64,000 bases of DNA from contig CAIULL010000072.1 in the NCBI GenBank assembly GCA_903899985.1, forward strand, positions 1 to 64,000. The letters are read 5' to 3'. This DNA is from an uncultured Schlesneria sp. GTDB taxonomy: Bacteria; Planctomycetota; Planctomycetia; Planctomycetales; Planctomycetaceae. How positions within the stretch are numbered: position 1 is the stretch's first letter; each line of letters opens with the position of its first letter. The translations under genes were made by a program, and so were the position numbers. The notes beneath the pieces are model-generated. The model was not told where the DNA came from, made no database searches, and saw only the letters and a list, made by a program, of their open reading frames with translations. Positions 1 to 64,000 of this stretch are shown here, in pieces.

Positions 1-29
1 AGCCGAGGTGCGTAAGCCCTCGGACTCTT
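1..29. repeat. 29-bp dispersed repeat with small hairpin, copy 1
   Basis: This sequence is identical to 62474-62502. It contains a short stem, CCGAGG pairing with CCTCGG, around a TGCGTAAGC-like loop. In both places it lies close to the phased TTCGA arrays, so the two may travel together. Confidence 0.7.
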
Positions 30-169
30 CCAGAATTGTCAATTTTCTACTTTCTCATAACCACTCTCTGCCGCTTCGGCCCGCCCTCGGACTCGTGGTT
101 CTCTTCAATTCTGCACTAATTCCACCACCGAGAATTTGGTGTCCAAGTTCGAACGAGTTCGACGAGATC

Positions 170-246
170 GGGAGGGTGAGGCTCCCGCCGAACCGAGAAG
201 AAGGTACACGCATCGACCCACCAACTCGGCGGGAGCCTCACCTCCC
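170..246. repeat. Palindromic intergenic repeat (GGGAGGGYGAGGCTCC type), copy 1
   Basis: The left arm GGGAGGGTGAGGCTCCCGCC pairs with the right arm GGGAGCCTCACCTCCC. A central part with GGTACACGCATCGA separates them. A second copy with the same central motif lies at 15686-15760, and partial copies lie near 9240 and 62203. No protein-coding role is likely. Confidence 0.7.
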
Positions 247-290
247 ATCGTGATCCAGGCGATGCGACGCTTCGAAAACTGGTGTCAAAG

Positions 291-406
291 TTCGATCAAG
301 TTCGATCGACTTCGACCATTCCTCGTAATTCATAGGCTTTTCGTCACTTTTTCTACCGCACTCAAGTTCGATCGAGTTCGACGCAGTTCGATCAGGTTCG
401 ATGAAT
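291..406 (+). repeat. Composite array of 10-bp phased TTCGA units, copy A
   Basis: TTCGA occurs at 291, 301 and 311, then again at 367, 377, 387 and 397, each step exactly 10 bp. Between the two blocks is a spacer with TAATTCATAGGCTTTTCG. The 5' flank has CTGGTGTCAAAG. The same order (three units, spacer, several units) recurs at 62332-62451 and 62554-62664. An additional pair of units lies at 148 and 158 after a TTGGTGTCCAAG flank. The function is unknown. Confidence 0.75.
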
Positions 407-1141
407 TTCAGGTTTTCCAACTTTCGAATTGTCTCGATCGGAAACCCGTTTTATCGAGGAAACGCAAAGGAATGCGGATGTTGCAAATTCATTAATCAGC
501 AACAATTCTCTGAATTTCCCGTATTTCAATTCCTCTCCGTGACTTTTGTGCCTCCGTGCGAAAAACCGTCTTCTCCACAACATCAAACTCATCAAGCCAT
601 GAAATCATGGCTCGCGCTGAATGACGCACGTATTTGTTCTGTTCGCGCAGAATCACCCTCTGCAGTGCCGGTCAGCCTGCCCGCGCTAAATTCATGCCGA
701 GTTTTCAAAGAACAAAATCGCTGACGCGGTTGGCCGAAGCGGCTCAGAAAGTAGATGGGAAAATGTGGAAAGCAGGCCAGAACAAGAAAAAATCAATTTC
801 CTGATCCTTCTGGCGATCGCTCTCTCGTGACAACTTCCAGCCGACTTGAACTCCTCTGCGCCTCTTAAATCAAAAGAACGACAAAAATAATACAAATGCG
901 AGTGGCGACGGTCAATATGTGTGTCGTGAAAAAAATATATAAAAATGATGAAGGAGTCTTGAGGTGAGTTTTCGTGAATTGCCAGCAGAGGGCAACGGAA
1001 CTGGAGTGCGGCTTATTCCCGGGAACGGAGTGGCCAATCGATGGATGAAGAAATCAGAAACGGACTCAATTGCAAGCCAGACGAAATGTGCTCTAACATG
1101 ATCTGAAATGGTGGCGGCATGTGATTTTTCGGAGCGACTTG

Positions 1142-2110
1142 ATGCAGACCAGAATCCTCGGAAACTCGGACCTGGCGATTACACCCATCGGATTCGGTGC
1201 GTGGGCGATTGGAGGAGGAGGTTGGGCCTTCGGATGGGGCCCGCAGGACGACGCCGATTCCATCGCCTCCATTCACGAAGCACTCGATTGCGGCATCAAC
1301 TGGATTGATACCGCAGCCGTTTATGGACTCGGACACTCCGAGGAAGTCGTGGCTAAGGCACTGGCGGATATACCGATCCAGCGTCGTCCGTATGTCTTCA
1401 CCAAGTGTGCACGAGTCTGGGATGAGAATCGGCAGGTCGGCAAATGCCTGAAAGCGGAGAGCATCCGCCGCGAATGCGAAAACAGCCTGCGCCGCTTGAA
1501 GGTCGACGTTATCGACTTGTATCAGATTCACTGGCCAGAGCCGCCGGAAGACATCGACGAGGGTTGGCAGGCGGTCCAGAAGCTCAAGCAGGAAGGGAAG
1601 ATCCGCTGGGCCGGCGTGTCGAATTTCAGTGTGGCACAAATGGAACAGGTGGCACCCTACGGTTCGTTCACCTCATTGCAGCCCCCGTATTCAATGCTGC
1701 GTCGGGAGGTCGAAGCCGAAACGCTGCCTTACTGCCAGAAGAACAATATCGGTGTCCTCGTCTATTCGCCAATGCAGTCGGGGCTGCTCACCGGGGCCTG
1801 GACGAAGGAGCGGCACGCGGCGCTCCCCGCCGACGATTGGCGTCGAGAAAAAAACAAGCAATTTCAGGAGCCGTTGTTTTCACGAAACCTGCGCCTGGTC
1901 GAAGTGCTGCGCGGCATCGGTGGTAAGCACGGCAAGTCACCGGGAGAAGTGGCCATCGCTTGGACATTGCGGCTGCCGTCCGTCACCGCTGCGATCGTGG
2001 GAGCCAGAAAGCCAGGGCAACTCAGCCAATTGATCGGTGCCGCCGCATGGCAGTTGTCTCCCACTGAAGTGAATGAAATCGAGCGATTTCTTGTAGTGAA
2101 CCCCGGCTGA
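1142..2110 (+). CDS. Aldo/keto reductase
   Basis: This 322-residue protein belongs to the aldo/keto reductase superfamily, cytoplasmic NAD(P)H-dependent oxidoreductases that reduce aldehydes or ketones on a TIM barrel. The full catalytic tetrad is visible: Asp56 (in WIDTAAVYG), Tyr61, Lys88 (in VFTKC) and His130 (in QIHWPE). The C-terminal cofactor region has the expected IVGARKPGQL. I chose the ATG at 1142 because the protein then begins MQTRILGNSDL, the usual family start; an upstream in-frame ATG at 1121 adds seven residues with no family match. It stands alone, with a repeat-rich region before it and a PEP-CTERM gene about 350 bp after it. The substrate cannot be predicted. Confidence 0.93.
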   Translation: MQTRILGNSDLAITPIGFGAWAIGGGGWAFGWGPQDDADSIASIHEALDCGINWIDTAAVYGLGHSEEVVAKALADIPIQRRPYVFTKCARVWDENRQVGKCLKAESIRRECENSLRRLKVDVIDLYQIHWPEPPEDIDEGWQAVQKLKQEGKIRWAGVSNFSVAQMEQVAPYGSFTSLQPPYSMLRREVEAETLPYCQKNNIGVLVYSPMQSGLLTGAWTKERHAALPADDWRREKNKQFQEPLFSRNLRLVEVLRGIGGKHGKSPGEVAIAWTLRLPSVTAAIVGARKPGQLSQLIGAAAWQLSPTEVNEIERFLVVNPG

Positions 2111-2458
2111 GGAGGTTGCTTCTGACCCCGGTTGCGCGTCCGGAATTTGCTACCAATCGACGGAAGTGAGTCCTGCCCCCATTTGAAGGCGGCCAGGTAC
2201 GCATGGCAATCAGACCATAAAACTAGACCTTAACAATGCCATTTCCAGCCTTATTGATCTTCGTGGCATTCTCACGCGGTAAAGCGTGAAAAGAGCGGGA
2301 ATTTTCTGATTTGCACAAGAATTGACTGTTGAAGTGTTCTTCAATTCGTTGTATTTTTTCTGCGAAAATTCGCTTGGGGACCACTGCGCTGCCGCTGCCA
2401 AATGATCAGTTTGGTGCGGATCTGTGTTTCAATCAAAAGCAATTCAGGAAACAGATCG
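2111..2458. other. Intergenic region upstream of PEP-CTERM gene
   Basis: No gene is visible. Near the downstream gene there is a candidate promoter (2329-2357) embedded in an inverted repeat (2319-2347). Confidence 0.5.
2329..2357 (+). promoter_or_regulatory. Candidate sigma-70 promoter overlapping a palindrome
   Basis: The candidate is a -35 TTGAAG (2329-2334), 17 bp, then a -10 TATTTT (2352-2357). The -35 is one arm of the palindrome TTGAAG-TGTT-CTTCAA, itself inside GAATTG...CAATTC. A regulator binding the palindrome would block the -35. This is inference from sequence only. Confidence 0.3.
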
Positions 2459-3145
2459 ATGAAAAAGTATCTTGGAAAATTGGTTTTGTTCTTTTCCCTC
2501 TTGGGTCTCGCACCGTCGGTCAACGCCGGTAGTTTAGTCATGCTTGATCCGACCTCCGTCGCGACTGACATCGATACAAATGTCCTTTTTGATATTACGA
2601 GAATCATCGACCAGTCGGGCCTCAGCTCGACCTACACCAGCGGCGTGACTGACTTCGACACTTTCACAAGCTCAGCCACAACGAGCGTCTCTGAAGTCTC
2701 CACCATTTGGAGTTCGGCTCCTGGCAACACTTCCGGCAACATCGATTTTACCCTCGGCGGCTCGTATACGATTTCCTCGTTCGCCGTGTGGACGATTGCG
2801 GGCCCTTCGGAAATTGCTGCCGATTTCAGCTTAAAAGACTTTACGCTGCTGGCCTCGGATAACTCGTCGTTCACCGGGGCAACAACGCTCGGCAGTTTTA
2901 CAGCGTCGAAACCCACTAATACTACCGCAGTGAACGCTCAAGTTTTCGATTTCACGGAGACAACGGCTTCCTACGTTCGAATGGAGATCGCGAATAACTA
3001 CGGTGGCGATAGGGTCAGGTTAAACGAAGTCGCCTTCGGCGCGCAAGCCCCTGCCGTCCCCGAACCTTCCTCGTTCGTCCTGCTAGGCCTCGGAGGATTC
3101 GGGTTGGCCATCAACGCGTACCGACGTCATCGTACTACTGCCTGA
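2459..3145 (+). CDS. PEP-CTERM sorting-domain protein
   Basis: This is a 228-residue exported protein. The N-terminus (MKKYLGKLVLFFSLLGLAPS) is a signal peptide likely cleaved after VNA. The C-terminus carries the exosortase sorting signal: VPEPSSF at about residue 200, a hydrophobic stretch LLGLGGFGLAI, and a basic tail YRRHR. PEP-CTERM proteins are recognised by an exosortase and processed to the surface or extracellular matrix; no exosortase gene lies in this window. The middle looks like a beta-sandwich of the discoidin or carbohydrate-binding kind (DFTLLASDNSSF, YVRMEIANNYGGDRVRLNEV), which I infer from pattern only. The start at 2459 follows AGGAAACAG. A strong hairpin terminator follows the stop codon. 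Confidence 0.88.
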   Translation: MKKYLGKLVLFFSLLGLAPSVNAGSLVMLDPTSVATDIDTNVLFDITRIIDQSGLSSTYTSGVTDFDTFTSSATTSVSEVSTIWSSAPGNTSGNIDFTLGGSYTISSFAVWTIAGPSEIAADFSLKDFTLLASDNSSFTGATTLGSFTASKPTNTTAVNAQVFDFTETTASYVRMEIANNYGGDRVRLNEVAFGAQAPAVPEPSSFVLLGLGGFGLAINAYRRHRTTA

Positions 3146-3166
3146 TTCGGCGAATTGAAAACTGTG

Positions 3167-3205
3167 GAACGAAGCCGCTCTTAAAAAGCGGCTTCGTTCG
3201 TTTCT
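3167..3205 (+). terminator. Intrinsic terminator after PEP-CTERM gene
   Basis: A perfect 13-bp stem, GAACGAAGCCGCT (3167-3179) with AGCGGCTTCGTTC (3187-3199), encloses a 7-nt loop. It is followed by GTTTCT and sits 22 bp after the stop codon. Confidence 0.8.
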
Positions 3206-3641
3206 AAAGCCGGACTATGCACATTCTCGTAGTATCAGCGGCCGGCCAACTGAATTTCTCCTCTCGATTTTTATGTGATTTCACCAGCCTCTAGAGCACA
3301 GCTTTTCATCGGATTCAACAGACGCATTGCCGACGATAGACCTCAACGCGGCGAGGAACGCACGACGTTTCCATGGAACTGACGAATCGCTGACGCAGTC
3401 AATCGCATAACCATTGTCGCAAGTTGGCTTTAAAAAACAGTTCTTCGTAAACTCGCGGCCCGAACCCTTTGTCCGCATTTGATACGGGCAGAGTCCTCGA
3501 GGTTGTCATCGATGTCGAACGAGACTGCCAACTTGACTTGTAGTCGTCGGTGATTCAAAGTCTTTCCTCGTTGATAGGATTCCCGTCGTTCAATCCGGGC
3601 AAGTTACCCTGAAAGCTTGCCAACAGCAGGAACTTACAGAA
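3206..3641. other. Intergenic region, nothing recognised
   Basis: No supported gene. A 65-codon frame on the minus strand (3281-3478) shows no family features or ribosome binding site. Confidence 0.5.
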
Positions 3642-4517
3642 ATGAGCTATGACCTGTTTCTCAAGCCAGGCGCCACGCCACTTTCCAGAGATCAGTTCGA
3701 TTCATACTTCAGCGGACGTCCGCATTTCACAGTCAATAACGGCCAGGCTTTTTACGAAAACGAAGACACCGGTGTCTATTTCTCTTTCGACTATGAATCT
3801 GGCGAAGAAGAAGGAGAAGAAGAAGATTGCGTTGCGTTCAACCTCAATTATTTTCGCCCTCATTTCTTTGGTCTCGAAGCCGCGCCAGAGGTTGCTTCTT
3901 TCATCTCGAACTTCAATCTTTCGGTAGATGATTATCAATATGACGGAATGGGTGAAGGTCCGTTCTCGATAGAAGGCTTCCTTCGCGGATGGAATGTTGG
4001 AAATCGATTTGGTTATCGAGCCATGCTTTCGCGAAACGATCGTTCGGAGGTTAACGTTTACCCCACGGACGGCCTTGAACGCGTCTGGCGGTGGAACTTC
4101 AACCGTGCGGCGATACAGAACATTGTTGGCGATACCCTGTTCGTCCCACGCTTCATGTTCATGAAAGGGGAAAAGACGGCGCGAACCGCCATCGTTTGGC
4201 CGGACGCCTGCCCAATTTACATGCCGAAGGCCGATCTTGTAATCGTTATGCGCGATGAATTATCGACCACGCCAACGGCCGACGATCCGCGAGAAGTCAC
4301 CGTTGTTGAGTGGGCCAAGGTCGAATCCATCATCAATGACTTTCCCTATGACGAAAAACAGGGACATTTTCGACTCGAATATGATCACGCTCCATCCTTA
4401 GTCTCCGAATTCGTTCAATCTCTTCCGCTTGTCCCGCATGATCGAGACATGGGATTGGCTTGTGACAGCATTCTGAATGCTGAATTGGTCGCTGAGGCTC
4501 TTAAAGCTGAACAATAA
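3642..4517 (+). CDS. Hypothetical cytoplasmic protein
   Basis: This is a 291-residue protein with no signal peptide or membrane segment, beginning MSYDLFLKPGATPLSRDQF. I do not recognise a named family. An acidic stretch (ESGEEEGEEEDC) lies near residue 50. The N-terminal pattern (MSYDLFL then a beta-rich segment) resembles small proteins of unknown function seen in many bacteria, some next to toxin genes; nothing here shows a toxin partner. The second half has many aromatic and acidic residues (VVEWAKVESIINDFPYDEKQ). The start at 3642 is preceded by AGGAA at about 10 bp. It stands alone between the PEP-CTERM gene and the EF-hand gene. Confidence 0.75.
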   Translation: MSYDLFLKPGATPLSRDQFDSYFSGRPHFTVNNGQAFYENEDTGVYFSFDYESGEEEGEEEDCVAFNLNYFRPHFFGLEAAPEVASFISNFNLSVDDYQYDGMGEGPFSIEGFLRGWNVGNRFGYRAMLSRNDRSEVNVYPTDGLERVWRWNFNRAAIQNIVGDTLFVPRFMFMKGEKTARTAIVWPDACPIYMPKADLVIVMRDELSTTPTADDPREVTVVEWAKVESIINDFPYDEKQGHFRLEYDHAPSLVSEFVQSLPLVPHDRDMGLACDSILNAELVAEALKAEQ

Positions 4518-4714
4518 AAGGTGTGCTTTTTTCCAAGCTTGCGGACACCGCATGTTCGTCATTCCGCGTGCTTCAATTGTTGATGCGACGCTCTAAGCTC
4601 GAGGCGCAATTGCGTCGAAACTGCCGCGTTAAAAATCGGTTGGTGCGCAGTTCTTCGGCAGCCGAAAAACCTCACAGGACCGAACGTGCTCTGCCCCCAT
4701 CTCTCATACGGAGA

Positions 4715-5086
4715 TTACCTTCCGTTGGGGTGATTGATGGGATCGCGGCTGCCGATATCTTTTCCGTAGGCATCGATTTCTGCTTGATTGACTTGACCGT
4801 CTTTGTTTGTATCCGCGGCATCGAAATGAAATAGAAGTCGATTCACGTCACGGTGAGGTTTCGAGCGACCGAACGACTCCATCTCATTTCGATAGACGAT
4901 TCCATCGCGATCATGATCGGCTGCCGACCATGGGCCGTTTGGACCAGGTCCCCAAGGCTGAGCAACGAAGATGAATGCCGCGCCAGCCAGGACTGCCCCG
5001 ACCAGAATGAACGCGAGTCTTGCCCGGCGGCTGAGACCCTCAAAACGGCTTCTCGTCGGTTGAAGTTGTTCGACAGGGGTGTTCAT
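4715..5086 (-). CDS. Membrane-anchored EF-hand protein
   Basis: This is a 123-residue protein with one N-terminal transmembrane segment (ARLAFILVGAVLAGAAFIFV, about residues 22-41) and two EF-hand-like calcium loops: DHDRDGIVYRNEM near residue 58 and DTNKDGQVNQAEI near residue 93. Both loops have the Asp-x-Asp/Asn-x-Asp-Gly pattern and a final Glu. The soluble part is probably on the outer side of the cytoplasmic membrane, where it would bind Ca2+. EF-hand exported proteins are frequent in planctomycetes; the partner is unknown. The start is the ATG at 5086; no strong ribosome binding site precedes it. Confidence 0.82.
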   Translation of the reverse strand: MNTPVEQLQPTRSRFEGLSRRARLAFILVGAVLAGAAFIFVAQPWGPGPNGPWSAADHDRDGIVYRNEMESFGRSKPHRDVNRLLFHFDAADTNKDGQVNQAEIDAYGKDIGSRDPINHPNGR

Positions 5087-5405
5087 AGTTGATTTTGTCT
5101 TTCTGCTTTAGCAATTTTAGAGCGAGGACGGAAGTCATCGGTCTTGCGTTCAGAATGGCATCTTGTCAACCAGTCCGCTAGCTCACTTGCCGATTGAAAA
5201 CTAGATTCAGGTTTATTGCGTCCAAATTAACAAAAAGAGGGCAAGAGACCAATAACGTGGTACAAGGAACTCATCAGTGTGTTCTTTCAAGGCAAATAAC
5301 GAGAAAACATGTGGCTGAATATCAATGTGACGCGCGAGGGGCCAAAATTGAATTGCAATTGTACCTGACACCTTGTCTTTGTCCGGGTATCCCATCCGAC
5401 TCTTT

Positions 5406-5467
5406 CCCCTGAAGGGGGAACGGATACCAGCCCAGCGGCAAGCTCGTCCTCGAGCGCCGCCCTGGGT
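5406..5467 (+). repeat. Left arm of a ~0.7 kb inverted-repeat element
   Basis: The reverse complement of this segment closely matches 6029-6089: both share CCCAGGGCGGCGCTCGA, then CTTGCCGCTGGGCTGGTATC, then a C4/G4 mini-hairpin. Between the arms lie the hairpin repeats. The structure resembles a miniature inverted-repeat element or paired REP sequences. Confidence 0.65.
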
Positions 5468-5569
5468 CACATTCACAAAAACGGCGTTGCCCTGTAAGGC
5501 ACGCCGGAAGGATTTTTCGTCGGGAAAACAGGGGTATTTTGAAAAAGTGTGGTGGCGACTCTCAATCTT

Positions 5570-5618
5570 CAAGCTCTCCACCGACCTCGCGTCGGTGGAA
5601 GCAACGACTGAGCGGCTA
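5570..5618 (+). repeat. Hairpin repeat copy 1
   Basis: The stem is CCACCGAC (5578-5585) with GTCGGTGG (5591-5598), loop CTCGC, followed by AAGCAACGACTGA. Copy 2 lies 73 bp downstream in the same orientation. Confidence 0.65.
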
Positions 5619-5642
5619 CCACCAAGCATTATCGCAAAAAGG

Positions 5643-5691
5643 CAAGCTCTCCACTGACCTTGTGTCAGTGGAAGCAACGACTGAAGAGCTA
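5643..5691 (+). repeat. Hairpin repeat copy 2, compensated stem
   Basis: The stem is CCACTGAC (5651-5658) with GTCAGTGG (5664-5671). Relative to copy 1 a C-G pair has become a T-A pair, so pairing is kept. The flanks are the same (CAAGCTCT before, AAGCAACGACTGA after). Confidence 0.65.
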
Positions 5692-5740
5692 TTGATCTAG
5701 CTCAATCGGATGGTTATCGAGTAGTACTAGCTTGAAAGTC

Positions 5741-5852
5741 GATGCTCCCACCGACGCGCGAGGGTCGGCGGAGAGCAAGACATTTCACCATTGTTCCAAC
5801 GGTGTCGCTGGCCAATCGCTGCTTCCACCGACAGAAGGTCGTTGGAGAGCAT
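5741..5852 (-). repeat. Hairpin repeat copies 3 and 4, inverted
   Basis: On the minus strand two more copies are read: GCTCTCCAACGAC...GTCGGTGGAAGC (5825-5845) and GCTCTCCGCCGAC...GTCGGTGGGAGC (5748-5771). Each stem has one mismatch. They face copies 1 and 2, as expected for arms of the larger inverted repeat. Confidence 0.55.
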
Positions 5853-6028
5853 TTTCCATAACGGCGTTCCACGGTTATTGCCGTTTTTCCGACGAAAAAT
5901 CCTTCACGGAGTTGCCCTGTAAGGGCAACGGAATCGGCAACACACAATTGCCGCATCATTGTTTGAATCGAAACGCGATTATTGCGTTCCCGTCCCCTTT
6001 CAGGGCACCAACAATTCCCTCAACCCCA

Positions 6029-6089
6029 ACCCAGGGCGGCGCTCGAAGACTCGCTTGCCGCTGGGCTGGTATCCATATCCCCTTCGGGG
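6029..6089 (-). repeat. Right arm of the inverted-repeat element
   Basis: This arm is the inverse of 5406-5467. It ends with the mini-hairpin CCCCTTCGGGG. Confidence 0.65.
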
Positions 6090-6244
6090 AAAAGTCGAGT
6101 GCCATTTCAATACGCGATGCCCCTTTCGACCGGCTGCTTGTTGCCCGAACGCTGTCAGAGGGCGATTCCCATTGCCCGCGCGGATTCGCAACTCGACGCT
6201 TATGGCGTCACACGCCCCCGTCGCCATGACGACAATCCTTACAA

Positions 6245-7777
6245 TTACCGCAATTCGTGGACACCCTGCTTCAGTTCGTAGAGTTGTTTCACTTCATTGT
6301 CAGTGAGTGCCCGGTCGAAAACGGCCAGATCGTCGAGATGTCCGACGTAGGCCGCACCAAGGACTAGCAGCACTCGTTGAGGATCCCAGCCGAACGACAG
6401 GTCCCAGTTCTCAATGGTCCCCTGCAATTTGCCGTTCAGATGCAGTCGCCCGATCGGTGGCTTCCGCTTGTTATTCAGATTCTCGACAGAGAACACCGCG
6501 TGCGTCCAGGCCTCTCGCGAAAAGGGAGCCCGTTCCACCTGGACCATGGGCCGTTTGTTGAAAGGAATGTCGGCCCACTGGACGTTGTCCGGGTTCCAGA
6601 TATGAAACAGCGGCCGAATTGCATACCGGAAAAATCGTGGCGTTTCGTCCTTGGACCACTCGAGGAAGATAAACCCCTTTTTGAGATCGTCGCCAACAAT
6701 CTGGACGGGATCACAATAGCCAGGCTCAAGATCCTGATCGGGATTCAGACGTAACCAGACCGAGACGGACGTGTTCCAGTTCTGATCGTTGTACCCCAGA
6801 GTTCCGGCATCCTTATAAACCGGACGAAAATTGTTCTTCTTCGTGAAATGCAGGCCACCACCAAAACGACCCCCGTCTGCGATAAGCTTGACATCGTCCG
6901 TCGCGACAGCGGGGACGAGGTCCTTTCCCTGCTGGAGATAACAGGCTTTGTCACCGCGAGCAAAATCGGCATCGAGTCCGGTGTCGAACGAGGCATGCAA
7001 CGTCAGCGCCCGGGCGAGCCGGCCTTTTGTCTCGCCGTCCGCACCCTTAATAATCTGTGCGGCTTCTTCGGGACCGATGTCGCGGACATAAATGTGACGC
7101 CAGCGAATCTCGCCACCATGAGTCTGCAGGTGGATAGGACCTTTCGCTGCCAGTGGCTGATTGCGATCGTAGTAATTCTCCATGACCGCGTTGTCGACAA
7201 CGAGTTGATCGTTCAGCCAGACCCAGGTCCGATTCTGGACCTGACGAATGCGAAGCTGGTTCCATTCGCCAAACGGACGATCGGCCAGGACAAGCGGATC
7301 ACGTCCACTGGTGCCCGGTGTGTTATTAAAGAGTCCGCCGGAACCTAGATGCGGTTTCCGCGTCGGGGCTTTCAAGTCATACACCTGATTCCAGTCCCAG
7401 ATCTGGACTTGTGGTGTGCCGCGCAGATAGATCCCGCTATCGGCTTTCGGGACGGTTTTGTATTCGATCAGGAAATCAATATCACCGTATTCGTCGTCTG
7501 TCGTCGCATAGGGACCATGTCCATCATTAACGAGTTCCCCATTTTCAACGGCCCAGTTCTTGGAAAACTCGGCTCGCTGTTTTGCGAGGTTTGCTTCCTT
7601 TTGCTCGCCGGTCAATGCCCCGACATTGTGAGGGTTCAGACCATGCCAGCCGGTGAGATCTCGACCATTAAAAAGGGGGCGAAACCCGGCGGGCGGTTTC
7701 GGCTCGTCCCCGTGGCTGATTGTCGATAGTCCAACAAAGGCCAGGATCACCAGGGTTCGTATCAATCCGTCATGCAT
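6245..7777 (-). CDS. DUF1080 (3-keto-disaccharide hydrolase) plus LamG-like protein
   Basis: This is a 510-residue secreted protein. A signal peptide (MHDGLIRTLVILAFVGLSTI) precedes a DUF1080 domain: FRPLFNGRDLTGWHGL, then DIDFLIEYKTVPKADSGIYL, GEWNQLRIRQVQNRTWVWLN and IHLQTHGGEIRWRHIYVRDI, together about residues 30-240. A second concanavalin/LamG-like domain follows (about 255-505), with WTHAVFSVENLN, GRLHLNGKLQG and the ending HLDDLAVFDRALTDNEVKQLY. DUF1080 enzymes are reported to hydrolyse 3-keto-glycosides, and planctomycetes encode many, often for polysaccharide use outside the cytoplasm. I chose the ATG at 7777 because it places the signal peptide at the N-terminus; a longer frame to 7852 adds 25 non-family residues. 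It has no operon partner. Confidence 0.88.
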   Translation of the reverse strand: MHDGLIRTLVILAFVGLSTISHGDEPKPPAGFRPLFNGRDLTGWHGLNPHNVGALTGEQKEANLAKQRAEFSKNWAVENGELVNDGHGPYATTDDEYGDIDFLIEYKTVPKADSGIYLRGTPQVQIWDWNQVYDLKAPTRKPHLGSGGLFNNTPGTSGRDPLVLADRPFGEWNQLRIRQVQNRTWVWLNDQLVVDNAVMENYYDRNQPLAAKGPIHLQTHGGEIRWRHIYVRDIGPEEAAQIIKGADGETKGRLARALTLHASFDTGLDADFARGDKACYLQQGKDLVPAVATDDVKLIADGGRFGGGLHFTKKNNFRPVYKDAGTLGYNDQNWNTSVSVWLRLNPDQDLEPGYCDPVQIVGDDLKKGFIFLEWSKDETPRFFRYAIRPLFHIWNPDNVQWADIPFNKRPMVQVERAPFSREAWTHAVFSVENLNNKRKPPIGRLHLNGKLQGTIENWDLSFGWDPQRVLLVLGAAYVGHLDDLAVFDRALTDNEVKQLYELKQGVHELR

Positions 7778-8122
7778 GAGATGGCTTTCGTGGTCGAGAA
7801 CAGTTTCGTGGATGTTTGAGTCATGGGAACAAACGGTATTACTGATCCGCATGCGTACCGCATGCGATCATCGCGAACCTCGTTTTAGTTTCAACTGTAT
7901 CGCGATCACTGGGAACACAGTATCACTGGGGACACAGTACGTTCGGTAATACGAAGGCTTTCGAATTCATGAAGAGGTTTTAACGTGCTTTCGATGAAAC
8001 ATTCCGGACGTCGAAAAACGATAGGTTGACGGTTTCGAAGCCGCGAGTTTTTCACAGAAGGGGACTCAAAAGATCGGCGTTCCACCGACGTGTCGATTCC
8101 GGAACGACAAGATTTCGATTTG

Positions 8123-8169
8123 TTCTTTGTCCCCCTGGGACACCCGACAGTAGCCCATCGTTTCAACGG
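8123..8169 (+). repeat. 47-bp repeat, forward member of inverted pair
   Basis: This matches the reverse complement of 8368-8414 at 40 of 47 positions by eye. Shared blocks are TTCTTTGTC, TGGGACACCCGA, TAGCCCA and TTCAACGG. Confidence 0.65.
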
Positions 8170-8367
8170 GGCGTAATGCAAAACGACACTGCGTCGAGTC
8201 CCATCGGGACGACAGATTCAAAAGGACGATCGATCGTCTCGATTCATCGATATCGGCGTTTGTTGGTGCACCCATTTGCTTTTGTTTTGTTGGCCTTCGC
8301 GTGGTTTTCGAACGATCTTGTATCGTCGCTGTCGGGACTCTGGGGTATTGCTTGTGCCGTCGATCCA

Positions 8368-8414
8368 CCGTTGAAGCGGTGGGCTATTATCGGGTGTCCC
8401 ACGAAGACAAAGAA
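8368..8414 (-). repeat. 47-bp repeat, reverse member of inverted pair
   Basis: This pairs with 8123-8169. At its end the sequence CCACCG-TTGAAG-CGGTGG forms a perfect 6-bp hairpin (8365-8382). Confidence 0.65.
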
Positions 8415-9369
8415 CATGTTGTCAGACTGGTCATTCGGTCAGGAACATTCTGACATTATTGAGAATCCGTGTCCGACAACATTCCTTTATCCGTTCGTGC
8501 AGAACGTCGAAGTAATCGGGTTACTCCAAATAATCGTGGAGAACGTTCGTTTTCTTGGGAGACGCTCATTGGCATGCCATGAAGAGCACGCCAAGCGCCG
8601 GGGGGGGGCATGATTTCTCACATACTCAAACGTGGAACTGCCCGGGATCAGTTTTTCGACGATCGCGGTCACGGTACAGGGTTGGGTTAGCAAAATTCCT
8701 GCGCGGGAGACGATCCGTTTTACAACGATGTTACGATTTTGCTGCGGCTTTCTGTCGACTGGCTAACTGCTGCCATTGCAGGTGGCTCAACTCTGCGCGG
8801 CGATTGGCATCGGCATTTTCGTGGACCATATCACACAACTCGCGAGAGCTTACGCACAGCTCTGCAATGTTAAACGAGAGAAAACATAAAGAGACAATGA
8901 TGGCGATTTCCTTCATCGGATTTCCTGAATACAGCAGTAACGTTCCAGTAACTAAAAAACTAAACACCGCACATTTGCTACCGGATCAAGGAAATCAGCG
9001 AAAAAAAAGATACCATTTTTGTAATGAAACCTTGTGCGGCATCAGCCAACAGCGACGCCACCAAGGATGACCATGCGCCGATGAGTCGTATCACATTGCA
9101 ATCTTCTTATTTGATGTGGTCCGTACCGCGTGAAGCATGTTTTGATGGTGCCATTCGATTCACAGACGGAAGACGAAGACAAGAGGATCTTCTCGTTGGC
9201 ATGCCATCAACAGCACGGCGCGGGCTTCGCCCCTAACCCATCGGGAGGGCGAGGCTACCGTGACGAAAACATCCAAAAGTCGGATACTTTGGGTCAATTC
9301 GGCTTCGTTGTATTTGATGTGTCAATTGACAAGTCAATGATGGGCATTTGTGAACGTAAGGAAGAATGG

Positions 9370-9442
9370 TTCACGCGAAGGCGCGGAGTCGCGAAGATGA
9401 CAAAACAATTGAATTCTTTCCTTTGCGGCTTCGCGTGAGACC
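9370..9442. repeat. Long hairpin repeat of GCGAAG type
   Basis: The left arm TTCACGCGAAGGCGCGGAG pairs imperfectly with the right arm CTTTGCGGCTTCGCGTGAG. Sequences of this kind are widely dispersed between genes in planctomycetes and neighbouring phyla; that link is from general knowledge. Confidence 0.5.
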
Positions 9443-9801
9443 GTTTTAGTCTTCTGATCGAATCTTTGACGAGGAAGCCCCTTCGTCGCAGACTCATGGC
9501 AAGAGGCAACCGCAAATCAACTCGGACTCGAATCCCCATTTCGCCCCCGAGGTCGCCCGAAAGCAACCATCAACGACAGTCATTCTTAACGTTATTGAAA
9601 GTATCCCAGTTCGTTTGTTCGGAACGGTACCGGTTGAGCCCCAGGAATCCAGTTTTATCTAGATTTCTTTGATCCACTGCCAGATGGACAGCGTTTATTT
9701 ATAGAGTGTCGCTTGATTGTGCGGAGAGCCCGCAAGTTGACGTGAGATTCGAGATGACTCGCTTAATGTCTGTAACACACTTCGTTGCAAAGGCACACAC
9801 G

Positions 9802-10533
9802 ATGATTGCGAAACCAAAATTCAATATGTTCTCATTTTCAAGTCTCGTTCTTTTTGGCTTTGGTATCGCAGTTATGATTGCGATCTGTTCACTCGTGAAG
9901 ACGCCATTCTTAAATATTCGGCCCGCTGAAATTGAATGGAATGCGCCGCTTGTTGAAGGATTTGAATTAGCAGGTATGCGAGCGGTTGTCTTGAAGTACT
10001 CTGGAACTGATGCACAGTTCTGGATTGAGAAGGAGTCGGACGGCGTCGTGACGAAGTTCGGTGATCACGATTGGCAACTCGATCCGCGCCCAAAACAAAA
10101 CGAGGTCATCCAGGGCGTCTTTATTTGGATTCGCGGTGAGCACGACGCGACGGGAATGGAGAAATGGTCTGTCAGTTGGCATCGATACTTTGGTAAATCT
10201 GGAACTGGCATCAAGGTCTCTGTACCGTCGATAATGAATTTTTCCTCTGATATCAGCCAGTCTCATCATAGAGTGTCGCGACTTGAATCGATGGTATCGG
10301 TATGGAACGAGAATCCCACTTCATTGTCAAGGATCTCAGATGGGCTCTTGAGTTCAAATTTGCCTCCCACAGGCGAAATCAAAGTCTTTGAAATTAGTGA
10401 AACTGGTGGATTCGAGTTGATCAATCGCGACGATTCATCTGATACGGAAAGCGATGAGAAGCTCAAGCAGACTGATAAGAAACAGAAACGCGAGGAAAAG
10501 CATGTGATTCGCGTGATGGGAAAACGCCTTTAA
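9802..10533 (+). CDS. Hypothetical membrane-anchored protein
   Basis: This is a 243-residue protein with one N-terminal transmembrane segment (SFSSLVLFGFGIAVMIAICS, about residues 8-28) followed by a soluble part and a highly charged tail (KLKQTDKKQKREEK). I do not recognise a family. The middle has exosortase-system flavour: IEWNAPLVEGFEL, MEKWSVSWHRYFGKSG and PVRLLKY-like beta-rich stretches resemble proteins seen with EpsI/exosortase loci, but this is a weak impression. I chose the ATG at 9802, preceded by AAAGG; earlier in-frame starts at 9706 and 9754 would put about 16-32 polar residues before the membrane segment. It is flanked on both sides by repeats and followed by a hairpin. Confidence 0.7.
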   Translation: MIAKPKFNMFSFSSLVLFGFGIAVMIAICSLVKTPFLNIRPAEIEWNAPLVEGFELAGMRAVVLKYSGTDAQFWIEKESDGVVTKFGDHDWQLDPRPKQNEVIQGVFIWIRGEHDATGMEKWSVSWHRYFGKSGTGIKVSVPSIMNFSSDISQSHHRVSRLESMVSVWNENPTSLSRISDGLLSSNLPPTGEIKVFEISETGGFELINRDDSSDTESDEKLKQTDKKQKREEKHVIRVMGKRL

Positions 10534-10544
10534 ATGCACAAGTA

Positions 10545-10575
10545 TCAGGAATTGAAAACATTATTCAGTTCCTGA
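10545..10575 (+). terminator. Probable terminator hairpin
   Basis: TCAGGAATTGAA (10545-10556) pairs with TTCAGTTCCTGA (10564-10575) with one wobble, loop of 7 nt. It lies 12 bp after the stop codon. No clear T-run follows, so efficiency is uncertain. Confidence 0.45.
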
Positions 10576-11067
10576 GTCTGTTGTCGCGAAGACAAGGGAA
10601 TATTTGCCTGAATACTTGTTGACAAGTGGCGTTTTCTTGGGACCTTTTCGTCGGCATGCCATGAACGGCACGCAAAGTACCGGCGGTATCTTTTGTTCGA
10701 GTCCTCCCGACAAGGAAGATCAACGACAGCACATCCTGACGTTATCGAAATGATCCCCGTTTCTTCGACGATGTTTAATTGACTCGAAGATTATCCATCC
10801 TGATCCCGCAGAGCGGTTCGCTCGTCATGATCCAAGGTAAGAACCGTATGCGGTTATTCTGCACGCACAGAACTGTGTAGGGTGCGGTCAGTCATGGCTA
10901 CCGCGCGATACCCCAAGGATTCGCTCTCGCGATCATGGAGAGTTCCATTTCTGGAAAGTGGCGGTCTAAGTTGGTAGGTTTGTGACTTCACGACCATCGC
11001 GCAGCGGGATCATTTTATCTGACCGCATCTCATCTTCTGACCGTTTCTCATTTGGAGCGATTTACAA
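10576..11067. other. Intergenic region with repeat fragments
   Basis: It holds a 'CGGCATGCCATGAACGGCACGC' type repeat fragment near 10652, a copy of the 'gatcaacgacag' element near 10718, and the possible intron relic at 10841-10912. No gene is seen. Confidence 0.5.
10841..10912 (+). other. Possible 3' relic of a group II intron (domain V/VI)
   Basis: GAACCGTATGCGG, a short loop, then GCACGCAC...CTGTGTAGGG, followed by TGCGGTCAGTC...GGCTACCGCGCGATAC, resemble the conserved domain V, domain VI and 3' end of bacterial group II introns (GAACCGTATGCGG-loop-CCGCACGTACGG... then ...CTACC...GAT). Pairing in the domain V stem is imperfect and no reverse transcriptase gene is upstream, so at most this is a decayed fragment. 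The call rests on remembered consensus and not on a structure search. Confidence 0.33.
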
Positions 11068-12585
11068 ATGCAGGGCGTACAACGTGCCGCGTGCTCTCAC
11101 TGTCAGGCGGTTTTGAAGATTAAAGACCCAAGTTACTTTGGAAAGAAATGTGTCTGTCCCAAATGCAACAAGTCCTTCATTCTCGTTGCTGAAGTTGATC
11201 CTTCGCCAGGTGAGCCCGAAGAAAACACTTCCAGTAAACGCTCGCGTGCTGACGGCAAGGCCGCTGAACAAAAGCCTGCTGGAACGGAACAGCCCGTAAA
11301 GAAAAAGGATTCCAAATCGAAGATCGAGCCTGTTGCTCGTAAGCCGGCTCCCGTAGCAGACGATGAGAGTGCCGAGGAATCGGACGTGCCAGATTCTGAT
11401 TGGCCAAGCTCCTTCGACGAAAATCTCGAAGACTTTGAAGATCCTTTGGACTCGGAAGACGATCTTCCCCAGCCGAAATCCAAGCGTCAGTCAAAACCAT
11501 TGGAAAAAACATCAAGTAAGACACCTGCTAAGAACTCAAAAGAAAAAACACGATCCAAGGCGGGGAAAGGCAATTCAAAATCTGCTTCCCCGGCACTTTT
11601 GATTGGCTTGGCAGCAACAGGACTCCTTTTGGCCGCCGGTCTTGGCTGGTTCATGCTGAATGGGAAAGGAACCAACGGGACATCGTCCGTTGCTGCTTCG
11701 TCTGTTCCCGCTTTGTCGAATGTCGCTCCGCTGGATACGGAATGGATCCCCAATGACGCCACGGCGATCCTGCAAGTTCGTTTCAGCAAAAAGCCGAATG
11801 CCGTACTCATGTTTCAGGGGATCAAAGGAAATCTGGATGCGATTGCCGGTTCAGAGCAAATCAATCCTGAGCAGATCGATCAATTGATCGTGGGGCTTCC
11901 GAGCGGTAGTGCAGTTGAAACAATTGGTCCTTTGAGTTCGATCACCGTGATTCGTCTGAAGTCGGCGATTGCTCCTGAAATCAAAAGTCGCATGTCGACC
12001 TACACCACCAAAACGACAGCGGGTAATAGCCAGACGCTTTACTCGAAGCCCCTCGGGAAAGCCGGTAGTGGGTTAACGGTTTTCATGTTCCAGCCCAATG
12101 ACCGTACGCTCGTCGTCGGCCCTGAAAACTTGATCGTTGCTTCGGCCAGTGAGAAACGATCCCCGTCTCGATTTCAATGGGTGGATGGAGCGGCCGATCT
12201 GGTCTACGCAGTGAGTTCCGAGGGGGACAAATCATTGGGGAATCTGATGCAGTTGCAAGCCGTCAACTATGATTGCCTGAGCGTCTCGGCGGACTTTACT
12301 GATGTGGTTCAACTGAACCTGGGTGTTCACTTCAAAGATCCCAATGCGGCAAAAACAAATCTTGAAACCGTGAAGAACGTGTTCAAAGCCGCCGTTGATA
12401 CTCAAGTTCAACAAGTCATAAAATTCATCAATGACTTTGGACTCGAGTCAAAACTTCCAACCCAGTTGCAAAGCGTTGCAGGAACGATCCAGGCAACATC
12501 TGATAACGGCATCGTCCGAGCATCGTGTCAGGTTCCTAACGAAGCGTTCGATGTTTCCAGCAAGATCACCGAGGACTTAAAATGA
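11068..12585 (+). CDS. Zinc-ribbon membrane protein with exported C-terminal domain
   Basis: This is a 505-residue protein of a type common in planctomycetes. The N-terminus has a zinc-ribbon-like CSHC and CPKC pair (about residues 9-12 and 31-34). Next comes a long, charged, probably disordered stretch rich in Ser, Lys and acidic residues (about 45-170), then one transmembrane helix (LLIGLAATGLLLAAGLGWFML, about 172-192), then a roughly 300-residue domain outside the membrane with no family I can name. The layout suggests a cytoplasmic sensor or adaptor part tied to an extracytoplasmic domain, but no partner is visible. The ATG at 11068 follows GGAG at 10 bp. It converges with the YHYH gene, with a hairpin terminator between. 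Confidence 0.8.
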   Translation: MQGVQRAACSHCQAVLKIKDPSYFGKKCVCPKCNKSFILVAEVDPSPGEPEENTSSKRSRADGKAAEQKPAGTEQPVKKKDSKSKIEPVARKPAPVADDESAEESDVPDSDWPSSFDENLEDFEDPLDSEDDLPQPKSKRQSKPLEKTSSKTPAKNSKEKTRSKAGKGNSKSASPALLIGLAATGLLLAAGLGWFMLNGKGTNGTSSVAASSVPALSNVAPLDTEWIPNDATAILQVRFSKKPNAVLMFQGIKGNLDAIAGSEQINPEQIDQLIVGLPSGSAVETIGPLSSITVIRLKSAIAPEIKSRMSTYTTKTTAGNSQTLYSKPLGKAGSGLTVFMFQPNDRTLVVGPENLIVASASEKRSPSRFQWVDGAADLVYAVSSEGDKSLGNLMQLQAVNYDCLSVSADFTDVVQLNLGVHFKDPNAAKTNLETVKNVFKAAVDTQVQQVIKFINDFGLESKLPTQLQSVAGTIQATSDNGIVRASCQVPNEAFDVSSKITEDLK

Positions 12586-12604
12586 GCCTGACGTGGCGAA
12601 GATA

Positions 12605-12630
12605 ATGGTTGGTGACCAAGCCATATTTTT
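12605..12630 (+). terminator. Terminator between convergent genes
   Basis: GGTTGG (12607-12612) pairs with CCAAGCC (12616-12622), with flanking AT/AT pairs, followed by ATATTTTT. It lies 20 bp after the zinc-ribbon gene. Confidence 0.45.
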
Positions 12631-12655
12631 GTCGACGCTGAGCCAAAACGTGCGC

Positions 12656-13570
12656 CTATCTTAGTTTGACAGGTTGTCCCTTGAAGGCACGCGGAATGAC
12701 GGGCCATTGCGTCGTCAGGAAGTATGCGTACGTCCCATCCGGGAATTCCGGAGTCTTACAGAATCGACCGTTGCATTCGTCGAGGTCACCAGAACCAGCC
12801 GCATATTCGTAGTCCTCGAAGAACGTGCCATCATAGGTGCCGCCCGGGCTCGACTCACCGCCGGGACGGTCCCCTTCCTTGAGACGAAAGCTTGGCCGCA
12901 GTGACATAATCTCGGACATCGGATCTTTGGGATCGCGATAAGCGGTCTTGCAGTAAATGGGAAAGCCATCAGCGGCCCAGCCCACTAAGGGTGAATGCTT
13001 AGACGCGTCAAACCCGAGGTCTTTAAGCAGTAGATCGGGTATTCCGTGGTAGTGATAGGCTCCCTGCGGTTGCACATGGGCGAAATTTTCGTCAATCCCC
13101 AAAGGGACGGCACCCCCCAGCGCTTCGTAATTCCAACCACCTCCTCGATTTCCTTGCCAGAACTCTGCGGTTCCAGGATCGAACAAAACACCGTTCAAGG
13201 CGACGCCGAACGGCATGTTCGGGGGGCCAAAGCGACCCGTAAAATAAATCGATGTCACCTTGTCGGCCGGCTTCGGATTCTCAGGCAGGTTAAAATTGTA
13301 CCGCTGCGAACGAATTGCGTGCGGATTTCCTCGATTGGGAAACCGACCGACCAGGTGTTTGGGGATACCGTTGGATTCAACGTGCAGGTTCCCCTGTGAA
13401 CGTTCGATGGTCGACTGATTCGTTGTTGGCGGTTCTTCGGTTGCTGGAACAAGACTCAGTTTCTGTGTTTGCGTGGCAACATGTCGTCGTCCGTTCGTTT
13501 GAGACCAGACTGTCGCACCTGTGATGACGACTAATGTCAGTCCTGTCGCAATCACCTTTCTGATTGACAT
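12656..13570 (-). CDS. YHYH domain-containing exported protein (paralog 1)
   Basis: This is a 304-residue protein with an N-terminal signal or anchor (VIATGLTLVVITGATVW) and the YHYH domain, named for the motif GAYHYHG at about residue 167. Other conserved pieces are VALNGVLFDPG, LGIDENFAHVQ, GWAADGFPIY and AGSGDLDECNGR. YHYH proteins are exported and of unknown function; the histidines suggest metal binding. A second copy sits at 54086-54994 with the same order of motifs. The start has CGGAG about 10 bp upstream. The insertion sequence lies directly upstream of it (13663-15450), so its promoter region may have been changed by the insertion. Confidence 0.88.
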   Translation of the reverse strand: MSIRKVIATGLTLVVITGATVWSQTNGRRHVATQTQKLSLVPATEEPPTTNQSTIERSQGNLHVESNGIPKHLVGRFPNRGNPHAIRSQRYNFNLPENPKPADKVTSIYFTGRFGPPNMPFGVALNGVLFDPGTAEFWQGNRGGGWNYEALGGAVPLGIDENFAHVQPQGAYHYHGIPDLLLKDLGFDASKHSPLVGWAADGFPIYCKTAYRDPKDPMSEIMSLRPSFRLKEGDRPGGESSPGGTYDGTFFEDYEYAAGSGDLDECNGRFCKTPEFPDGTYAYFLTTQWPVIPRAFKGQPVKLR

Positions 13571-13662
13571 TGTCGTTGATCTCCGCTTCGAATGATTGTT
13601 TTTGTTGTACTCGTCGATTGAAATGAAGCAGTACCCCGAGTGATTAAATCAAAACCGGCCGA

Positions 13663-13684
13663 GGGGTGCAATCCCGTTTTGCGT
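13663..13684 (+). repeat. IS terminal inverted repeat, left
   Basis: This is identical, inverted, to 15429-15450. It is preceded by GGCCGA. Confidence 0.9.
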
Positions 13685-13700
13685 AGCTAAAAACCAATGA

Positions 13701-15308
13701 TTATAGGGCGTTTTTTGCGTCCAAGATTTGCGATTCAAGTTTGCAGGACATCGGGCGAGGTGTCCAGCGCCAGTCGGTGAGGTGGTTTTTCTTAGTCCAG
13801 GATCGCATCTGCTTAATTCGTTCGTCCCAGCGGCGGCTGATGACCAGTGCGCGCAGCTGTAACATTTCTTCTGCATGATCTTCGAGCCAGAAGATCCCGT
13901 TTCCTTTCAATCGCTGATTGATGACTCGGCGGATGCTGCTTTCAATCGCGCCGCTACCCAAGGGCAGACCGCGCCTGCGAAAGTCAGCGTAGTTCAGTCG
14001 GCCAGCTTCGCCGTGGCGTTGGAGATAACTCAATTCTGTTTGCAGATCCGTATTGTTCGGATCGTCATCGGCAAATATCTGCAGTTCCTTTACGACATAC
14101 TCCCATTCTCCGTTGCGAAGTCGGGTGCGAAGATCGCGATACAGAGGCATTCGTTGCTCGATGGTCACGCCGAGAGCGGCCAGCGCCAAGGAAACGTGAT
14201 GGACGGCATGGCACGTGTCGAGAACCTGGTGAATCGCGACCTCCTTCGGAATTCCCGCCTGAGCCACGATTTGATCGATGCGATCCCAGATCCAGACCGC
14301 CCCATCGCTCACAAATGTAAGACTGAGCGCCTTGGCCGCCCCCAAGCGATGCAAGTGCATGGCGACGAGTTCGGCCATCGCATCGGGCCCCGCAAACGTG
14401 CCGTCCATCGTCATTTGCGTTTTCTTCTCGAGCCGTCCCTTTTCGTTGTGGATGAAGATCGTCATTAGCTTCGGTTCGCGCCATTCGCCATCAAAGGTTC
14501 GTTTCGCGACGCGTTTTGAACGTCCGGGAGCATCGCTCACAACCAAACCGTTTTCGTCTCGCGTTTCCACCTGCGGAATCGCCGTTCGCAGAAATCCTCT
14601 AAGTTTTGTGCGACCTCCGTCGATCTGTATCGAGACGCGCTTCCCAGCCAGTTCGTTCGTGGACGCCAACGTTCCGGCGCGCCATGACGCGAGTTCCGCA
14701 GTTCGTAGCTTCAATAGTTTGTCGCTTCACTGTTGAGCAATCCGGCGGACGGCTTTCAGATCCAGCGACAGTCCCTGACGATCCAGTTCATCACAGGCGA
14801 GTTCAAAGGACGGACAGAGGGCCGACTGCCGCGACACAATGCTCTCCAGCCCAGGCGAGATTTTTTTCGCCATACCGAATTGCGCTTGTTCGATGTGCAG
14901 GCCCGAGACAACCTCGACCTCATTCTCGCCCTTGCCCCGGCGCCGACTCGGTTCGCAGTAAAGCGAGGTGATCCACATGATTACGCCTCCCAGAAGCTGC
15001 ATCGACATCCTTCGTTCACGCCCTTTGGACAGAGGGACCGAATACTCCTGTCGCGTCTGCTCGGCAGAGGCGGAAAATTCTGGCGTCTGCATCACGACCG
15101 AGATCAAACCGGCCACCAACAATCCGGCTCCTCGCGCGAACTCCCGCTGGACTTCCTGTTCCAAGACTTCCAGATCCTGCGGGTCGGCTTTCAGACGCCG
15201 CTCCCATTCAGCCAACCTCGGAAACACCTCACCCGTAAACCGAATGAGCATCTCTGCCACCGTCTTGATGAACTTGCCGTCCCGACCGTCCACGGAAATC
15301 CCTCCCAT
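13701..15308 (-). pseudogene. ISKra4-family transposase interrupted by in-frame TGA
   Basis: The reading frame runs from an ATG at 15308 (MGGISVDGRDGKFIKTVAEM) to a TGA at 14727-14729, then continues in the same frame for another 340 codons to 13701. The two halves join smoothly (...KAVRRIAQQ, stop, then SDKLLKLRTAELASWRAG), so this is a nonsense change and not a frameshift. The DDE residues are all in the second half: IDGGR, VSDGA and GSGAIESS. A TTG at 14714 could restart the second half, giving 337 residues with all catalytic residues but no N-terminal DNA-binding part. No clear ribosome binding site precedes that TTG. Confidence 0.82.
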
Positions 15309-15428
15309 TGAACCGCCTCCCTGCGGAACTGTGTGCCGAATCCATCCGATCCTCGAATGAAAAACAGCCGAGAAGAATAACACACTTGCGAAATTGACTC
15401 ATCACGACCACAACTCGTAGATTGCATC

Positions 15429-15450
15429 ACGCAAAACGGGATTGCACCCC
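15429..15450 (-). repeat. IS terminal inverted repeat, right
   Basis: This is identical, inverted, to 13663-13684. It is followed by GGCCGA. Confidence 0.9.
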
Positions 15451-15892
15451 GGCCGAGTACGTCTGCCGGGTGCAGGAAGCCCGAACGTGATGGTTGGGTG
15501 AGCGAACCTCGAATGATTTTATTCACCATATTCGCACCACTAACGATTGAATTCTTCGTGTGCCGCGAAGAGTTTGTAAAAAACAAGAGTTCGGGGGCTG
15601 GACGCACCCGGGCTCGCGTCGCTTTTTTTCGTGTCTTTCGTACTACTAACGTTTTGTTTCTTCGCGCGCCGCGAAGATTTTTCGTGGGAGGGCGAGGCTC
15701 CCTCCGAGCCGTGAAGTAGGTACACGCATCGACTCCGCGGCTCGGCAGGAGCCTCGCCCCATTGGGTTGCGGGCAAAGCCCGCACAGGTTTTTTGCGGTT
15801 CAAGCTCTTCTCAAGATTGGGTTGCGCGCAAAGCCCGCGTCGGGTGATTCGTGGTCACATTCTTCTTACGTCGTTTCGGGTGGGGATGCACC
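15451..15892. other. Intergenic region with palindromic repeats
   Basis: No gene. It includes a 'ggggctggacgcaccc' segment related in reverse to text near 60830, the GGGAGGGCGAGG palindrome (15686-15760), and two GCAAAGCCCGC segments (15772 and 15828). Confidence 0.5.
15686..15760. repeat. Palindromic intergenic repeat, copy 2
   Basis: GGGAGGGCGAGGCTCCCTCC pairs with GGCAGGAGCCTCGCCCC around GTAGGTACACGCATCGA. The central motif is shared with copy 1 (170-246). Confidence 0.7.
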
Positions 15893-17254
15893 TTATTTTG
15901 CGGGCACCTCTGACTTGTCAGAACTTTTGCTGGCCTTCATTCCTTGTTGCAGTTCAATAATCATCTCGTCTGTTATCATGCTTGAAATCTTCCAGGTATC
16001 GCCGGTTTTCACCAGTTCCATGCGATTTGTCGTGCCGATCGTCCCTACTGTGGGGGCCGCTTCCCCGGAGCGATCGATGATCGTGGCACGATTGCCGTCG
16101 ACACTAATGTCCCACTGTGACGGTTTCTTGGCTTTCCTGGATTCCTTTTTTTCGTCGCTGTTGTCGAAGTCACTCATCAAAGTCACGAAATCGATGGTGA
16201 ATTGTATGGGATCTTTAAGCACTCCTGCTGCCTTTCGCAGTTTTGCCGAGTAAACACCAGCATCAACCGTCGGTGTTGGTGAGTCGGCTGCCTGAGAGTT
16301 CAGCATCAACTGGAATATGCTGATCTCCGAGAAACAGATCGACTCGTAGGCGGCCTGTGCCTGCCGTGGAGGTTTACTCAATCGAGCTTCTTGTACGAGA
16401 GATTCCAGCTCGCGGCCAACCCGAATCAACTCAGCGTTTTGACCATCGGGTGACAGCGCGCTCATTCCTGAGACAAACTTGGACGCCGACTGGATCATGG
16501 AAGCGGTTCGCAGACAGACTCCGGCAAAGCGATGCTGTTCGTCTTGATCCATTAAGTCTGCGAATGTCCGCATGAGTATTTTGTCGTCATCGCCGCTTTT
16601 GACTTTTTCGAGATAGTTCAACAGTTCTTGCGGGGTGGTGAAATTCGGTATCAGATTAATCGCCGACTCGTGGTCGTTTGCGCCGATACGTTGACTGTCT
16701 CCGGTTTCAGGGGAGTGACCGGCGTCCGTTGTTTTCCTGGCGATCAACCATCCCAGGTCCTCGCCGTACATGAGATCGGCGACGCGACGTGCGATGATTT
16801 TTTCCGCCAATGACTCACGTCGAGAATGCCTGGCTTGCTGATCGATCAGATCCCGTTCGGCAATTTGCAGTCGAGTTTTCTCTAACAGTAGCTGATTCTT
16901 GAACGACGTGCTGACGGCGACGTCGAGGGCTTGCTTCAACTTGGCCAATTCTTTTGCGTTGGGCGATTCCCGCTCGGCCTCATCACGATATTCGCGTGCT
17001 GCATTTTGCGCGATTTCTTCGCTTTCCGTGTATTGCGATTCCAATCCGCGAAGCGATGCCTCCAGTTGCGTTCGATCGTCAACCTTTACCTGAGGCTGAT
17101 GTGACGCTGTCGATGTCTGCTGCGGCGTCTTGACAGGGTCGCTTTCACCAAAACAAATGAAATTTGTCCCGATGATTGTGACACCGCTGATCGCAACCAA
17201 GTGAAGCAAAGGCGTTCTCAAGCGATGGTTGATGTGTCGGCCGAATCGTCTCAT
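15893..17254 (-). CDS. Hypothetical exported protein with coiled coil
   Basis: This is a 453-residue protein. It starts with a basic stretch and a hydrophobic segment (LLHLVAISGVTIIGTNFICF), a signal peptide or anchor. Residues about 60-150 are rich in Glu, Ala, Leu and Arg and likely form a coiled coil (YTESEEIAQNAAREYRDEAE; LLEKTRLQIAERDLIDQQ). The rest has no family I recognise. Near the C-terminus the pattern GNRATIIDRSGEAAPTVGTI and LVKTGDTWKISSM resembles the end of small NTF2-like folds, a weak inference. The start follows AAGGGAG at 8 bp. It has no adjacent partner on the same strand. Confidence 0.75.
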   Translation of the reverse strand: MRRFGRHINHRLRTPLLHLVAISGVTIIGTNFICFGESDPVKTPQQTSTASHQPQVKVDDRTQLEASLRGLESQYTESEEIAQNAAREYRDEAERESPNAKELAKLKQALDVAVSTSFKNQLLLEKTRLQIAERDLIDQQARHSRRESLAEKIIARRVADLMYGEDLGWLIARKTTDAGHSPETGDSQRIGANDHESAINLIPNFTTPQELLNYLEKVKSGDDDKILMRTFADLMDQDEQHRFAGVCLRTASMIQSASKFVSGMSALSPDGQNAELIRVGRELESLVQEARLSKPPRQAQAAYESICFSEISIFQLMLNSQAADSPTPTVDAGVYSAKLRKAAGVLKDPIQFTIDFVTLMSDFDNSDEKKESRKAKKPSQWDISVDGNRATIIDRSGEAAPTVGTIGTTNRMELVKTGDTWKISSMITDEMIIELQQGMKASKSSDKSEVPAK

Positions 17255-18334
17255 TGATCAACTCCCTTCGATTCTGAATGACTGACAATCGAAACTTTTG
17301 TCCTTCGTCGACAAGCGGACGATCGTTCAATTTAAATAGCTTGGTTTCCTGAAGAAGTGAAGTGCAAGCGAGATTTCTAAGACAAAGTGATTGTGATACT
17401 CGACTGAGGGACTCGTTGCAAAGAAGCGTCAGTTCTCAGGCGGCCTTGAAATATCGAATCGCCCCTCATGCAAGGCCCGCATTTCCATGTGATCCGGCTG
17501 AGCAGTATTTTGGGGCACGGACGACTCGTTCTCCCGAATTCCTTGTTCCCGGGTAAGAACAGCAATCATTTCTGTGCGCCGTATGCGAAACAGCCATTTG
17601 CGGAATGCTTTGGCGTTTCAATTAACCAAGCCTGATCGAATATTCGTCACTCCCTGATGATTCGGCTCATTAAGGTCCCTTCAAAGATTAATGAGTTCCA
17701 GGATTTTCTTTTGGGACATTCTGCCATCTTCCCGTGTTCAGTACCATCCTCCTCTACGATCGCATGGTGAATCGGAATACATTCGTCAGGCGGCACTTGA
17801 AGCAGGCGAAGCACAACCAAAAAGCGCCGGTTGTTTCATTGTTAAAACGCACGGCCGGACAACATTAGATTCCTCTCGCGAGTGAACATCGATTCATCCT
17901 TGTGCCTCATGCACGCCCTCCTTGGACATAGAAGAAGTTTTAAGCAAATTGCAGTCAGGACTTATTGATCCCGTGCTGTAAACAGCTAAAGCGACAACCT
18001 TGTTTGATGCGAAATTGGCTTTCAAATTCGTGCGGCGCAGTTGTTTCAGGTGACAACGTACTCGCCATTGATCTGCGTCACGCAAACATCAAAAACGCTT
18101 TGTCCCCGAGAGACGCACGGATGCCGTTTTCACTGGCTTGAGAAGGTGGTTACACGGCTAATTGAGGTTATTGACAGCGTTAGAGCGTCATTCTAGGATC
18201 GGAATCGGTTCGCGATGCGTGACGCCGCCGTCTTCTACAGCACCCGAGATGTTGATACTGGTGCCATATGCGAATCGTGTCCTGGTGGTTGCGTTTGTTT
18301 CGGGGTGTGGCGATGTCGTCTTAGAGGAATTCTC
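17255..18334. other. 1.1 kb gap with a promoter at its right end
   Basis: I see no gene. All open frames are under 75 codons and lack ribosome binding sites or family patterns. The only clear signal is the promoter at 18171-18199. Confidence 0.45.
18171..18199 (+). promoter_or_regulatory. Strong sigma-70 promoter candidate
   Basis: A consensus -35 TTGACA (18171-18176), 17-bp spacer and -10 TAGGAT (18194-18199) would start transcription near 18206. It lies 136 bp before the membrane glycosyltransferase start codon. Confidence 0.6.
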
Positions 18335-20008
18335 ATGGAGAGCGCGAAGTCGCAACGGTCCTTTGCAGGTTTGATCGATTGGCAAATTATCGCGGCAGTG
18401 TTGTTTTCGGTTTTGATCGTTGCACCAAGATCCTACGTGATCGCACGGGCGCACAGCGAAACCTACGACGCTCAATATCATATCACGCGGGGGCTTTCTT
18501 ACTTCGCCAGGACCATTTCAAAAAAGGATTTGAGTTGTAACGATCCGCCAATTGGTGAAGCGTTGATCGCCGTTCCGGTTCTCGTCACGAACTTGCTTGA
18601 AGGGCGTGATATCGATGATGACCGTCTTTATGACGTGGCAGGAAGAGCCGAGACAATTGCCGTTCGGATTGCCTTGTGGAACACGGTTCTGTTTCAGTGT
18701 CTTATCGCGACCGTTTTCATCTGGTTACGCCAGCTTTATTGTGTGGGATCTGCCTGGCTGGCTGTCACACTGTTAAGCCTTGAGCCAAATTTTGCTGCCC
18801 ATATACCGCTCGGAACGATTGATGTTGTCGCCGTGACTGGCATCGTCATCGCCTGTTTTTTTATTTGGCGGTACTTTGAATCGCCCTCCATTTCGCGTTT
18901 GATCGTAATGGGGACGGCGACGGGCATCGCAATGACGATCAAGCATACGGCTGTTATTCTTCCCGGCGTCATTGCCGTCTCTGCCGGACTGCGATGGGGC
19001 GTCTATCCGTGGTTAAAAAAAGAACCTTGGGTGGAATGGAAAGCTGCCTTGTCAGGTCGAATACGGGCAATTGCTCTGATCGGACTCGTCACGGCAGTCG
19101 CGATTGCGTTATCGACGGCCAACGAAGTGATGCCTCTTGTCTCGCTGAAGAAAACGTGGCCCGAGGAACGTGGAATGTCGTTCCTTCACTGGCATTTGCC
19201 TGGAGGAACCTATCTTCGCGCGTTTAAAAGCGGCATGGATCATGGACGAATCGGCCACGAGTGCTACCTTCTCGGTGAGTACGGAACGAAAGGCTGGTGG
19301 TACTATTTCCCTGTCGTCGCGACGTATAAGGTTCCAATCGGCATCGCCTTGATCTTTGCTTTATCGGTGCTGATGCTCTGGTGGACTCCGTTGCGTTGGG
19401 AAGAGTGTGGATTGATCATTCCCTGTATCGCCTGGTTGTTATTCATCTTGAACGCCAAAATCAACATCGGGTTCCGGCACTTCCTGCCCGCGTATACGTT
19501 TCTGATTCTATTGGCGTGCCGCAATGTGTGGCGTGGTCGTCCGGGATTATTAATCCTTTACTGGATCGCGGCTGCTGCGGCAGGCTTGCATTCAATAACT
19601 TACCATCCAGACTACTTGACATACATCAATTTTCCCCGAAACAAGACGTATCTGGATATCAGTGACAGTAACGTTGACTGGGGGCAGGGATTGAAACAGC
19701 TGAGGCATTACCTTGATTCTGATCCTGACGGAGGTCGCAAAGTCTGGTTTTGTGGCTTCGGAACTCAGGATCAAGAAGAATATTACCTTGGAGATAAGGT
19801 TTCATTCTTGTCGGGTGAAGAGCCTCCCCCGACGAGCGGACTGCTGGTGATCAGTCCCGTTCAATTGTTGGGTATCTACAACCCGAATGGAAAAGTTGCC
19901 TATTCAGCGCTACGCAATCGTACTCCGGATGCCGTAATTGGGCATTCTCTACTCGTATTCGATCTGGATCGTGACCAGAATAAGGGGATAAGTCCAAGCA
20001 GTCGTTGA
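18335..20008 (+). CDS. GT39/PMT-like membrane glycosyltransferase
   Basis: This is a 557-residue integral membrane protein with about ten hydrophobic segments. After the first helix (WQIIAAVLFSVLIVAP) comes the external loop with SETYDAQYHITRG, the position of the Asp-containing catalytic motif in GT-C enzymes, then NDPPIGEALIA. Near the C-terminus SNVDWGQGLKQLRHYL is typical of this group of lipid-carrier-dependent glycosyltransferases. Such enzymes move a sugar from a polyprenyl-phosphate donor to a lipid or protein on the outer face of the membrane; the acceptor is unknown. I chose the ATG at 18335, which has AGAGGA 6 bp upstream; the longer frame from 18215 contains a Cys-rich leader with no family match. 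Confidence 0.83.
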   Translation: MESAKSQRSFAGLIDWQIIAAVLFSVLIVAPRSYVIARAHSETYDAQYHITRGLSYFARTISKKDLSCNDPPIGEALIAVPVLVTNLLEGRDIDDDRLYDVAGRAETIAVRIALWNTVLFQCLIATVFIWLRQLYCVGSAWLAVTLLSLEPNFAAHIPLGTIDVVAVTGIVIACFFIWRYFESPSISRLIVMGTATGIAMTIKHTAVILPGVIAVSAGLRWGVYPWLKKEPWVEWKAALSGRIRAIALIGLVTAVAIALSTANEVMPLVSLKKTWPEERGMSFLHWHLPGGTYLRAFKSGMDHGRIGHECYLLGEYGTKGWWYYFPVVATYKVPIGIALIFALSVLMLWWTPLRWEECGLIIPCIAWLLFILNAKINIGFRHFLPAYTFLILLACRNVWRGRPGLLILYWIAAAAAGLHSITYHPDYLTYINFPRNKTYLDISDSNVDWGQGLKQLRHYLDSDPDGGRKVWFCGFGTQDQEEYYLGDKVSFLSGEEPPPTSGLLVISPVQLLGIYNPNGKVAYSALRNRTPDAVIGHSLLVFDLDRDQNKGISPSSR

Positions 20009-20351
20009 AAAGTGACGATTACTGAGGGGAATCTGGATGGCGCGCTTCGAAAAGCACGTCAAGCGTCAGGGCAATGATGTTCAAGCACTCAATCGTGCGA
20101 ATGCCAGCGGGCGACTTGGACTCGAATCGACATTTCGATTCTATGGCCGTCCGAGGAAGACAATCGATGACAGTCAATCTTAAAAGTATTGGACTTGTCC
20201 CTTTGCTGAATCCCGTTTCGTAATTCGGCACTGCCTGACGGAAGACCGTCAAGCAGTGGAACGAGTCTTGGTGGAATCGCCGTTTTCTCGAAGGAACAAT
20301 CCCTAACGGCGTTCGCCGGCATCACCAGTTGTTGACATCGCATCATAGCCA
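20009..20351. other. Repeat-bearing gap between convergent genes
   Basis: It holds a 'gcgcttcgaaaagcacgtcaag' fragment related to the GCATGCCATgaa repeat, an 'aatcgatgacagtcaatctt' element (20152-20180), the hairpin at 20229-20258 and a 'cgaaggaacaatccctaacggcg' piece. No gene. Confidence 0.5.
20229..20258. repeat. Hairpin repeat (GACGGAAGACCGTC type)
   Basis: CACTGCCTGACGG pairs with CCGTCAAGCAGTG around AAGA with one mismatch. A related, partly decayed copy lies at 61212-61241, followed like this one by a 'ttttctcgaaggaa'/'ttttcttgaagaaa' segment. It may also serve as a terminator for the convergent genes. Confidence 0.55.
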
Positions 20352-23285
20352 TCATGGGTCGAATGGAAGTTGAATTCCTTGATCGGCGTAATTTTTCAGG
20401 ATGTCGATCGCTTCTGTCTGATTTCCCGCCATAAGACTGGTCCAGTATTCTTTGAGCGCTCGCTCGGCGTCGGCAGGTGATAGTTTTGTGGACAGTGAAG
20501 CAATCAACTGGCGGAATTCATCGTGTCTTATCAGATCGGAAAGTCGAGTCGCCTGTTCTTCATCAAAGGCCTGGAGCACGGCCCAGTCCCAGGGATAACC
20601 CCTGTGGGGCATTTTATTTCGTTCTTCGATGATCAGCTTTGCGGCACGGTCAACGTCTGAATTTTCAATCGCTGCCTGACGCAGATCGCCAGGATGAGTG
20701 AGGACCGCTGCAATCACCGCTGACGGCGAAAGTGAACGACGTGTTCGCGACAACATTTGAGCATAAGTCGGTTGTGTCTGAGCCAGATCATTGCTCGCGC
20801 GATACATGAGTGACAAATACAAATATTGTCTGGTTCTTGCGGAGGGGGCGACGGCATGTGCTTCTTCTGCGATGCGCACGAGTTCGTCAAAATCAATTGG
20901 AATCCCCATCTGGCTTCGTGCCATTTGATTTGTGATCCAACCGCCAGCCGCCACAGCGAACGTTGTCGCTGGCGGTCGATTCCGTGTGAGGCGCATCAAT
21001 TCCTCACTACGCTCGCTCGTGGACGCAAAATCTGCCAGGTATTTTTCATCAAGGGCGCCACTGGAATACTCGGCAATTCGGCGTAAAGCATCCGAGAAAT
21101 CCAGTTCGATGTTATCAAGACGTTGTTTCAGCTTTCGTAACGAACCTGAATCGTGCCGATACAGATTGATTGATCGAATGCGTTCGTAGACTGCTTGATT
21201 CTTTGGTGCCACGATGGCAGCCCGTTCAAGATAGTCAACCGCTTTATTCATCTCTGCGTTTTGACTCAATGTTTCGACATCATGCAACCAGCTGGCTTCA
21301 TCGTCATAAAGGTACGAAAGATTTTCTAATTGAGGTCGCTGTTTGAGGATGGTCAGGTCGATCCTGTCGCCGATGATCTCCATCAACGCGCTTTCGATGG
21401 CTGCCCTCGCTGTATTTAATAACAAGATGCCGTCGCCCGGACGGAGCTTCACGGCTCGATCCAGCATTTTAACACCCTTTTTGAAATCCTCGCGATCGCC
21501 TGTCAGTTGAAAAAGTCTGAAGACTGTTTGCGCACCGTTATTGAGCGATGCGAAGTCCTCCGCTTGTCTGGAGCGTGCCTCGATCGATTTACGCAAATAC
21601 TTTTCAGCATCATCATCGCGATGTTCCGTCATCGCACGACGTGCGAGCGCGTCATTCAAAAGTGCCTGTGTTTCGGGATCAGAGGGGTCGGAACGATGTA
21701 GCCACTTCAGTTGGTCATCTTCGTCAAGGGGCGCAATGGCGCGCATCGAAGCGGCCGAAAATTTCTTGGATTCGTCGTGCTCCGAGTTGTACGCCTCTTC
21801 CGCAAGAGCGCGCGATTCTGAAATTGCTCCGAGGTCAAAGAGTGTCTGGCTGACACTGACGAGCGTTTGAAAATCTCGCTTATGTGATGCCAGAAGCTCT
21901 TCGAACAGTTTCCGTCCGTCTGCAGGCCGTCCGAGCCAATAGTAGACTTGACCAAGATAGACGCGGTACACATCGGTCTCTCCGGCCGTACCGCGAATCG
22001 CGAGGAAGTTTTTTTCTGCCTCTTCTAATTCACGCCGCCGGAGATCCTGGTCCGAGGTCGCCTGAGCACGGTTCAACCGCACCATGCCGAGTTCCAGGAC
22101 GACAGGGACAAGACTGGTTTCGGTGATCAGCCGCTGCTGGCGCTTTCTGGTTTCAACGTCCTCTTGCAATTTTGACGCGACATAATCACCGATGATCCTT
22201 TGTTGTTCGGCAGGCGACGCACGTCGGGCCCGCTGGTAGAGATCTGCGGGTGCTTTTCCCTTTCGAAATAATTCAAGGATGTTCTCTTGGGTCTTTTGAA
22301 TTGCACTTTGATACGCCTTCTCGGCATCACGCAGTCGAGGCAATCGTTCGGCGACGTACGGCGATAATAAATCAACCGCTTGATCGTAGTCACCGTTTCT
22401 CGTGGCGATTTGTCCGAGAATGCGAGCTCCTTCCGTTTTACCAAGGCGCTTCCGGTGGGGTTCCAGCAGTTCACGGCATTTTTCTGGTTCGCCGCGACCT
22501 TCATAAATCGCCGCCAGTTGTGTTGCCCATTTGAGATTTTCTGGCTCACGCTCCTTTAGATTTTGTAGCAACCGGAGGCGGATCGGCTCGAGCAATTCCG
22601 GCTTCGAGGCAATCGGTGCGATGGTGTCCAGAAGGGACAACGCAGGGGTTGGATCGGCGTCACCAGATTTCTCGACGAGTTCCCGTCCACAGTCCTCGAT
22701 ATCCTTCGCTGTGACGAGCGATGTGGGTTTCCACTGAAATTCGATGGCGATTCGTAAAAGTTGTTCGGCATCTGTGAGGGTTGCTTGACGAATTGGCTCC
22801 TTGAGCAACTGCTTCATTGATTCTGCAGCACGATCAGCCTGGCCAGGATGATCGGCAAACACGGACTGGTATTTCTCGGCGGCACTCACCAGCTTCCCTG
22901 CGGAGACCAGACTGTCTGCGTCTGCTAATTTCGTCCGGGCGATGTATTCGGAACTGGTCGTGTAGGAGAGCCAGATTGAAAGGGACGTCAAGATGACGCA
23001 CATCCAGGCAAAGCCGAAATTCCAGGTCTTTTCGAAGAGCGATAAAGGCTCGCGCCCGATCAGCACGATTCCATCCTGCCAGTTCGCAATCCGGAATGCA
23101 CTTAGTGAGAAAATCGGAATCCCGAGTAGACAGAAACACTGCGTTTTCACATAGGTACCCGTCTCGGCATCTTCGTCGCGGTAGCCCCACATTTTTAATC
23201 CGATGCCAAACATCGTCCCGAGTGTTGGCATCGCGGTCACGGGCTGCATTTCGGGGAATTTGGCATTCAGGTCGATCTCGGACAT
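20352..23285 (-). CDS. Large TPR-rich membrane protein
   Basis: This is a 977-residue protein. The N-terminal 110 residues form a membrane module: MWGYRDEDAETGTYVKTQCF followed by hydrophobic segments (CLLGIPIFSLSAF; FGFAWMCVILTSLSIWLSY). The same GYRDEDxETGTYVKT signature opens other planctomycete membrane TPR proteins that I recall. From about residue 120 onward the sequence is helical with repeated TPR-like units (AEKYQSVFADHPGQ; AEKNFLAIRG; KKGVKMLDRAVKLRPGDGIL; AVDYLERAAIVAPKNQAVYE). It probably scaffolds other proteins at the membrane. It is preceded by the 281-residue membrane protein with a 20-bp gap, so the two are likely co-transcribed. GGAG precedes the ATG. Confidence 0.8.
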   Translation of the reverse strand: MSEIDLNAKFPEMQPVTAMPTLGTMFGIGLKMWGYRDEDAETGTYVKTQCFCLLGIPIFSLSAFRIANWQDGIVLIGREPLSLFEKTWNFGFAWMCVILTSLSIWLSYTTSSEYIARTKLADADSLVSAGKLVSAAEKYQSVFADHPGQADRAAESMKQLLKEPIRQATLTDAEQLLRIAIEFQWKPTSLVTAKDIEDCGRELVEKSGDADPTPALSLLDTIAPIASKPELLEPIRLRLLQNLKEREPENLKWATQLAAIYEGRGEPEKCRELLEPHRKRLGKTEGARILGQIATRNGDYDQAVDLLSPYVAERLPRLRDAEKAYQSAIQKTQENILELFRKGKAPADLYQRARRASPAEQQRIIGDYVASKLQEDVETRKRQQRLITETSLVPVVLELGMVRLNRAQATSDQDLRRRELEEAEKNFLAIRGTAGETDVYRVYLGQVYYWLGRPADGRKLFEELLASHKRDFQTLVSVSQTLFDLGAISESRALAEEAYNSEHDESKKFSAASMRAIAPLDEDDQLKWLHRSDPSDPETQALLNDALARRAMTEHRDDDAEKYLRKSIEARSRQAEDFASLNNGAQTVFRLFQLTGDREDFKKGVKMLDRAVKLRPGDGILLLNTARAAIESALMEIIGDRIDLTILKQRPQLENLSYLYDDEASWLHDVETLSQNAEMNKAVDYLERAAIVAPKNQAVYERIRSINLYRHDSGSLRKLKQRLDNIELDFSDALRRIAEYSSGALDEKYLADFASTSERSEELMRLTRNRPPATTFAVAAGGWITNQMARSQMGIPIDFDELVRIAEEAHAVAPSARTRQYLYLSLMYRASNDLAQTQPTYAQMLSRTRRSLSPSAVIAAVLTHPGDLRQAAIENSDVDRAAKLIIEERNKMPHRGYPWDWAVLQAFDEEQATRLSDLIRHDEFRQLIASLSTKLSPADAERALKEYWTSLMAGNQTEAIDILKNYADQGIQLPFDP

Positions 23286-23305
23286 CGGAGGTGCTCCATG
23301 TGCAG

Positions 23306-24151
23306 TCAGGCTGGAAGATCGTGCTTAATCACTTCTTCGGAAGACGCTGTTTCCGCTGTTGCGCTTTTCCGCGCGATCTGCAACGTCTGCACAACAAGTT
23401 CGCGCCGCACATCTGATTCGGGAATTGCCTCGCTCAACCATTCTAAATAGGCAATGCGCTCATTCGTGGGGCTGCTTTCGGTCAAATGAATCGTGCGAAT
23501 AGCCTCGTCGATCTGCGTTGATCGATATGCACACTTTGCGTTGACAAGAACTCTCAGGTACTTACGAGCCACGTGCTCCGAAATCCCGTCATCCTTCAGC
23601 GATGCAATTGCAGCATCAAACCGGTCGTTGTCATAGTCGGTGTTAAGAGACACGCGATCATTCGGCAGCACAGAATCTGCGGCCGCGAGGTATCTTGGAT
23701 CTTTTGCCACTTTTGCAAACGTCTGTTCGTCGCTCGGTGAAACAATTGGCTGCAGCGCAAACATGACCAAGATCACGAACGAAATGATCAGTCCGAGCGG
23801 AAATCGATAGGCGTAAGGTTTACCGAATTTCTGTGAAGGTAACTCGCCCAGTGACATGAGCCATTGGCCGTCTTCCATTTTCCAGTAACGGTTGCCGTTG
23901 AAAAGCACGTGCTGACCATCCCATGTCCAGAAGTCGATGTGGTAAACGTGCGCATAACGGTACAGGAATCCGACGGAAACGTCCTGACCCAACTCTTTAG
24001 CAATCGACTCGCGAGCGCCTTCGGGTAATTCCCCCATTTTTTCCACTTTTTCGCCGTGTCCGTAGACAATGGGAATCCCGGCGAATGAGGACGGTTGTAG
24101 CGGACCGGCCAGAAAGGCGATCGTCATCAAAGGGAGTATGAATCGCTGCAT
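23306..24151 (-). CDS. Hypothetical exported/membrane protein
   Basis: This is a 281-residue protein with a signal peptide (FILPLMTIAFLAGPLQPSSF), an aromatic-rich extracytoplasmic part (YAHVYHIDFWTWDGQHVLFN), one transmembrane helix (FPLGLIISFVILVMFALQP, about residues 117-136) and a C-terminal helical part with TPR-like features (DAAIASLKDDGISEHVARKY). I do not recognise a family. It lies 20 bp upstream of the large TPR protein on the same strand, which suggests a shared complex. Confidence 0.75.
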   Translation of the reverse strand: MQRFILPLMTIAFLAGPLQPSSFAGIPIVYGHGEKVEKMGELPEGARESIAKELGQDVSVGFLYRYAHVYHIDFWTWDGQHVLFNGNRYWKMEDGQWLMSLGELPSQKFGKPYAYRFPLGLIISFVILVMFALQPIVSPSDEQTFAKVAKDPRYLAAADSVLPNDRVSLNTDYDNDRFDAAIASLKDDGISEHVARKYLRVLVNAKCAYRSTQIDEAIRTIHLTESSPTNERIAYLEWLSEAIPESDVRRELVVQTLQIARKSATAETASSEEVIKHDLPA

Positions 24152-24772
24152 GTTTGATCGCCTGTGAGTTCGAGGGTATCGATCACCACGTTGCCGAAAA
24201 TCAAAGCAAATGCTTCGCGTTCAAGTCTTGATTTGTTGACGTTTCGCGGCACCTTGGTGGGATCGCTCACCGACAACCGTTGTGCATTTCCGGACCGCGA
24301 ACAGACGTTCTCTAAAAATTGACGATGACAAATGTTACGACCATCGTTTGTCAGAATTCGAATCTCCAATTTCCAGCCGCGATGCCAGCTCGAATTCTGA
24401 AATGAGCAATTTCGCTCGTTAAAGACCGAACTTATTCTGGTGGTTTTGTTGTTGATCTGAACGCTTGGGTAACACGCGAGAGTAAATTATCAACTGAGCG
24501 ACGCAATTTCAAACGGTCTTCGTTTTGCCGGTGTGGTGGCTGACATCAATTCCCGTAGGACTGAATTTTATCATTTGTCTGTGATTCGATGATTCATCAC
24601 GTCTTGTCGCATGTCGAGCGAAAGTTTCCGATGCTCTCATGAATTGAATTTTGAAAGAACTTTCTGCAACATTCACGAGGGCCGAACCGTATTCATTCAG
24701 TCCGATGATGTCAGTTGCATTGCCAGATGCCCGTCGCCGTTTCGTGACGCAAACGCCCATCAATTATTGGAG
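24152..24772. other. Divergent intergenic region
   Basis: It lies between two divergent genes and should hold both promoters, but I see no convincing -35/-10 pair and no gene. Confidence 0.4.
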
Positions 24773-26215
24773 ATGTCATTGATCGGGCGTGAACAAGATA
24801 ATACCCCGGTTTCTCGTTTGGCAGTCGCAGCGTGTCTGATTCTGCTTCTGCTTGAAGCCGCGAAGTTGACTCTGTTTTGTGCCGCGGCGCCCGCCGTCCG
24901 GGCATCCGATGCAGGCGGTTACTGGGTGCTGGCGAATCAGGTGGCGAATGCAGACATCTGGATGGTCCGAGACCCAGTTGCGTACCGCACACCCGGGTAT
25001 CCGTGGACGATTGGCTTCATCCAAGCGTGTTGTGGTTCTCATGCCTGGTTCGTCGCCGTTGCGTTGCAGTATTGTGCGGTGTGGCTGACGTCGGCTTTGA
25101 CGGGCTGGTGGACGATGCGAGTGACAGGTCGACCCTGGCTGGCCGTATTTTCGCTGATCCTGTGTGTCATCAGCGCCGCGCGGGCGAGTCATGCCAGTAC
25201 AATCATGACAGAGACATTTTTTACGTTGTGCTTCACAGCCACGCTGATTTCGATCAGCTTACTTGGTGAAAAGATTTCGGTGCGGCATGCCTTCATGACC
25301 GGCCTTATCTGGGGTCTTACATGGCTGTTACGCCCCGTCGCCGCCGCGCTCGCTCCCGCGTGGTTTGTGGCATTCTGGCTATTGCATCCTGGGAAACTCA
25401 ATTCATCACTGCGAGAACGGTTCATCAGTGCGTTCGTTACGGTCGGTGTGTTATCGGTGTTGCTCGGTCCGTGGATGATTCGCAACCAGCTTCTTTTTCA
25501 GCGGCCGTCCCTGACGGTGTTTATCGGGCGAGAATTATGGCTGACGACATTCGGGCCTGGCCAGCCTTCGCCTCCTCTGCTGCCCGAAACGGAAGCTTCG
25601 CGTCGGTTGCAAGAATTGGTTCTGAAGGGGGGAGGGGTTTCAGCCTGGGATAATAACTGGACAGTTTCTTCGCGGTTGACAGAATCAGGATTATCCGATG
25701 TTGAAGCGGATGAACTGATGAAATCGGTGTCGCAAGAGGCCGTTCTGCGTAATCCATCGAGGATCCTGGCTCGATTCCTCTGGCGATCAATCGACTTCTG
25801 GCGGTCGGTCTACTCTCGTTCCATGACTTTCTTCGAGGGGCTCCCCGAATTTGCTCAGCTTGCTGATGATGGTGACTTCTCATGGGAAGTTCAGCCGTGT
25901 CAAACATTTCGTGACGCCTGGCTGAAAAATGCCTGGGAAGGCCGCTTGCTGGGGATCGAATTGATGAGCACTCTGGCACTTGTCGGTCTTGGCGGTTTGT
26001 GGCTGAGTCCGAGGACCTGGAAGCTTGGTGCGGTTCTGACCAGTGCGATTTCAGGGACGTCATTTCTCACAGCGGTTGTGGAGTATCCATCCTACCGTTA
26101 CCGGATGATCCTTGAACCCGCGATGATCGTGTGCATGGTTGCTGGATGGGATGTCATTATTGACGTCATACGCCGTGGACGACGTTCGCTAATGCAAGAC
26201 CTGTCTAACAACTAA
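24773..26215 (+). CDS. GT39-like integral membrane glycosyltransferase
   Basis: This is a 480-residue protein with about ten transmembrane helices. The first loop has ASDAGGYWVLANQVANADIW, where the Asp is in the position used by GT-C enzymes, and AYRTPGYPWTIGFIQA, a pattern common in the ArnT-like and dolichyl-phosphate-mannose-transferase-like families. Its likely role is glycosyl transfer from a lipid-linked sugar at the outer side of the membrane; the acceptor is unknown. The start is uncertain: the ATG at 24773 touches a GGAG, while the TTG two codons later (24779) has GGAG at a good 6-bp distance. A longer frame from 24611 seems unlikely. It is distantly similar in plan to the gene at 18335. 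Confidence 0.8.
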   Translation: MSLIGREQDNTPVSRLAVAACLILLLLEAAKLTLFCAAAPAVRASDAGGYWVLANQVANADIWMVRDPVAYRTPGYPWTIGFIQACCGSHAWFVAVALQYCAVWLTSALTGWWTMRVTGRPWLAVFSLILCVISAARASHASTIMTETFFTLCFTATLISISLLGEKISVRHAFMTGLIWGLTWLLRPVAAALAPAWFVAFWLLHPGKLNSSLRERFISAFVTVGVLSVLLGPWMIRNQLLFQRPSLTVFIGRELWLTTFGPGQPSPPLLPETEASRRLQELVLKGGGVSAWDNNWTVSSRLTESGLSDVEADELMKSVSQEAVLRNPSRILARFLWRSIDFWRSVYSRSMTFFEGLPEFAQLADDGDFSWEVQPCQTFRDAWLKNAWEGRLLGIELMSTLALVGLGGLWLSPRTWKLGAVLTSAISGTSFLTAVVEYPSYRYRMILEPAMIVCMVAGWDVIIDVIRRGRRSLMQDLSNN

Positions 26216-26687
26216 GTACTCGACGTTTGTCGGCTTCACCTTTCACAGAAGCAGAGCGATTGAGTCTGTGTGGGTTTGTTGATTCGATTTGATTGTCGAG
26301 GCAATCGCAATGAAAACGGATTGCCGACGCGAACTTTCGCAATCAACAGATGAATGGATGTGGCGAGAACGCAATCTGAATTCTTGATCAAATGGTTCAT
26401 TAATGAGAAGACTGCCGATCCGAAGGCGTGTCGCACGCTACTTTTCCCTTTGTCCGTCTGCCAGAATAAATTGATGAAAATCCTCTGGCAGACACGACTC
26501 GGTCAGACAGCTCGCGGTGGTCGGACTCTCTTTGTTGAAAATGGTGAACCGAAGGCCGTGGCTGGAGCTTCCCGCCAATGCGTACAATCGGAGGTTCGAC
26601 CGAACGCTGACACGACGAGAACCGACAATCTCATCGTGCGACGTCGAGTATTGGAAATGGAATTGAAACAATTGCGAGGAAGCCTTG
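26216..26687. other. Gap before RNB ribonuclease gene
   Basis: A 117-codon frame (26354-26707) overlaps the next gene and has no family pattern, so I do not call it. Nothing else is seen. Confidence 0.4.
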
Positions 26688-28166
26688 ATGTCTGTGAATG
26701 CCGCTGATGGTCAGCATCGTGCGAGATTGCAGAGGATTGCTCATCGGATGATGCTGGAAAAGGGGCTGGCTCCTGATTTTCCGGCACCGGCCCTTGTTGA
26801 ACTCGATGGAATTCATGGTCCGGCAACGCCGTCGGATGATTCCATTCGAGATCTCAGGGACCTGCTGTGGTGTTCCATCGACAATGATGATTCACGAGAC
26901 CTGGATCAGTTAACGGTTGCAGAACAGTTGCCGGACGGAGTCGTGCGTATTCTCGTGGCCATTGCCGACGTCGACGCGATCGTCAAGAAACATTCGGCAA
27001 TTGATCAACACGCGATGCAGAACACGACTTCGGTTTACACGGTCGCCGAAACCTTTTCGATGTTGCCGGAAAAGCTGTCGACCGATCTGACATCGCTGAA
27101 TTACGAGTGTGATCGACTCGCTATCGTGATCGACATGGAGATCGATCCGGATGGCCGACTGAAGCGGTCGGACATCTATCGAGCGACAGTGCGCAACCGG
27201 GCGAAACTGGCATACAACAGCGTCGCCAGTTGGCTCGACGGTCAAGGTCCGATCCCGCCAGCGATTGCCGCTGTTGCGGGTCTCGACGCGAACATTCGTT
27301 TGCAGGATGAAGTGGCTCAGCAGTTGAAAGCTGTCAGGCATGCTTATGGTGCTCTGGAATTGGAGACGATTCAAACTCGCCCCGTGTTCACCGGTAATGT
27401 CTTGACGGATCTGGAAATGGACCGTCGAAATCGGGCGAAAGATCTGATCGCTGACTTTATGATTTCGGCCAACGGAGTGGTGGCCCGGTTTCTTGCGACT
27501 CATCACTCCCCGTCGTTACGGCGGGTTGTCACGAAGCCGAAGCGGTGGGACCGGATCGTGGAACTGGCTGCGGAATGGGGAACCCAGTTGCCAAGATTGC
27601 CGAGTTCGACGGCGCTGGAAGATTTTCTTGTGAGTGCTCAAGCGAACGACCCATTCCGATTTCCCGATCTTTCGCTGAGTGTGATCAAGCTGCTGGGTCC
27701 AGGAGAATATGTGGCTCAAGCGGCTGGCGATCGATCGGGGGAGCATTTTGGGCTGGCGGTTGGTGACTACGCTCATTCGACAGCACCGAACCGTCGTTAT
27801 CCCGATGTGATTACTCAGCGGTTGTTGAAAGCCGCGCTTCAGAAGGGGCCAATTCCGTATGACGATACCGAATTGAAGTGGTTGGCAACTCATTGTACGG
27901 AAGCGGAGGATGCGGCCAAGAAAGTCGAGCGGGCGGTCCGCAAATCGGCTGCCGCATTACTTTTGGAATCGCAGGTTGGCCGGACGTTTGATGCGATCGT
28001 GACAGGTCATGCACAAAAAGGGACGTGGGTTCGAATCGTTCATCCTCCGGTCGAAGGGCGATTAGTGACCGGTTATGAAGGGGTCGACGTCGGTCGTCGG
28101 TTGCAAGTTCAGCTGGTCCGCACCGATGTGGAGCAGGGTTTTCTTGATTTCAAACGGAAGCATTAA
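26688..28166 (+). CDS. RNB-domain ribonuclease (RNase II/R superfamily, short form)
   Basis: This is a 492-residue 3'-5' exoribonuclease-like protein. The RNB catalytic domain covers about residues 55-390: CSIDNDDSRDLDQLTVAEQL holds the metal-binding aspartates (Asp65, Asp71, Asp73), followed by ILVAIADVDAIV, SMLPEKLSTDLTSLN and DYAHSTAPNRRYPDVITQRL, the RNA-binding signature. The fourth Asp of the classical DxDD is Gln74 here; I believe this 'DLDQ' version is normal in short RNB proteins. Cold-shock domains are missing, and the C-terminal part has a weak S1-like stretch (VGRTFDAIVTGHAQKGTWVR). The ATG has GAGGA at 7 bp. The stop codon lies 18 bp before the PSD1 cytochrome gene, so they are probably one transcript. 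Confidence 0.88.
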   Translation: MSVNAADGQHRARLQRIAHRMMLEKGLAPDFPAPALVELDGIHGPATPSDDSIRDLRDLLWCSIDNDDSRDLDQLTVAEQLPDGVVRILVAIADVDAIVKKHSAIDQHAMQNTTSVYTVAETFSMLPEKLSTDLTSLNYECDRLAIVIDMEIDPDGRLKRSDIYRATVRNRAKLAYNSVASWLDGQGPIPPAIAAVAGLDANIRLQDEVAQQLKAVRHAYGALELETIQTRPVFTGNVLTDLEMDRRNRAKDLIADFMISANGVVARFLATHHSPSLRRVVTKPKRWDRIVELAAEWGTQLPRLPSSTALEDFLVSAQANDPFRFPDLSLSVIKLLGPGEYVAQAAGDRSGEHFGLAVGDYAHSTAPNRRYPDVITQRLLKAALQKGPIPYDDTELKWLATHCTEAEDAAKKVERAVRKSAAALLLESQVGRTFDAIVTGHAQKGTWVRIVHPPVEGRLVTGYEGVDVGRRLQVQLVRTDVEQGFLDFKRKH

Positions 28167-28184
28167 TCGAATGAGGTGAGGGCG

Positions 28185-31100
28185 ATGAGTTGGCGTTCTT
28201 TACCGCACGTTGCCTGTCTGATCCTGATTGGCATTCCGGTTCTGGTGACGGCACAAGAAAAAACGATCGAGGCCGAGCGGCTGTTTGAATCCAAGATTCG
28301 TCCGCTGTTGATCGAACGTTGCTTCAAATGTCACGCCGAAGCGAAGGCAAAGGGGGGATTACGTCTTGATTCGAGGGAGTTTTTGTTGAGAGGGGGCGAA
28401 ACAGGGCCGGCGATCGTCGCAGGGAAGCCGGAGGAGAGTCTGCTGGTCCATGCGGTAAAACACCAGAACGGGCTGGCAATGCCACCCGATGGCAAATTGA
28501 CGGAGAATCAAATTGCGGACTTGACCGCATGGATCAAGACGGGGGCGATCTGGCCGGGCGGTGTTGCTACGAGCATTAGTGAAGCGCGATCAACATCGAT
28601 TCCGATCGTCTCACCGAATGACGGAGAATTAGCGCAGTCACTTCAGTTATGGCTGCGGGCCGATTCCTTGTTGCTGAATGACGGCGAGCCGGTTCAGGTC
28701 TGGCCCGATCAAAGTGGTCATGGTCGCGATGTGTCTGTCACAAAAGGGATACGGGCGGACGGAGTCGGACTGGCTGGCAAATTTGCCAAACAGAGTTCGT
28801 TGATGAAGCGTCCGGCCGTTCGATTCGAAACTTCGACGGGATATGCCTCGTCACCGGATCGTCCCGTCGACATCAAAGGCGATGCCGCGCTTTCGATGAC
28901 GGTTGTCATCAATCTTCAGTCGCATGAAGCACAGCCGCCGTTTGATGGAATCCTGGGGATCGGGAATCCTGCGAATCCCGGCGGTGATCCCGGTCGGCCG
29001 TTGGCGGCATTGCTTCAAATCAATCGTGGTGAGGATCACGCCCTGCATTTTGCCGGTGGCTGGAATCACGACGCGTCGCTTGGTGCTGGATCGTTTAAGC
29101 CTTACTACGGTAAATCAATCATACTCACGGTGACAAAATCGGCTGGCCCGATGCGAAGTGCGACGCGGCTGTTTATCAACGGTGAGGCGGCGTTACGTAC
29201 CGCCAGCGAAGCACTAGAAGGTCGCGACACGGTTCCCGATATTCAACACCGTACGAATATCGGGACTTATCTGGGAAAAGCGGTCAGTTGGGCTGGTTCG
29301 ATTCAGGGGGACGTGGGTGAGGTTCTCGTCTACAATCAGGCGCTGAGTGATCGTGAGCGATTGGGGATCGAAGGCCATCTGGCCGAGAAGTATGGGATGA
29401 CCTTGAAGCCGCTCAGCCGGTTCGCTCAACGTGCCCGATTCACGGATCAAGAGAAAAGCTTTTGGGCTTATCAGCCTGTTCGCGATCCTCAGCCCCCGGT
29501 TGTTAAAAATGATTCGCAGGTGAAATCGCCCGTCGATCAGTTCATTCAAGCAAAGCTGGAGTCGTTGGGAGCTTCGCCTGCTCCTGCGGCTGACAGATTG
29601 ACGTTATTGCGACGTGTCACGTTTGACCTGACCGGGCTGCCGCCAACACCCGAGGAGGTGACTGCGTTTCTGGTGGATGATTCTCCGAGGGCCTTTGAGA
29701 CGGTTGTCAACCGCTTGCTGGCGTCACCACATTATGGAGAACGTTGGGCGAGACACTGGCTGGATGTTGTTCGTTATGCGGAATCGACAGCCAACGATGC
29801 GAATGCCGTGATGCGATTTGCCTGGCGGTATCGAAATTATGTCATCGATGCATTCAACCGCGATCTCCCTTACGACCAGTTTCTGATCGAACAACTGGCT
29901 GGTGATCTGTTACCAAAAACAGATTCTGTTGAAACGAATACACGTCGGATCATCGCCACGGGGTTTTTGATGGTGGGTCCCAAGGCCTTGGCGGAAACAG
30001 ACAAGGAGCAGTCACGACTGGATATCGTCGACGACCAGATTGACGTAACTGGGCGGGCGATGCTGGGGCTGACGCTCGCTTGTGCTCGCTGTCATGATCA
30101 TAAGTTTGATGCAATCCGAACGACTGACTATTACGCACTCGCGGGAATCTTTCGCAGTACTGAGCCGTTTCAAAACGAGAATCGCAACGCCACCATGTGG
30201 TGGGAATTTCCTGTCCCTCAGGGGGATGGTCAAGAGCCGTTGATCGTCATGGCACCGCAGGAGACGCTCCCTCGTAATCTGAAGGTTCATCTTCGCGGTA
30301 ATCGCTTTACGCTGGGTGATACGGTCCCACGAGGTGTGATTCAGATCATCGCTGATTCCACTGCGTTGGCAGAACCGAATAGACCCGACGGGAATCCAGC
30401 CAGCGTGATCAGCGAAAACAGCGGACGGTTAGAACTGGCACAATGGATTGCCAGTCGGGACAACCCGCTAACCTCTCGAGTGATGGTCAATCGGATCTGG
30501 CAGCACCATTTTGGTCGGGGTCTGGTTGCAACGAGCGATAATTTCGGGACACGAGGAGAACGGCCAACGCATCCAGAGCTACTTGACTGGCTGGCAACGC
30601 GGTTCGTTGAGTCTGGTTGGAGCATCAAAGCGATGCATCGTCTGATGGTCCTTTCGCATACCTATCAGCAGAGTGGTTTTTCGGAGGCTGCTGTTCAACA
30701 GATTGACCCGGACCGTCGTTGGCTGTCGTCGTTTCCGCGTCGCCGCCTTTCTGCGGAGGAATTGCGGGATGCGATGCTGACGGTCAGCGGGAAGCTGGAT
30801 CGTGCGCCAGGTACGAACGAAAGCGCGGAATACATGGTCAGCAAGGCAGAGAATATCGGCGCGATGATCATGCCGAATCGGCTTGCAGCAGATGATCCGA
30901 TCTACACAACGTTTACAAAACGAAGCCTTTATCTGCCGATCGTTCGTAATATGCTGCCAGATGTGATGGCGCTGTTCGACGCCGCCGATCCCAATGGCGT
31001 GACATCCGTCCGCAACGAAACCACAGTGGCGTCTCAATCATTGTTCATGCTCAACAGTCCGTTCGTCCGTGAGCAGGCGAACGGACTTGCGGAGCAGTTG

Positions 31101-31328
31101 TTTTCAGACTCAACCGCGACCGACTTAATGCGGATTGAGCGTGCTCATCAAATCGCTTTTTGTCGGATGCCGACTTCCGAGGAAACGGCCGAGGCGGTGC
31201 AATTTCTTCAAGCGTATCTGGCGTCGACGGTGAGTCAGTCCCGCCCACTGGAAAAACGGTCACAAGCGGCTTGGCAAAGCTATTGCCAGACATTGCTGTG
31301 CTCAAACGAATTTCTGTACACGGAGTGA
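28185..31328 (+). CDS. PSCyt1-LamG-PSCyt2-PSD1 cytochrome protein
   Basis: This 1047-residue exported protein has the typical planctomycete layout. A signal peptide (HVACLILIGIPVLVTA) is followed by the PSCyt1 haem c domain with CFKCH at about residue 47 and the distal MPPDG motif, then a concanavalin/LamG-like domain (about 145-400, ending GSIQGDVGEVLVYNQALSD), then PSCyt2 (DUF1549; PVDQFIQAKLESLGASPAP, LTGLPPTPEEV, HYGERWARHWLDVVRYAES) and PSD1 (DUF1553; NPLTSRVMVNRIWQHHFGRG, FPRRRLSAEELRDAML). The role is probably extracytoplasmic oxidation or polymer breakdown; substrates are not established. The ATG at 28185 follows GAGGTGAG; a GTG at 28176 is also possible. The DUF1501 gene follows after 7 bp, the standard partner. 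Confidence 0.93.
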   Translation: MSWRSLPHVACLILIGIPVLVTAQEKTIEAERLFESKIRPLLIERCFKCHAEAKAKGGLRLDSREFLLRGGETGPAIVAGKPEESLLVHAVKHQNGLAMPPDGKLTENQIADLTAWIKTGAIWPGGVATSISEARSTSIPIVSPNDGELAQSLQLWLRADSLLLNDGEPVQVWPDQSGHGRDVSVTKGIRADGVGLAGKFAKQSSLMKRPAVRFETSTGYASSPDRPVDIKGDAALSMTVVINLQSHEAQPPFDGILGIGNPANPGGDPGRPLAALLQINRGEDHALHFAGGWNHDASLGAGSFKPYYGKSIILTVTKSAGPMRSATRLFINGEAALRTASEALEGRDTVPDIQHRTNIGTYLGKAVSWAGSIQGDVGEVLVYNQALSDRERLGIEGHLAEKYGMTLKPLSRFAQRARFTDQEKSFWAYQPVRDPQPPVVKNDSQVKSPVDQFIQAKLESLGASPAPAADRLTLLRRVTFDLTGLPPTPEEVTAFLVDDSPRAFETVVNRLLASPHYGERWARHWLDVVRYAESTANDANAVMRFAWRYRNYVIDAFNRDLPYDQFLIEQLAGDLLPKTDSVETNTRRIIATGFLMVGPKALAETDKEQSRLDIVDDQIDVTGRAMLGLTLACARCHDHKFDAIRTTDYYALAGIFRSTEPFQNENRNATMWWEFPVPQGDGQEPLIVMAPQETLPRNLKVHLRGNRFTLGDTVPRGVIQIIADSTALAEPNRPDGNPASVISENSGRLELAQWIASRDNPLTSRVMVNRIWQHHFGRGLVATSDNFGTRGERPTHPELLDWLATRFVESGWSIKAMHRLMVLSHTYQQSGFSEAAVQQIDPDRRWLSSFPRRRLSAEELRDAMLTVSGKLDRAPGTNESAEYMVSKAENIGAMIMPNRLAADDPIYTTFTKRSLYLPIVRNMLPDVMALFDAADPNGVTSVRNETTVASQSLFMLNSPFVREQANGLAEQLFSDSTATDLMRIERAHQIAFCRMPTSEETAEAVQFLQAYLASTVSQSRPLEKRSQAAWQSYCQTLLCSNEFLYTE

Positions 31329-31335
31329 TCTTGTC

Positions 31336-32823
31336 ATGAATGATCAACCTTCTCGACGACAAGAGCGTAGCATGGGCTTCAGCGCGTGCTCTTTTCTCCA
31401 GGATGCGCTGAATGTCCATCGGTCGCGACGACAATGGCTGAAGCAGTCTGCCTGCGGATTCGGGCACGTCGCCTTAATGGGGCTGATGTCTTCAAATGTG
31501 AAGGCCGAAAGAGATCACTTGTCGGCTGGACCGCTTGTTCCGAAGCCATCTCATTTCGTTCCTCGGGCGAAGCGCGTGGTCTTTCTGTTTATGCACGGCG
31601 GGGTCTCGCACGTTGATACCTTTGACCCGAAACCCAAACTCATGGAGTTGAACGGTCAGCCATTGCCGATCACCAAGCCGAAGTTCGAGTTCGCTCCGAC
31701 CGGAAATCTGCTGGCCTCACCCTGGAAGTTTCAGCAATATGGCCAGAGCGGGATCGAGGTGAGCGAACTGTTTCCTCACGTCGGCTCGTGTATCGATGAC
31801 ATTTGTGTGATTCGTTCAATGAATGGTGGTGACCAGGTCTCGCATGGACCGGCGTTGCTGAATATCAACACTGGTAGCGGAGTGTTTGCGCGTCCTAGCC
31901 TTGGAGCATGGACGCTGTATGGACTGGGAACAGAGAATCAGAACCTACCCGGTTTTCTCAGCTTAAGCCCGTCGCTCTATCATGGAGGGGCGCAGAACTA
32001 TGGTTCGGCGTTTCTTCCGGCCAGTTTTCAAGGAACGCGTATTGGCGACGGCAGCGCTGACTTTAAAACCACGAAACTCTCTAACCTGGACCCGGGTGAC
32101 GATCCCAGCTTGCAGCGTCTGCAGTTGGATCTGTTGTCAAAGCGAAATCGGCAGCATCTGACGCGAGTGGGTGATGACCTGCGGCTGGAGGCCCGGATTG
32201 CGTCATTCGAAATGAGTTACCGGATGCAGGCGGAAGCTCCGTCGGTGTTGGATATTGGTCGTGAAACAGCGGCAACTCATGCGTTATACGGCGTTGGCGT
32301 CGAGCCAACCGACGAATATGCGAGACAGTGCCTGCTGGCACGGCGATGCCTTGAAGCGGGAGTCCGTTTTGTGCAAGTGAATTTCAGTTACCCTCGCAAT
32401 TACTGGGATGCTCACGGAGACTTGAGAAACAATCACACCACGAACGCAAAAAAGGTTGATCAACCGATTGCCGCACTGATCACGGATTTGAAATCGCGTG
32501 GACTGCTCGATGACACACTTGTGATCTTCGGGACCGAGTTTGGTCGGACGCCGGCTGCCCAGGGGACGGATGGTCGAGATCATCACCCGCATGCGTTCAG
32601 CGTCTGGATGGCAGGTGGCGGAATTCGGGGTGGAGCGACGTACGGGCAGACAGACGAATTTGGATATTATGTGCAGGAGAACAAAGTGACGATACCCGAC
32701 TTACATGCGACAATTCTGCATTTGCTCGGACTGGATCACGAGCGGCTGACGTACCGCCACGCGGGACGGGACTATCGGCTTACTGACGTACACGGACGAG
32801 TTGTGACGGACATTCTCGCATGA
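31336..32823 (+). CDS. DUF1501 protein (sulfatase-like fold, Tat-type leader)
   Basis: This is a 495-residue exported protein, standard partner of PSD1 cytochromes. Residues about 30-55 form a twin-arginine-type leader (SRRQWLKQSACGFGHVALMG). The DUF1501 body includes VVFLFMHGGVSHVDTFDPKP, LSLSPSLYHGGAQNYG, FVQVNFSYPRNYWDAHGD, LVIFGTEFGRTPAAQGTDGR and DHHPHAFSVWMAGGGIRGG. It belongs to the alkaline phosphatase/sulfatase fold but lacks the formylglycine motif. The N-terminus is odd: bases 31367-31389 match a dispersed intergenic repeat (22 of 23 bases identical to 55003-55025) and encode RSMGFSAC. The ATG at 31336 has GGAG about 10 bp before it; the ATG inside the repeat (31372) is the other option. 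Confidence 0.92.
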   Translation: MNDQPSRRQERSMGFSACSFLQDALNVHRSRRQWLKQSACGFGHVALMGLMSSNVKAERDHLSAGPLVPKPSHFVPRAKRVVFLFMHGGVSHVDTFDPKPKLMELNGQPLPITKPKFEFAPTGNLLASPWKFQQYGQSGIEVSELFPHVGSCIDDICVIRSMNGGDQVSHGPALLNINTGSGVFARPSLGAWTLYGLGTENQNLPGFLSLSPSLYHGGAQNYGSAFLPASFQGTRIGDGSADFKTTKLSNLDPGDDPSLQRLQLDLLSKRNRQHLTRVGDDLRLEARIASFEMSYRMQAEAPSVLDIGRETAATHALYGVGVEPTDEYARQCLLARRCLEAGVRFVQVNFSYPRNYWDAHGDLRNNHTTNAKKVDQPIAALITDLKSRGLLDDTLVIFGTEFGRTPAAQGTDGRDHHPHAFSVWMAGGGIRGGATYGQTDEFGYYVQENKVTIPDLHATILHLLGLDHERLTYRHAGRDYRLTDVHGRVVTDILA

Positions 32824-33018
32824 GGCAGCGTCTGCGTTAATTCATGACTTTAAAGTACGAACTTTTGATTTCATCAACTTTGCTATCCTTGGATCAGGAG
32901 ATGTGTGCGGGGGAGTACGAGTGATTATCAAAGCGGGCCTCTACTGCGATAGAATCAACTTTTGGGAAAGAGTGGTCTATTCGAATTGTTCGACGATTCT
33001 CTGTGCGAGTGTAGTCCG

Positions 33019-35082
33019 ATGAAAACTGTACAACGAATCATGCCGATTCTCGCCTTGATAATCGCCAGTTCCGGGCGGAAGGCATGTGATGCGTACGAAC
33101 CCGGCGTATTTCGTCGTCCGGCACTCATGGAAGCGAGTCAGCCTCTTCAGCTGCGAGCGATGCTCTATGCTCGTAACAATCAACTGGATGAGGCTCTTGC
33201 GGCTGGCCAGGAGGCCGTCGCAGTCGCTCCTTTTTCGGCGAAGGCCAATTATCTGCTTGCAGTGATTTACGCAAAACGAGGTGAGGATGACGAGTGCATC
33301 AGAACACTCAAACGTGCGCAGGAACTTGGCTTTCGCGACGTGACTTTTCTGGAGCGTGATCCTGACATTGCGCGAGTGCGAAAACATGCTGAGTTTGCGA
33401 ATTTGATCGCCGAGGCAAAAAAGCCGTTTGAACCGCCCGTACCAAAACCTGCGTCACTCAAGTTAGGTGTCGCTTTAGTCGGTGCTGAGAATGCGGTTTG
33501 GGACGAGTCGATAAATCTCGTGAGGACGACTTTCAATTGGAAGGGGCCAAACAAGACGTTAGCGATCATCAGGGACCACGGCGAGGTCGGACGTAAATTA
33601 TGGAAGTGGCACGCGGAAAAAACGGCGGCCGGTAACTACGGCGATCTTTACGATAACTGCGACAAAGACCATTCGAACTTGAAATACGAACAATTTCCTC
33701 AGATTTATCGCATCGAGTATCAGCCGGAATTAGGGGGAGACATCCCGCATGGCCTGCAAAATCGAATTCTCCATGGGGGGGTTGTCATTGGAAATTCGTC
33801 CACGGCGATGGCGGGCGGTCCGTATTGGCGAAGCAATCCGAGATTGGCTTACGTCAAGCCGACGTCAATCGCGGCATTGACGACGCAATACTTTCAGAAC
33901 CATCTGTATGTCTATCCGGAGCATATGGACCACGATCCAGGTCATAATGGAAAGAGTTTTGGGTATGGTGATGTTTATCCGGCGAACACCCCTTATGTTC
34001 TGATCAGCCAGGGGTCTTCGTATAGCGATCAGCCGTTTCTGGATGTGCTGGCCTGTATGCTGGCTGCATTTCGGCCCGAGGTGAAAAAGCTTCTTGTTGA
34101 GCGAGGATGGATCGCACCGACTTTGCAGCAAATTTTTCGAAGCAATTATGGACGTGTGGAAAAGCCGGACGATTACCTGACCGGCGTCGCTCATCCTTCT
34201 GTCTTTGACGCAACGATGATTGATCCTCTGAAGATCGTCACCGCGACACACGCGATGACAGTTGAGACGATTCCACCCGTGGTGCGAATTCGTGTTGAAA
34301 AGCAAGATCAAGCGGTCGTCGGAACGGACTACTTTGAGGCGGGTGCCTATCATGAAAACCTGTTTGATACGCCGTGTGCAATTGCCCGCATCGGACGGTC
34401 GACGCAATACCAGCGGAGAATGACCGTCTCGGCTCGGGACAGCATTGATTTGAACAAAAAGCCATTGAGGTATGTGTGGGTTGTGTTGCGAGGTGACGAA
34501 TCATTAATCAAGATTGAACCGTTGGATAAATCTGCCAGCCGCGCCGAGTTGACGGTGGCCTGGCATCCGAGGCGAAAAATTCAGCCGGAAAGTGACCTGG
34601 AGTCTAACCGCGTCGATATTGGCGTCTTCGCTCATAATGGATCGGAATGGTCGGCGCCCGCTTTTGTCACATGGTACTTCCTCGATAACGAGGAGCGTGA
34701 GTATGATGAACAGCAAAGGATTCGGTCGGTTACCTATCATGGTGGATCGGACGTCGGGAATTACACTGATCCGCTGATTCAGACACCAAAAACCTGGAAA
34801 GACACATACCGTTATACGGATGACGGTCGTCTGATCGGCTGGACGCGGACCCGAGGTACGTTACCAAGCCAGGAAACAGAACAGTTCACTCCTGAAGGAG
34901 GGTTGGTAATCGAGCAGGACGAAAAGGGCCGACCACTCGCCGCGAAATCGGTCGTTTATATTGCGCGACCGGGTAGAAGTGGCACACCAATCCTGGTTCA
35001 ATTGCCGAGCGACGAAATCTGGCATTATCAATATGAAAGTTCGGACGACTTGATTGGAAAAATTCAATCCCGAGGAAAATAA
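33019..35082 (+). CDS. TPR-containing exported protein
   Basis: This is a 687-residue protein. A signal peptide (MKTVQRIMPILALIIASSG) leads into a TPR region (LRAMLYARNNQLDEALAAGQ; AKANYLLAVIYAKRGEDDEC; about residues 40-110) ending with a PFEPPVPKPAS linker. The remaining 560 residues are not a family I can name. Conserved-looking pieces are GGPYWRSNPRLAYVKPTSIA, YVYPEHMDHDPGHNGKSFGY and VWVVLRGDESLIKIEPLD, the last with the look of an Ig-like or PKD-type beta domain. The function is unknown. It stands between the DUF1501 gene (195-bp gap) and dnaG on the same strand. Confidence 0.75.
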   Translation: MKTVQRIMPILALIIASSGRKACDAYEPGVFRRPALMEASQPLQLRAMLYARNNQLDEALAAGQEAVAVAPFSAKANYLLAVIYAKRGEDDECIRTLKRAQELGFRDVTFLERDPDIARVRKHAEFANLIAEAKKPFEPPVPKPASLKLGVALVGAENAVWDESINLVRTTFNWKGPNKTLAIIRDHGEVGRKLWKWHAEKTAAGNYGDLYDNCDKDHSNLKYEQFPQIYRIEYQPELGGDIPHGLQNRILHGGVVIGNSSTAMAGGPYWRSNPRLAYVKPTSIAALTTQYFQNHLYVYPEHMDHDPGHNGKSFGYGDVYPANTPYVLISQGSSYSDQPFLDVLACMLAAFRPEVKKLLVERGWIAPTLQQIFRSNYGRVEKPDDYLTGVAHPSVFDATMIDPLKIVTATHAMTVETIPPVVRIRVEKQDQAVVGTDYFEAGAYHENLFDTPCAIARIGRSTQYQRRMTVSARDSIDLNKKPLRYVWVVLRGDESLIKIEPLDKSASRAELTVAWHPRRKIQPESDLESNRVDIGVFAHNGSEWSAPAFVTWYFLDNEEREYDEQQRIRSVTYHGGSDVGNYTDPLIQTPKTWKDTYRYTDDGRLIGWTRTRGTLPSQETEQFTPEGGLVIEQDEKGRPLAAKSVVYIARPGRSGTPILVQLPSDEIWHYQYESSDDLIGKIQSRGK

Positions 35083-35567
35083 GGCGATTGTGGATGGTGC
35101 CGAATTCAGTGGGCGTCCGGGCTTCAATAATGCGTCTTGTTTTATGTCGACAATGATAAGTCAGTTAATGACGTCATTGGAACGGGCTGTCTTCGATAAA
35201 GACTTAATCTATCGATCTTTGTTAGAGGTCCTTGACTGACATCATTCCTCAGTTACAATCCGAACAGATATGACGCTTCTCCGCTTCGTTTCGGTCGCAT
35301 CACCGACGTGCCCACGTCTTGACCACAGCGGTTTGAACCGACATCGCACTGATTAACAGTCGGCACCGGTAATTGATACCAGGTGAGGTGTGAGGTCAGT
35401 CTGGCTCGATGTTGGCTTTTGAAATTCCGATTTCCAACGCAACCTGAGTCGTTTGCTCTGTCGTCTTTCAATCAGTGTTGCTGCGCGTTTTCGATTTTCG
35501 TCGGGATCGATCATTTGCCTGCGGGTCGTCGTAGATCGGTCGGCAGATCAGAAAGAAGGAATTACGG
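35083..35567. other. Gap upstream of dnaG
   Basis: No gene. It holds the dnaG promoter candidate at 35232-35259; the resulting leader would be about 300 nt, long enough for regulation. Confidence 0.5.
35232..35259 (+). promoter_or_regulatory. Sigma-70 promoter candidate for dnaG-rpoD
   Basis: A -35 TTGACT (35232-35237), 16-bp spacer and -10 TACAAT (35254-35259) form a good match. Transcription would start about 300 bp before dnaG. Confidence 0.5.
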
Positions 35568-37484
35568 ATGACAATGGTCGCTGGTGGTTCGTCCGACGAG
35601 TTCAAAGAGCTGGTTCGCTCGCGAACGGACATCGTGCGACTGATCGGCGAGACCGTAACTCTGCATCCGCACGGACGCATTTTTAAGGGCCTCTGTCCGT
35701 TTCATGACGATCACAAACCGTCATTCGACGTCAATCCAGAGCGACAGACCTATAAGTGCTGGTCGTGCCAGGAGGGTGGCGACTGCTTCTCGTTCGTGAT
35801 GAAGCAGGATGCGCTGAATTTTCGCGAAACATTAGAGATGCTGGCCTCCCGAGCGGGGCTGGAGATGCCTGCGACGCTGAGTCGACGGTCGGGTGAATCG
35901 CCCGAAAAGCCGCATCTTTACGATGTTCTTGGTTGGGCAGAAAATGAATTTCATCAGTGTCTGCTCTCGACGGCGATTGCCGAGCGTGCCAGAAATTATC
36001 TGCAGAGTCGTGGTTTCAGTCATGCGATGATTTCGAAATTTAAGCTTGGTTTTCATCCAGAAAGCTGGGACTGGCTGCTGCAGCGGGCCAAAGGACGATT
36101 CGACGCAGAATTGCTCGTCAAGGCTTCGTTGGCGAAGGAACGTGAGGGTCGCGCCGGATTTTACGATCAGTTCGTTGATCGCGTGATGTTTCCAATACAC
36201 GACGAACGTGGCAGAACTGTTGCGTTTGGAGGACGGATCCTACCTGACTCGACCTGCAAGCCCGATGCGAAATATCTCAATAGTTCCGAGACGCCGGTCT
36301 TTTCCAAAAGTCGGACTTGTTACGCCTTGGACGTCGCACGGGACGCCATTAAGAAGACTGGAACTGTTCTCGTCATGGAGGGCTATGCGGATTGCGTGAA
36401 GGCACATCAGGGGGGAATCGTGAATGCCGTCGCCACTTTGGGTACAGCGCTGACGGAATCACACGTGACGGTTTTGAAGCGACTGGCTCAAAAAGTGGTA
36501 TTGGTATTTGACGGTGATCAAGCAGGAATCAATGCCGCCGAAAAAGCGATCCCTCGATTTCTTGCCCAGGAAGTTGACCTGCGGATACTCACCGTTCCTG
36601 ATGGACTGGACCCGGATGAGTATATCGACCAACGTGGGGGGGATGCGTTGTTGGAGCTGGCTGAAGCGGCACCGGAAGCGTTTGAATATCAATTACGCCT
36701 GATGTTAAGTCGATTCGGAACGACAACTGTTGACGCGCGTCAACGGGTTCTGGACAGCATGCTGAATTTGCTGACTTTGTCGCCGGGAATTGTTGGAACG
36801 ATCAAAGAAGATTTGTTACTGGGCAAGCTGCCGCAGCGTCTGGGTTTGACCGAACTGGAGGTCCGACGTCGGCTTAAGCAACTACGTGGTCAACAGACGA
36901 GTCAAACATCGCGGGCTTCAGAACGGAAAATCAGTGCAAACGGACCATCCGACGACGACGAGCTTCAGCAACGCAAGCAAGCGGTTGATTCACTTCAGCG
37001 AACTGCAAATGGAGACGATCTGCTGGAGTGCGAATTACTTCAAATACTTTTCACACATCCGCACCTGACTGACCACGTTCGAAAAGAGATTGGTACGAAT
37101 GACCTTCGCCAAGAGTCCCTGCAAGAAATCTTGTCCCTTTGGTTCGATATGCTGGAAGAAGGGGTGGAGCCGACGTTCGAGCGTTTACTTTCACGAACGG
37201 AATGTTTGCAGTGGAAACGACTGTTGGTCTGGATTGAAGAGCAGGCTCGTCATCGGAACGTCACAAAATCTGTGACCGATGCTCGCACAATGGGCACGGA
37301 AACTGCGGAGCAAGCGTTACGACGCGTCATCGACCGGATTCGGTGGCGACGGAATATCGACGCGAATCAGGCCTCCAAAAGCCTGCTGATCGAACGTCCG
37401 TCAGAGACGGCAAAGCTTACAACGGAAACTCGCCACTTATTGGAACAAGCGGCCCGTTTCCATCGAGAACGTACTGCAAAATAA
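35568..37484 (+). CDS. dnaG: DNA primase
   Basis: This 638-residue replication primase makes RNA primers on single-stranded DNA with the DnaB helicase. The N-terminal zinc domain is CHC2-type: CPFHDDHKPSFDVNP, then YKCWSCQEGGDC. The catalytic core includes YDQFVDRVMFPIHDERGR, VAFGGRIL and KYLNSSETPVFSK. The TOPRIM domain has VLVMEGYADCV (Glu) and VLVFDGDQAG (Asp pair), then LDPDEYI. The last 170 residues are the helicase-binding part, poorly conserved as usual. The ATG has AAGGA at 7 bp. The gene precedes rpoD by under 100 bp, the core of the macromolecular synthesis operon; rpsU is absent here. Confidence 0.97.
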   Translation: MTMVAGGSSDEFKELVRSRTDIVRLIGETVTLHPHGRIFKGLCPFHDDHKPSFDVNPERQTYKCWSCQEGGDCFSFVMKQDALNFRETLEMLASRAGLEMPATLSRRSGESPEKPHLYDVLGWAENEFHQCLLSTAIAERARNYLQSRGFSHAMISKFKLGFHPESWDWLLQRAKGRFDAELLVKASLAKEREGRAGFYDQFVDRVMFPIHDERGRTVAFGGRILPDSTCKPDAKYLNSSETPVFSKSRTCYALDVARDAIKKTGTVLVMEGYADCVKAHQGGIVNAVATLGTALTESHVTVLKRLAQKVVLVFDGDQAGINAAEKAIPRFLAQEVDLRILTVPDGLDPDEYIDQRGGDALLELAEAAPEAFEYQLRLMLSRFGTTTVDARQRVLDSMLNLLTLSPGIVGTIKEDLLLGKLPQRLGLTELEVRRRLKQLRGQQTSQTSRASERKISANGPSDDDELQQRKQAVDSLQRTANGDDLLECELLQILFTHPHLTDHVRKEIGTNDLRQESLQEILSLWFDMLEEGVEPTFERLLSRTECLQWKRLLVWIEEQARHRNVTKSVTDARTMGTETAEQALRRVIDRIRWRRNIDANQASKSLLIERPSETAKLTTETRHLLEQAARFHRERTAK

Positions 37485-37502
37485 AGATGTCGAATGGAAG
37501 CT

Positions 37503-37544
37503 GACTTGAAAAATTGGCAAGTCACTTCCCACCAAGGGTAGAAT
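37503..37544 (+). promoter_or_regulatory. Possible internal promoter or hairpin before rpoD
   Basis: GACTTG...CAAGTC (37503-37523) forms a small inverted repeat. Downstream TAGAAT (37539-37544) fits a -10; the best -35, TTGGCA, is 19 bp away, wider than usual. Weak. Confidence 0.25.
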
Positions 37545-37580
37545 TTACACGAATTTCAGTATCCTTTCGAGGAGTTGCCT

Positions 37581-39242
37581 GTGTACAGACTTGATTCGAG
37601 TTTGAACGAATTGATCGAAACCGGTCGGCAGCAAGGTTTCTTGACGTTCTCTCAGGTCAATGCGTACCTGCCAGACGAAGCCGTCAATCCAGAAAAGCTC
37701 GATAATCTTCTCATGTCGCTCGACGAACTCGGCATGCAGATCGTTGCTGACGAAAAGCTGCCAATGACGCCCGAGATCTTCATGAAGCGTCGCGCTGGCA
37801 AGGCAAAAGCTGTCAAGAATGAAAAAGCTGACGATAAGTCCAGAAAGATCGACGATCCAGTCCGGATGTATTTGACCCAAATGGGCGAGATTCCTCTGCT
37901 CACACGAGAGCAGGAAATTTCGCTTGCGAAGAAAATCGAGATCACGCGGAAGCGATTCCGCCGTCACTTGCTCGAGAGCGATTATGCTCTGAAGCAGTCG
38001 ATCGATATCCTGAAAAAGGTGAACTGCGGCGAGCTTCCGTTTGACCGAACCATTAAGGTCTCTGTGACTGAAGGTCTGGAAAAGAACCAGATCCTTGGAC
38101 GGATGCCACATAATCTGAGAACTCTCGAAATTCTACGCGAAAAGAGCGTCGAAGATTTCGAACACATGATTTCAGGTAGTATGTCTGCGGCTGAGGTCAA
38201 GGCCACACAGAATCGGTTGGAAAGTCGTCGTCGTAAGATGGTGACTTTGCTGGAAGAACTGAGCCTCAGAACCCAGCGATTGCAACCGACGATGCGTCGG
38301 CTGGAACAGATTTCAAACCGAATGGACTTGCTTCAGCGTCAAATCGACGGAATGAAGAATCTGAAATCCGCTCGGGACGAACGTGCAAATCTGCAGAAAG
38401 AACTGCTCGACCTGATGCACATGACACTCGAGACTCCACAGACACTTCGTCAACGTCTCGATGATGTCCGTGATCGATTCAGTGCCTATGAACAGTCAAT
38501 GCGGGAACTTTCAGGGGGGAATCTTCGACTGGTCGTTTCGATTGCCAAGAAGTATCGCAACCGAGGACTCAGTTTTCTCGATCTGATTCAGGAAGGTAAC
38601 ACGGGATTGATGCGGGCGGTCGACAAGTACGAATACCGGCGTGGTTATAAGTTTTCGACCTATGCCACATGGTGGATTCGCCAGGCGATTACGAGAGCCA
38701 TCGCAGATCAGGCGCGTACAATCCGCATTCCGGTGCATATGATTGAGACGATGTCCAAACTTCGGAAAGTCAGCAAGCGACTTCTACAGGAAAAGGGGCG
38801 CGAGCCAACGATCGAAGAGACCGCTGAAGCAGCAGGTGTCAGTTTGGAAGAGACGCGACGAGTCCTTAAGATCTCGCGACATCCGATCAGTCTTGATCGA
38901 CCCGTGGGCGAAAGTGAAGACAGTTACTTTGGTGATTTCATCGAAGACGACAATACTGAAAGCCCTGTCAATTCAGCGACCCAAGAAATGCTGAAGGACA
39001 AGATCGATGTCGTGTTGAAGACGCTGACATACCGTGAACGTGAAATTATCAAGCTCAGATATGGTCTGGGCGATGGATATACTTACACACTTGAAGAAGT
39101 TGGACGTATCTTCAAAGTCACCCGGGAACGTGTGCGACAAATCGAAGCCAAGGCGGTTCGAAAGCTGCAGCATCCCGTTCGAAGTAAGCAACTCAAGGGG
39201 TTCCTGGACACTTTAGCTGCCGCCACTGCTTCGGCGAATTGA
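37581..39242 (+). CDS. rpoD: Primary sigma factor sigma-70
   Basis: This is a 553-residue housekeeping sigma factor. Region 1.1 (about residues 5-60) is present: [20 protein letters not shown]. Region 1.2 starts at [21 protein letters not shown] non-conserved helical region with Glu/Arg/Leu follows. Region 2 is [20 protein letters not shown] then [20 protein letters not shown]. Region 3 has [20 protein letters not shown], and region 4 has [20 protein letters not shown] and [20 protein letters not shown] chose GTG at 37581 because CGAGGAG stands 6 bp upstream; the TTG at 37575 would touch it. It is co-directional with dnaG. Confidence 0.97.
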
Positions 39243-39318
39243 GGTCACGTGTCTGGATCGACATGAACTTTGACGGGACTTGTCTACCGAATCGGACCCG
39301 TCTTAAAATGAAGAAACA

Positions 39319-39350
39319 GAACCGCCGGATTCGTTTGAATCCGGCGGTTC
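39319..39350. terminator. Bidirectional terminator between rpoD and eno
   Basis: A perfect 14-bp stem, GAACCGCCGGATTC (39319-39332) with GAATCCGGCGGTTC (39337-39350), has a GTTT loop. On the minus strand it is followed by TGTTTCTT, suiting eno; it lies 22 bp after the eno stop and 77 bp after rpoD. Confidence 0.85.
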
Positions 39351-39371
39351 CATTTGAAGCTCAATCGTTGA

Positions 39372-41176
<1,805 letters not shown>

Positions 41177-43033
41177 ATGGAACAGAAGAAATTCCTCACC
41201 GCCGAAGAAGTATTCCAGTTGTTCGGAGTCAATGAAGAAGCGCTGGCTGAACTCGTTGATTCGGGCGCTGTGAAGGCGCTTGCAAACTTGGGTTCCTTCA
41301 AGTACCGCAGCGACGATTTCGTTGCTCTCGTTGCAGATGGCAAGTTGAAACCTCGCGCGGCCGGGGAATTGTTTCAACCGGATTCTGCCGGAAGCATCCC
41401 TTTTCTCGTGCTCGATGACGATGGCCAACTGCAAAAAAACGACGACGAACTATCCTTTCTCGAGTTGGACGAAGCGGCATTGAACGAGCAGGCGAATACT
41501 TCTTCCAGCGGGGGGGAAGTGCCGGTTTTCACCGATGAAGATTTTGGGCAGAAAAGTGACAGTGACGTTCGTTTGGTAACGACCCCTCAAGAAAGCGACA
41601 GCGACGTTCAGCTTGTCACTGTCCCATCACCGATTGTCGATAGCCCAATCGGCGGACCAAACATCAAGAACATGACGAGCGACAGTGATAGTGATGTTCG
41701 ACTGGCATCTTCATCGCCGTCATTCACTGACAGCGACAGCGATGTTCAACTCGTTAACGTCCCTTCGCCGATTGTCGATAGTCCGATCGCCGTCTCACAA
41801 ACGGCAAATCGTGACAGTGATAGTGATGTTCGACTGACCTCATCGTTGTCGACTGCACCCGACAGCGATAGCGACGTCAAGCTTTCATCAACGGTTTCAA
41901 GTGGTGAACATCCGATAGCAACGTCGGGTGCTCGACTGGATGCCAGTGACAGTGACGTTGTCCTTGTTTCGCCAAACTCTCAAAGCCTTTCTGCAAGAGG
42001 ATCATCGAAGCTCAACGATATCTCAAATGATCAGCCGACCGAGAGTGAAATCGATGCCATTGATGCCGATAGCGGGATCAGCCTTGTCGATGCCGACAGC
42101 GGGATCAGTCTGGAAAGTGCTGATAGTGGTATTAGTCTTGTGGATGCCGATAGCGGGATCAGCCTCGTCGAAGCCGATAGCGGGATCAGCCTGGAAAGTG
42201 CCGATAGCGGCATTAGTCTTGTCGATGCCGATAGTGGAATCAGCCTTGTCGGAGCCGACAGCGGAATCAGTCTCGTCGATGCCGATAGTGGCATCGGCCT
42301 GGTACCCCATTCCAACAATGGCGTCACCGTTGAAGACAACATCTACGAACCCGATGCAACACTGAGCGAAGCAGACAGTCAGGATTTCGACTTCGCCAAT
42401 TTAGGTGCGGATGATTCGGACGGTAGCGGCACGGTGACGCTGGATATCTCTGACGAATCCCCAAACGATTCAGGGTTCGATGTCAGCCTTGGGGAACCTC
42501 AAAAAACCGTTGAACTCAATATCAGTGACAGCGATCTCGATTCGCCCGCATTCGGCAAGACTGAAGTTTCGCAAGGTCCATCGAAAAAAACGTCACGCGG
42601 ACCGTCACTCAGCGAAACGTTCAAAATGGACGAACCGCCAGAAGTCGAAGACCTGGACATTGCAGATGATCTCGATACAGCGGTCACGAATGACTTGAGT
42701 GGCGAATTTGCCGCTGCCGAAGAGTTTGAAGACGCCGATGACGAAGTTTTTGAGGCGTCTGACGATGTCTTCAGCGCAGCCGAAATGTCGGCGTCGGAAA
42801 TTGAAGAGGTGGCGGAGAGCGAAGACGAGCTTCCCGCACCTAAGGTTCGTGCCCGCCCGAAAGAACCCGCTTGGGGACTGATGGCCGTCGCTCCGATCGC
42901 CGGCGCAGCCCTGTTCATGGCTGTGACAGCCACGGTTCTTTGGGGAGGGATCGCTACGATGTGGACTGGCGGGGAAGCACCAACACCAGCCGGAATGCTG
43001 ATTTCGACACTCGCTGGCCTGAGCCCCTTCTAA
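41177..43033 (+). CDS. HTH protein with SDSDV and ADSGISL repeats and C-terminal membrane anchor
   Basis: This is a 618-residue protein. The N-terminus (about residues 6-60: FLTAEEVFQLFGVNEEALAE, then SFKYRSDDFVALV) looks like a MerR/excisionase-type winged helix-turn-helix. Residues about 125-260 carry seven SDSDV motifs, each with R/Q/K/V-L after it. Residues 296-376 are nine tandem copies of a 9-residue unit with consensus DADSGISLV. More acidic sequence follows, then a C-terminal hydrophobic region (LMAVAPIAGAALFMAVTATV, about residues 573-592). It is predicted as a DNA- or protein-binding domain tied to the membrane by a long acidic linker. Repeats use different synonymous codons, so the protein motif is under selection. 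Similar HTH proteins with SDSDV repeats occur in planctomycetes, as far as I recall; no function is known to me. Confidence 0.85.
   Translation: MEQKKFLTAEEVFQLFGVNEEALAELVDSGAVKALANLGSFKYRSDDFVALVADGKLKPRAAGELFQPDSAGSIPFLVLDDDGQLQKNDDELSFLELDEAALNEQANTSSSGGEVPVFTDEDFGQKSDSDVRLVTTPQESDSDVQLVTVPSPIVDSPIGGPNIKNMTSDSDSDVRLASSSPSFTDSDSDVQLVNVPSPIVDSPIAVSQTANRDSDSDVRLTSSLSTAPDSDSDVKLSSTVSSGEHPIATSGARLDASDSDVVLVSPNSQSLSARGSSKLNDISNDQPTESEIDAIDADSGISLVDADSGISLESADSGISLVDADSGISLVEADSGISLESADSGISLVDADSGISLVGADSGISLVDADSGIGLVPHSNNGVTVEDNIYEPDATLSEADSQDFDFANLGADDSDGSGTVTLDISDESPNDSGFDVSLGEPQKTVELNISDSDLDSPAFGKTEVSQGPSKKTSRGPSLSETFKMDEPPEVEDLDIADDLDTAVTNDLSGEFAAAEEFEDADDEVFEASDDVFSAAEMSASEIEEVAESEDELPAPKVRARPKEPAWGLMAVAPIAGAALFMAVTATVLWGGIATMWTGGEAPTPAGMLISTLAGLSPF
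42062..42304 (+). repeat. Nine 27-bp tandem repeats inside the HTH gene
   Basis: Nine units of 27 bp each encode [DSEG]ADSGI[SG]L[VE]. Alternation of the final and first residues (V-D, E-S) repeats with a two-to-three-unit period, which suggests block duplications. Third codon positions vary. Confidence 0.88.
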
Positions 43034-43063
43034 GACGAGTCGAGCAAACAAGAAAAGCCGCTA

Positions 43064-43099
43064 CGAGGGAACAGGAATGCTCAACGACCTGTTCCCTCG
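43064..43099. terminator. Bidirectional terminator
   Basis: CGAGGGAACAGG (43064-43075) pairs perfectly with CCTGTTCCCTCG (43088-43099) around a 12-nt loop, between the convergent HTH and LRR genes. Confidence 0.75.
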
Positions 43100-43143
43100 T
43101 GCCTGTCGGTTTCTGTAATAGAACCTCGATCTCGAGATCCTTC

Positions 43144-43761
43144 TTACTTCTTTTCCTCGGGCTTTGGTTCTTCCGCTTTCTTTTCCTCGACGGGCTTCGC
43201 TGGCTCGACACCGCGATTGATCTGCAATTCGGGGATTGCCGCCTTCAGCCCGGCGACTCCCGCATCTGTCACCTGTGTTTGCCAAAGATAAAGTTTTTTC
43301 AGCTTTTTCAGTGGTTCCAGGTGCTTTAGCCCGGCATCCGTTACCGCTGTGCCATAAAGATTCAGATACTCAAGGTTTTCGAGACCTTTAAGTTGCTCCA
43401 GACCCTCGTCCGTGATCTTGGTTTTTTCCAGATGCAGCCTGACCAGTCCCTTTAAATCTTTCAGGTTGACGAGTCCCGCATTCGTGATTTCTCGACCACG
43501 AAGATTCAATTGAGCAACCCTCGGCAGGTTCTTCAATGGCACGAGTTGCTCGTCTGTGATCTTGCCATCTGCCAGATGAAACGCGACATCAAGCCGCGAA
43601 TCATTCTGTGCCAGCTCCATAACTTGACCACCCGACTTTCGGATTTCGGCAATCGCTCCCTTTTCTGCTTCCGTCTGAACAACCTTGTCGTCTGCTGTCA
43701 ACAATCCGGACGCAAACGCAAAAGATGCAACAACCGCCCAGAAACTCAACCGTCGAATCAT
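43144..43761 (-). CDS. Leucine-rich-repeat exported protein
   Basis: This is a 205-residue protein with a signal peptide (SFWAVVASFAFASGLLTA) and about five leucine-rich repeats of 23-24 residues: LPRVAQLNLRGREITNAGL, LKGLVRLHLEKTKITDEGL, LENLEYLNLYGTAVTDAGL and LKKLKKLYLWQTQVTDAGV. The C-terminus is a Lys/Glu/Pro tail (PAKPVEEKKAEEPKPEEKK). LRR domains bind proteins or ligands; planctomycetes have many of this 'TDAGL' type, whose role is not known. AAGGAG stands 9 bp upstream of the ATG. Confidence 0.88.
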   Translation of the reverse strand: MIRRLSFWAVVASFAFASGLLTADDKVVQTEAEKGAIAEIRKSGGQVMELAQNDSRLDVAFHLADGKITDEQLVPLKNLPRVAQLNLRGREITNAGLVNLKDLKGLVRLHLEKTKITDEGLEQLKGLENLEYLNLYGTAVTDAGLKHLEPLKKLKKLYLWQTQVTDAGVAGLKAAIPELQINRGVEPAKPVEEKKAEEPKPEEKK

Positions 43762-43974
43762 CGTGGTAAACTCCTTGTTGATGAATTGAAAACTGCCCGT
43801 GAGAACCGCTCCGTCGAAGACCGGGCAAAGCGGAAGCTCAGCGATATTGTATCAAACCCGGCAGGGATCGGTCGACGCACGAACCATGCGGAAACACGAT
43901 TCAAACACGGCTTGTCGTGGATACTTTTTGTCGAGAAAGGGGATCACACTGGCAACTCTGGAGATGCAATGACG

Positions 43975-45510
43975 CTATCTTGTGGCTGACGAATCTGCCA
44001 GCAGCACGATCACGAGATGACAGGCCAGGCAGACTGCGAGAATCGCAAAACTCAGCAAAAAAACAATGACGCTGTTTGCACCTGGACGAAAGCAGAAAAT
44101 TGTTACGAATGACAAACAGGCGACGGCGATCGCCGTACCAATCCCCAGCGCGAGTCCCCCCCAGCGAACAAATAACGCTGCGACCATGGTGATATGTGGT
44201 ACCAGAACGAAATGCACGGCGAACAGCAACATTGCTCCTGGGTATTCCCAAAATGCATGGGCACAATTGAGACCTTCAACCGTCAACATCAATACTAAAA
44301 CCATCGCCGTAGGGCCGGGTAACCAGGCCAGAAACACACCCAGTAATTTGCTGTAAAGAATCTTGTGCGTCGAATGCGGCAACATGAGCAAGCTTCCGAA
44401 CGTCTGCTCGCGAATTTCTTCGTTCAAGCAGCGTGACATCATCTGTCCGGCGTCAAGCGTAACGGCAAACATCATCAGCGAAACAAATGTCCCCGTCGCT
44501 GTGCCCCAGTGAGGTGGTCCCCAATCCCAGCCACCACCCAGATGATCGGTGACGTGACACACGACGAAGTAAGAAACGACGATCAATGTCGCGCGAAGCA
44601 CGAGGCCCGTTGTGCCGCCGCCGATAAAGTGAAAATCCTTCCACGTGAATGGATTGAGCTTCGGCCTTCCTCGCGAATGAATCGGCATTCGTCTACGAGT
44701 TTGCTCGAGCAGACCGCGTGAAGTGGGTTCGAGCGACGGTGTTCGAACGGCCAATCCAAACAAGATCACCGACAGAAAATATCCTAACACTCCGATGACC
44801 ATGTTGCTGATCACCTGGCGGCTGATCATCGTTTCCTGAAAGTTCGAGGCGAGAATCGAATTCACTTGATAGAAAATACACGATTCGTCCACCCAGGCCA
44901 CAAATTCAGGAATCTGCAGAGTACGTCCGTTTGGCAACAGGACGAGTCGAATCATGAATGGCGGTAGGACGCAATAGATCGCCACGAATACCGCTGCCCA
45001 TAATACGGCCGTTTGGTTTCGAGAATTCAGCGTCGAACAGCACAAACCGACCCCCGACAGCATGAAAACATACGCAAACATCGCCGCGTAGACGGAATGC
45101 ACTTGAATTGGGTTGACTCCGCCCATCGTCACAGCCAGCAATGTGAATGGATATTGCACGGCAATCAACAGTAGGACCTGAGTTAATCGGGCCAACGATT
45201 TTCCCAGGAGTATGCCGACGGGACTGATCCCTGCCATCAACATCAGCCCTAGCGTGTCCTCTTCATTTTCCTCGGAAATTGCGGTGGAAAAGAAGCAAAC
45301 ACCCGTCAACGTGATGAAAACGAGATTGAGATTCACAATATAAAACAGAAAGCGAAGGCCCGGCGCACCGAAGCCGGCACCGGTGAAAACCGCAAACAAT
45401 AGAGCGAAATAGATCCCGATCACCAGCCCCAGGCGAATAAGGTGTTGTCCCCACGCTCGCGCATCAACTCGCCACGATCGTTCTAATAGTGCCAAGACCC
45501 CAGGAAACAT
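43975..45510 (-). CDS. ABC-2 type transporter permease
   Basis: This is a 511-residue integral membrane protein with about twelve hydrophobic helices, of the ABC-2 / NatB-like permease group: it opens MFPGVLALLERSWRVDARAW, has FFSTAISEENEEDTLGLMLM, the motif typical of this group (E-E-x-G/D-T-L-x-L-L), and MMSRCLNEEIREQTFGSLLM, a second copy in the second half. It likely forms the membrane part of an exporter; the ATPase is not adjacent in the window. I chose the ATG at 45510, with GAGGT about 6 bp upstream; a longer frame reaches 45567. Confidence 0.85.
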   Translation of the reverse strand: MFPGVLALLERSWRVDARAWGQHLIRLGLVIGIYFALLFAVFTGAGFGAPGLRFLFYIVNLNLVFITLTGVCFFSTAISEENEEDTLGLMLMAGISPVGILLGKSLARLTQVLLLIAVQYPFTLLAVTMGGVNPIQVHSVYAAMFAYVFMLSGVGLCCSTLNSRNQTAVLWAAVFVAIYCVLPPFMIRLVLLPNGRTLQIPEFVAWVDESCIFYQVNSILASNFQETMISRQVISNMVIGVLGYFLSVILFGLAVRTPSLEPTSRGLLEQTRRRMPIHSRGRPKLNPFTWKDFHFIGGGTTGLVLRATLIVVSYFVVCHVTDHLGGGWDWGPPHWGTATGTFVSLMMFAVTLDAGQMMSRCLNEEIREQTFGSLLMLPHSTHKILYSKLLGVFLAWLPGPTAMVLVLMLTVEGLNCAHAFWEYPGAMLLFAVHFVLVPHITMVAALFVRWGGLALGIGTAIAVACLSFVTIFCFRPGANSVIVFLLSFAILAVCLACHLVIVLLADSSATR

Positions 45511-45715
45511 CGCCAGACCTCGCGTATCAGCGGACAAGACCGTTACTTTTAGGTGCCAGCATATCAATTGGCATTCCGTCTCACGATAATCTGACGGAGT
45601 CCGACGTGACCGTGATTCCGTTCGAGGAAGAGAATTCCATCAAGGCGTTTGTTATTGCGCTTTTCCCCTCTCGTGTTTAGCTCGATCTGGTTTTTTGCGA
45701 AAGAGAGTAAGTCAC

Positions 45716-46741
45716 ATGATTTCCACGATGTCTTTTCTTGCGATCGCATGCACAGTGTTGTTGTCTCAGGACTCGGGGACTGCTGTTGCCAGGTCCGAAT
45801 GGAAGGTTCACAAAATCGCCGTCGGAGGTGAAGGTGGATGGGACTACCTGACCGTTGACTCAGACGCTCGACGACTTTACGTCTCGCGTGGCAATCGGGT
45901 CGTGGTCATCGATCTTGAAAAGGAAGCTGTGGTGGGTGAGTTGCCTGAAACTCCAGGAATTCACGGGGTCGCCATCGTTCCCGAGCTTAACAAAGGCTTC
46001 ACCAGTAATGGTATGGATTCCACGGTGACTGTGTTCGACACGAAAACATTGAAGGCCACCGGGAAGATCGAGGCACGTGGTGTTCCCGATGCCATTCTTT
46101 ATGACGCGGTCTCGAAGCGAGTTTTTACATTCAACCATAAGACTGACGATGCCACGGTCATCGACGTGGTAAACGACAAGGTCGTCGGCACAATCACGTT
46201 TGAAGCAGAACCCGAAGCGGCTGTCGCGGATGGCAAGGGACATGTGTTCGTGAACCTTCGGAGCACCAGCGAAGTCGCTGAAATTGATGCGGCGTCCCTG
46301 AAGATCCTGAATCGCTGGCCACTGGCACCGGGAGTTCGTCCAAACGGACTGGGCTTTGATCCCAAAAATCGCCGACTGTTCAGCACCTGCGGCAACCAAA
46401 AAATGGTGGTGATGGATGCCAACAGCGGTAAAGTCCTGGGAACGGCCGACATCGGCAAGGGTTCTGATGGTTGCGTTTTCGATGCAACCAAAGGGTTGGC
46501 GTTCAGCTCCAACGGCGACGGAACGATCACGGCCGTCGGCGAAACGGCACCGGGGATTTTTGGCGCGGTTGCGACAATTCCAACTCAACCCGGTGCTCGC
46601 ACGATGACCATCGATCCGAAAACTCATCGGTTGTATTTGTCAGCAGCGACAGCCGTCCCTGTGCCGGAAGGCCAACCTCAGCCACAAGGCCGCCGCAATT
46701 TTGTTCCAGGTTCGTTTGTCGTCCTTGTTGTCGGCGAGTGA
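45716..46741 (+). CDS. Exported YVTN/beta-propeller protein
   Basis: This is a 341-residue protein with a signal peptide (STMSFLAIACTVLLSQ) and a seven-bladed beta-propeller of the YncE/YVTN type: repeated segments such as WDYLTVDSDARRLYVSRGNR, VVVIDLEKEAVVGELPETPG, VTVFDTKTLKATGKIE and LGFDPKNRRLFSTCGNQKMV. Such proteins are usually periplasmic and bind partners or ligands; no enzyme activity can be inferred. The start at 45716 fits the signal peptide; an earlier codon at 45695 adds seven residues. Confidence 0.87.
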   Translation: MISTMSFLAIACTVLLSQDSGTAVARSEWKVHKIAVGGEGGWDYLTVDSDARRLYVSRGNRVVVIDLEKEAVVGELPETPGIHGVAIVPELNKGFTSNGMDSTVTVFDTKTLKATGKIEARGVPDAILYDAVSKRVFTFNHKTDDATVIDVVNDKVVGTITFEAEPEAAVADGKGHVFVNLRSTSEVAEIDAASLKILNRWPLAPGVRPNGLGFDPKNRRLFSTCGNQKMVVMDANSGKVLGTADIGKGSDGCVFDATKGLAFSSNGDGTITAVGETAPGIFGAVATIPTQPGARTMTIDPKTHRLYLSAATAVPVPEGQPQPQGRRNFVPGSFVVLVVGE

Positions 46742-46944
46742 CACGCGACGTGTCGAGCCCGGCCCAGTCGAGATAGACTCGCATATCTCTTGAAATCGGT
46801 GCGACAGCCATCTGCAGAAAGTCATTGTCTCAAGCGAGGACGGGCGACTCCGTAATCGACTTATGCTCGGTTGCCGTTCCCGCCGTTACAAAGCCCGGGT
46901 TGTGTGAATTTGTCTCGGATCCTGGAACTTCGTCCAATTGGATC

Positions 46945-47802
46945 TCAAGGGAAAGGCTTGGGGACTGTACCTGTGAGTGCCGCATCGAGTTCCTTATGGA
47001 ATTCCGGATCGTCAATCTGTTTCTTCGCAAGTGTCGCGATCTCGGCAGCCTCTTCTTTCCGGTCGCTAACCGCCAGAATCGCCACGAGTGTTGTGCTTCC
47101 GTTTCGGAATGACTTTTTCGCGAAGTCGGCAAGATTGGACCCGAATTTCTTCTCTTCAGCCATCTGCAAATTGAGCTCGTAAAGCTGCCTCATCTGCAAA
47201 TAGTCACGCTTCACATCGGTGTACTTGAGATACAACTCATAGTCCTTCGATTTGACGAGTGCCGGCTTCACGTAAAAAATCGCCATCCTGGCTGCCTTCG
47301 GATTCAGGGCGTCGAGTGCCTTAAACGCTTCACTCGTTCGAAAATCTTCCCCGAGAGTTCGGTTGATGGCAGCCAGATCGCTAAATCCGTTCATCAGATC
47401 TTCGCCCTTCATTGCTCGTTCCTGTAGTCCGTCTCGTATGGCCTGAAGCTTCGTCAGAGCCGGAGGGTAAACCCTTCCAAGGATTTCCCAGCTCGAAAGC
47501 GCAAAGGAAAGGCGAACTCCAGCCATTCCTTGATTCAACTTCAACGCGTTCTCATGGAACCAGATCTGCTTCGCTAACGCGATTTCATATCGCTTGGCTT
47601 TCGCATCGGCTTGGGCTTCGTTGAGGATTGTTTGCAGATCAGGATTTTCCGGAGGTATCCAATCTTTCCCACCCGCCGTGTCGGCCGCGGTCACTATGGA
47701 AATTCCCGACGGCTCTCCGTCGATCAACACCGCGACGCTCCCCGCGCCAACTGCAGCCACCAAGAGAAGTACTGCAACTTTTTGAAACCGAGTGCTGACC
47801 AC
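46945..47802 (-). CDS. Hypothetical exported helical protein
   Basis: This is a 285-residue protein beginning with a membrane or signal segment (KVAVLLLVAAVGAGSVAVLI). The rest is mostly helical with TPR-like character (IPPENPDLQTILNEAQADAK; AKRYEIALAKQIWFHENALK). No named family. I chose the GTG at 47802 because GAAGG stands 7 bp before it and the signal segment follows at once; a longer frame to 47910 has no such support. It lies upstream of, and divergent in function from, the sulfatase; the two are on the same strand with about 160 bp between (sulfatase first). Confidence 0.75.
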   Translation of the reverse strand: MVSTRFQKVAVLLLVAAVGAGSVAVLIDGEPSGISIVTAADTAGGKDWIPPENPDLQTILNEAQADAKAKRYEIALAKQIWFHENALKLNQGMAGVRLSFALSSWEILGRVYPPALTKLQAIRDGLQERAMKGEDLMNGFSDLAAINRTLGEDFRTSEAFKALDALNPKAARMAIFYVKPALVKSKDYELYLKYTDVKRDYLQMRQLYELNLQMAEEKKFGSNLADFAKKSFRNGSTTLVAILAVSDRKEEAAEIATLAKKQIDDPEFHKELDAALTGTVPKPFP

Positions 47803-47960
47803 TGTGTGTCCTTCTGTGAACAAACTCGAAGCAGTATGAACTTTGATGCTCGTAGAAATGTCGTGTCTGACAGGCGTGCATGCATCTTGCGGCTCCAAGC
47901 CTGTCACCACAAGCGTCTTGGCATTTCATTTCTCCGTAACGCTCGGCGGACCCTGCCGGA

Positions 47961-49439
47961 TCACTCATATTCCCATTTTGATAACCAGGGGTCGCCCGTT
48001 TCCTTTTGGAAGTTACGAAGTCTTTCCTGCAACGACTTCAATTTGGATGAGTGCTCGACAGATGTTGCCAGGTTGGTCCGCTCGCCAGGGTCCGCTTCAA
48101 GATCGTAAAGCTCAAATTCTGGCCGCTGCAAAAATGTTTTGACGCTGCGAATTCCGTACAGCTCTTCCGGAGCTTTTCGTTTCAGCGTCTCTTGCCAGAC
48201 CGCTGACTGATACAGATCCTGCGCAAACGGGAAGGGGAGTGGATGAGCAATATTCCAGATGAGTTTGTAGCGGCCACTGCGTACTGCGCGCATCGGATAA
48301 TACATCGTTACTTCGTGGAACGTATGCGAAAAAAAGAGGTCCCTGGGATTTTCAGGATGCTCGTCAGCAAGATCTTTCAAGAACGAGCGACCGTGAAATG
48401 GATATGTGGTTTTTGCTTTTGTTGCCTTGGCAGATTCTCGCCCCTGATTTTCCGCCGCTTGTACCGTCACGCCTGACGGAAGGGGAATCTGGCAGATTTC
48501 CAGAATTGTTGGAACGAGATCGGCCCAGGTAATCAGCGCATCACATGTGCCGTGGCGAGAAAGATCTGGATTGCGGACGATTAATGGCAGATGGATTCCT
48601 GGCTCATAAAGCGTCGTCTTCGCACCGGGAATTGGTGGGCCATTGTCGCTGAGCAATAAAATCAGGGTGTCTTCCCAATGGTTCGTTTCGTGTAACGATC
48701 GAATCAATGCTCCGATGCCGGCATCGAACCGTGAGATCGATTGGTAGTATTCCGCCAGGTCTCGCCTCACTTCCGGACGATCCGGCAACCATTCGGGGAC
48801 GCGGATTGTGGCCGGGTCATATTTTTCTGCAGTCACTCCGGCATAGAAATCGGGCTGCTCGTTATGGTTCGCGTAATCGACAGGTCCAGGTCCGCGATGA
48901 GGGTCCGTCGGGCAGAAATACAAGAAGAACGGTCGCGAATCCTTCTCTTCGATCCATTCTTTCGCGTTTTTAGCCATTTGAATCGGGTTTCGAGCCCCCT
49001 GGATTCCGATGTCTCGCGCAAATTCGAATTTCGCGACGTATTCAGGTGCCACATGCAACTTACCAATCCGACAGGTCCGATATCCTGCCGCCGTCATCAA
49101 AAGTGGTAACGAGCGAACTGACTCGTAACCGGCAAAATGATGAACGTTATGCGCCAATCCCAACTGACCGTTGGCATGATTGTGCAACCCGCTGAGGATG
49201 ACCGATCGGCTTGGACTGCAACTCGCCGTTGTGCAATAGGCTCGGGTACACCGAATTCCCTCGGCGGCGAGTCGATCAATGTTGGGTGTCTTCACAACCG
49301 GGTCACCGTAACAACCAAGCTGCAATCCCAAGTCATCGGCGACAATCATGACGACATTTTTCTTGTCTGCCCCCTCGATTCTTGGATTGAAGAATCCGCA
49401 GCACAAAATCACCAGGAACGTCGCCGTGTATCGTGACAT
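47961..49439 (-). CDS. Sulfatase (formylglycine-dependent)
   Basis: This is a 492-residue exported arylsulfatase-type enzyme that removes sulfate esters, probably from sulfated polysaccharides. A signal peptide (YTATFLVILCCGFF) precedes VVMIVADDLG (metal-binding Asp pair), the formylglycine motif CSPSR within CTTASCSPSRSVILSG, then GKLHV, FFLYFCPTDPHRG and LLLSDNGPPIPG (metal-binding Asp-Asn). The C-terminal part has YKLIWNIAHPLPFP and ELYDLEADPGERTNL, standard for the family. The Cys needs conversion by a formylglycine-generating enzyme or anaerobic maturase, not in this window. The ATG at 49439 gives a proper signal peptide. Confidence 0.95.
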   Translation of the reverse strand: MSRYTATFLVILCCGFFNPRIEGADKKNVVMIVADDLGLQLGCYGDPVVKTPNIDRLAAEGIRCTRAYCTTASCSPSRSVILSGLHNHANGQLGLAHNVHHFAGYESVRSLPLLMTAAGYRTCRIGKLHVAPEYVAKFEFARDIGIQGARNPIQMAKNAKEWIEEKDSRPFFLYFCPTDPHRGPGPVDYANHNEQPDFYAGVTAEKYDPATIRVPEWLPDRPEVRRDLAEYYQSISRFDAGIGALIRSLHETNHWEDTLILLLSDNGPPIPGAKTTLYEPGIHLPLIVRNPDLSRHGTCDALITWADLVPTILEICQIPLPSGVTVQAAENQGRESAKATKAKTTYPFHGRSFLKDLADEHPENPRDLFFSHTFHEVTMYYPMRAVRSGRYKLIWNIAHPLPFPFAQDLYQSAVWQETLKRKAPEELYGIRSVKTFLQRPEFELYDLEADPGERTNLATSVEHSSKLKSLQERLRNFQKETGDPWLSKWEYE

Positions 49440-49906
49440 CTTCAGTGGCCCCTCAAAATTGTGAACAGGTTTAATCCCAACAATACGACCTGCACCGTTG
49501 CGATTCAATAAACGGGAAACAGTGACATCTGAAGATCTGGTTTTGGAGCAGAATTTCGCGAAAACGTTGGCGAGGCTTTACCGTCGGCGGTAAGGCCGTA
49601 GTCACAGAAGACGTTATCGCTCCAGGAAGACATGGCATTGTCAAACACAGCCAAACCCTGGCATCTCGTATTTCAGCAATTTTGTCCGTGTTATTTGGGA
49701 CGGGGCAGACTCCATTACGAGGTCAAGCCACGGTGCCCCCCGTTAAATGCGGAACAATCCTCAAGGTCCATAGGCTGACCGTGAGAATTTGGAGAAAGTC
49801 TCACGGATTTCCCTAAAGATTTGCCTTGCGCCTGCCGCGACCTAGGTTTTCCTCGCCATACCTCGACTGTACGAGGTAATCGATACAAACCGAAGGAATT
49901 CGCGAA
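49440..49906. other. Divergent gap between sulfatase and GT2 genes
   Basis: No gene; presumably both promoters, but no convincing pair of boxes. A C-rich, structured-looking stretch (49730-49790) has no clear repeat relatives. Confidence 0.35.
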
Positions 49907-51139
49907 ATGTACCCAATTGAACTCGATCCGTGGACAGTCATCGCCTGGATGATCGCTACGGCATGGATTGCGATCATCGTCGTCTTTATCCGGGCCTGCC
50001 TGCAACAGTCGAACCTGAGACCACTGGGTCAAAAACAAGGACTCGATGACTATCCCAAATTAAGTGTCATTGTTGCGGCTCGTAACGAAACCGATTGCAT
50101 CGAATCGTGTATCCGGTCACTGTTCCGTCAGGACTATCCCGGTTTAGAGGTTGTTGCCGTCAATGACCGAAGCACCGACGACACTGCGGCGATCCTAGAT
50201 CGATTAGCGATCGAATTTGGCGATCGTCTGCGAGTCATGCATGTCTCAAGCTTGCCACCTGGCTGGTTTGGCAAGCCCAACGCACTGACGCTTGGACAAA
50301 CCGTCGCGTCAGGAAGTGTGATCTGTTTCACCGATGCGGATTGTGTTTTTGAAGATCCTTCGGCGTTGCGGACAACAGTCACGGAATTGATTCGCCGAGA
50401 CCTCGATTTCTTTACTCTCGCCGCTCGGTACACGATGACTTCGCTGCGCGAGTGCGTCGCGGTCCCCTGCTGCTCAGAAGCACTGGTGGCCTGGTTACGC
50501 CCTGAACGAATCGAAGACCCTCGCTGGCCAGATGCGTTCGCCAACGGAGCCTTCATCCTTGTCAAACGCGAGCCGTTCGAGCGAATCGGCGGCTGGGGAG
50601 CCGTTCGGACTCAAATCAGTGAAGACTTGCAAGTCGCTCGCCTCGCGAAACGATCCGGGCTGCGAGTTGGTGTCGGCAAAGGTAAGGGATTTTACCAAAC
50701 CGAGGCCTACCAAACGGCTCGTGATTCGTGGAATGGATGGAGCCGCATCTTCAAGGGGACACTCAACCCCGTCCAGTTGATGGTCACTGTGGCGCGAATG
50801 TCGATTCTGTTTGCGTTGCCACTGGGAGCCATGATATTTGGCCTGACCAACGCGTACAGCACCGGAAACTTCCACTGGCTGATGCATGGTGCAGGGTTGG
50901 GATTCTTGATCGCGTTCAGCCTGAGATGCACGTTGGACCTGGTCATGTTCCAAATGGTGGGCGCTCCAGTTCTCGCAGCCCCTTTGGCCCCTTTGGGACG
51001 AATCTTCGTCATGGCAGCCACGACGCGAGCTTTGTTGTCCCATGCGGGACTCGCGAAGACCCAATGGCGTGGAGCGACATTTGTCGCGGGCCAACTGGTT
51101 ATGCCTCAACCTGTGAATTCTGAGCCCCAAATCCGATAG
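49907..51139 (+). CDS. Family 2 glycosyltransferase, membrane-bound
   Basis: This is a 410-residue protein. One N-terminal membrane helix (IAWMIATAWIAIIVVFIRA) leads to a GT-A catalytic domain: LSVIVAARNETDCIESCIRS, VVAVNDRSTDDTAAILD, a DxD-type motif in ICFTDADCVFED, and EDLQVARLAKRSGLRV, with two or three C-terminal helices (MSILFALPLGAMIFG). The layout resembles the hopanoid-associated HpnB and related lipid glycosyltransferases, but I cannot assign the product. GAAGGA stands 9 bp before the ATG. Its last 41 bp overlap the 3' end of the DUF2334 gene on the opposite strand. Confidence 0.88.
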   Translation: MYPIELDPWTVIAWMIATAWIAIIVVFIRACLQQSNLRPLGQKQGLDDYPKLSVIVAARNETDCIESCIRSLFRQDYPGLEVVAVNDRSTDDTAAILDRLAIEFGDRLRVMHVSSLPPGWFGKPNALTLGQTVASGSVICFTDADCVFEDPSALRTTVTELIRRDLDFFTLAARYTMTSLRECVAVPCCSEALVAWLRPERIEDPRWPDAFANGAFILVKREPFERIGGWGAVRTQISEDLQVARLAKRSGLRVGVGKGKGFYQTEAYQTARDSWNGWSRIFKGTLNPVQLMVTVARMSILFALPLGAMIFGLTNAYSTGNFHWLMHGAGLGFLIAFSLRCTLDLVMFQMVGAPVLAAPLAPLGRIFVMAATTRALLSHAGLAKTQWRGATFVAGQLVMPQPVNSEPQIR

Positions 51140-51854
51140 ATTCGGGCAGCACTGGCGTTCTTCCTGCGTTGAGCAGTTTTTTTACCGTCTTTTCGATCTG
51201 GGGCAGAAACCCTCGCTCCAGATCGAGAGGATGCAGCACGACGCAGGGGAGTGCTCGCTTGAAGAATCGATATTGAAATTCACCCAATCGATATCCCGCG
51301 CGACAGAGCAGCCGAATCGGCGATACGTCCCAGACCCATGAGGCCAACGGAAGTTGTTCGCCCGTGGACGACGTCACTTTTCCATAACCGACGGTGTAAT
51401 GGATCCCAAACCGAGCCAACCGATCGGGCGTGGCACAGCCAATCTTGTAAGTCGGAGCGATGAATCCTCGTGCGGGTCTACCTAACCAGCGTGTAAAGAT
51501 CTCTTGCCCTGCTTCAAGCCTGCGGTCGGTCTCAGCCGGATCAAGCCCATTCAGTTCATCCTTCCCATCAGCGATCTTCGACACGAGCCCGCCACCCGCC
51601 GGCCGGAAATGCTCGTAACCGTGCAATTGAATATTGGCGTATTCATCACGGACTCGGTCCAGAAACGGGCGATCCTTATCCGCCAGTGGAACCCCCGCCC
51701 AGCAAGGGACGACCGCCGCTGACATCACGTTCCCGATCAACGGCGACATCGATCTGGTGAACGTCGCCACGTGCTCTGCATAAATCGGAGCGACGTCATG
51801 CAGCATGACACAGAAAGATTTGGAAACGTCGAATCGGGCCAGTTGTTCAGTCAT
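51099..51854 (-). CDS. DUF2334 polysaccharide-deacetylase-like protein
   Basis: This is a 251-residue protein of the NodB-like deacetylase superfamily: CVMLHDVAPIYAEHVATF supplies the Asp, NIQLHGYEHF the His-based metal site, and GFIAPTYKIG and CVVLHPLDLERG later conserved pieces. No signal peptide is seen, so it may act in the cytoplasm or at its membrane. Together with the overlapping GT2 gene it hints at a glycolipid or hopanoid-like pathway; this is inference. No clear ribosome binding site precedes the ATG at 51854. Confidence 0.85.
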   Translation of the reverse strand: MTEQLARFDVSKSFCVMLHDVAPIYAEHVATFTRSMSPLIGNVMSAAVVPCWAGVPLADKDRPFLDRVRDEYANIQLHGYEHFRPAGGGLVSKIADGKDELNGLDPAETDRRLEAGQEIFTRWLGRPARGFIAPTYKIGCATPDRLARFGIHYTVGYGKVTSSTGEQLPLASWVWDVSPIRLLCRAGYRLGEFQYRFFKRALPCVVLHPLDLERGFLPQIEKTVKKLLNAGRTPVLPESIGFGAQNSQVEA

Positions 51855-52518
51855 GGTTAAGCAATGCCAACGTGTTGAATTGCGGACGTGATCCCGTCTG
51901 CCAAAAACTCATTGAGAAACAATCGCCCGAGGCGCGAGCATCGGACTAAATCCATGAATCGGTTTTGTCCCAGTTCCAGAAGCGGCAATTCTTGAACGGT
52001 TGGCTAAAAACCCTGCGGTTTTCGGTGACTTTGCAGGATTCTCAGAATGTCTTTGATTTTCCGATTGTGCGGGACAGATTCCTCATTTGCCGACACCGAG
52101 ACTTGAAAAACCTCGCTTGGAATTCGATCAAGCCTGGCGGGGGCTGATCCGGCTGAAAGGGTGTTCGCGCCGCTGACGTTCAGCCCGTATAAAAGCGATG
52201 TTCGAAAAACCATGCCTGGCGACGAAAGCATTTGTGTGAGAATGAACACGCTCATCGATCCCGGCGTGACTGGACTCGATGAAACAAACGCCCCTGAGTA
52301 ACGAACTCAAAAAATGAATATGTCTCAAATCCTTCGTACATTGAGCGATGGTTTTATGATCGTTTCCGGCAGCGTCGCCTTGCTCAGCTATCGGCTTATG
52401 GCTGTAATGCCTCCAGCAACTGAAGGCGAAGGTCCTTTGCAGACTCAATGATCTCGAGAAAGTTTCGCCGTGCCTTGAGCGACGCAGTTTGAAATGCTTG
52501 ATGAAACGAGGATCACTC
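51855..52518. other. Gap, nothing recognised
   Basis: A minus-strand frame (52128-52847) overlaps the next gene by 330 bp and has no family pattern; it is not called. No repeats found. Confidence 0.4.
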
Positions 52519-53679
52519 ATGAACTCCGACAAACTTCTCAGGCGACGATCGCAGATACTGGAATGGTTTACGATTCGGTCAATGTTCACGTTGATGATTC
52601 TCAGTCTGCTCGTGACGCATACCAATGCCGACGACGTCGCGTGGCTGCACGAAATCCAACAGCCACCTAGTGAGCCGTCGTCATTTTCAGTTGGCACCAT
52701 GCAGCCATTATTGGAGCAATCGGACGGAACACCAATCGCATCGCTAAACGACTGGAAGGAACGTCGAAAAGAGATTCGGCTGGCGTGGGAAACGTTCCTC
52801 GGCCCGAGTCCCACCTTCCCGAGCAACACTGACATCACGGTTCTCAAGCATGAAACAATTGGAGAAATCTCGCGAGATCTTATCCGTTACCAGTGCGAAC
52901 AGAATCCCGATCTGTACGTCGAAGCCTATCTCTTAAGACCAGTCAAAAAGGACACCGGAAAAGGTCGGCCCGGTATTGTCGCTCTGCATCATACCGCATC
53001 CGCGTCCATTGATGAGATTGCCGGGCTGAGTGGTCGACCCGCCTTGTTTCTTGGCCCAAAACTGGCCGAGCGAGGATTCGTCGTGATTTGTCCCCGCTGC
53101 TTCCTCTGGCAGGACGCACCCAGCCTGCCGAAGGCTGTTGAAACCTTTCGCGAGCGACATCCGCAATCACTCGGGATGCGGAAAATGCTGTTTGACGCTC
53201 AGCGAGCAACCGACATCCTCGTCGCCCAACCCGACGTCGATCCCTCTCGAATCGGAGCCATCGGACATTCCCTGGGAGCCAAAGAGGTCTTATATCTCAC
53301 GGCATTCGACGATCGGATCAAAGCGGCTGTCGCCAGCGAAGGAGGCACTGCACTCGGTTCCACCAACTGGGACGCCACCTGGTATCTCGGTCCACAAATT
53401 CATGAAAAGACGTTTGTGCGAAACCATCATGAATTACTTGCACTGATCGCACCTCGAGCGATCCTGATTCTCGGCGGCGAAACCGGCCCCGGCGCCGCCG
53501 ATGGAGACCGAAGCTGGCCCTTGATCTCAGCCGCAATGCCCGTCCATCGTCTGTACCGTGCCACCCCTCGTTTGGGACTTCTGAATCATCACCAGGGACA
53601 TTCATTTTCGGAACAGACCTACGAACGTTCGGCAAACTGGCTGGAAACGTATCTCAGTGAAGTTGCGGTAACCAGGTGA
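52519..53679 (+). CDS. Exported alpha/beta hydrolase (esterase-like)
   Basis: This is a 386-residue protein. A signal peptide (FTIRSMFTLMILSLLVTHTN) precedes an alpha/beta-hydrolase of the acetyl-xylan-esterase/dienelactone-hydrolase kind: DLYVEAYLLRPVKKDTGKGR, GIVALHHTA (oxyanion region), GAIGHSLGAKEVLYLTAFD (nucleophile Ser in GHSLG), IAPRAILILGGETGPGA followed by DGDRSW (likely acid), and HHQGHSF (catalytic His). Ester substrates such as acetylated glycans are plausible, not shown. GAGGA stands 7 bp before the ATG at 52519. Confidence 0.87.
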   Translation: MNSDKLLRRRSQILEWFTIRSMFTLMILSLLVTHTNADDVAWLHEIQQPPSEPSSFSVGTMQPLLEQSDGTPIASLNDWKERRKEIRLAWETFLGPSPTFPSNTDITVLKHETIGEISRDLIRYQCEQNPDLYVEAYLLRPVKKDTGKGRPGIVALHHTASASIDEIAGLSGRPALFLGPKLAERGFVVICPRCFLWQDAPSLPKAVETFRERHPQSLGMRKMLFDAQRATDILVAQPDVDPSRIGAIGHSLGAKEVLYLTAFDDRIKAAVASEGGTALGSTNWDATWYLGPQIHEKTFVRNHHELLALIAPRAILILGGETGPGAADGDRSWPLISAAMPVHRLYRATPRLGLLNHHQGHSFSEQTYERSANWLETYLSEVAVTR

Positions 53680-54085
53680 CTGCGCATCCGTGAAACGCGG
53701 GCCTCCCGATTGCCGTCAGCGCCCGTCCGAAGGTCTCTGCCTTACCTGTGAGGACTTGAGTTGTGTTCCTTGATACGCTGCAAATGAGACTTGGACCCCG
53801 CGTGAAAATTAGCGGTTTTCAAGAGAATCCAGATCATGCCGAGACCGTTGTCCGCCGACAAATCAATCGCCCCGCCTCAATCGAAAATATCGACGGACTT
53901 CAGTGAAGGTCTCTTCATGAGAGCTTTGTTCCTTCGCGGATGGCAGTTGTTGTCGTTGGTGTTAAACAAATCTTTATGAAGTATCGCGGACTCACGACTC
54001 CTGAGCGATTACAATCAATTTGATTCGCATGCAGTGCCAAGCTGTTGGGCATGCAACGTCACGACAACTCGCCGGAAATCGACAC
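53680..54085. other. Gap, nothing recognised
   Basis: No gene or clear repeat. A TACAAT at 54010 could be the -10 box of the following gene, without a good -35. Confidence 0.35.
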
Positions 54086-54994
54086 ATGAAATTAACCCGC
54101 CGAACACTGATGACAGGTGCGATTGCCATCCCCACCACGGCAGCAGCAACGACCTGGCTGTTCGCTGACTCAGGAAAACATGGCTCGTCAGAGATTGCCA
54201 TCACGACGGAAGACGGAAAACGATTCGTTACCGCCAACGGCCTTCCCGATCATGCAAGTGGCGATTTTCCCAACTGGCACGACCCGGTTCCGCTGCGACC
54301 GCAAAAACACAAGTTGGAAATGCCGCTCACTCCCGTGGCGGCAGAGAAGCCGGTTCCGCTGTTGATGTGGTTGTTTGGTGTCGCTGTGAATGGCGTGCCG
54401 TTCGACCCTTCCGGGCCCTTCTGGAATGCCGACGGTCATAGCGGCTGGCAATTCGAAGTCTTGCACCCGACAAACTCGGTGGCATTAGGTATTGATTGCA
54501 ATCGAGCACACACCCAGGGGCGAGGAGCTTATCACTATCACGGATTGCCAACCGGTCTCCTCTGGAATCTGACCGTCATCACGCCAGATAGCCCAATGCA
54601 TCTGTTAGGGTACGCAGCCGACGGCTTTCCGATATACGGCCCCGAATGTCCAGGCGACCCGACCGATCTCAAAAGCACCACACGACGTCTCCGATCCAGT
54701 TACCGATTGCGACAGGGAAAACGGAAGGATGGACCCAAAGGTCGCTTCGACGGCATGTTCGTCGAAGACTTTGAGTACTCGCCGGGATCTGGCGATCTGG
54801 ACGAATGCAACGGCCGGACTGGTCCAACTCCTGAATTCCCCGAAGGGACCTATTACTACGTCCTGACCGACGAATTTCCGTTTGTACCACGACAGTTCCG
54901 CGGCACACCAGACCCAAGCTTCCGGCATGGTCCACCCCCTGGTGTCTCACCACCAGTTCCCTCGGAACTGAGAAAATATCAAGGAAAGGAATAA
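54086..54994 (+). CDS. YHYH domain-containing exported protein (paralog 2)
   Basis: This is a 302-residue protein with a Tat-like leader (KLTRRTLMTGAIAIPTTAAA) and the YHYH domain: FGVAVNGVPFDPSGPFW, LGIDCNRAHTQ, GAYHYHG near residue 151, LGYAADGFPIYGPE, and SPGSGDLDECNGR. It shares this order with the gene at 12656-13570, so the two are paralogs. The other copy has a Sec-like leader; this one has twin arginines, which suggests export in folded form, perhaps with a metal. The ATG at 54086 follows GGAA. Confidence 0.88.
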   Translation: MKLTRRTLMTGAIAIPTTAAATTWLFADSGKHGSSEIAITTEDGKRFVTANGLPDHASGDFPNWHDPVPLRPQKHKLEMPLTPVAAEKPVPLLMWLFGVAVNGVPFDPSGPFWNADGHSGWQFEVLHPTNSVALGIDCNRAHTQGRGAYHYHGLPTGLLWNLTVITPDSPMHLLGYAADGFPIYGPECPGDPTDLKSTTRRLRSSYRLRQGKRKDGPKGRFDGMFVEDFEYSPGSGDLDECNGRTGPTPEFPEGTYYYVLTDEFPFVPRQFRGTPDPSFRHGPPPGVSPPVPSELRKYQGKE

Positions 54995-55002
54995 CCAAAA
55001 AA

Positions 55003-55080
55003 GTAGCATGGGCTTCAGCCCGTGCGCCCGCCCCCCCCGCGCATTCAGCCCGTGCGCCAGCACATTCATCCCGAGCGCCA
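55003..55080. repeat. Dispersed repeat GTAGCATGGGCTTCAGCCCG and relatives
   Basis: GTAGCATGGGCTTCAGCCCG followed by TGC (55003-55025) is followed by two shorter relatives (ATTCAGCCCGTGCGCC and TTCATCCCGAGCGCC). The first is 22/23 identical to 31367-31389, which lies inside the DUF1501 gene. Confidence 0.65.
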
Positions 55081-55147
55081 CAACGTCGTGTGCGGGCTGA
55101 TTCCCACGCGACTAAAACGAAAGCCGCTCCCCGTCGCTTTCCCTATG

Positions 55148-56980
55148 TCACTGCTTCAGTCCCAAGAGCAACCGAGCTGCCACAAGCAGTCTTTCTGACG
55201 CGGACAAATTGATCCATTGATTTCTGACCGAGATCAGCATGTCAGGATCATCCGTAATGATATTGTCCACCCCGCGCTTCATAAAACTGAGCATCTCTGC
55301 GGGATCGTTAACGGTCCAGACGTGAACCTCTTTGGCACGTCTGTGTGCCTGGCGGAGAACCTGATCCGAAAGCCAGTTTGCACGAACACTGAATAAGTCC
55401 ACTTCGAGTTGACTCACGTCTCCCAAGGCGTGTGCAATGATCAAGCCCGTTCGGATTCGCGGGTTGAGTCGTTTCAACTCAAGAAGGGAGTCGTAATTGA
55501 AGGTCGTCACGATACATTCAGACTCGAAGTCCAGTTCGTGTATCAAACGAGCGACTTCCCGGATCAATCGCGAGTCCGGTTCGTAGACTTTGAGTTCGAT
55601 ATTGAGTCTGATTCGCCCCTTTGAAAGAGTGATCACCTCTTCGAGAGTCGGAACTCGTTCACCGATGAATTCGGTACCGAACCAACGTCCCACGTCCAGC
55701 ATTTTCACGTCATCGAATGCGATGTCGCTGATTTTTCGCTCGTCACCCGAAACCCGTTTCAGGTCACTGTCGTGAAGCAGAACCGCCACGCCATCAGCCG
55801 TCAGTAACACATCAACCTCAGCATAATCCGCTTTGCTATCGATGGCGGCAAGGACAGCACTGATTGTATTCTCGGGAGCGGCGCGGGAATGACCTCGATG
55901 TGCTGTGGCGTTTACCGGAGGATGCTCGGCCATGACGTGGCCAAGCCGCGTCCAGAGACCGACCGGGGTCACCAGCGCAAGGGGTAAAAGGATGAGCAAC
56001 AGACTCCATCCGAACGATTTCGACCGGCTTAGCCCACTCTCTTTTTCGGGTTGAATGAGTCCCAGCTTTTGGTTCATATTCAAATAAAGCCGACGTGTGA
56101 TCAACCCACTGCCGGTCAACGTGGCGAATGACCAGATTGCGAAAAGTCCGGCTTGAACGATAAATAGAACCAGTATTTTGAAAACCGGGGAATCTCCTGC
56201 ATACGTGAGAACGAAACCGGCAAATTGTCGGAAGCCCGTCTCCAGCGCGACTCCAATCAAGGTCGTACCGAACAGCCAGCCAACGATCGCCATGCCGACT
56301 TGCCAGCTCGCTCCCCGGACGCGTTCACTGCTGATACGAAGCGAGGCGAACACTGTCTGATTCTCGAAAATCAGGACTGGCAAGGCGAACGACCACCGGA
56401 CGAGCAATACCAGTTCAACAGCAGCCATCCCCAAGACAATCAGCAGGCCGCAGATCGCAGCGAACCAGAATGACCTGGGTCGTTCGGTCACGTAATAATT
56501 GATGTCGTGCTGAGAGAGAAAACCCCTGTAAGCCAGCAGTGCCAACAGCACAAATGGGACAGATATCAGCACCAGAGACGTCAGGATGATCGCCCCCAGG
56601 ACGGCAACTGACCATGGCCTGGGGAATGCGGCAGTCAGACAGACACGCATCGTGGGACGTACTTCAGAATCAGTGAAACTTGCCAGACCCATGATACTGG
56701 CGAGTTCGAATAATAACAGGACAACCGTGATCGTACTGATCACCGCAGCGTACAGAATCCCCATCGGAGAAAGCAGGAACGTCAAGGCATCCCAATTGCT
56801 GACCGCGGTGTGGCCTGCCAAAGCCAATACCGCCGCCAGTCCCGTGGCGATCAAGGGGACAATCAGCCAGGCTTCCGCAAATTTATAGAAGACATTGCAG
56901 AGAATCAGAATCCGCCGAGAACCACAAAAGTCGTTCCAGACAGACCGCGCAAAGTTGACCAGCTCGAACGATTGATTCAT
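55148..56980 (-). CDS. Membrane-anchored glycerophosphodiester phosphodiesterase
   Basis: This is a 610-residue protein. The N-terminal half (about residues 1-345) has about seven membrane helices, matching the membrane domain found fused to GDPD enzymes (LTFLLSPMGILYAAVISTIT; SFALPVLIFENQTVFASLRI). The C-terminal half is the GDPD barrel: ATAHRGHSRAAPENTISAVL, YAEVDVLLTADGVAVLLHDS (the metal Glu-x-Asp and His), RIRLNIELKVYEPDS, IVTTFNYDSLL and EVHVWTVNDPAEM. It cleaves glycerophosphodiesters to glycerol-3-phosphate and an alcohol. It lies 34 bp after the lipoprotein hydrolase gene on the same strand, so they are probably co-transcribed and may act on lipids together. Confidence 0.92.
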   Translation of the reverse strand: MNQSFELVNFARSVWNDFCGSRRILILCNVFYKFAEAWLIVPLIATGLAAVLALAGHTAVSNWDALTFLLSPMGILYAAVISTITVVLLLFELASIMGLASFTDSEVRPTMRVCLTAAFPRPWSVAVLGAIILTSLVLISVPFVLLALLAYRGFLSQHDINYYVTERPRSFWFAAICGLLIVLGMAAVELVLLVRWSFALPVLIFENQTVFASLRISSERVRGASWQVGMAIVGWLFGTTLIGVALETGFRQFAGFVLTYAGDSPVFKILVLFIVQAGLFAIWSFATLTGSGLITRRLYLNMNQKLGLIQPEKESGLSRSKSFGWSLLLILLPLALVTPVGLWTRLGHVMAEHPPVNATAHRGHSRAAPENTISAVLAAIDSKADYAEVDVLLTADGVAVLLHDSDLKRVSGDERKISDIAFDDVKMLDVGRWFGTEFIGERVPTLEEVITLSKGRIRLNIELKVYEPDSRLIREVARLIHELDFESECIVTTFNYDSLLELKRLNPRIRTGLIIAHALGDVSQLEVDLFSVRANWLSDQVLRQAHRRAKEVHVWTVNDPAEMLSFMKRGVDNIITDDPDMLISVRNQWINLSASERLLVAARLLLGLKQ

Positions 56981-57013
56981 TGAACTTCTGCCAGGGAAAC
57001 CCGCATCACATGA

Positions 57014-57892
57014 TTACTTCTGTGAGAAGTACCAGACCCCGGCTTCGTCCTCGTCAGCCGATGTGACAGGGGGCAGGCTGCGGAGGAACCTCTCTCTCTC
57101 AACGGCACAATGGCGGATATGATCATCGTTATGCGAGGCTTTGGGCACAACGATGAACTCCTTGGTTCCGGGGGCCGCAGCAAAAAGTTCTTTTCCGAGT
57201 GACAAAGGGATCAGACGATCCGCATCTCCGTGGCTTTGCAAAAGTGGTCCTGAGTAATTCTTGATTTTCTCCACGGAATTCAGCCGTTGGGTCATGTTCC
57301 ATTCGGGAAGCAGCCAGGCGACATGACTCTGAGCAACATCTGGCAGCGACGAAAATGTGCTTTCCAGAATCACGCCACGAGCTCCACCGTTCGAGGCCAG
57401 ATCCACAGCGACGGCGCCACCGAGCGATCTGCCGATCAAGACCACGTCGCAGGGACGAATCCCGTTCTCTTTGGCCAGCCAGCAACGTGCCGTTTCGGCA
57501 TCCTGCAAAATCCCGCTTTCGCTGGCAATTCCGGAACTGCGGCCGTAGCCACGGTAATCAAAAACCAGAATTGACAGTCGATGCATTTTCGAAAGACGTT
57601 CGGCAAGAATCACCCACTTGTCGACGGTCCCCATGTTGCCGTGACAATAAAGGGCAACGGCTTGTGGATTCGGATGAGCAATATATCGGGCATCGAGATG
57701 CTGGTGACTTTCAGTCTCGATCCAGACCTGTTGGCCGATGTCGTGCCCACGATAAGCAAATGACGGAGCAACAGACTGTGGATACACCAGGACTTGTTCC
57801 ACCGGTCGCAGTGGAGAAAATGGCCCCAGGACCCGGCAGCCCGATACCGCGAACATCAGTCCTGTCAGCAGTAGCAATGACGGCCAGCGCAT
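57014..57892 (-). CDS. Alpha/beta-hydrolase lipoprotein
   Basis: This is a 292-residue protein with a lipoprotein leader: LLLLTGLMFAVSGC, Cys19 being the likely lipid-attachment site. The hydrolase fold follows: PQAVALYCHGNMGTV (oxyanion region), LVFDYRGYGRSSG, VVLIGRSLGGAVAVDLAS (nucleophile Ser in GRSLGG), SHGDADRLIP (Asp) and VPKASHNDDHI (His). This pattern is that of the BEM46/serine hydrolase type; the substrate is unknown. It is the first gene of the pair with the GDPD. Confidence 0.9.
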   Translation of the reverse strand: MRWPSLLLLTGLMFAVSGCRVLGPFSPLRPVEQVLVYPQSVAPSFAYRGHDIGQQVWIETESHQHLDARYIAHPNPQAVALYCHGNMGTVDKWVILAERLSKMHRLSILVFDYRGYGRSSGIASESGILQDAETARCWLAKENGIRPCDVVLIGRSLGGAVAVDLASNGGARGVILESTFSSLPDVAQSHVAWLLPEWNMTQRLNSVEKIKNYSGPLLQSHGDADRLIPLSLGKELFAAAPGTKEFIVVPKASHNDDHIRHCAVERERFLRSLPPVTSADEDEAGVWYFSQK

Positions 57893-58306
57893 ATCGGCGT
57901 ATCACACGTTCCAGGCTGTTGTGGGAGCTCAAACGGAGACAACGAAGCCGTCGGATTGGCTGATCATCAGTAACTTTCGGACGGAGTGACCGTGAAAGTT
58001 TAACGATTTTGACGGAAAAACGGGGCAGCTGCCTGGAGATGTCCGGCTTCGGTGGGCCGCAACATTCTGGCAGGCATCCGAATCGAAAATCCGGAACCGT
58101 TTGCATTAATTCACCTAACAATTGAGCCTCGAACGACTTGTCAGTTGCTCAGCATTTCACTCTGACGGAAGTTTCTTACTGAACATTTATCCCGCGCAGA
58201 AAGCAAAAAGTGGAGGAAATTTCACTGGCCGATTTGGAAAAGGGGCCTACAACTTTGCCACGAAACGGTTGGTTTTCCCCTTAACACTATCGATTTTGGG
58301 TTTACG
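57893..58306. other. Divergent gap, nothing recognised
   Basis: No gene or repeat. It should contain the promoters of the two divergent genes. Confidence 0.35.
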
Positions 58307-59068
58307 ATGCTTCGAGTCAATTTTTCCCGCCTCGCTTTATTCGCGTTCGTCGCCGCCTCAATCAACATGTCGACTGCCCATGCAGGGCTAATCGGGACGT
58401 TCGGTTTCGTTCCGAGCGGCAACACGAAGCTCAATACCGGGACCGGGACTTCTTTACTCGGTGCCAGCTCCGTGACCCTTCCAAAGACGGAACTCATCAA
58501 CATCATTCCGGATACCGTTACGATTAACGGCGTGACGAGTAACAACGATTTTTCCCCCGACACGGGATCAGGCGATTTTCCCGTCAACGGTTTCGACAAA
58601 GTGACGATTACCCAATTGCTGAATCTTCCGAGTAAGACTTTGCAAGACGGGGTACTTCGCGACCCGACTCAGGATCTTACGAATGTCCTTCAATTCACGA
58701 CGGACGGGCCGATTGCACACACGTTTAATTTCTCGGCGAATCAAATCTCTTTCAAGCAAAGTACAATCGGCAACTCCAGCTACATCGACGTCCAGATGAC
58801 TGGTATCTTGCACGACACCTCAACGATCAATCCGGTTGCAGATCAGTTCGGAGCGGAATCGATCGCCTTGAACCAGACCGGAACTGGTGCTGTTAACGAA
58901 TCGTTCTCGTTCGTGACCTACTCCGACAAACCAGGCATCGCAACGAATTCGATCATCGCCCCCGTCCCCGAGCCGTCCAGCCTGATCTCGTTAGCGATCG
59001 GCCTCAGCGCGATCACCATTCCAGCCCTGCGACGTCGCTTCCGAAGGGTGTCAATCAACGCGAATTGA
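58307..59068 (+). CDS. PEP-CTERM sorting-domain protein
   Basis: This is a 253-residue exported protein with a signal peptide (LALFAFVAASINMSTAHA) and a C-terminal exosortase signal: VPEPSSLISLAIGLSAITIP followed by ALRRRFRR. The middle is Thr/Ser/Asn-rich with beta-strand pattern and no named domain. Its end overlaps the beta-helix gene on the opposite strand by 14 bp. It is unrelated in sequence to the PEP-CTERM gene at 2459 apart from the sorting signal. Confidence 0.9.
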   Translation: MLRVNFSRLALFAFVAASINMSTAHAGLIGTFGFVPSGNTKLNTGTGTSLLGASSVTLPKTELINIIPDTVTINGVTSNNDFSPDTGSGDFPVNGFDKVTITQLLNLPSKTLQDGVLRDPTQDLTNVLQFTTDGPIAHTFNFSANQISFKQSTIGNSSYIDVQMTGILHDTSTINPVADQFGAESIALNQTGTGAVNESFSFVTYSDKPGIATNSIIAPVPEPSSLISLAIGLSAITIPALRRRFRRVSINAN

Positions 59069-60713
59069 CATCTTTCAGCCGGTCCAGGCTATCGAGCGAT
59101 TCAACGTTGTCCCGAAGGATCACATTCTCACATCCGGGTGCTTGAACGATATCGCGAACGGGACCACAAAAGATGTTGTCGGTGACCAGAAGCGTATCCC
59201 CTCCCGGTGCAAATGTAATGGCGTGCTCGGCGTGGGAACCAGAAGTGAAAATGTTCCCTCGAATCGTCACGTGGCCATATCGACCGGCAGGCTCGTGGGT
59301 GGTGAAGTAAAGCTCCGGGTAATGCTCGTAGTCACCCGTTGAGAAATGCCGACGTCCACGACGGGGGTTCCGTTCGCACTTCGTCGTGTTATTGACGAAC
59401 ACGTTATTTGCCAGAATAAAATTGCGTGGCTGGTTGATCCACGAGCCGCGACCACCATTGCGAAACGTGTTGCCGGTGATCGTCACGTCCTCAGTCGATT
59501 TCTCCACGCTGATGATTCGCGAACCATTCGTACCATCCACTGTGTTTCCCGTGACGGTGGCATCCTTGCAGAACTCTGCCAGGAAAAATGCTCCCATTCT
59601 TGAACCGGTAATGTGATTATCAGCGAAGATCACACCACGGCTCTTCTGGATGTGCATCGTGTCACCCAGAGCACTAAAATGGCAGCCGTGGACAGCGACC
59701 TTCTCGCAGCCAACCAGGTCGAACGCCCCCTTGCCAGGCCCGCTTCCCGTCGGGGCATAGAGGCCGTAAAACGCCTCGAAAAGATTGCTGATCAGTCGCG
59801 TTTGAGGTCCCGAGGAACTGGCAAAGCGGATCGCTTCACCCGCCGGCGACTCGGCAATACGGAGAAAATCTGGCTGGCTTTCAATCACGAAGTAGCGTTT
59901 TCCACGGACGATGTTGGAAGGCAATGTCTCTCCGTAGAAGCAAACGGCATCGTGACCTCGCTCAGCCTCAGCAGCCTCACGCTTTTGTGAAATCTTCAGC
60001 GGCGGATTGTTTTCGAACTGCACGCGATCATCGCCCGATTCCATTCGAACAGGCCCACGCACGAGATCGTTCCGAAAGTATTTGGCTGCCATCGCCCGTT
60101 CCGCCTCGCTGTAGTCCTCGGGCCAGACTGTGATCTGCCAGAGGTATCCGTAGTCCCACATGAACTTTCCACTTCGCTCAAACGTGCAATTCTCGATGGT
60201 CACATGACGAGCGTACGTCTCGATGTCGCGGTCACTCCCCTTTTTTGCGGCTCCCAAGACAGTGATGACAGCACCAGAAAGCCCCTCGGATGTGATGTCG
60301 CGAAACGTCAGATTTTCCGTTCGTCCGCCGACCGACGTCGAAATCAAAATACCTCGACTATTGGAATTCGGCTCCCATGAATTCTCCGTCTTCGCGGGAT
60401 CGAAAACGTGTCCCTTAAAGTGTCCGCCAAACCAGCGGAAATCGGTGATGTTTTCACCCGAAAACAGAACCGCTCGAGCCTTATCACCCAGTGTTTCCGG
60501 AAAATGAAACCGCGCCCCATAGGCGAAAATGGTCAGATGAGAGGCCAGCGGCAGAGGCTTCTGTCCATCCAGTTCGTAGTCGCCGGCGGGAATGGTGACG
60601 ACACCCCCCTGTCCGAGCGACGGAGTCAGAATCGCGGCCAGCGTGGCGAAATCATCACCCAGGACGGGGGCTGCGAACGAAGTAACAATGAGAATCAGAG
60701 ATGTGAGTCGCAT
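59055..60713 (-). CDS. Secreted parallel beta-helix protein
   Basis: This is a 552-residue protein with a signal peptide (RLTSLILIVTSFAAPVLG) and a right-handed parallel beta-helix of the pectate-lyase-like fold. The N-terminal part (FATLAAILTPSLGQGGVVTI) resembles the start of glycoside-hydrolase-28 or pectate-lyase-3 type folds. Repeated coil motifs: NLTFRDITSEGLSGAVITVL, VTIENCTFERSG, KVAVHGCHFSALGDTMHI, ATVTGNTVDGTNGS, VTITGNTFRNGG and LVTDNIFCG. It probably binds or cleaves a polysaccharide; the active site is not assigned. I chose the ATG at 60713 for its signal peptide; AGAGGT lies about 11 bp upstream. Confidence 0.85.
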   Translation of the reverse strand: MRLTSLILIVTSFAAPVLGDDFATLAAILTPSLGQGGVVTIPAGDYELDGQKPLPLASHLTIFAYGARFHFPETLGDKARAVLFSGENITDFRWFGGHFKGHVFDPAKTENSWEPNSNSRGILISTSVGGRTENLTFRDITSEGLSGAVITVLGAAKKGSDRDIETYARHVTIENCTFERSGKFMWDYGYLWQITVWPEDYSEAERAMAAKYFRNDLVRGPVRMESGDDRVQFENNPPLKISQKREAAEAERGHDAVCFYGETLPSNIVRGKRYFVIESQPDFLRIAESPAGEAIRFASSSGPQTRLISNLFEAFYGLYAPTGSGPGKGAFDLVGCEKVAVHGCHFSALGDTMHIQKSRGVIFADNHITGSRMGAFFLAEFCKDATVTGNTVDGTNGSRIISVEKSTEDVTITGNTFRNGGRGSWINQPRNFILANNVFVNNTTKCERNPRRGRRHFSTGDYEHYPELYFTTHEPAGRYGHVTIRGNIFTSGSHAEHAITFAPGGDTLLVTDNIFCGPVRDIVQAPGCENVILRDNVESLDSLDRLKDVNSR

Positions 60714-60855
60714 CGTGAATTGATGACCTCTCGCGGAGAGCACAAAATGAACCCGGCGCGGGATTCGCCCGCAATCCAATCACGAAAAGAATTTGAACCA
60801 CGAAATATACGAAATACAAGTCGAGGCGAGCCGGGGGCTGACACACCCCGGCGCG

Positions 60856-60949
60856 CCTCGTTCAACGCGCGAATGATTTCCCTATTTTAAACCCGTCATG
60901 CGACGCGCATGAAAACCGGCTGTGCCGGTCCTGACTCTTAATTCGGCGA
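60856..60949. repeat. 94-bp structured repeat, copy 1
   Basis: Identical to 61032-61125 except for three bases. It has two hairpins: TCATGCG/CGCATGA (60896-60912) and ACCGG/CCGGT (60915-60929). The start CTCGTTCAACGCGCGAATG and the end CTCTTAATTCGGCGA are fully conserved. Confidence 0.8.
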
Positions 60950-61031
60950 GTACGGACTGCCGGTGGTTTTGTATAAGTCACTCCGGTGTTTGAGTGGTTA
61001 ATACCGTCGCTGAACGTGACGGACGAAGAGT

Positions 61032-61125
61032 CCTCGTTCAACGCGCGAATGATTTCCCTATTATAAACCCGTCATGCGACGCGCATGACAACCGGCTGTG
61101 CCGGTCCGGACTCTTAATTCGGCGA
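61032..61125. repeat. 94-bp structured repeat, copy 2
   Basis: This copy lies 176 bp from copy 1. Its first hairpin is longer by one pair (GTCATGCG/CGCATGAC) because of an A-to-C difference; the second hairpin is unchanged. Confidence 0.8.
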
Positions 61126-61439
61126 TCGTTTCGCCTTCACCTCGATGTGCCACTGCTTAGGAGTCCTCGGAGAAGCAGTGGCTTGAAATCGACGCGGGGT
61201 GTGTCGCCCGGCACTGCTCGACGGAAGACCGCCAAGCCATGGCTCGGTTTTCCGTAGAGCATGTGTTTTCTTGAAGAAAACTCCTTCACCGCGTTGGCCT
61301 CTTGGGAATATTGATTGTCCGCCGTTCGATCAAGAATCCTGGATTGGACTGTTAGACAATCGCTCAAAGAAATATGATTTCGGTTATCCGAAAGCGTAAT
61401 GATCTTCCAAGTCAATCGAAACTATGGTCCACACGAATT

Positions 61440-61889
61440 ATGAAAATCGCCGTCGCCAGCGAACACCGAGGCTTCAAGGCCAAAGATCAGATTCTTTCTC
61501 TCGTGCGGGAGCTTCATCATGAGGGATTGGATTATGGTCCATCAACCGATGAAATGTGCGATTACCCCGACTATGCTGCGAAGGCAGGTCGCGCTGTTGC
61601 CAGCGGTGAAGTTGATCGAGCGATCCTCATCGGTGGGACAGGAATCGGAATGACCATCGCCGCCAACAAGATTCGAGGAATTCGCGCGGCCCTGTGTCAT
61701 GACGTCCTTTCGGCTCAGATCAGTCGCAGTCACAACGATGCGAATGTGTTGTGTCTTTCCGTCGACCTGATTGCCACGGCCTCCATGCTACGCATGCTGC
61801 AAACCTGGTTCGACACCCCCTTCGAAGGTGGTCGTCACCAGCGTCGCGTCGAAAAAATCACACAATACGAACGTGAATTCCTGGGTTAG
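61440..61889 (+). CDS. RpiB/LacA-like sugar-phosphate isomerase, divergent active site
   Basis: This is a 149-residue cytoplasmic protein of the RpiB/LacAB family, which interconverts aldose and ketose phosphates such as ribose-5-phosphate and ribulose-5-phosphate. The fold and most motifs are clear: MKIAVASEHRGF, DYPDYAAKAGRAV, GGTGIGMTIAANKIRGIRAA and SHNDANVLCLS. Two positions differ: the catalytic Cys of CGTGIG is Gly65, and the usual Asp in SDHRG is Glu8. The Glu that replaces Cys function in the mycobacterial type (GSGNGE) is also absent. It may be a different isomerase or inactive. I chose the ATG at 61440 because it gives the family N-terminus; a longer frame starts at 61374. Confidence 0.88.
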   Translation: MKIAVASEHRGFKAKDQILSLVRELHHEGLDYGPSTDEMCDYPDYAAKAGRAVASGEVDRAILIGGTGIGMTIAANKIRGIRAALCHDVLSAQISRSHNDANVLCLSVDLIATASMLRMLQTWFDTPFEGGRHQRRVEKITQYEREFLG

Positions 61890-62087
61890 CGCTTCAAGTC
61901 GCGAATAACAGTCATTCACGAAGGGCACTTCATCCCAACGGAGCAACGGCTCAAGTAAGTTCGCAGCAAGATTTGCAATAAAGCAACCAACCCAACGAAA
62001 CCCCACCGCCCCCGCGGCGGTGGTCAACAGGCCTGTGCACCAGTCCTAATCCTTATTCATTGGCACACAATATCTCATAAAGCCAGA

Positions 62088-62136
62088 ACAAAACGGGGAC
62101 TGGCTCCGAGTTTCGAGGTGCCTGTCCCCCGTTTGT
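62088..62136. repeat. Hairpin repeat with AAACGGGGAC arms
   Basis: ACAAAACGGGGAC (62088-62100) pairs with GTCCCCCGTTTGT (62124-62136), with one extra C, around TGGCTCCGAGTTTCGAGGTG. The wording is of the dispersed planctomycete type. Confidence 0.55.
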
Positions 62137-62158
62137 TCGCCAATATGTGATCGAAAAG

Positions 62159-62183
62159 TTCACCCGAGTTCGCCATCCTTCAC
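62159..62183 (+). repeat. Short 10-bp phased array (GTTCACCC type)
   Basis: TTC starts at 62159, 62169 and 62179 (TTCACC, TTCGCC, TTCACC). Confidence 0.55.
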
Positions 62184-62331
62184 CCGCTTGCGGTTCGTCA
62201 TCGGGAGGGCGAGGTTCCACCCGAGCCGAGCCGGATATCGGCCAGATGTTTCTTGCCTTGTCTACTTTCTACTCTCACAAAACTACTCTCTCGCCGCTTC
62301 GGCGTCCGAGCCCCGAAATTTGTTCAAAAAG

Positions 62332-62451
62332 TTCACCCGAGTTCGCGCGACTTCGACCATATCCCTTAATTCATAGGCTTTTCGTTATTTTTCCGTCACA
62401 AAAAAGTTCGCGCGAGTTCACCAGACTTCACCTGAGTTCGCGCGAGTTCGA
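62332..62451 (+). repeat. Composite array of 10-bp phased units, copy B (TTCRCSC type)
   Basis: TTC starts at 62332, 62342 and 62352, then a spacer with TTAATTCATAGGCTTTTCG, then TTC at 62407, 62417, 62427, 62437 and 62447. The layout equals copy A but the unit core is CGCG or ACCC in place of GATC. Confidence 0.75.
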
Positions 62452-62473
62452 CTCCAACCTGATGTCTTTGGCG

Positions 62474-62502
62474 AGCCGAGGTGCGTAAGCCCTCGGACTC
62501 TT
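62474..62502. repeat. 29-bp dispersed repeat, copy 2
   Basis: Identical to 1-29, located between composite arrays B and C. Confidence 0.7.
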
Positions 62503-62553
62503 GTTGTCTTCCTTTTCGCCGTAATCTCGCCTTTGGCAAAACTGGTGTCAAAG

Positions 62554-62664
62554 TTCGATCAAGTTCGATCGACTTCGGTCATTCCCCGTAATTCATAGGC
62601 TTTCGGCGATTGTCACACCGTTTTTTGCGGGTGTTCGAGTTCGACGCAGTTCGATCGAGTTCGA
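62554..62664 (+). repeat. Composite array of 10-bp phased TTCGA units, copy C
   Basis: TTCG starts at 62554, 62564 and 62574, then a spacer with GTAATTCATAGGCTTTCGG, then units at 62640, 62650 and 62660 (an extra one at 62634 is off phase). The 5' flank CTGGTGTCAAAG is shared with copy A. Confidence 0.75.
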
Positions 62665-63825
62665 TTAACTTAATATTCATCCTTCAAATTCATCGTTCAT
62701 CCAAACCGGATTTGTCATGTTTTCTTTACTCTGACAATTCTTCGTCCTTCCACTTTCAACTCTCTACTCTTGAGGAACTTGACGTCGGAAGTGTCGCTAA
62801 AGTTCCTCGGGTTCATGGAGCGGTAGCTCCTGGCGAACCGCTTGTAGCGGCTTTTAACTCTCTCGCCGCTTCGGCGCGCCGGTTTGAATTCAGTCCAAAA
62901 TGTCAAAGATCAATCATCATTGCCAGGTTGTGAATGCCGTACGGACAAATTCATCACTCAATCGCATCGTTTAACCGCGCCTCGAAGAGCAGCGGGTTTA
63001 TGCGGAGCGATGAACGCCGCCCGCACCCACATTGGCATGCGTTGCGTCCAAATCCCGTCACGGCAACGTTCGCAAGCGATCGGCTGAACGCCGATCCACC
63101 TGCGCCGCTGGCTGCGGGTTAAACAATCAGAAAACATCAGTCATGTCTGCGAAAACATCTTGCGACAAAAAAATACAAAAGCAGATGGCGTTAGTCAATG
63201 GAAAAACACAAATACCTTCCTAACGTTTGGAAGGTGCCCATGGGACTTCTCGAAACGAGGCCGAATCAACGTTTACAATCCGCAGAGACTCAGACGATAT
63301 TGGCTCTTCTGCCAGACCTACCCCCGAATTCGGGAGGCGCCATCTCCCAAATTGGGGGGAGCACCGAACTCACAACTCAAATAACCGGTATGGGAGCCAT
63401 GCGGCAACGTGTATGTGGCACTTGGTCGGACTGCCGCGCCCAACAAAAGCCCCTTTGTTGCGCCGAGATGCACGTTTCGTGGATCATGCGGACGACGCCC
63501 CATACTTTTTTTGCCTCCGCAGCAGAAGAACCTCACAGTCGTAGAGCATAAATCTTCAAAACAAGGCTGAGCCGACAAAAAGCCCGATTCCCCGCTTTGA
63601 CATCCACGCAACGGAGTGTTCAAGACGGAAAAAGAGTCAGTCATCACGTCTTTGCGTATCCTGACACCTTTTGCATTGTTCCGCTGTCCTTTTTGTTCCG
63701 TTCGTCTTAGTTCATCCGATATTTTTCAAACCGGGCCGTGGCAAGTTGTCGGGCGGGCGATTGCGCCTTACGATTGTGATTCGCCAACGCCTTACCTGAT
63801 TGCCAGATGTTCAAGACGAACGCTG

Positions 63826-64000
63826 ATGTTAACACCTTATCACGCTCGGTATTACGCTCACGACTTGACCCGCCGGGGTTCCGCCGGGCTTGATCGTTTG
63901 TCAATGTCGTTATTCGACGCATCGGTTGACCTGAATCCGCATCAGATTGAAGCGGCCTTGTTCGCGCTGCAATCGCCTCTCTCGAAAGGGGTCGTCCTTG
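63826..64000 (+). CDS. SNF2-family helicase, N-terminal fragment (runs off window)
   Basis: The frame starting at ATG 63826 reads MLTPYHARYYAHDLTRRGSA and continues to the window end with DASVDLNPHQIEAALFALQS and PLSKGVVL. This is the start of SNF2-like DEAD/DEAH helicases (HepA/RapA-related), in which the P-loop with DEVGLGKT follows a few residues later, outside the window. Such long helicases often sit beside methyltransferase or nuclease genes in defence loci; nothing here shows this. No strong ribosome binding site was found, and the frame stays open upstream to at least 63700 without a family match. Confidence 0.85.
   Translation, partial: MLTPYHARYYAHDLTRRGSAGLDRLSMSLFDASVDLNPHQIEAALFALQSPLSKGVVL

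Follow-up and report, generated by a model that had tools for sequence, protein, structure and literature searches.

What kind of intergenic element carries short repeats at exact 10-bp steps on both sides of a conserved core, and what could such an array do? The array in question, which we call locus A, comprises a left array, a core and a right array at positions 281-406 (minus strand, the predicted transcript strand) of the window, that is, the whole 64,000-nt stretch of uncultured Schlesneria DNA analysed here. The initial annotation took it for a composite element that might be a multi-site protein-binding array or a mobile non-coding element. From sequence comparisons we favour a different reading, to which we give about even chances: that the array is the distal part of one of a set of clade-specific, gene-less, rRNA-leader-like non-coding transcription units with phased binding arrays. 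A few related planctomycetes each carry dozens of these loci, all lacking genes, and the repeats are probably transcribed into long non-coding RNA, as they lie downstream of what resemble a promoter and a leader of the rRNA type.

At locus A the left array has TTC at 291, 301 and 311 and the right array at 367, 377, 387 and 397, and GA follows each of the seven, so that the TTCGA units first reported in two blocks at exact 10-bp steps hold at every coordinate. The spacer also has the 51-bp length originally given to it (316-366, with 56 bp from the last left TTC to the first right TTC), and the conserved text within it, the core TAATTCATAGGCTTTTCG at 326-343, recurs in the window as an exact copy at 62367-62384 and a copy with 2 mismatches at 62589-62606, making three copies where 0.05 would be expected by chance. 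Further TTC positions (319, 329, 340, 351, 407 and 415) had been missed, and a TTC profile matches the minus strand at 281-353 and 364-394; it also finds a weak remnant of a further array at 141-163 (minus, E 8.7e-4). Both additional core copies belong to locus B, where the core and the TTC profile together define a type II array element at 62325-62454 and a type I element at 62544-62665, both on the minus strand. The window holds other repeats as well. A REP-like hairpin (GAGCCGAGGTGCGTAAGCCCTCGGACTC) at 1-29 and 62470-62502 recurs between array copies in tandem composites; a long hairpin at 62085-62139 (GAACAAAA-CGGGGAC-TGGC...GCC-TGTCCCC-CGTTTGTTC), with similar text in loci L071 and L162, is apparently another dispersed intergenic repeat; and a block of about 90 bp (GTTCAACGCGCGAATGATTTCCCTATT ... 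AATTCGGCGA) is present twice, close together, at 60860-60949 and 61036-61125.

The host genome (G000, an 8.0-Mb draft of 296 contigs) contains the core with up to 3 mismatches at 27 + 52 = 79 places, compared with 0 + 2 for a reversed control. At up to 2 mismatches in 59 genomes, it occurs at 41, 42, 26 and 32 places in G000, G001, G004 and G005 and at one place in each of six others; dense copies are thus found in 4 of the 59 genomes, all of one genus. Four successive AGTTC-N5 units (1 mismatch allowed) are matched 117, 37, 62 and 63 times in these four genomes, in the same order, and once in the remaining 95 of 99, and reversed controls give 2 in G000, 3 in G005 and 1 in G058. In a scan of named genomes the motif lies in 36 stretches, all from uncultured Schlesneria MAGs (Umea2_bin-1599, Umea3_bin-3867 and AM-lipid-02-D2_bin-1310). 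The core, the phased arrays, and the promoter box and leader model described below are each abundant in these same four genomes. The viral contigs searched hold no exact match to either of two patterns, and plasmids none to window positions 62150-63300. Rfam has no match in the window at gathering score and, for six loci, nothing beyond miRNA families below threshold (best E 8.9e-7, 46 of 96 bits); the literature searched yielded no description of this array layout.

The copies share a well-defined anatomy. Among 84 host core matches at 4 mismatches, 66 are of a TTC type, 11 of a GTTGG type and 7 of other kinds, several of these last being chance matches. In the host, 123 of 131 steps in left arrays and 249 of 302 in right arrays measure exactly 10 bp; the unit phasing first seen at locus A thus extends to many copies, and the family is neither limited to the copies of the window nor randomly spaced elsewhere, either of which the initial annotation would have counted against a functional element. 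Left arrays mostly have 3 units and right arrays 2-9. A left array ends in CTTCGACCATTCCTCG, followed by the core TAATTCATAGG[C/G]TTTT, and the unit has the form [GC]TTC[GA]NNN[GA]A. Of 231 left units 166 have ends of the form TC....GA, as do 324 of 505 right units; exact 8-bp palindromes number 115 of 231 and 115 of 505, with 95 distinct forms among the 505 right units. Type I arrays use the vocabulary GATCGA, GATCAA and GACGCA, and type II arrays GCGCGA, ACCCGA and ACCTGA. Type III has the same core with 9-bp units such as TTGGCCAAG; its 85 steps measure 9 bp in 70 cases and 18-19 bp in a further 8. We rejected a coding role for the arrays, since a 10-bp unit cannot keep frame and orthologs differ by single units.

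The distance from the last left to the first right unit falls into discrete classes. Among 126 copies it is 54-56 bp in 32 and 64-67 bp in 90, with four outliers (47, 49, 85 and 145) and none at 57-63, under a rule by which a right array starting GTTCGAGTT or GTTTGAGTT is counted from its second unit; this rule moves 11 copies to 65-67, and without it 11 gaps are 59-61. The count leaves aside 8 of 134 spacers (type III or long, by a stricter left anchor), and copies with short flanks were skipped in both the 134 and the 126. When each short spacer is aligned to the nearest long one (pairs 80-95% alike, gap placement uncertain), the missing ~10 bp falls at several places, around columns 26-37, 45-50, 53 and 56, which looks like several independent one-turn changes. 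Gap classes about one helical turn apart make helical phasing on DNA plausible, and these apparent one-turn changes are the best evidence for phasing at the DNA level. At one locus common to G000, G001 and G004, whole 10-bp units differ in both arrays within the same region; units thus slip between orthologous loci with phase retained, and slippage explains part of the exact spacing. The proposal that all units face one side of the DNA is borne out only in part: the 10-bp steps and one-turn gap classes agree with it, but the sister type III arrays, with the same core at a 9-bp period, indicate that one face of B-DNA is not the whole rule.

The remainder of the locus lies on the opposite strand from that originally read. 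A fixed box is found 185-1365 bp downstream of the array (on the original strand) in 55 of 90 regions, and 17 of the 35 regions lacking it are cut by a contig or locus end. Its promoter-box pattern has 29, 38, 49 and 32 matches in G000, G001, G004 and G005 and none in the other 55 genomes, and the reversed control has none. A gapless alignment of 68 box copies reads, on the opposite strand, CATGAGCACCTTCCAAACGTTAAGAAA followed by TTGAC, 18 bases and TATTTT. The upstream box, of about 27 bp, is near-invariant across the 68 loci, with three columns reaching 2.0 bits, and 28 of the 68 copies match at least 4 of 6 positions in both promoter hexamers at one fixed register. At locus B this register places a sigma-70-like promoter, TTGACT-17-TATTTT, at 63170-63198 (minus), with the conserved upstream box CATGGGCACCTTCCAAACGTTAGGAAG at 63216-63242 (minus; promoter profile 63160-63245, E 4.5e-19). 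At locus A a sequence match gives a promoter-like TTGACC-17-TATTAT at 887-915 (minus), where the upstream box was not found and the promoter profile has no match. Because a generic promoter scan around locus B yields 3 candidates compared with 1.0 (sd 1.0) in shuffles, a single promoter is weak evidence and the case rests on the 68 copies. In two genomes (L048 and L103, second strand) an 835-aa gene has a solitary promoter box close by, with neither boxA nor array.

The interval from promoter to array contains a site of the form TTGATCTTTGACA(t/a)(c/t)T(t)GGAA that resembles boxA, for which a gamma-proteobacterial consensus GYTCTTTAANA and action of Nus factors are given in the consulted part of PMC5725501. 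Within 6 mismatches the site was kept in 48 of the 68 promoter loci, the loosest of these probably by chance; of the 20 left out, 19 have no boxA at this threshold and 1 is short or a duplicate. In a strand test that is independent of the leader model, TGATCTTTGA occurs on the predicted RNA strand in 31 of the 68 promoter-selected loci, with no occurrence on the opposite strand (0) or on either strand of a far-side stretch of equal length (0), and GNTCTTTGANA occurs on the RNA strand in 33 of 68 as against 0, 0 and 0 in the controls. The boxA-like sequences of the window are GTTCTTTGAAA at 703-713 for locus A (minus; leader profile 682-726, E 2.3e-5) and GATCTTTGACA at 62901-62911 for locus B (minus; leader profile 62864-62937, E 2.1e-13), the latter region matching a covariance model at 47 bits (in L120). 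As no 16S gene was found in G000, G001 or G005, the comparison with rRNA was made to the 16S leader of G004, itself an array genome, which has TGATCTTTGAAA after a TTGACT-17-like spacing and holds the 10-mer TGATCTTTGA; the 16S leader of G002 reads AGATCTTTGAAA. Promoter-selected loci thus possess, in 31 of 68 cases, a boxA that matches the rRNA leader of a close relative and lies downstream of a promoter on the same strand.

A hairpin follows directly after boxA, and its paired positions covary. Of the 48 boxA loci, 26 retained the hairpin end, and an unfitted alignment of 25 of them (L138 left out) has 28 double-change cells compared with 9.6 when shuffled, a count that includes one column pair that does not pair. 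A leader model run on 100 chosen loci gave 94 matches and 81 distinct sequences; in these 81, all 10 pairs have changes on both sides, and the count of double-change cells, which contains no such non-pairing column pair, is 90 as against 29 shuffled (0/500), with 7-22 in slid controls. On the RNA strand, G.U exceeds A.C by 53 to 21 in the alignment fitted to the structure, which leans to it, and by 23 to 9 in the unfitted alignment; this excess supports an RNA made from the strand of the promoter. Among 40 genomes the leader model matches 40, 49, 60 and 54 loci in G000, G001, G004 and G005; G017 has a single weak match (E 3.8e-4) and the other 35 have none, with at most 85 candidates scored per genome.

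The typical order of a unit is upstream box, promoter, boxA leader, hairpin and one to several array elements. Profile annotation of 149 clusters, which were chosen for an array, promoter or leader match and in which L140 and L144 are one place counted twice, gives 61 promoter-boxA-array, 41 array-only, 17 promoter-array, 13 boxA-array, 11 promoter-boxA, 3 promoter-only and 3 irregular clusters, and in 0 of the 149 does an array precede a promoter on the same strand. Many of the array-only clusters are at contig ends or are opposite-strand type III matches, the unit being palindromic; exceptions with ample flank are L063, L098 and L116. Where a cluster has multiple copies their orientation is uniform (43 of 43, none mixed). 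Inspection by eye of the downstream neighbours of the 68 promoters found no common gene, their kinds and directions being varied. On the original strand, the gene on the 5' side of the array is co-directional in 42 cases and opposite in 23 (n = 65, approximate calls by a home-made gene caller).

Positions of the units are in part common to related genomes: of 39 host units, 12 have 500 bp or more of flank in common, on the same side, with a unit of a relative, a lower bound, as only 27, 22 and 20 units of relatives were compared. The mobility suggested in the initial annotation is thus not borne out, and among features of a MITE neither element ends nor a clean empty site was established. A helicase query for empty sites matched a gene in other surroundings in G004. 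A kup query gave six close and two weak matches; the kup locus is occupied in G000 (L076) and G001 (L052), its upstream region in G005 carries, by eye, a type III element and a degenerate promoter box, and those of G002 and G014 have none of the patterns on the one strand searched, a search for which blanks at the minus-strand kup loci L193, L194 and L196 are uninformative. In 11 ortholog pairs (12 tried), identity counted with gaps is 85% for the upstream box and boxA, while the promoter reaches 73% and the rest 57-63%; per aligned base it is 80-86% both inside and outside the boxes, so that gaps make the difference, and the hints of selection come mainly from constant length and from how alike the boxes are among paralogues.

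The congener G006 presents a different picture. It has 82 + 77 = 159 type-III-like matches on both strands, around a related core GTTCCCTATTTCGTAG, with no match to the TTC core, the promoter box or the leader model, and an exact boxA in 2 of 18 loci on the wrong side or strand; 9-bp arrays are therefore more widespread than the promoter-boxA association. Its loci L237-L266 form a large family of their own, of 9-bp TTGGCCAAG arrays around the related core, and open frames cross the 9-bp arrays among the 10 loci looked at. A link to reverse transcriptases was considered and rejected: all 15 of the 15 congeners carry RVT_1, G002 with 15 matches and the other 14, among them the four array genomes, with 1-4 each, and it has no association with the arrays.

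Native left and right arms of the arrays pair no better than swapped arms (permutation p 0.08-0.77); the arms do not coevolve, and we rejected arm-arm pairing as the cause of the exact spacing. Selection on the RNA strand of type III stems was likewise discarded, as G.U and A.C number 38 and 45 with no wobble bias (59 scored of 72 candidate stretches, some of which are not true elements). The folding asymmetry of type II is mostly a matter of composition, and for type I the RNA strand has a modest folding advantage (mean z -1.6 compared with -0.6). Since the arrays have no clear RNA signature, they may act as DNA though seemingly inside a transcribed unit.

These results lead us to a model of how such a unit might work. 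The alignments document which parts a unit has and how they are arranged, that boxA is strand-specific, that the hairpin covaries, and that exact 10-bp units flank a spacer of quantised length; from these observations we infer transcription, antitermination, a binding protein and a biological role. RNA polymerase would start at the TTGACN-17-TATTTT promoter, and Nus factors, loaded at boxA, would sustain its processivity along an extended, untranslated body. Both flanks of the core in this body consist of TC....GA-ended units spaced by roughly a helical turn, and by analogy with ParR on split parC a small dimeric DNA-binding protein may occupy them in many copies. The transcribed, protein-loaded locus could then act as a regulatory, RNA-producing or chromosome-organising site. 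Seen in this light the composite element of the initial annotation is real as an array, but only the distal part of the locus had been seen, the rest being on the opposite strand. A multi-site binding array likewise fits the exact units, quantised gap and many copies, but the array is not free-standing, as it forms the distal part of an oriented locus.

How far do other explanations account for the same observations? The loci might be dispersed non-coding repeats that spread or slipped without host function, minisatellite-bearing and MITE-like or selfish, with their own promoter and leader and now mostly fixed. We regard this as rather unlikely, though it ranks first among the alternatives. 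It would fit the restriction to a narrow clade with tens of copies in each genome, the tandem composites with the REP-like hairpin, the gain and loss of whole units between orthologs, the loci that have neither promoter nor boxA, and G006 with its own expanded arrays. Such repeats sit less easily with an upstream box near-invariant across 68 loci, a strand-specific boxA, compensatory changes in the hairpin, spacer classes one turn apart, and positions common to relatives with at least 500 bp of flank in 12 of 39 cases.

The quantised spacer and exact 10-bp units are what one would also expect of an array that acts purely at the DNA level and is bound by a nucleoid, segregation or regulatory protein, as originally proposed, with transcription incidental. 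The TC....GA units with their 8-bp palindromes (115 of 231 left, 115 of 505 right) and the arrays that have no RNA signature point the same way, but the order and strand of the arrays are fixed relative to promoter and boxA, and the 9-bp type III has the same core, and we judge this reading improbable. Poorest of all is the prospect that the loci are long regulatory 5' leaders, or attenuators, of adjoining genes, which we think very improbable: a promoter, boxA and hairpin do precede a long untranslated stretch, but the gene beyond the arrays is not in the sense direction in 42 of 65 cases (by approximate gene calls), and inspection by eye turned up no neighbour gene in common. We therefore continue with the gene-less, rRNA-leader-like transcription unit with phased binding arrays as the preferred reading.

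Should that reading be correct, it would have implications for the range of boxA-bearing RNAs. Besides rRNA operons, boxA is documented for few untranslated bacterial RNAs in the parts of PMC5725501 and PMC7862264 consulted, CRISPR arrays being an example, and the 40-60 boxA-bearing leader matches per genome would add substantially to the non-coding transcripts that depend on Nus factors. Combined with the phased arrays, they make a concrete candidate, open to experimental test, for a chromosome-organising or regulatory system particular to a planctomycete lineage. It is a tentative proposal, possible rather than probable as the comparative data stand, that the loci form an undescribed bacterial class: many-copy, lineage-specific, rRNA-mimicking non-coding units that carry a transcribed, helically phased protein-binding array and serve as chromosomal regulatory or organising sites in uncultured planctomycetes.

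The array loci each fail a tested defining feature of CRISPR arrays and of rRNA operons, and for this reason we class them as neither; nor do we file them under parC. Like an rRNA operon leader they have a promoter, a boxA and then structured untranslated RNA, and the 16S leader of G004 shares their boxA 10-mer TGATCTTTGA, but they have no rRNA match (Rfam, window), their body consists of repeat arrays, and they have a dedicated upstream box and 40-60 leader matches per genome. REP/REPIN sequences, described in the part of PMC3116915 consulted as short dispersed intergenic repeats that are often clustered, share these traits with the array family; in contrast to REP/REPIN with RAYT, the core is not a REP palindrome, array clusters are uniformly oriented, and none of the 11 Y1_Tnp matches of G000 has a core or TTC array in the flanks examined. 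These Y1_Tnp (RAYT-type) loci are L146-L156, one of which (L152) has the REP-like hairpin. In R1 parC, according to the consulted part of PMC5016525, one ParR dimer binds per iteron and the middle is looped out. The resemblance of the array loci to split parC lies in two blocks of regular direct repeats flanking a spacer, but the array family occupies tens of chromosomal loci with no par-like neighbour noticed by eye, and its promoter is outside both blocks, hundreds of bp away. In CRISPR arrays a boxA lies ahead of a long untranslated repeat array, as stated in the consulted part of PMC7862264 (citing Stringer et al. 2020), and the array loci have the same arrangement; unlike CRISPR arrays, they are made of contiguous degenerate 10-bp units with no unique spacers, at many dispersed loci. 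The nearest analogies would thus be two: boxA-led CRISPR arrays for the logic of transcription, and split parC for the logic of the array.
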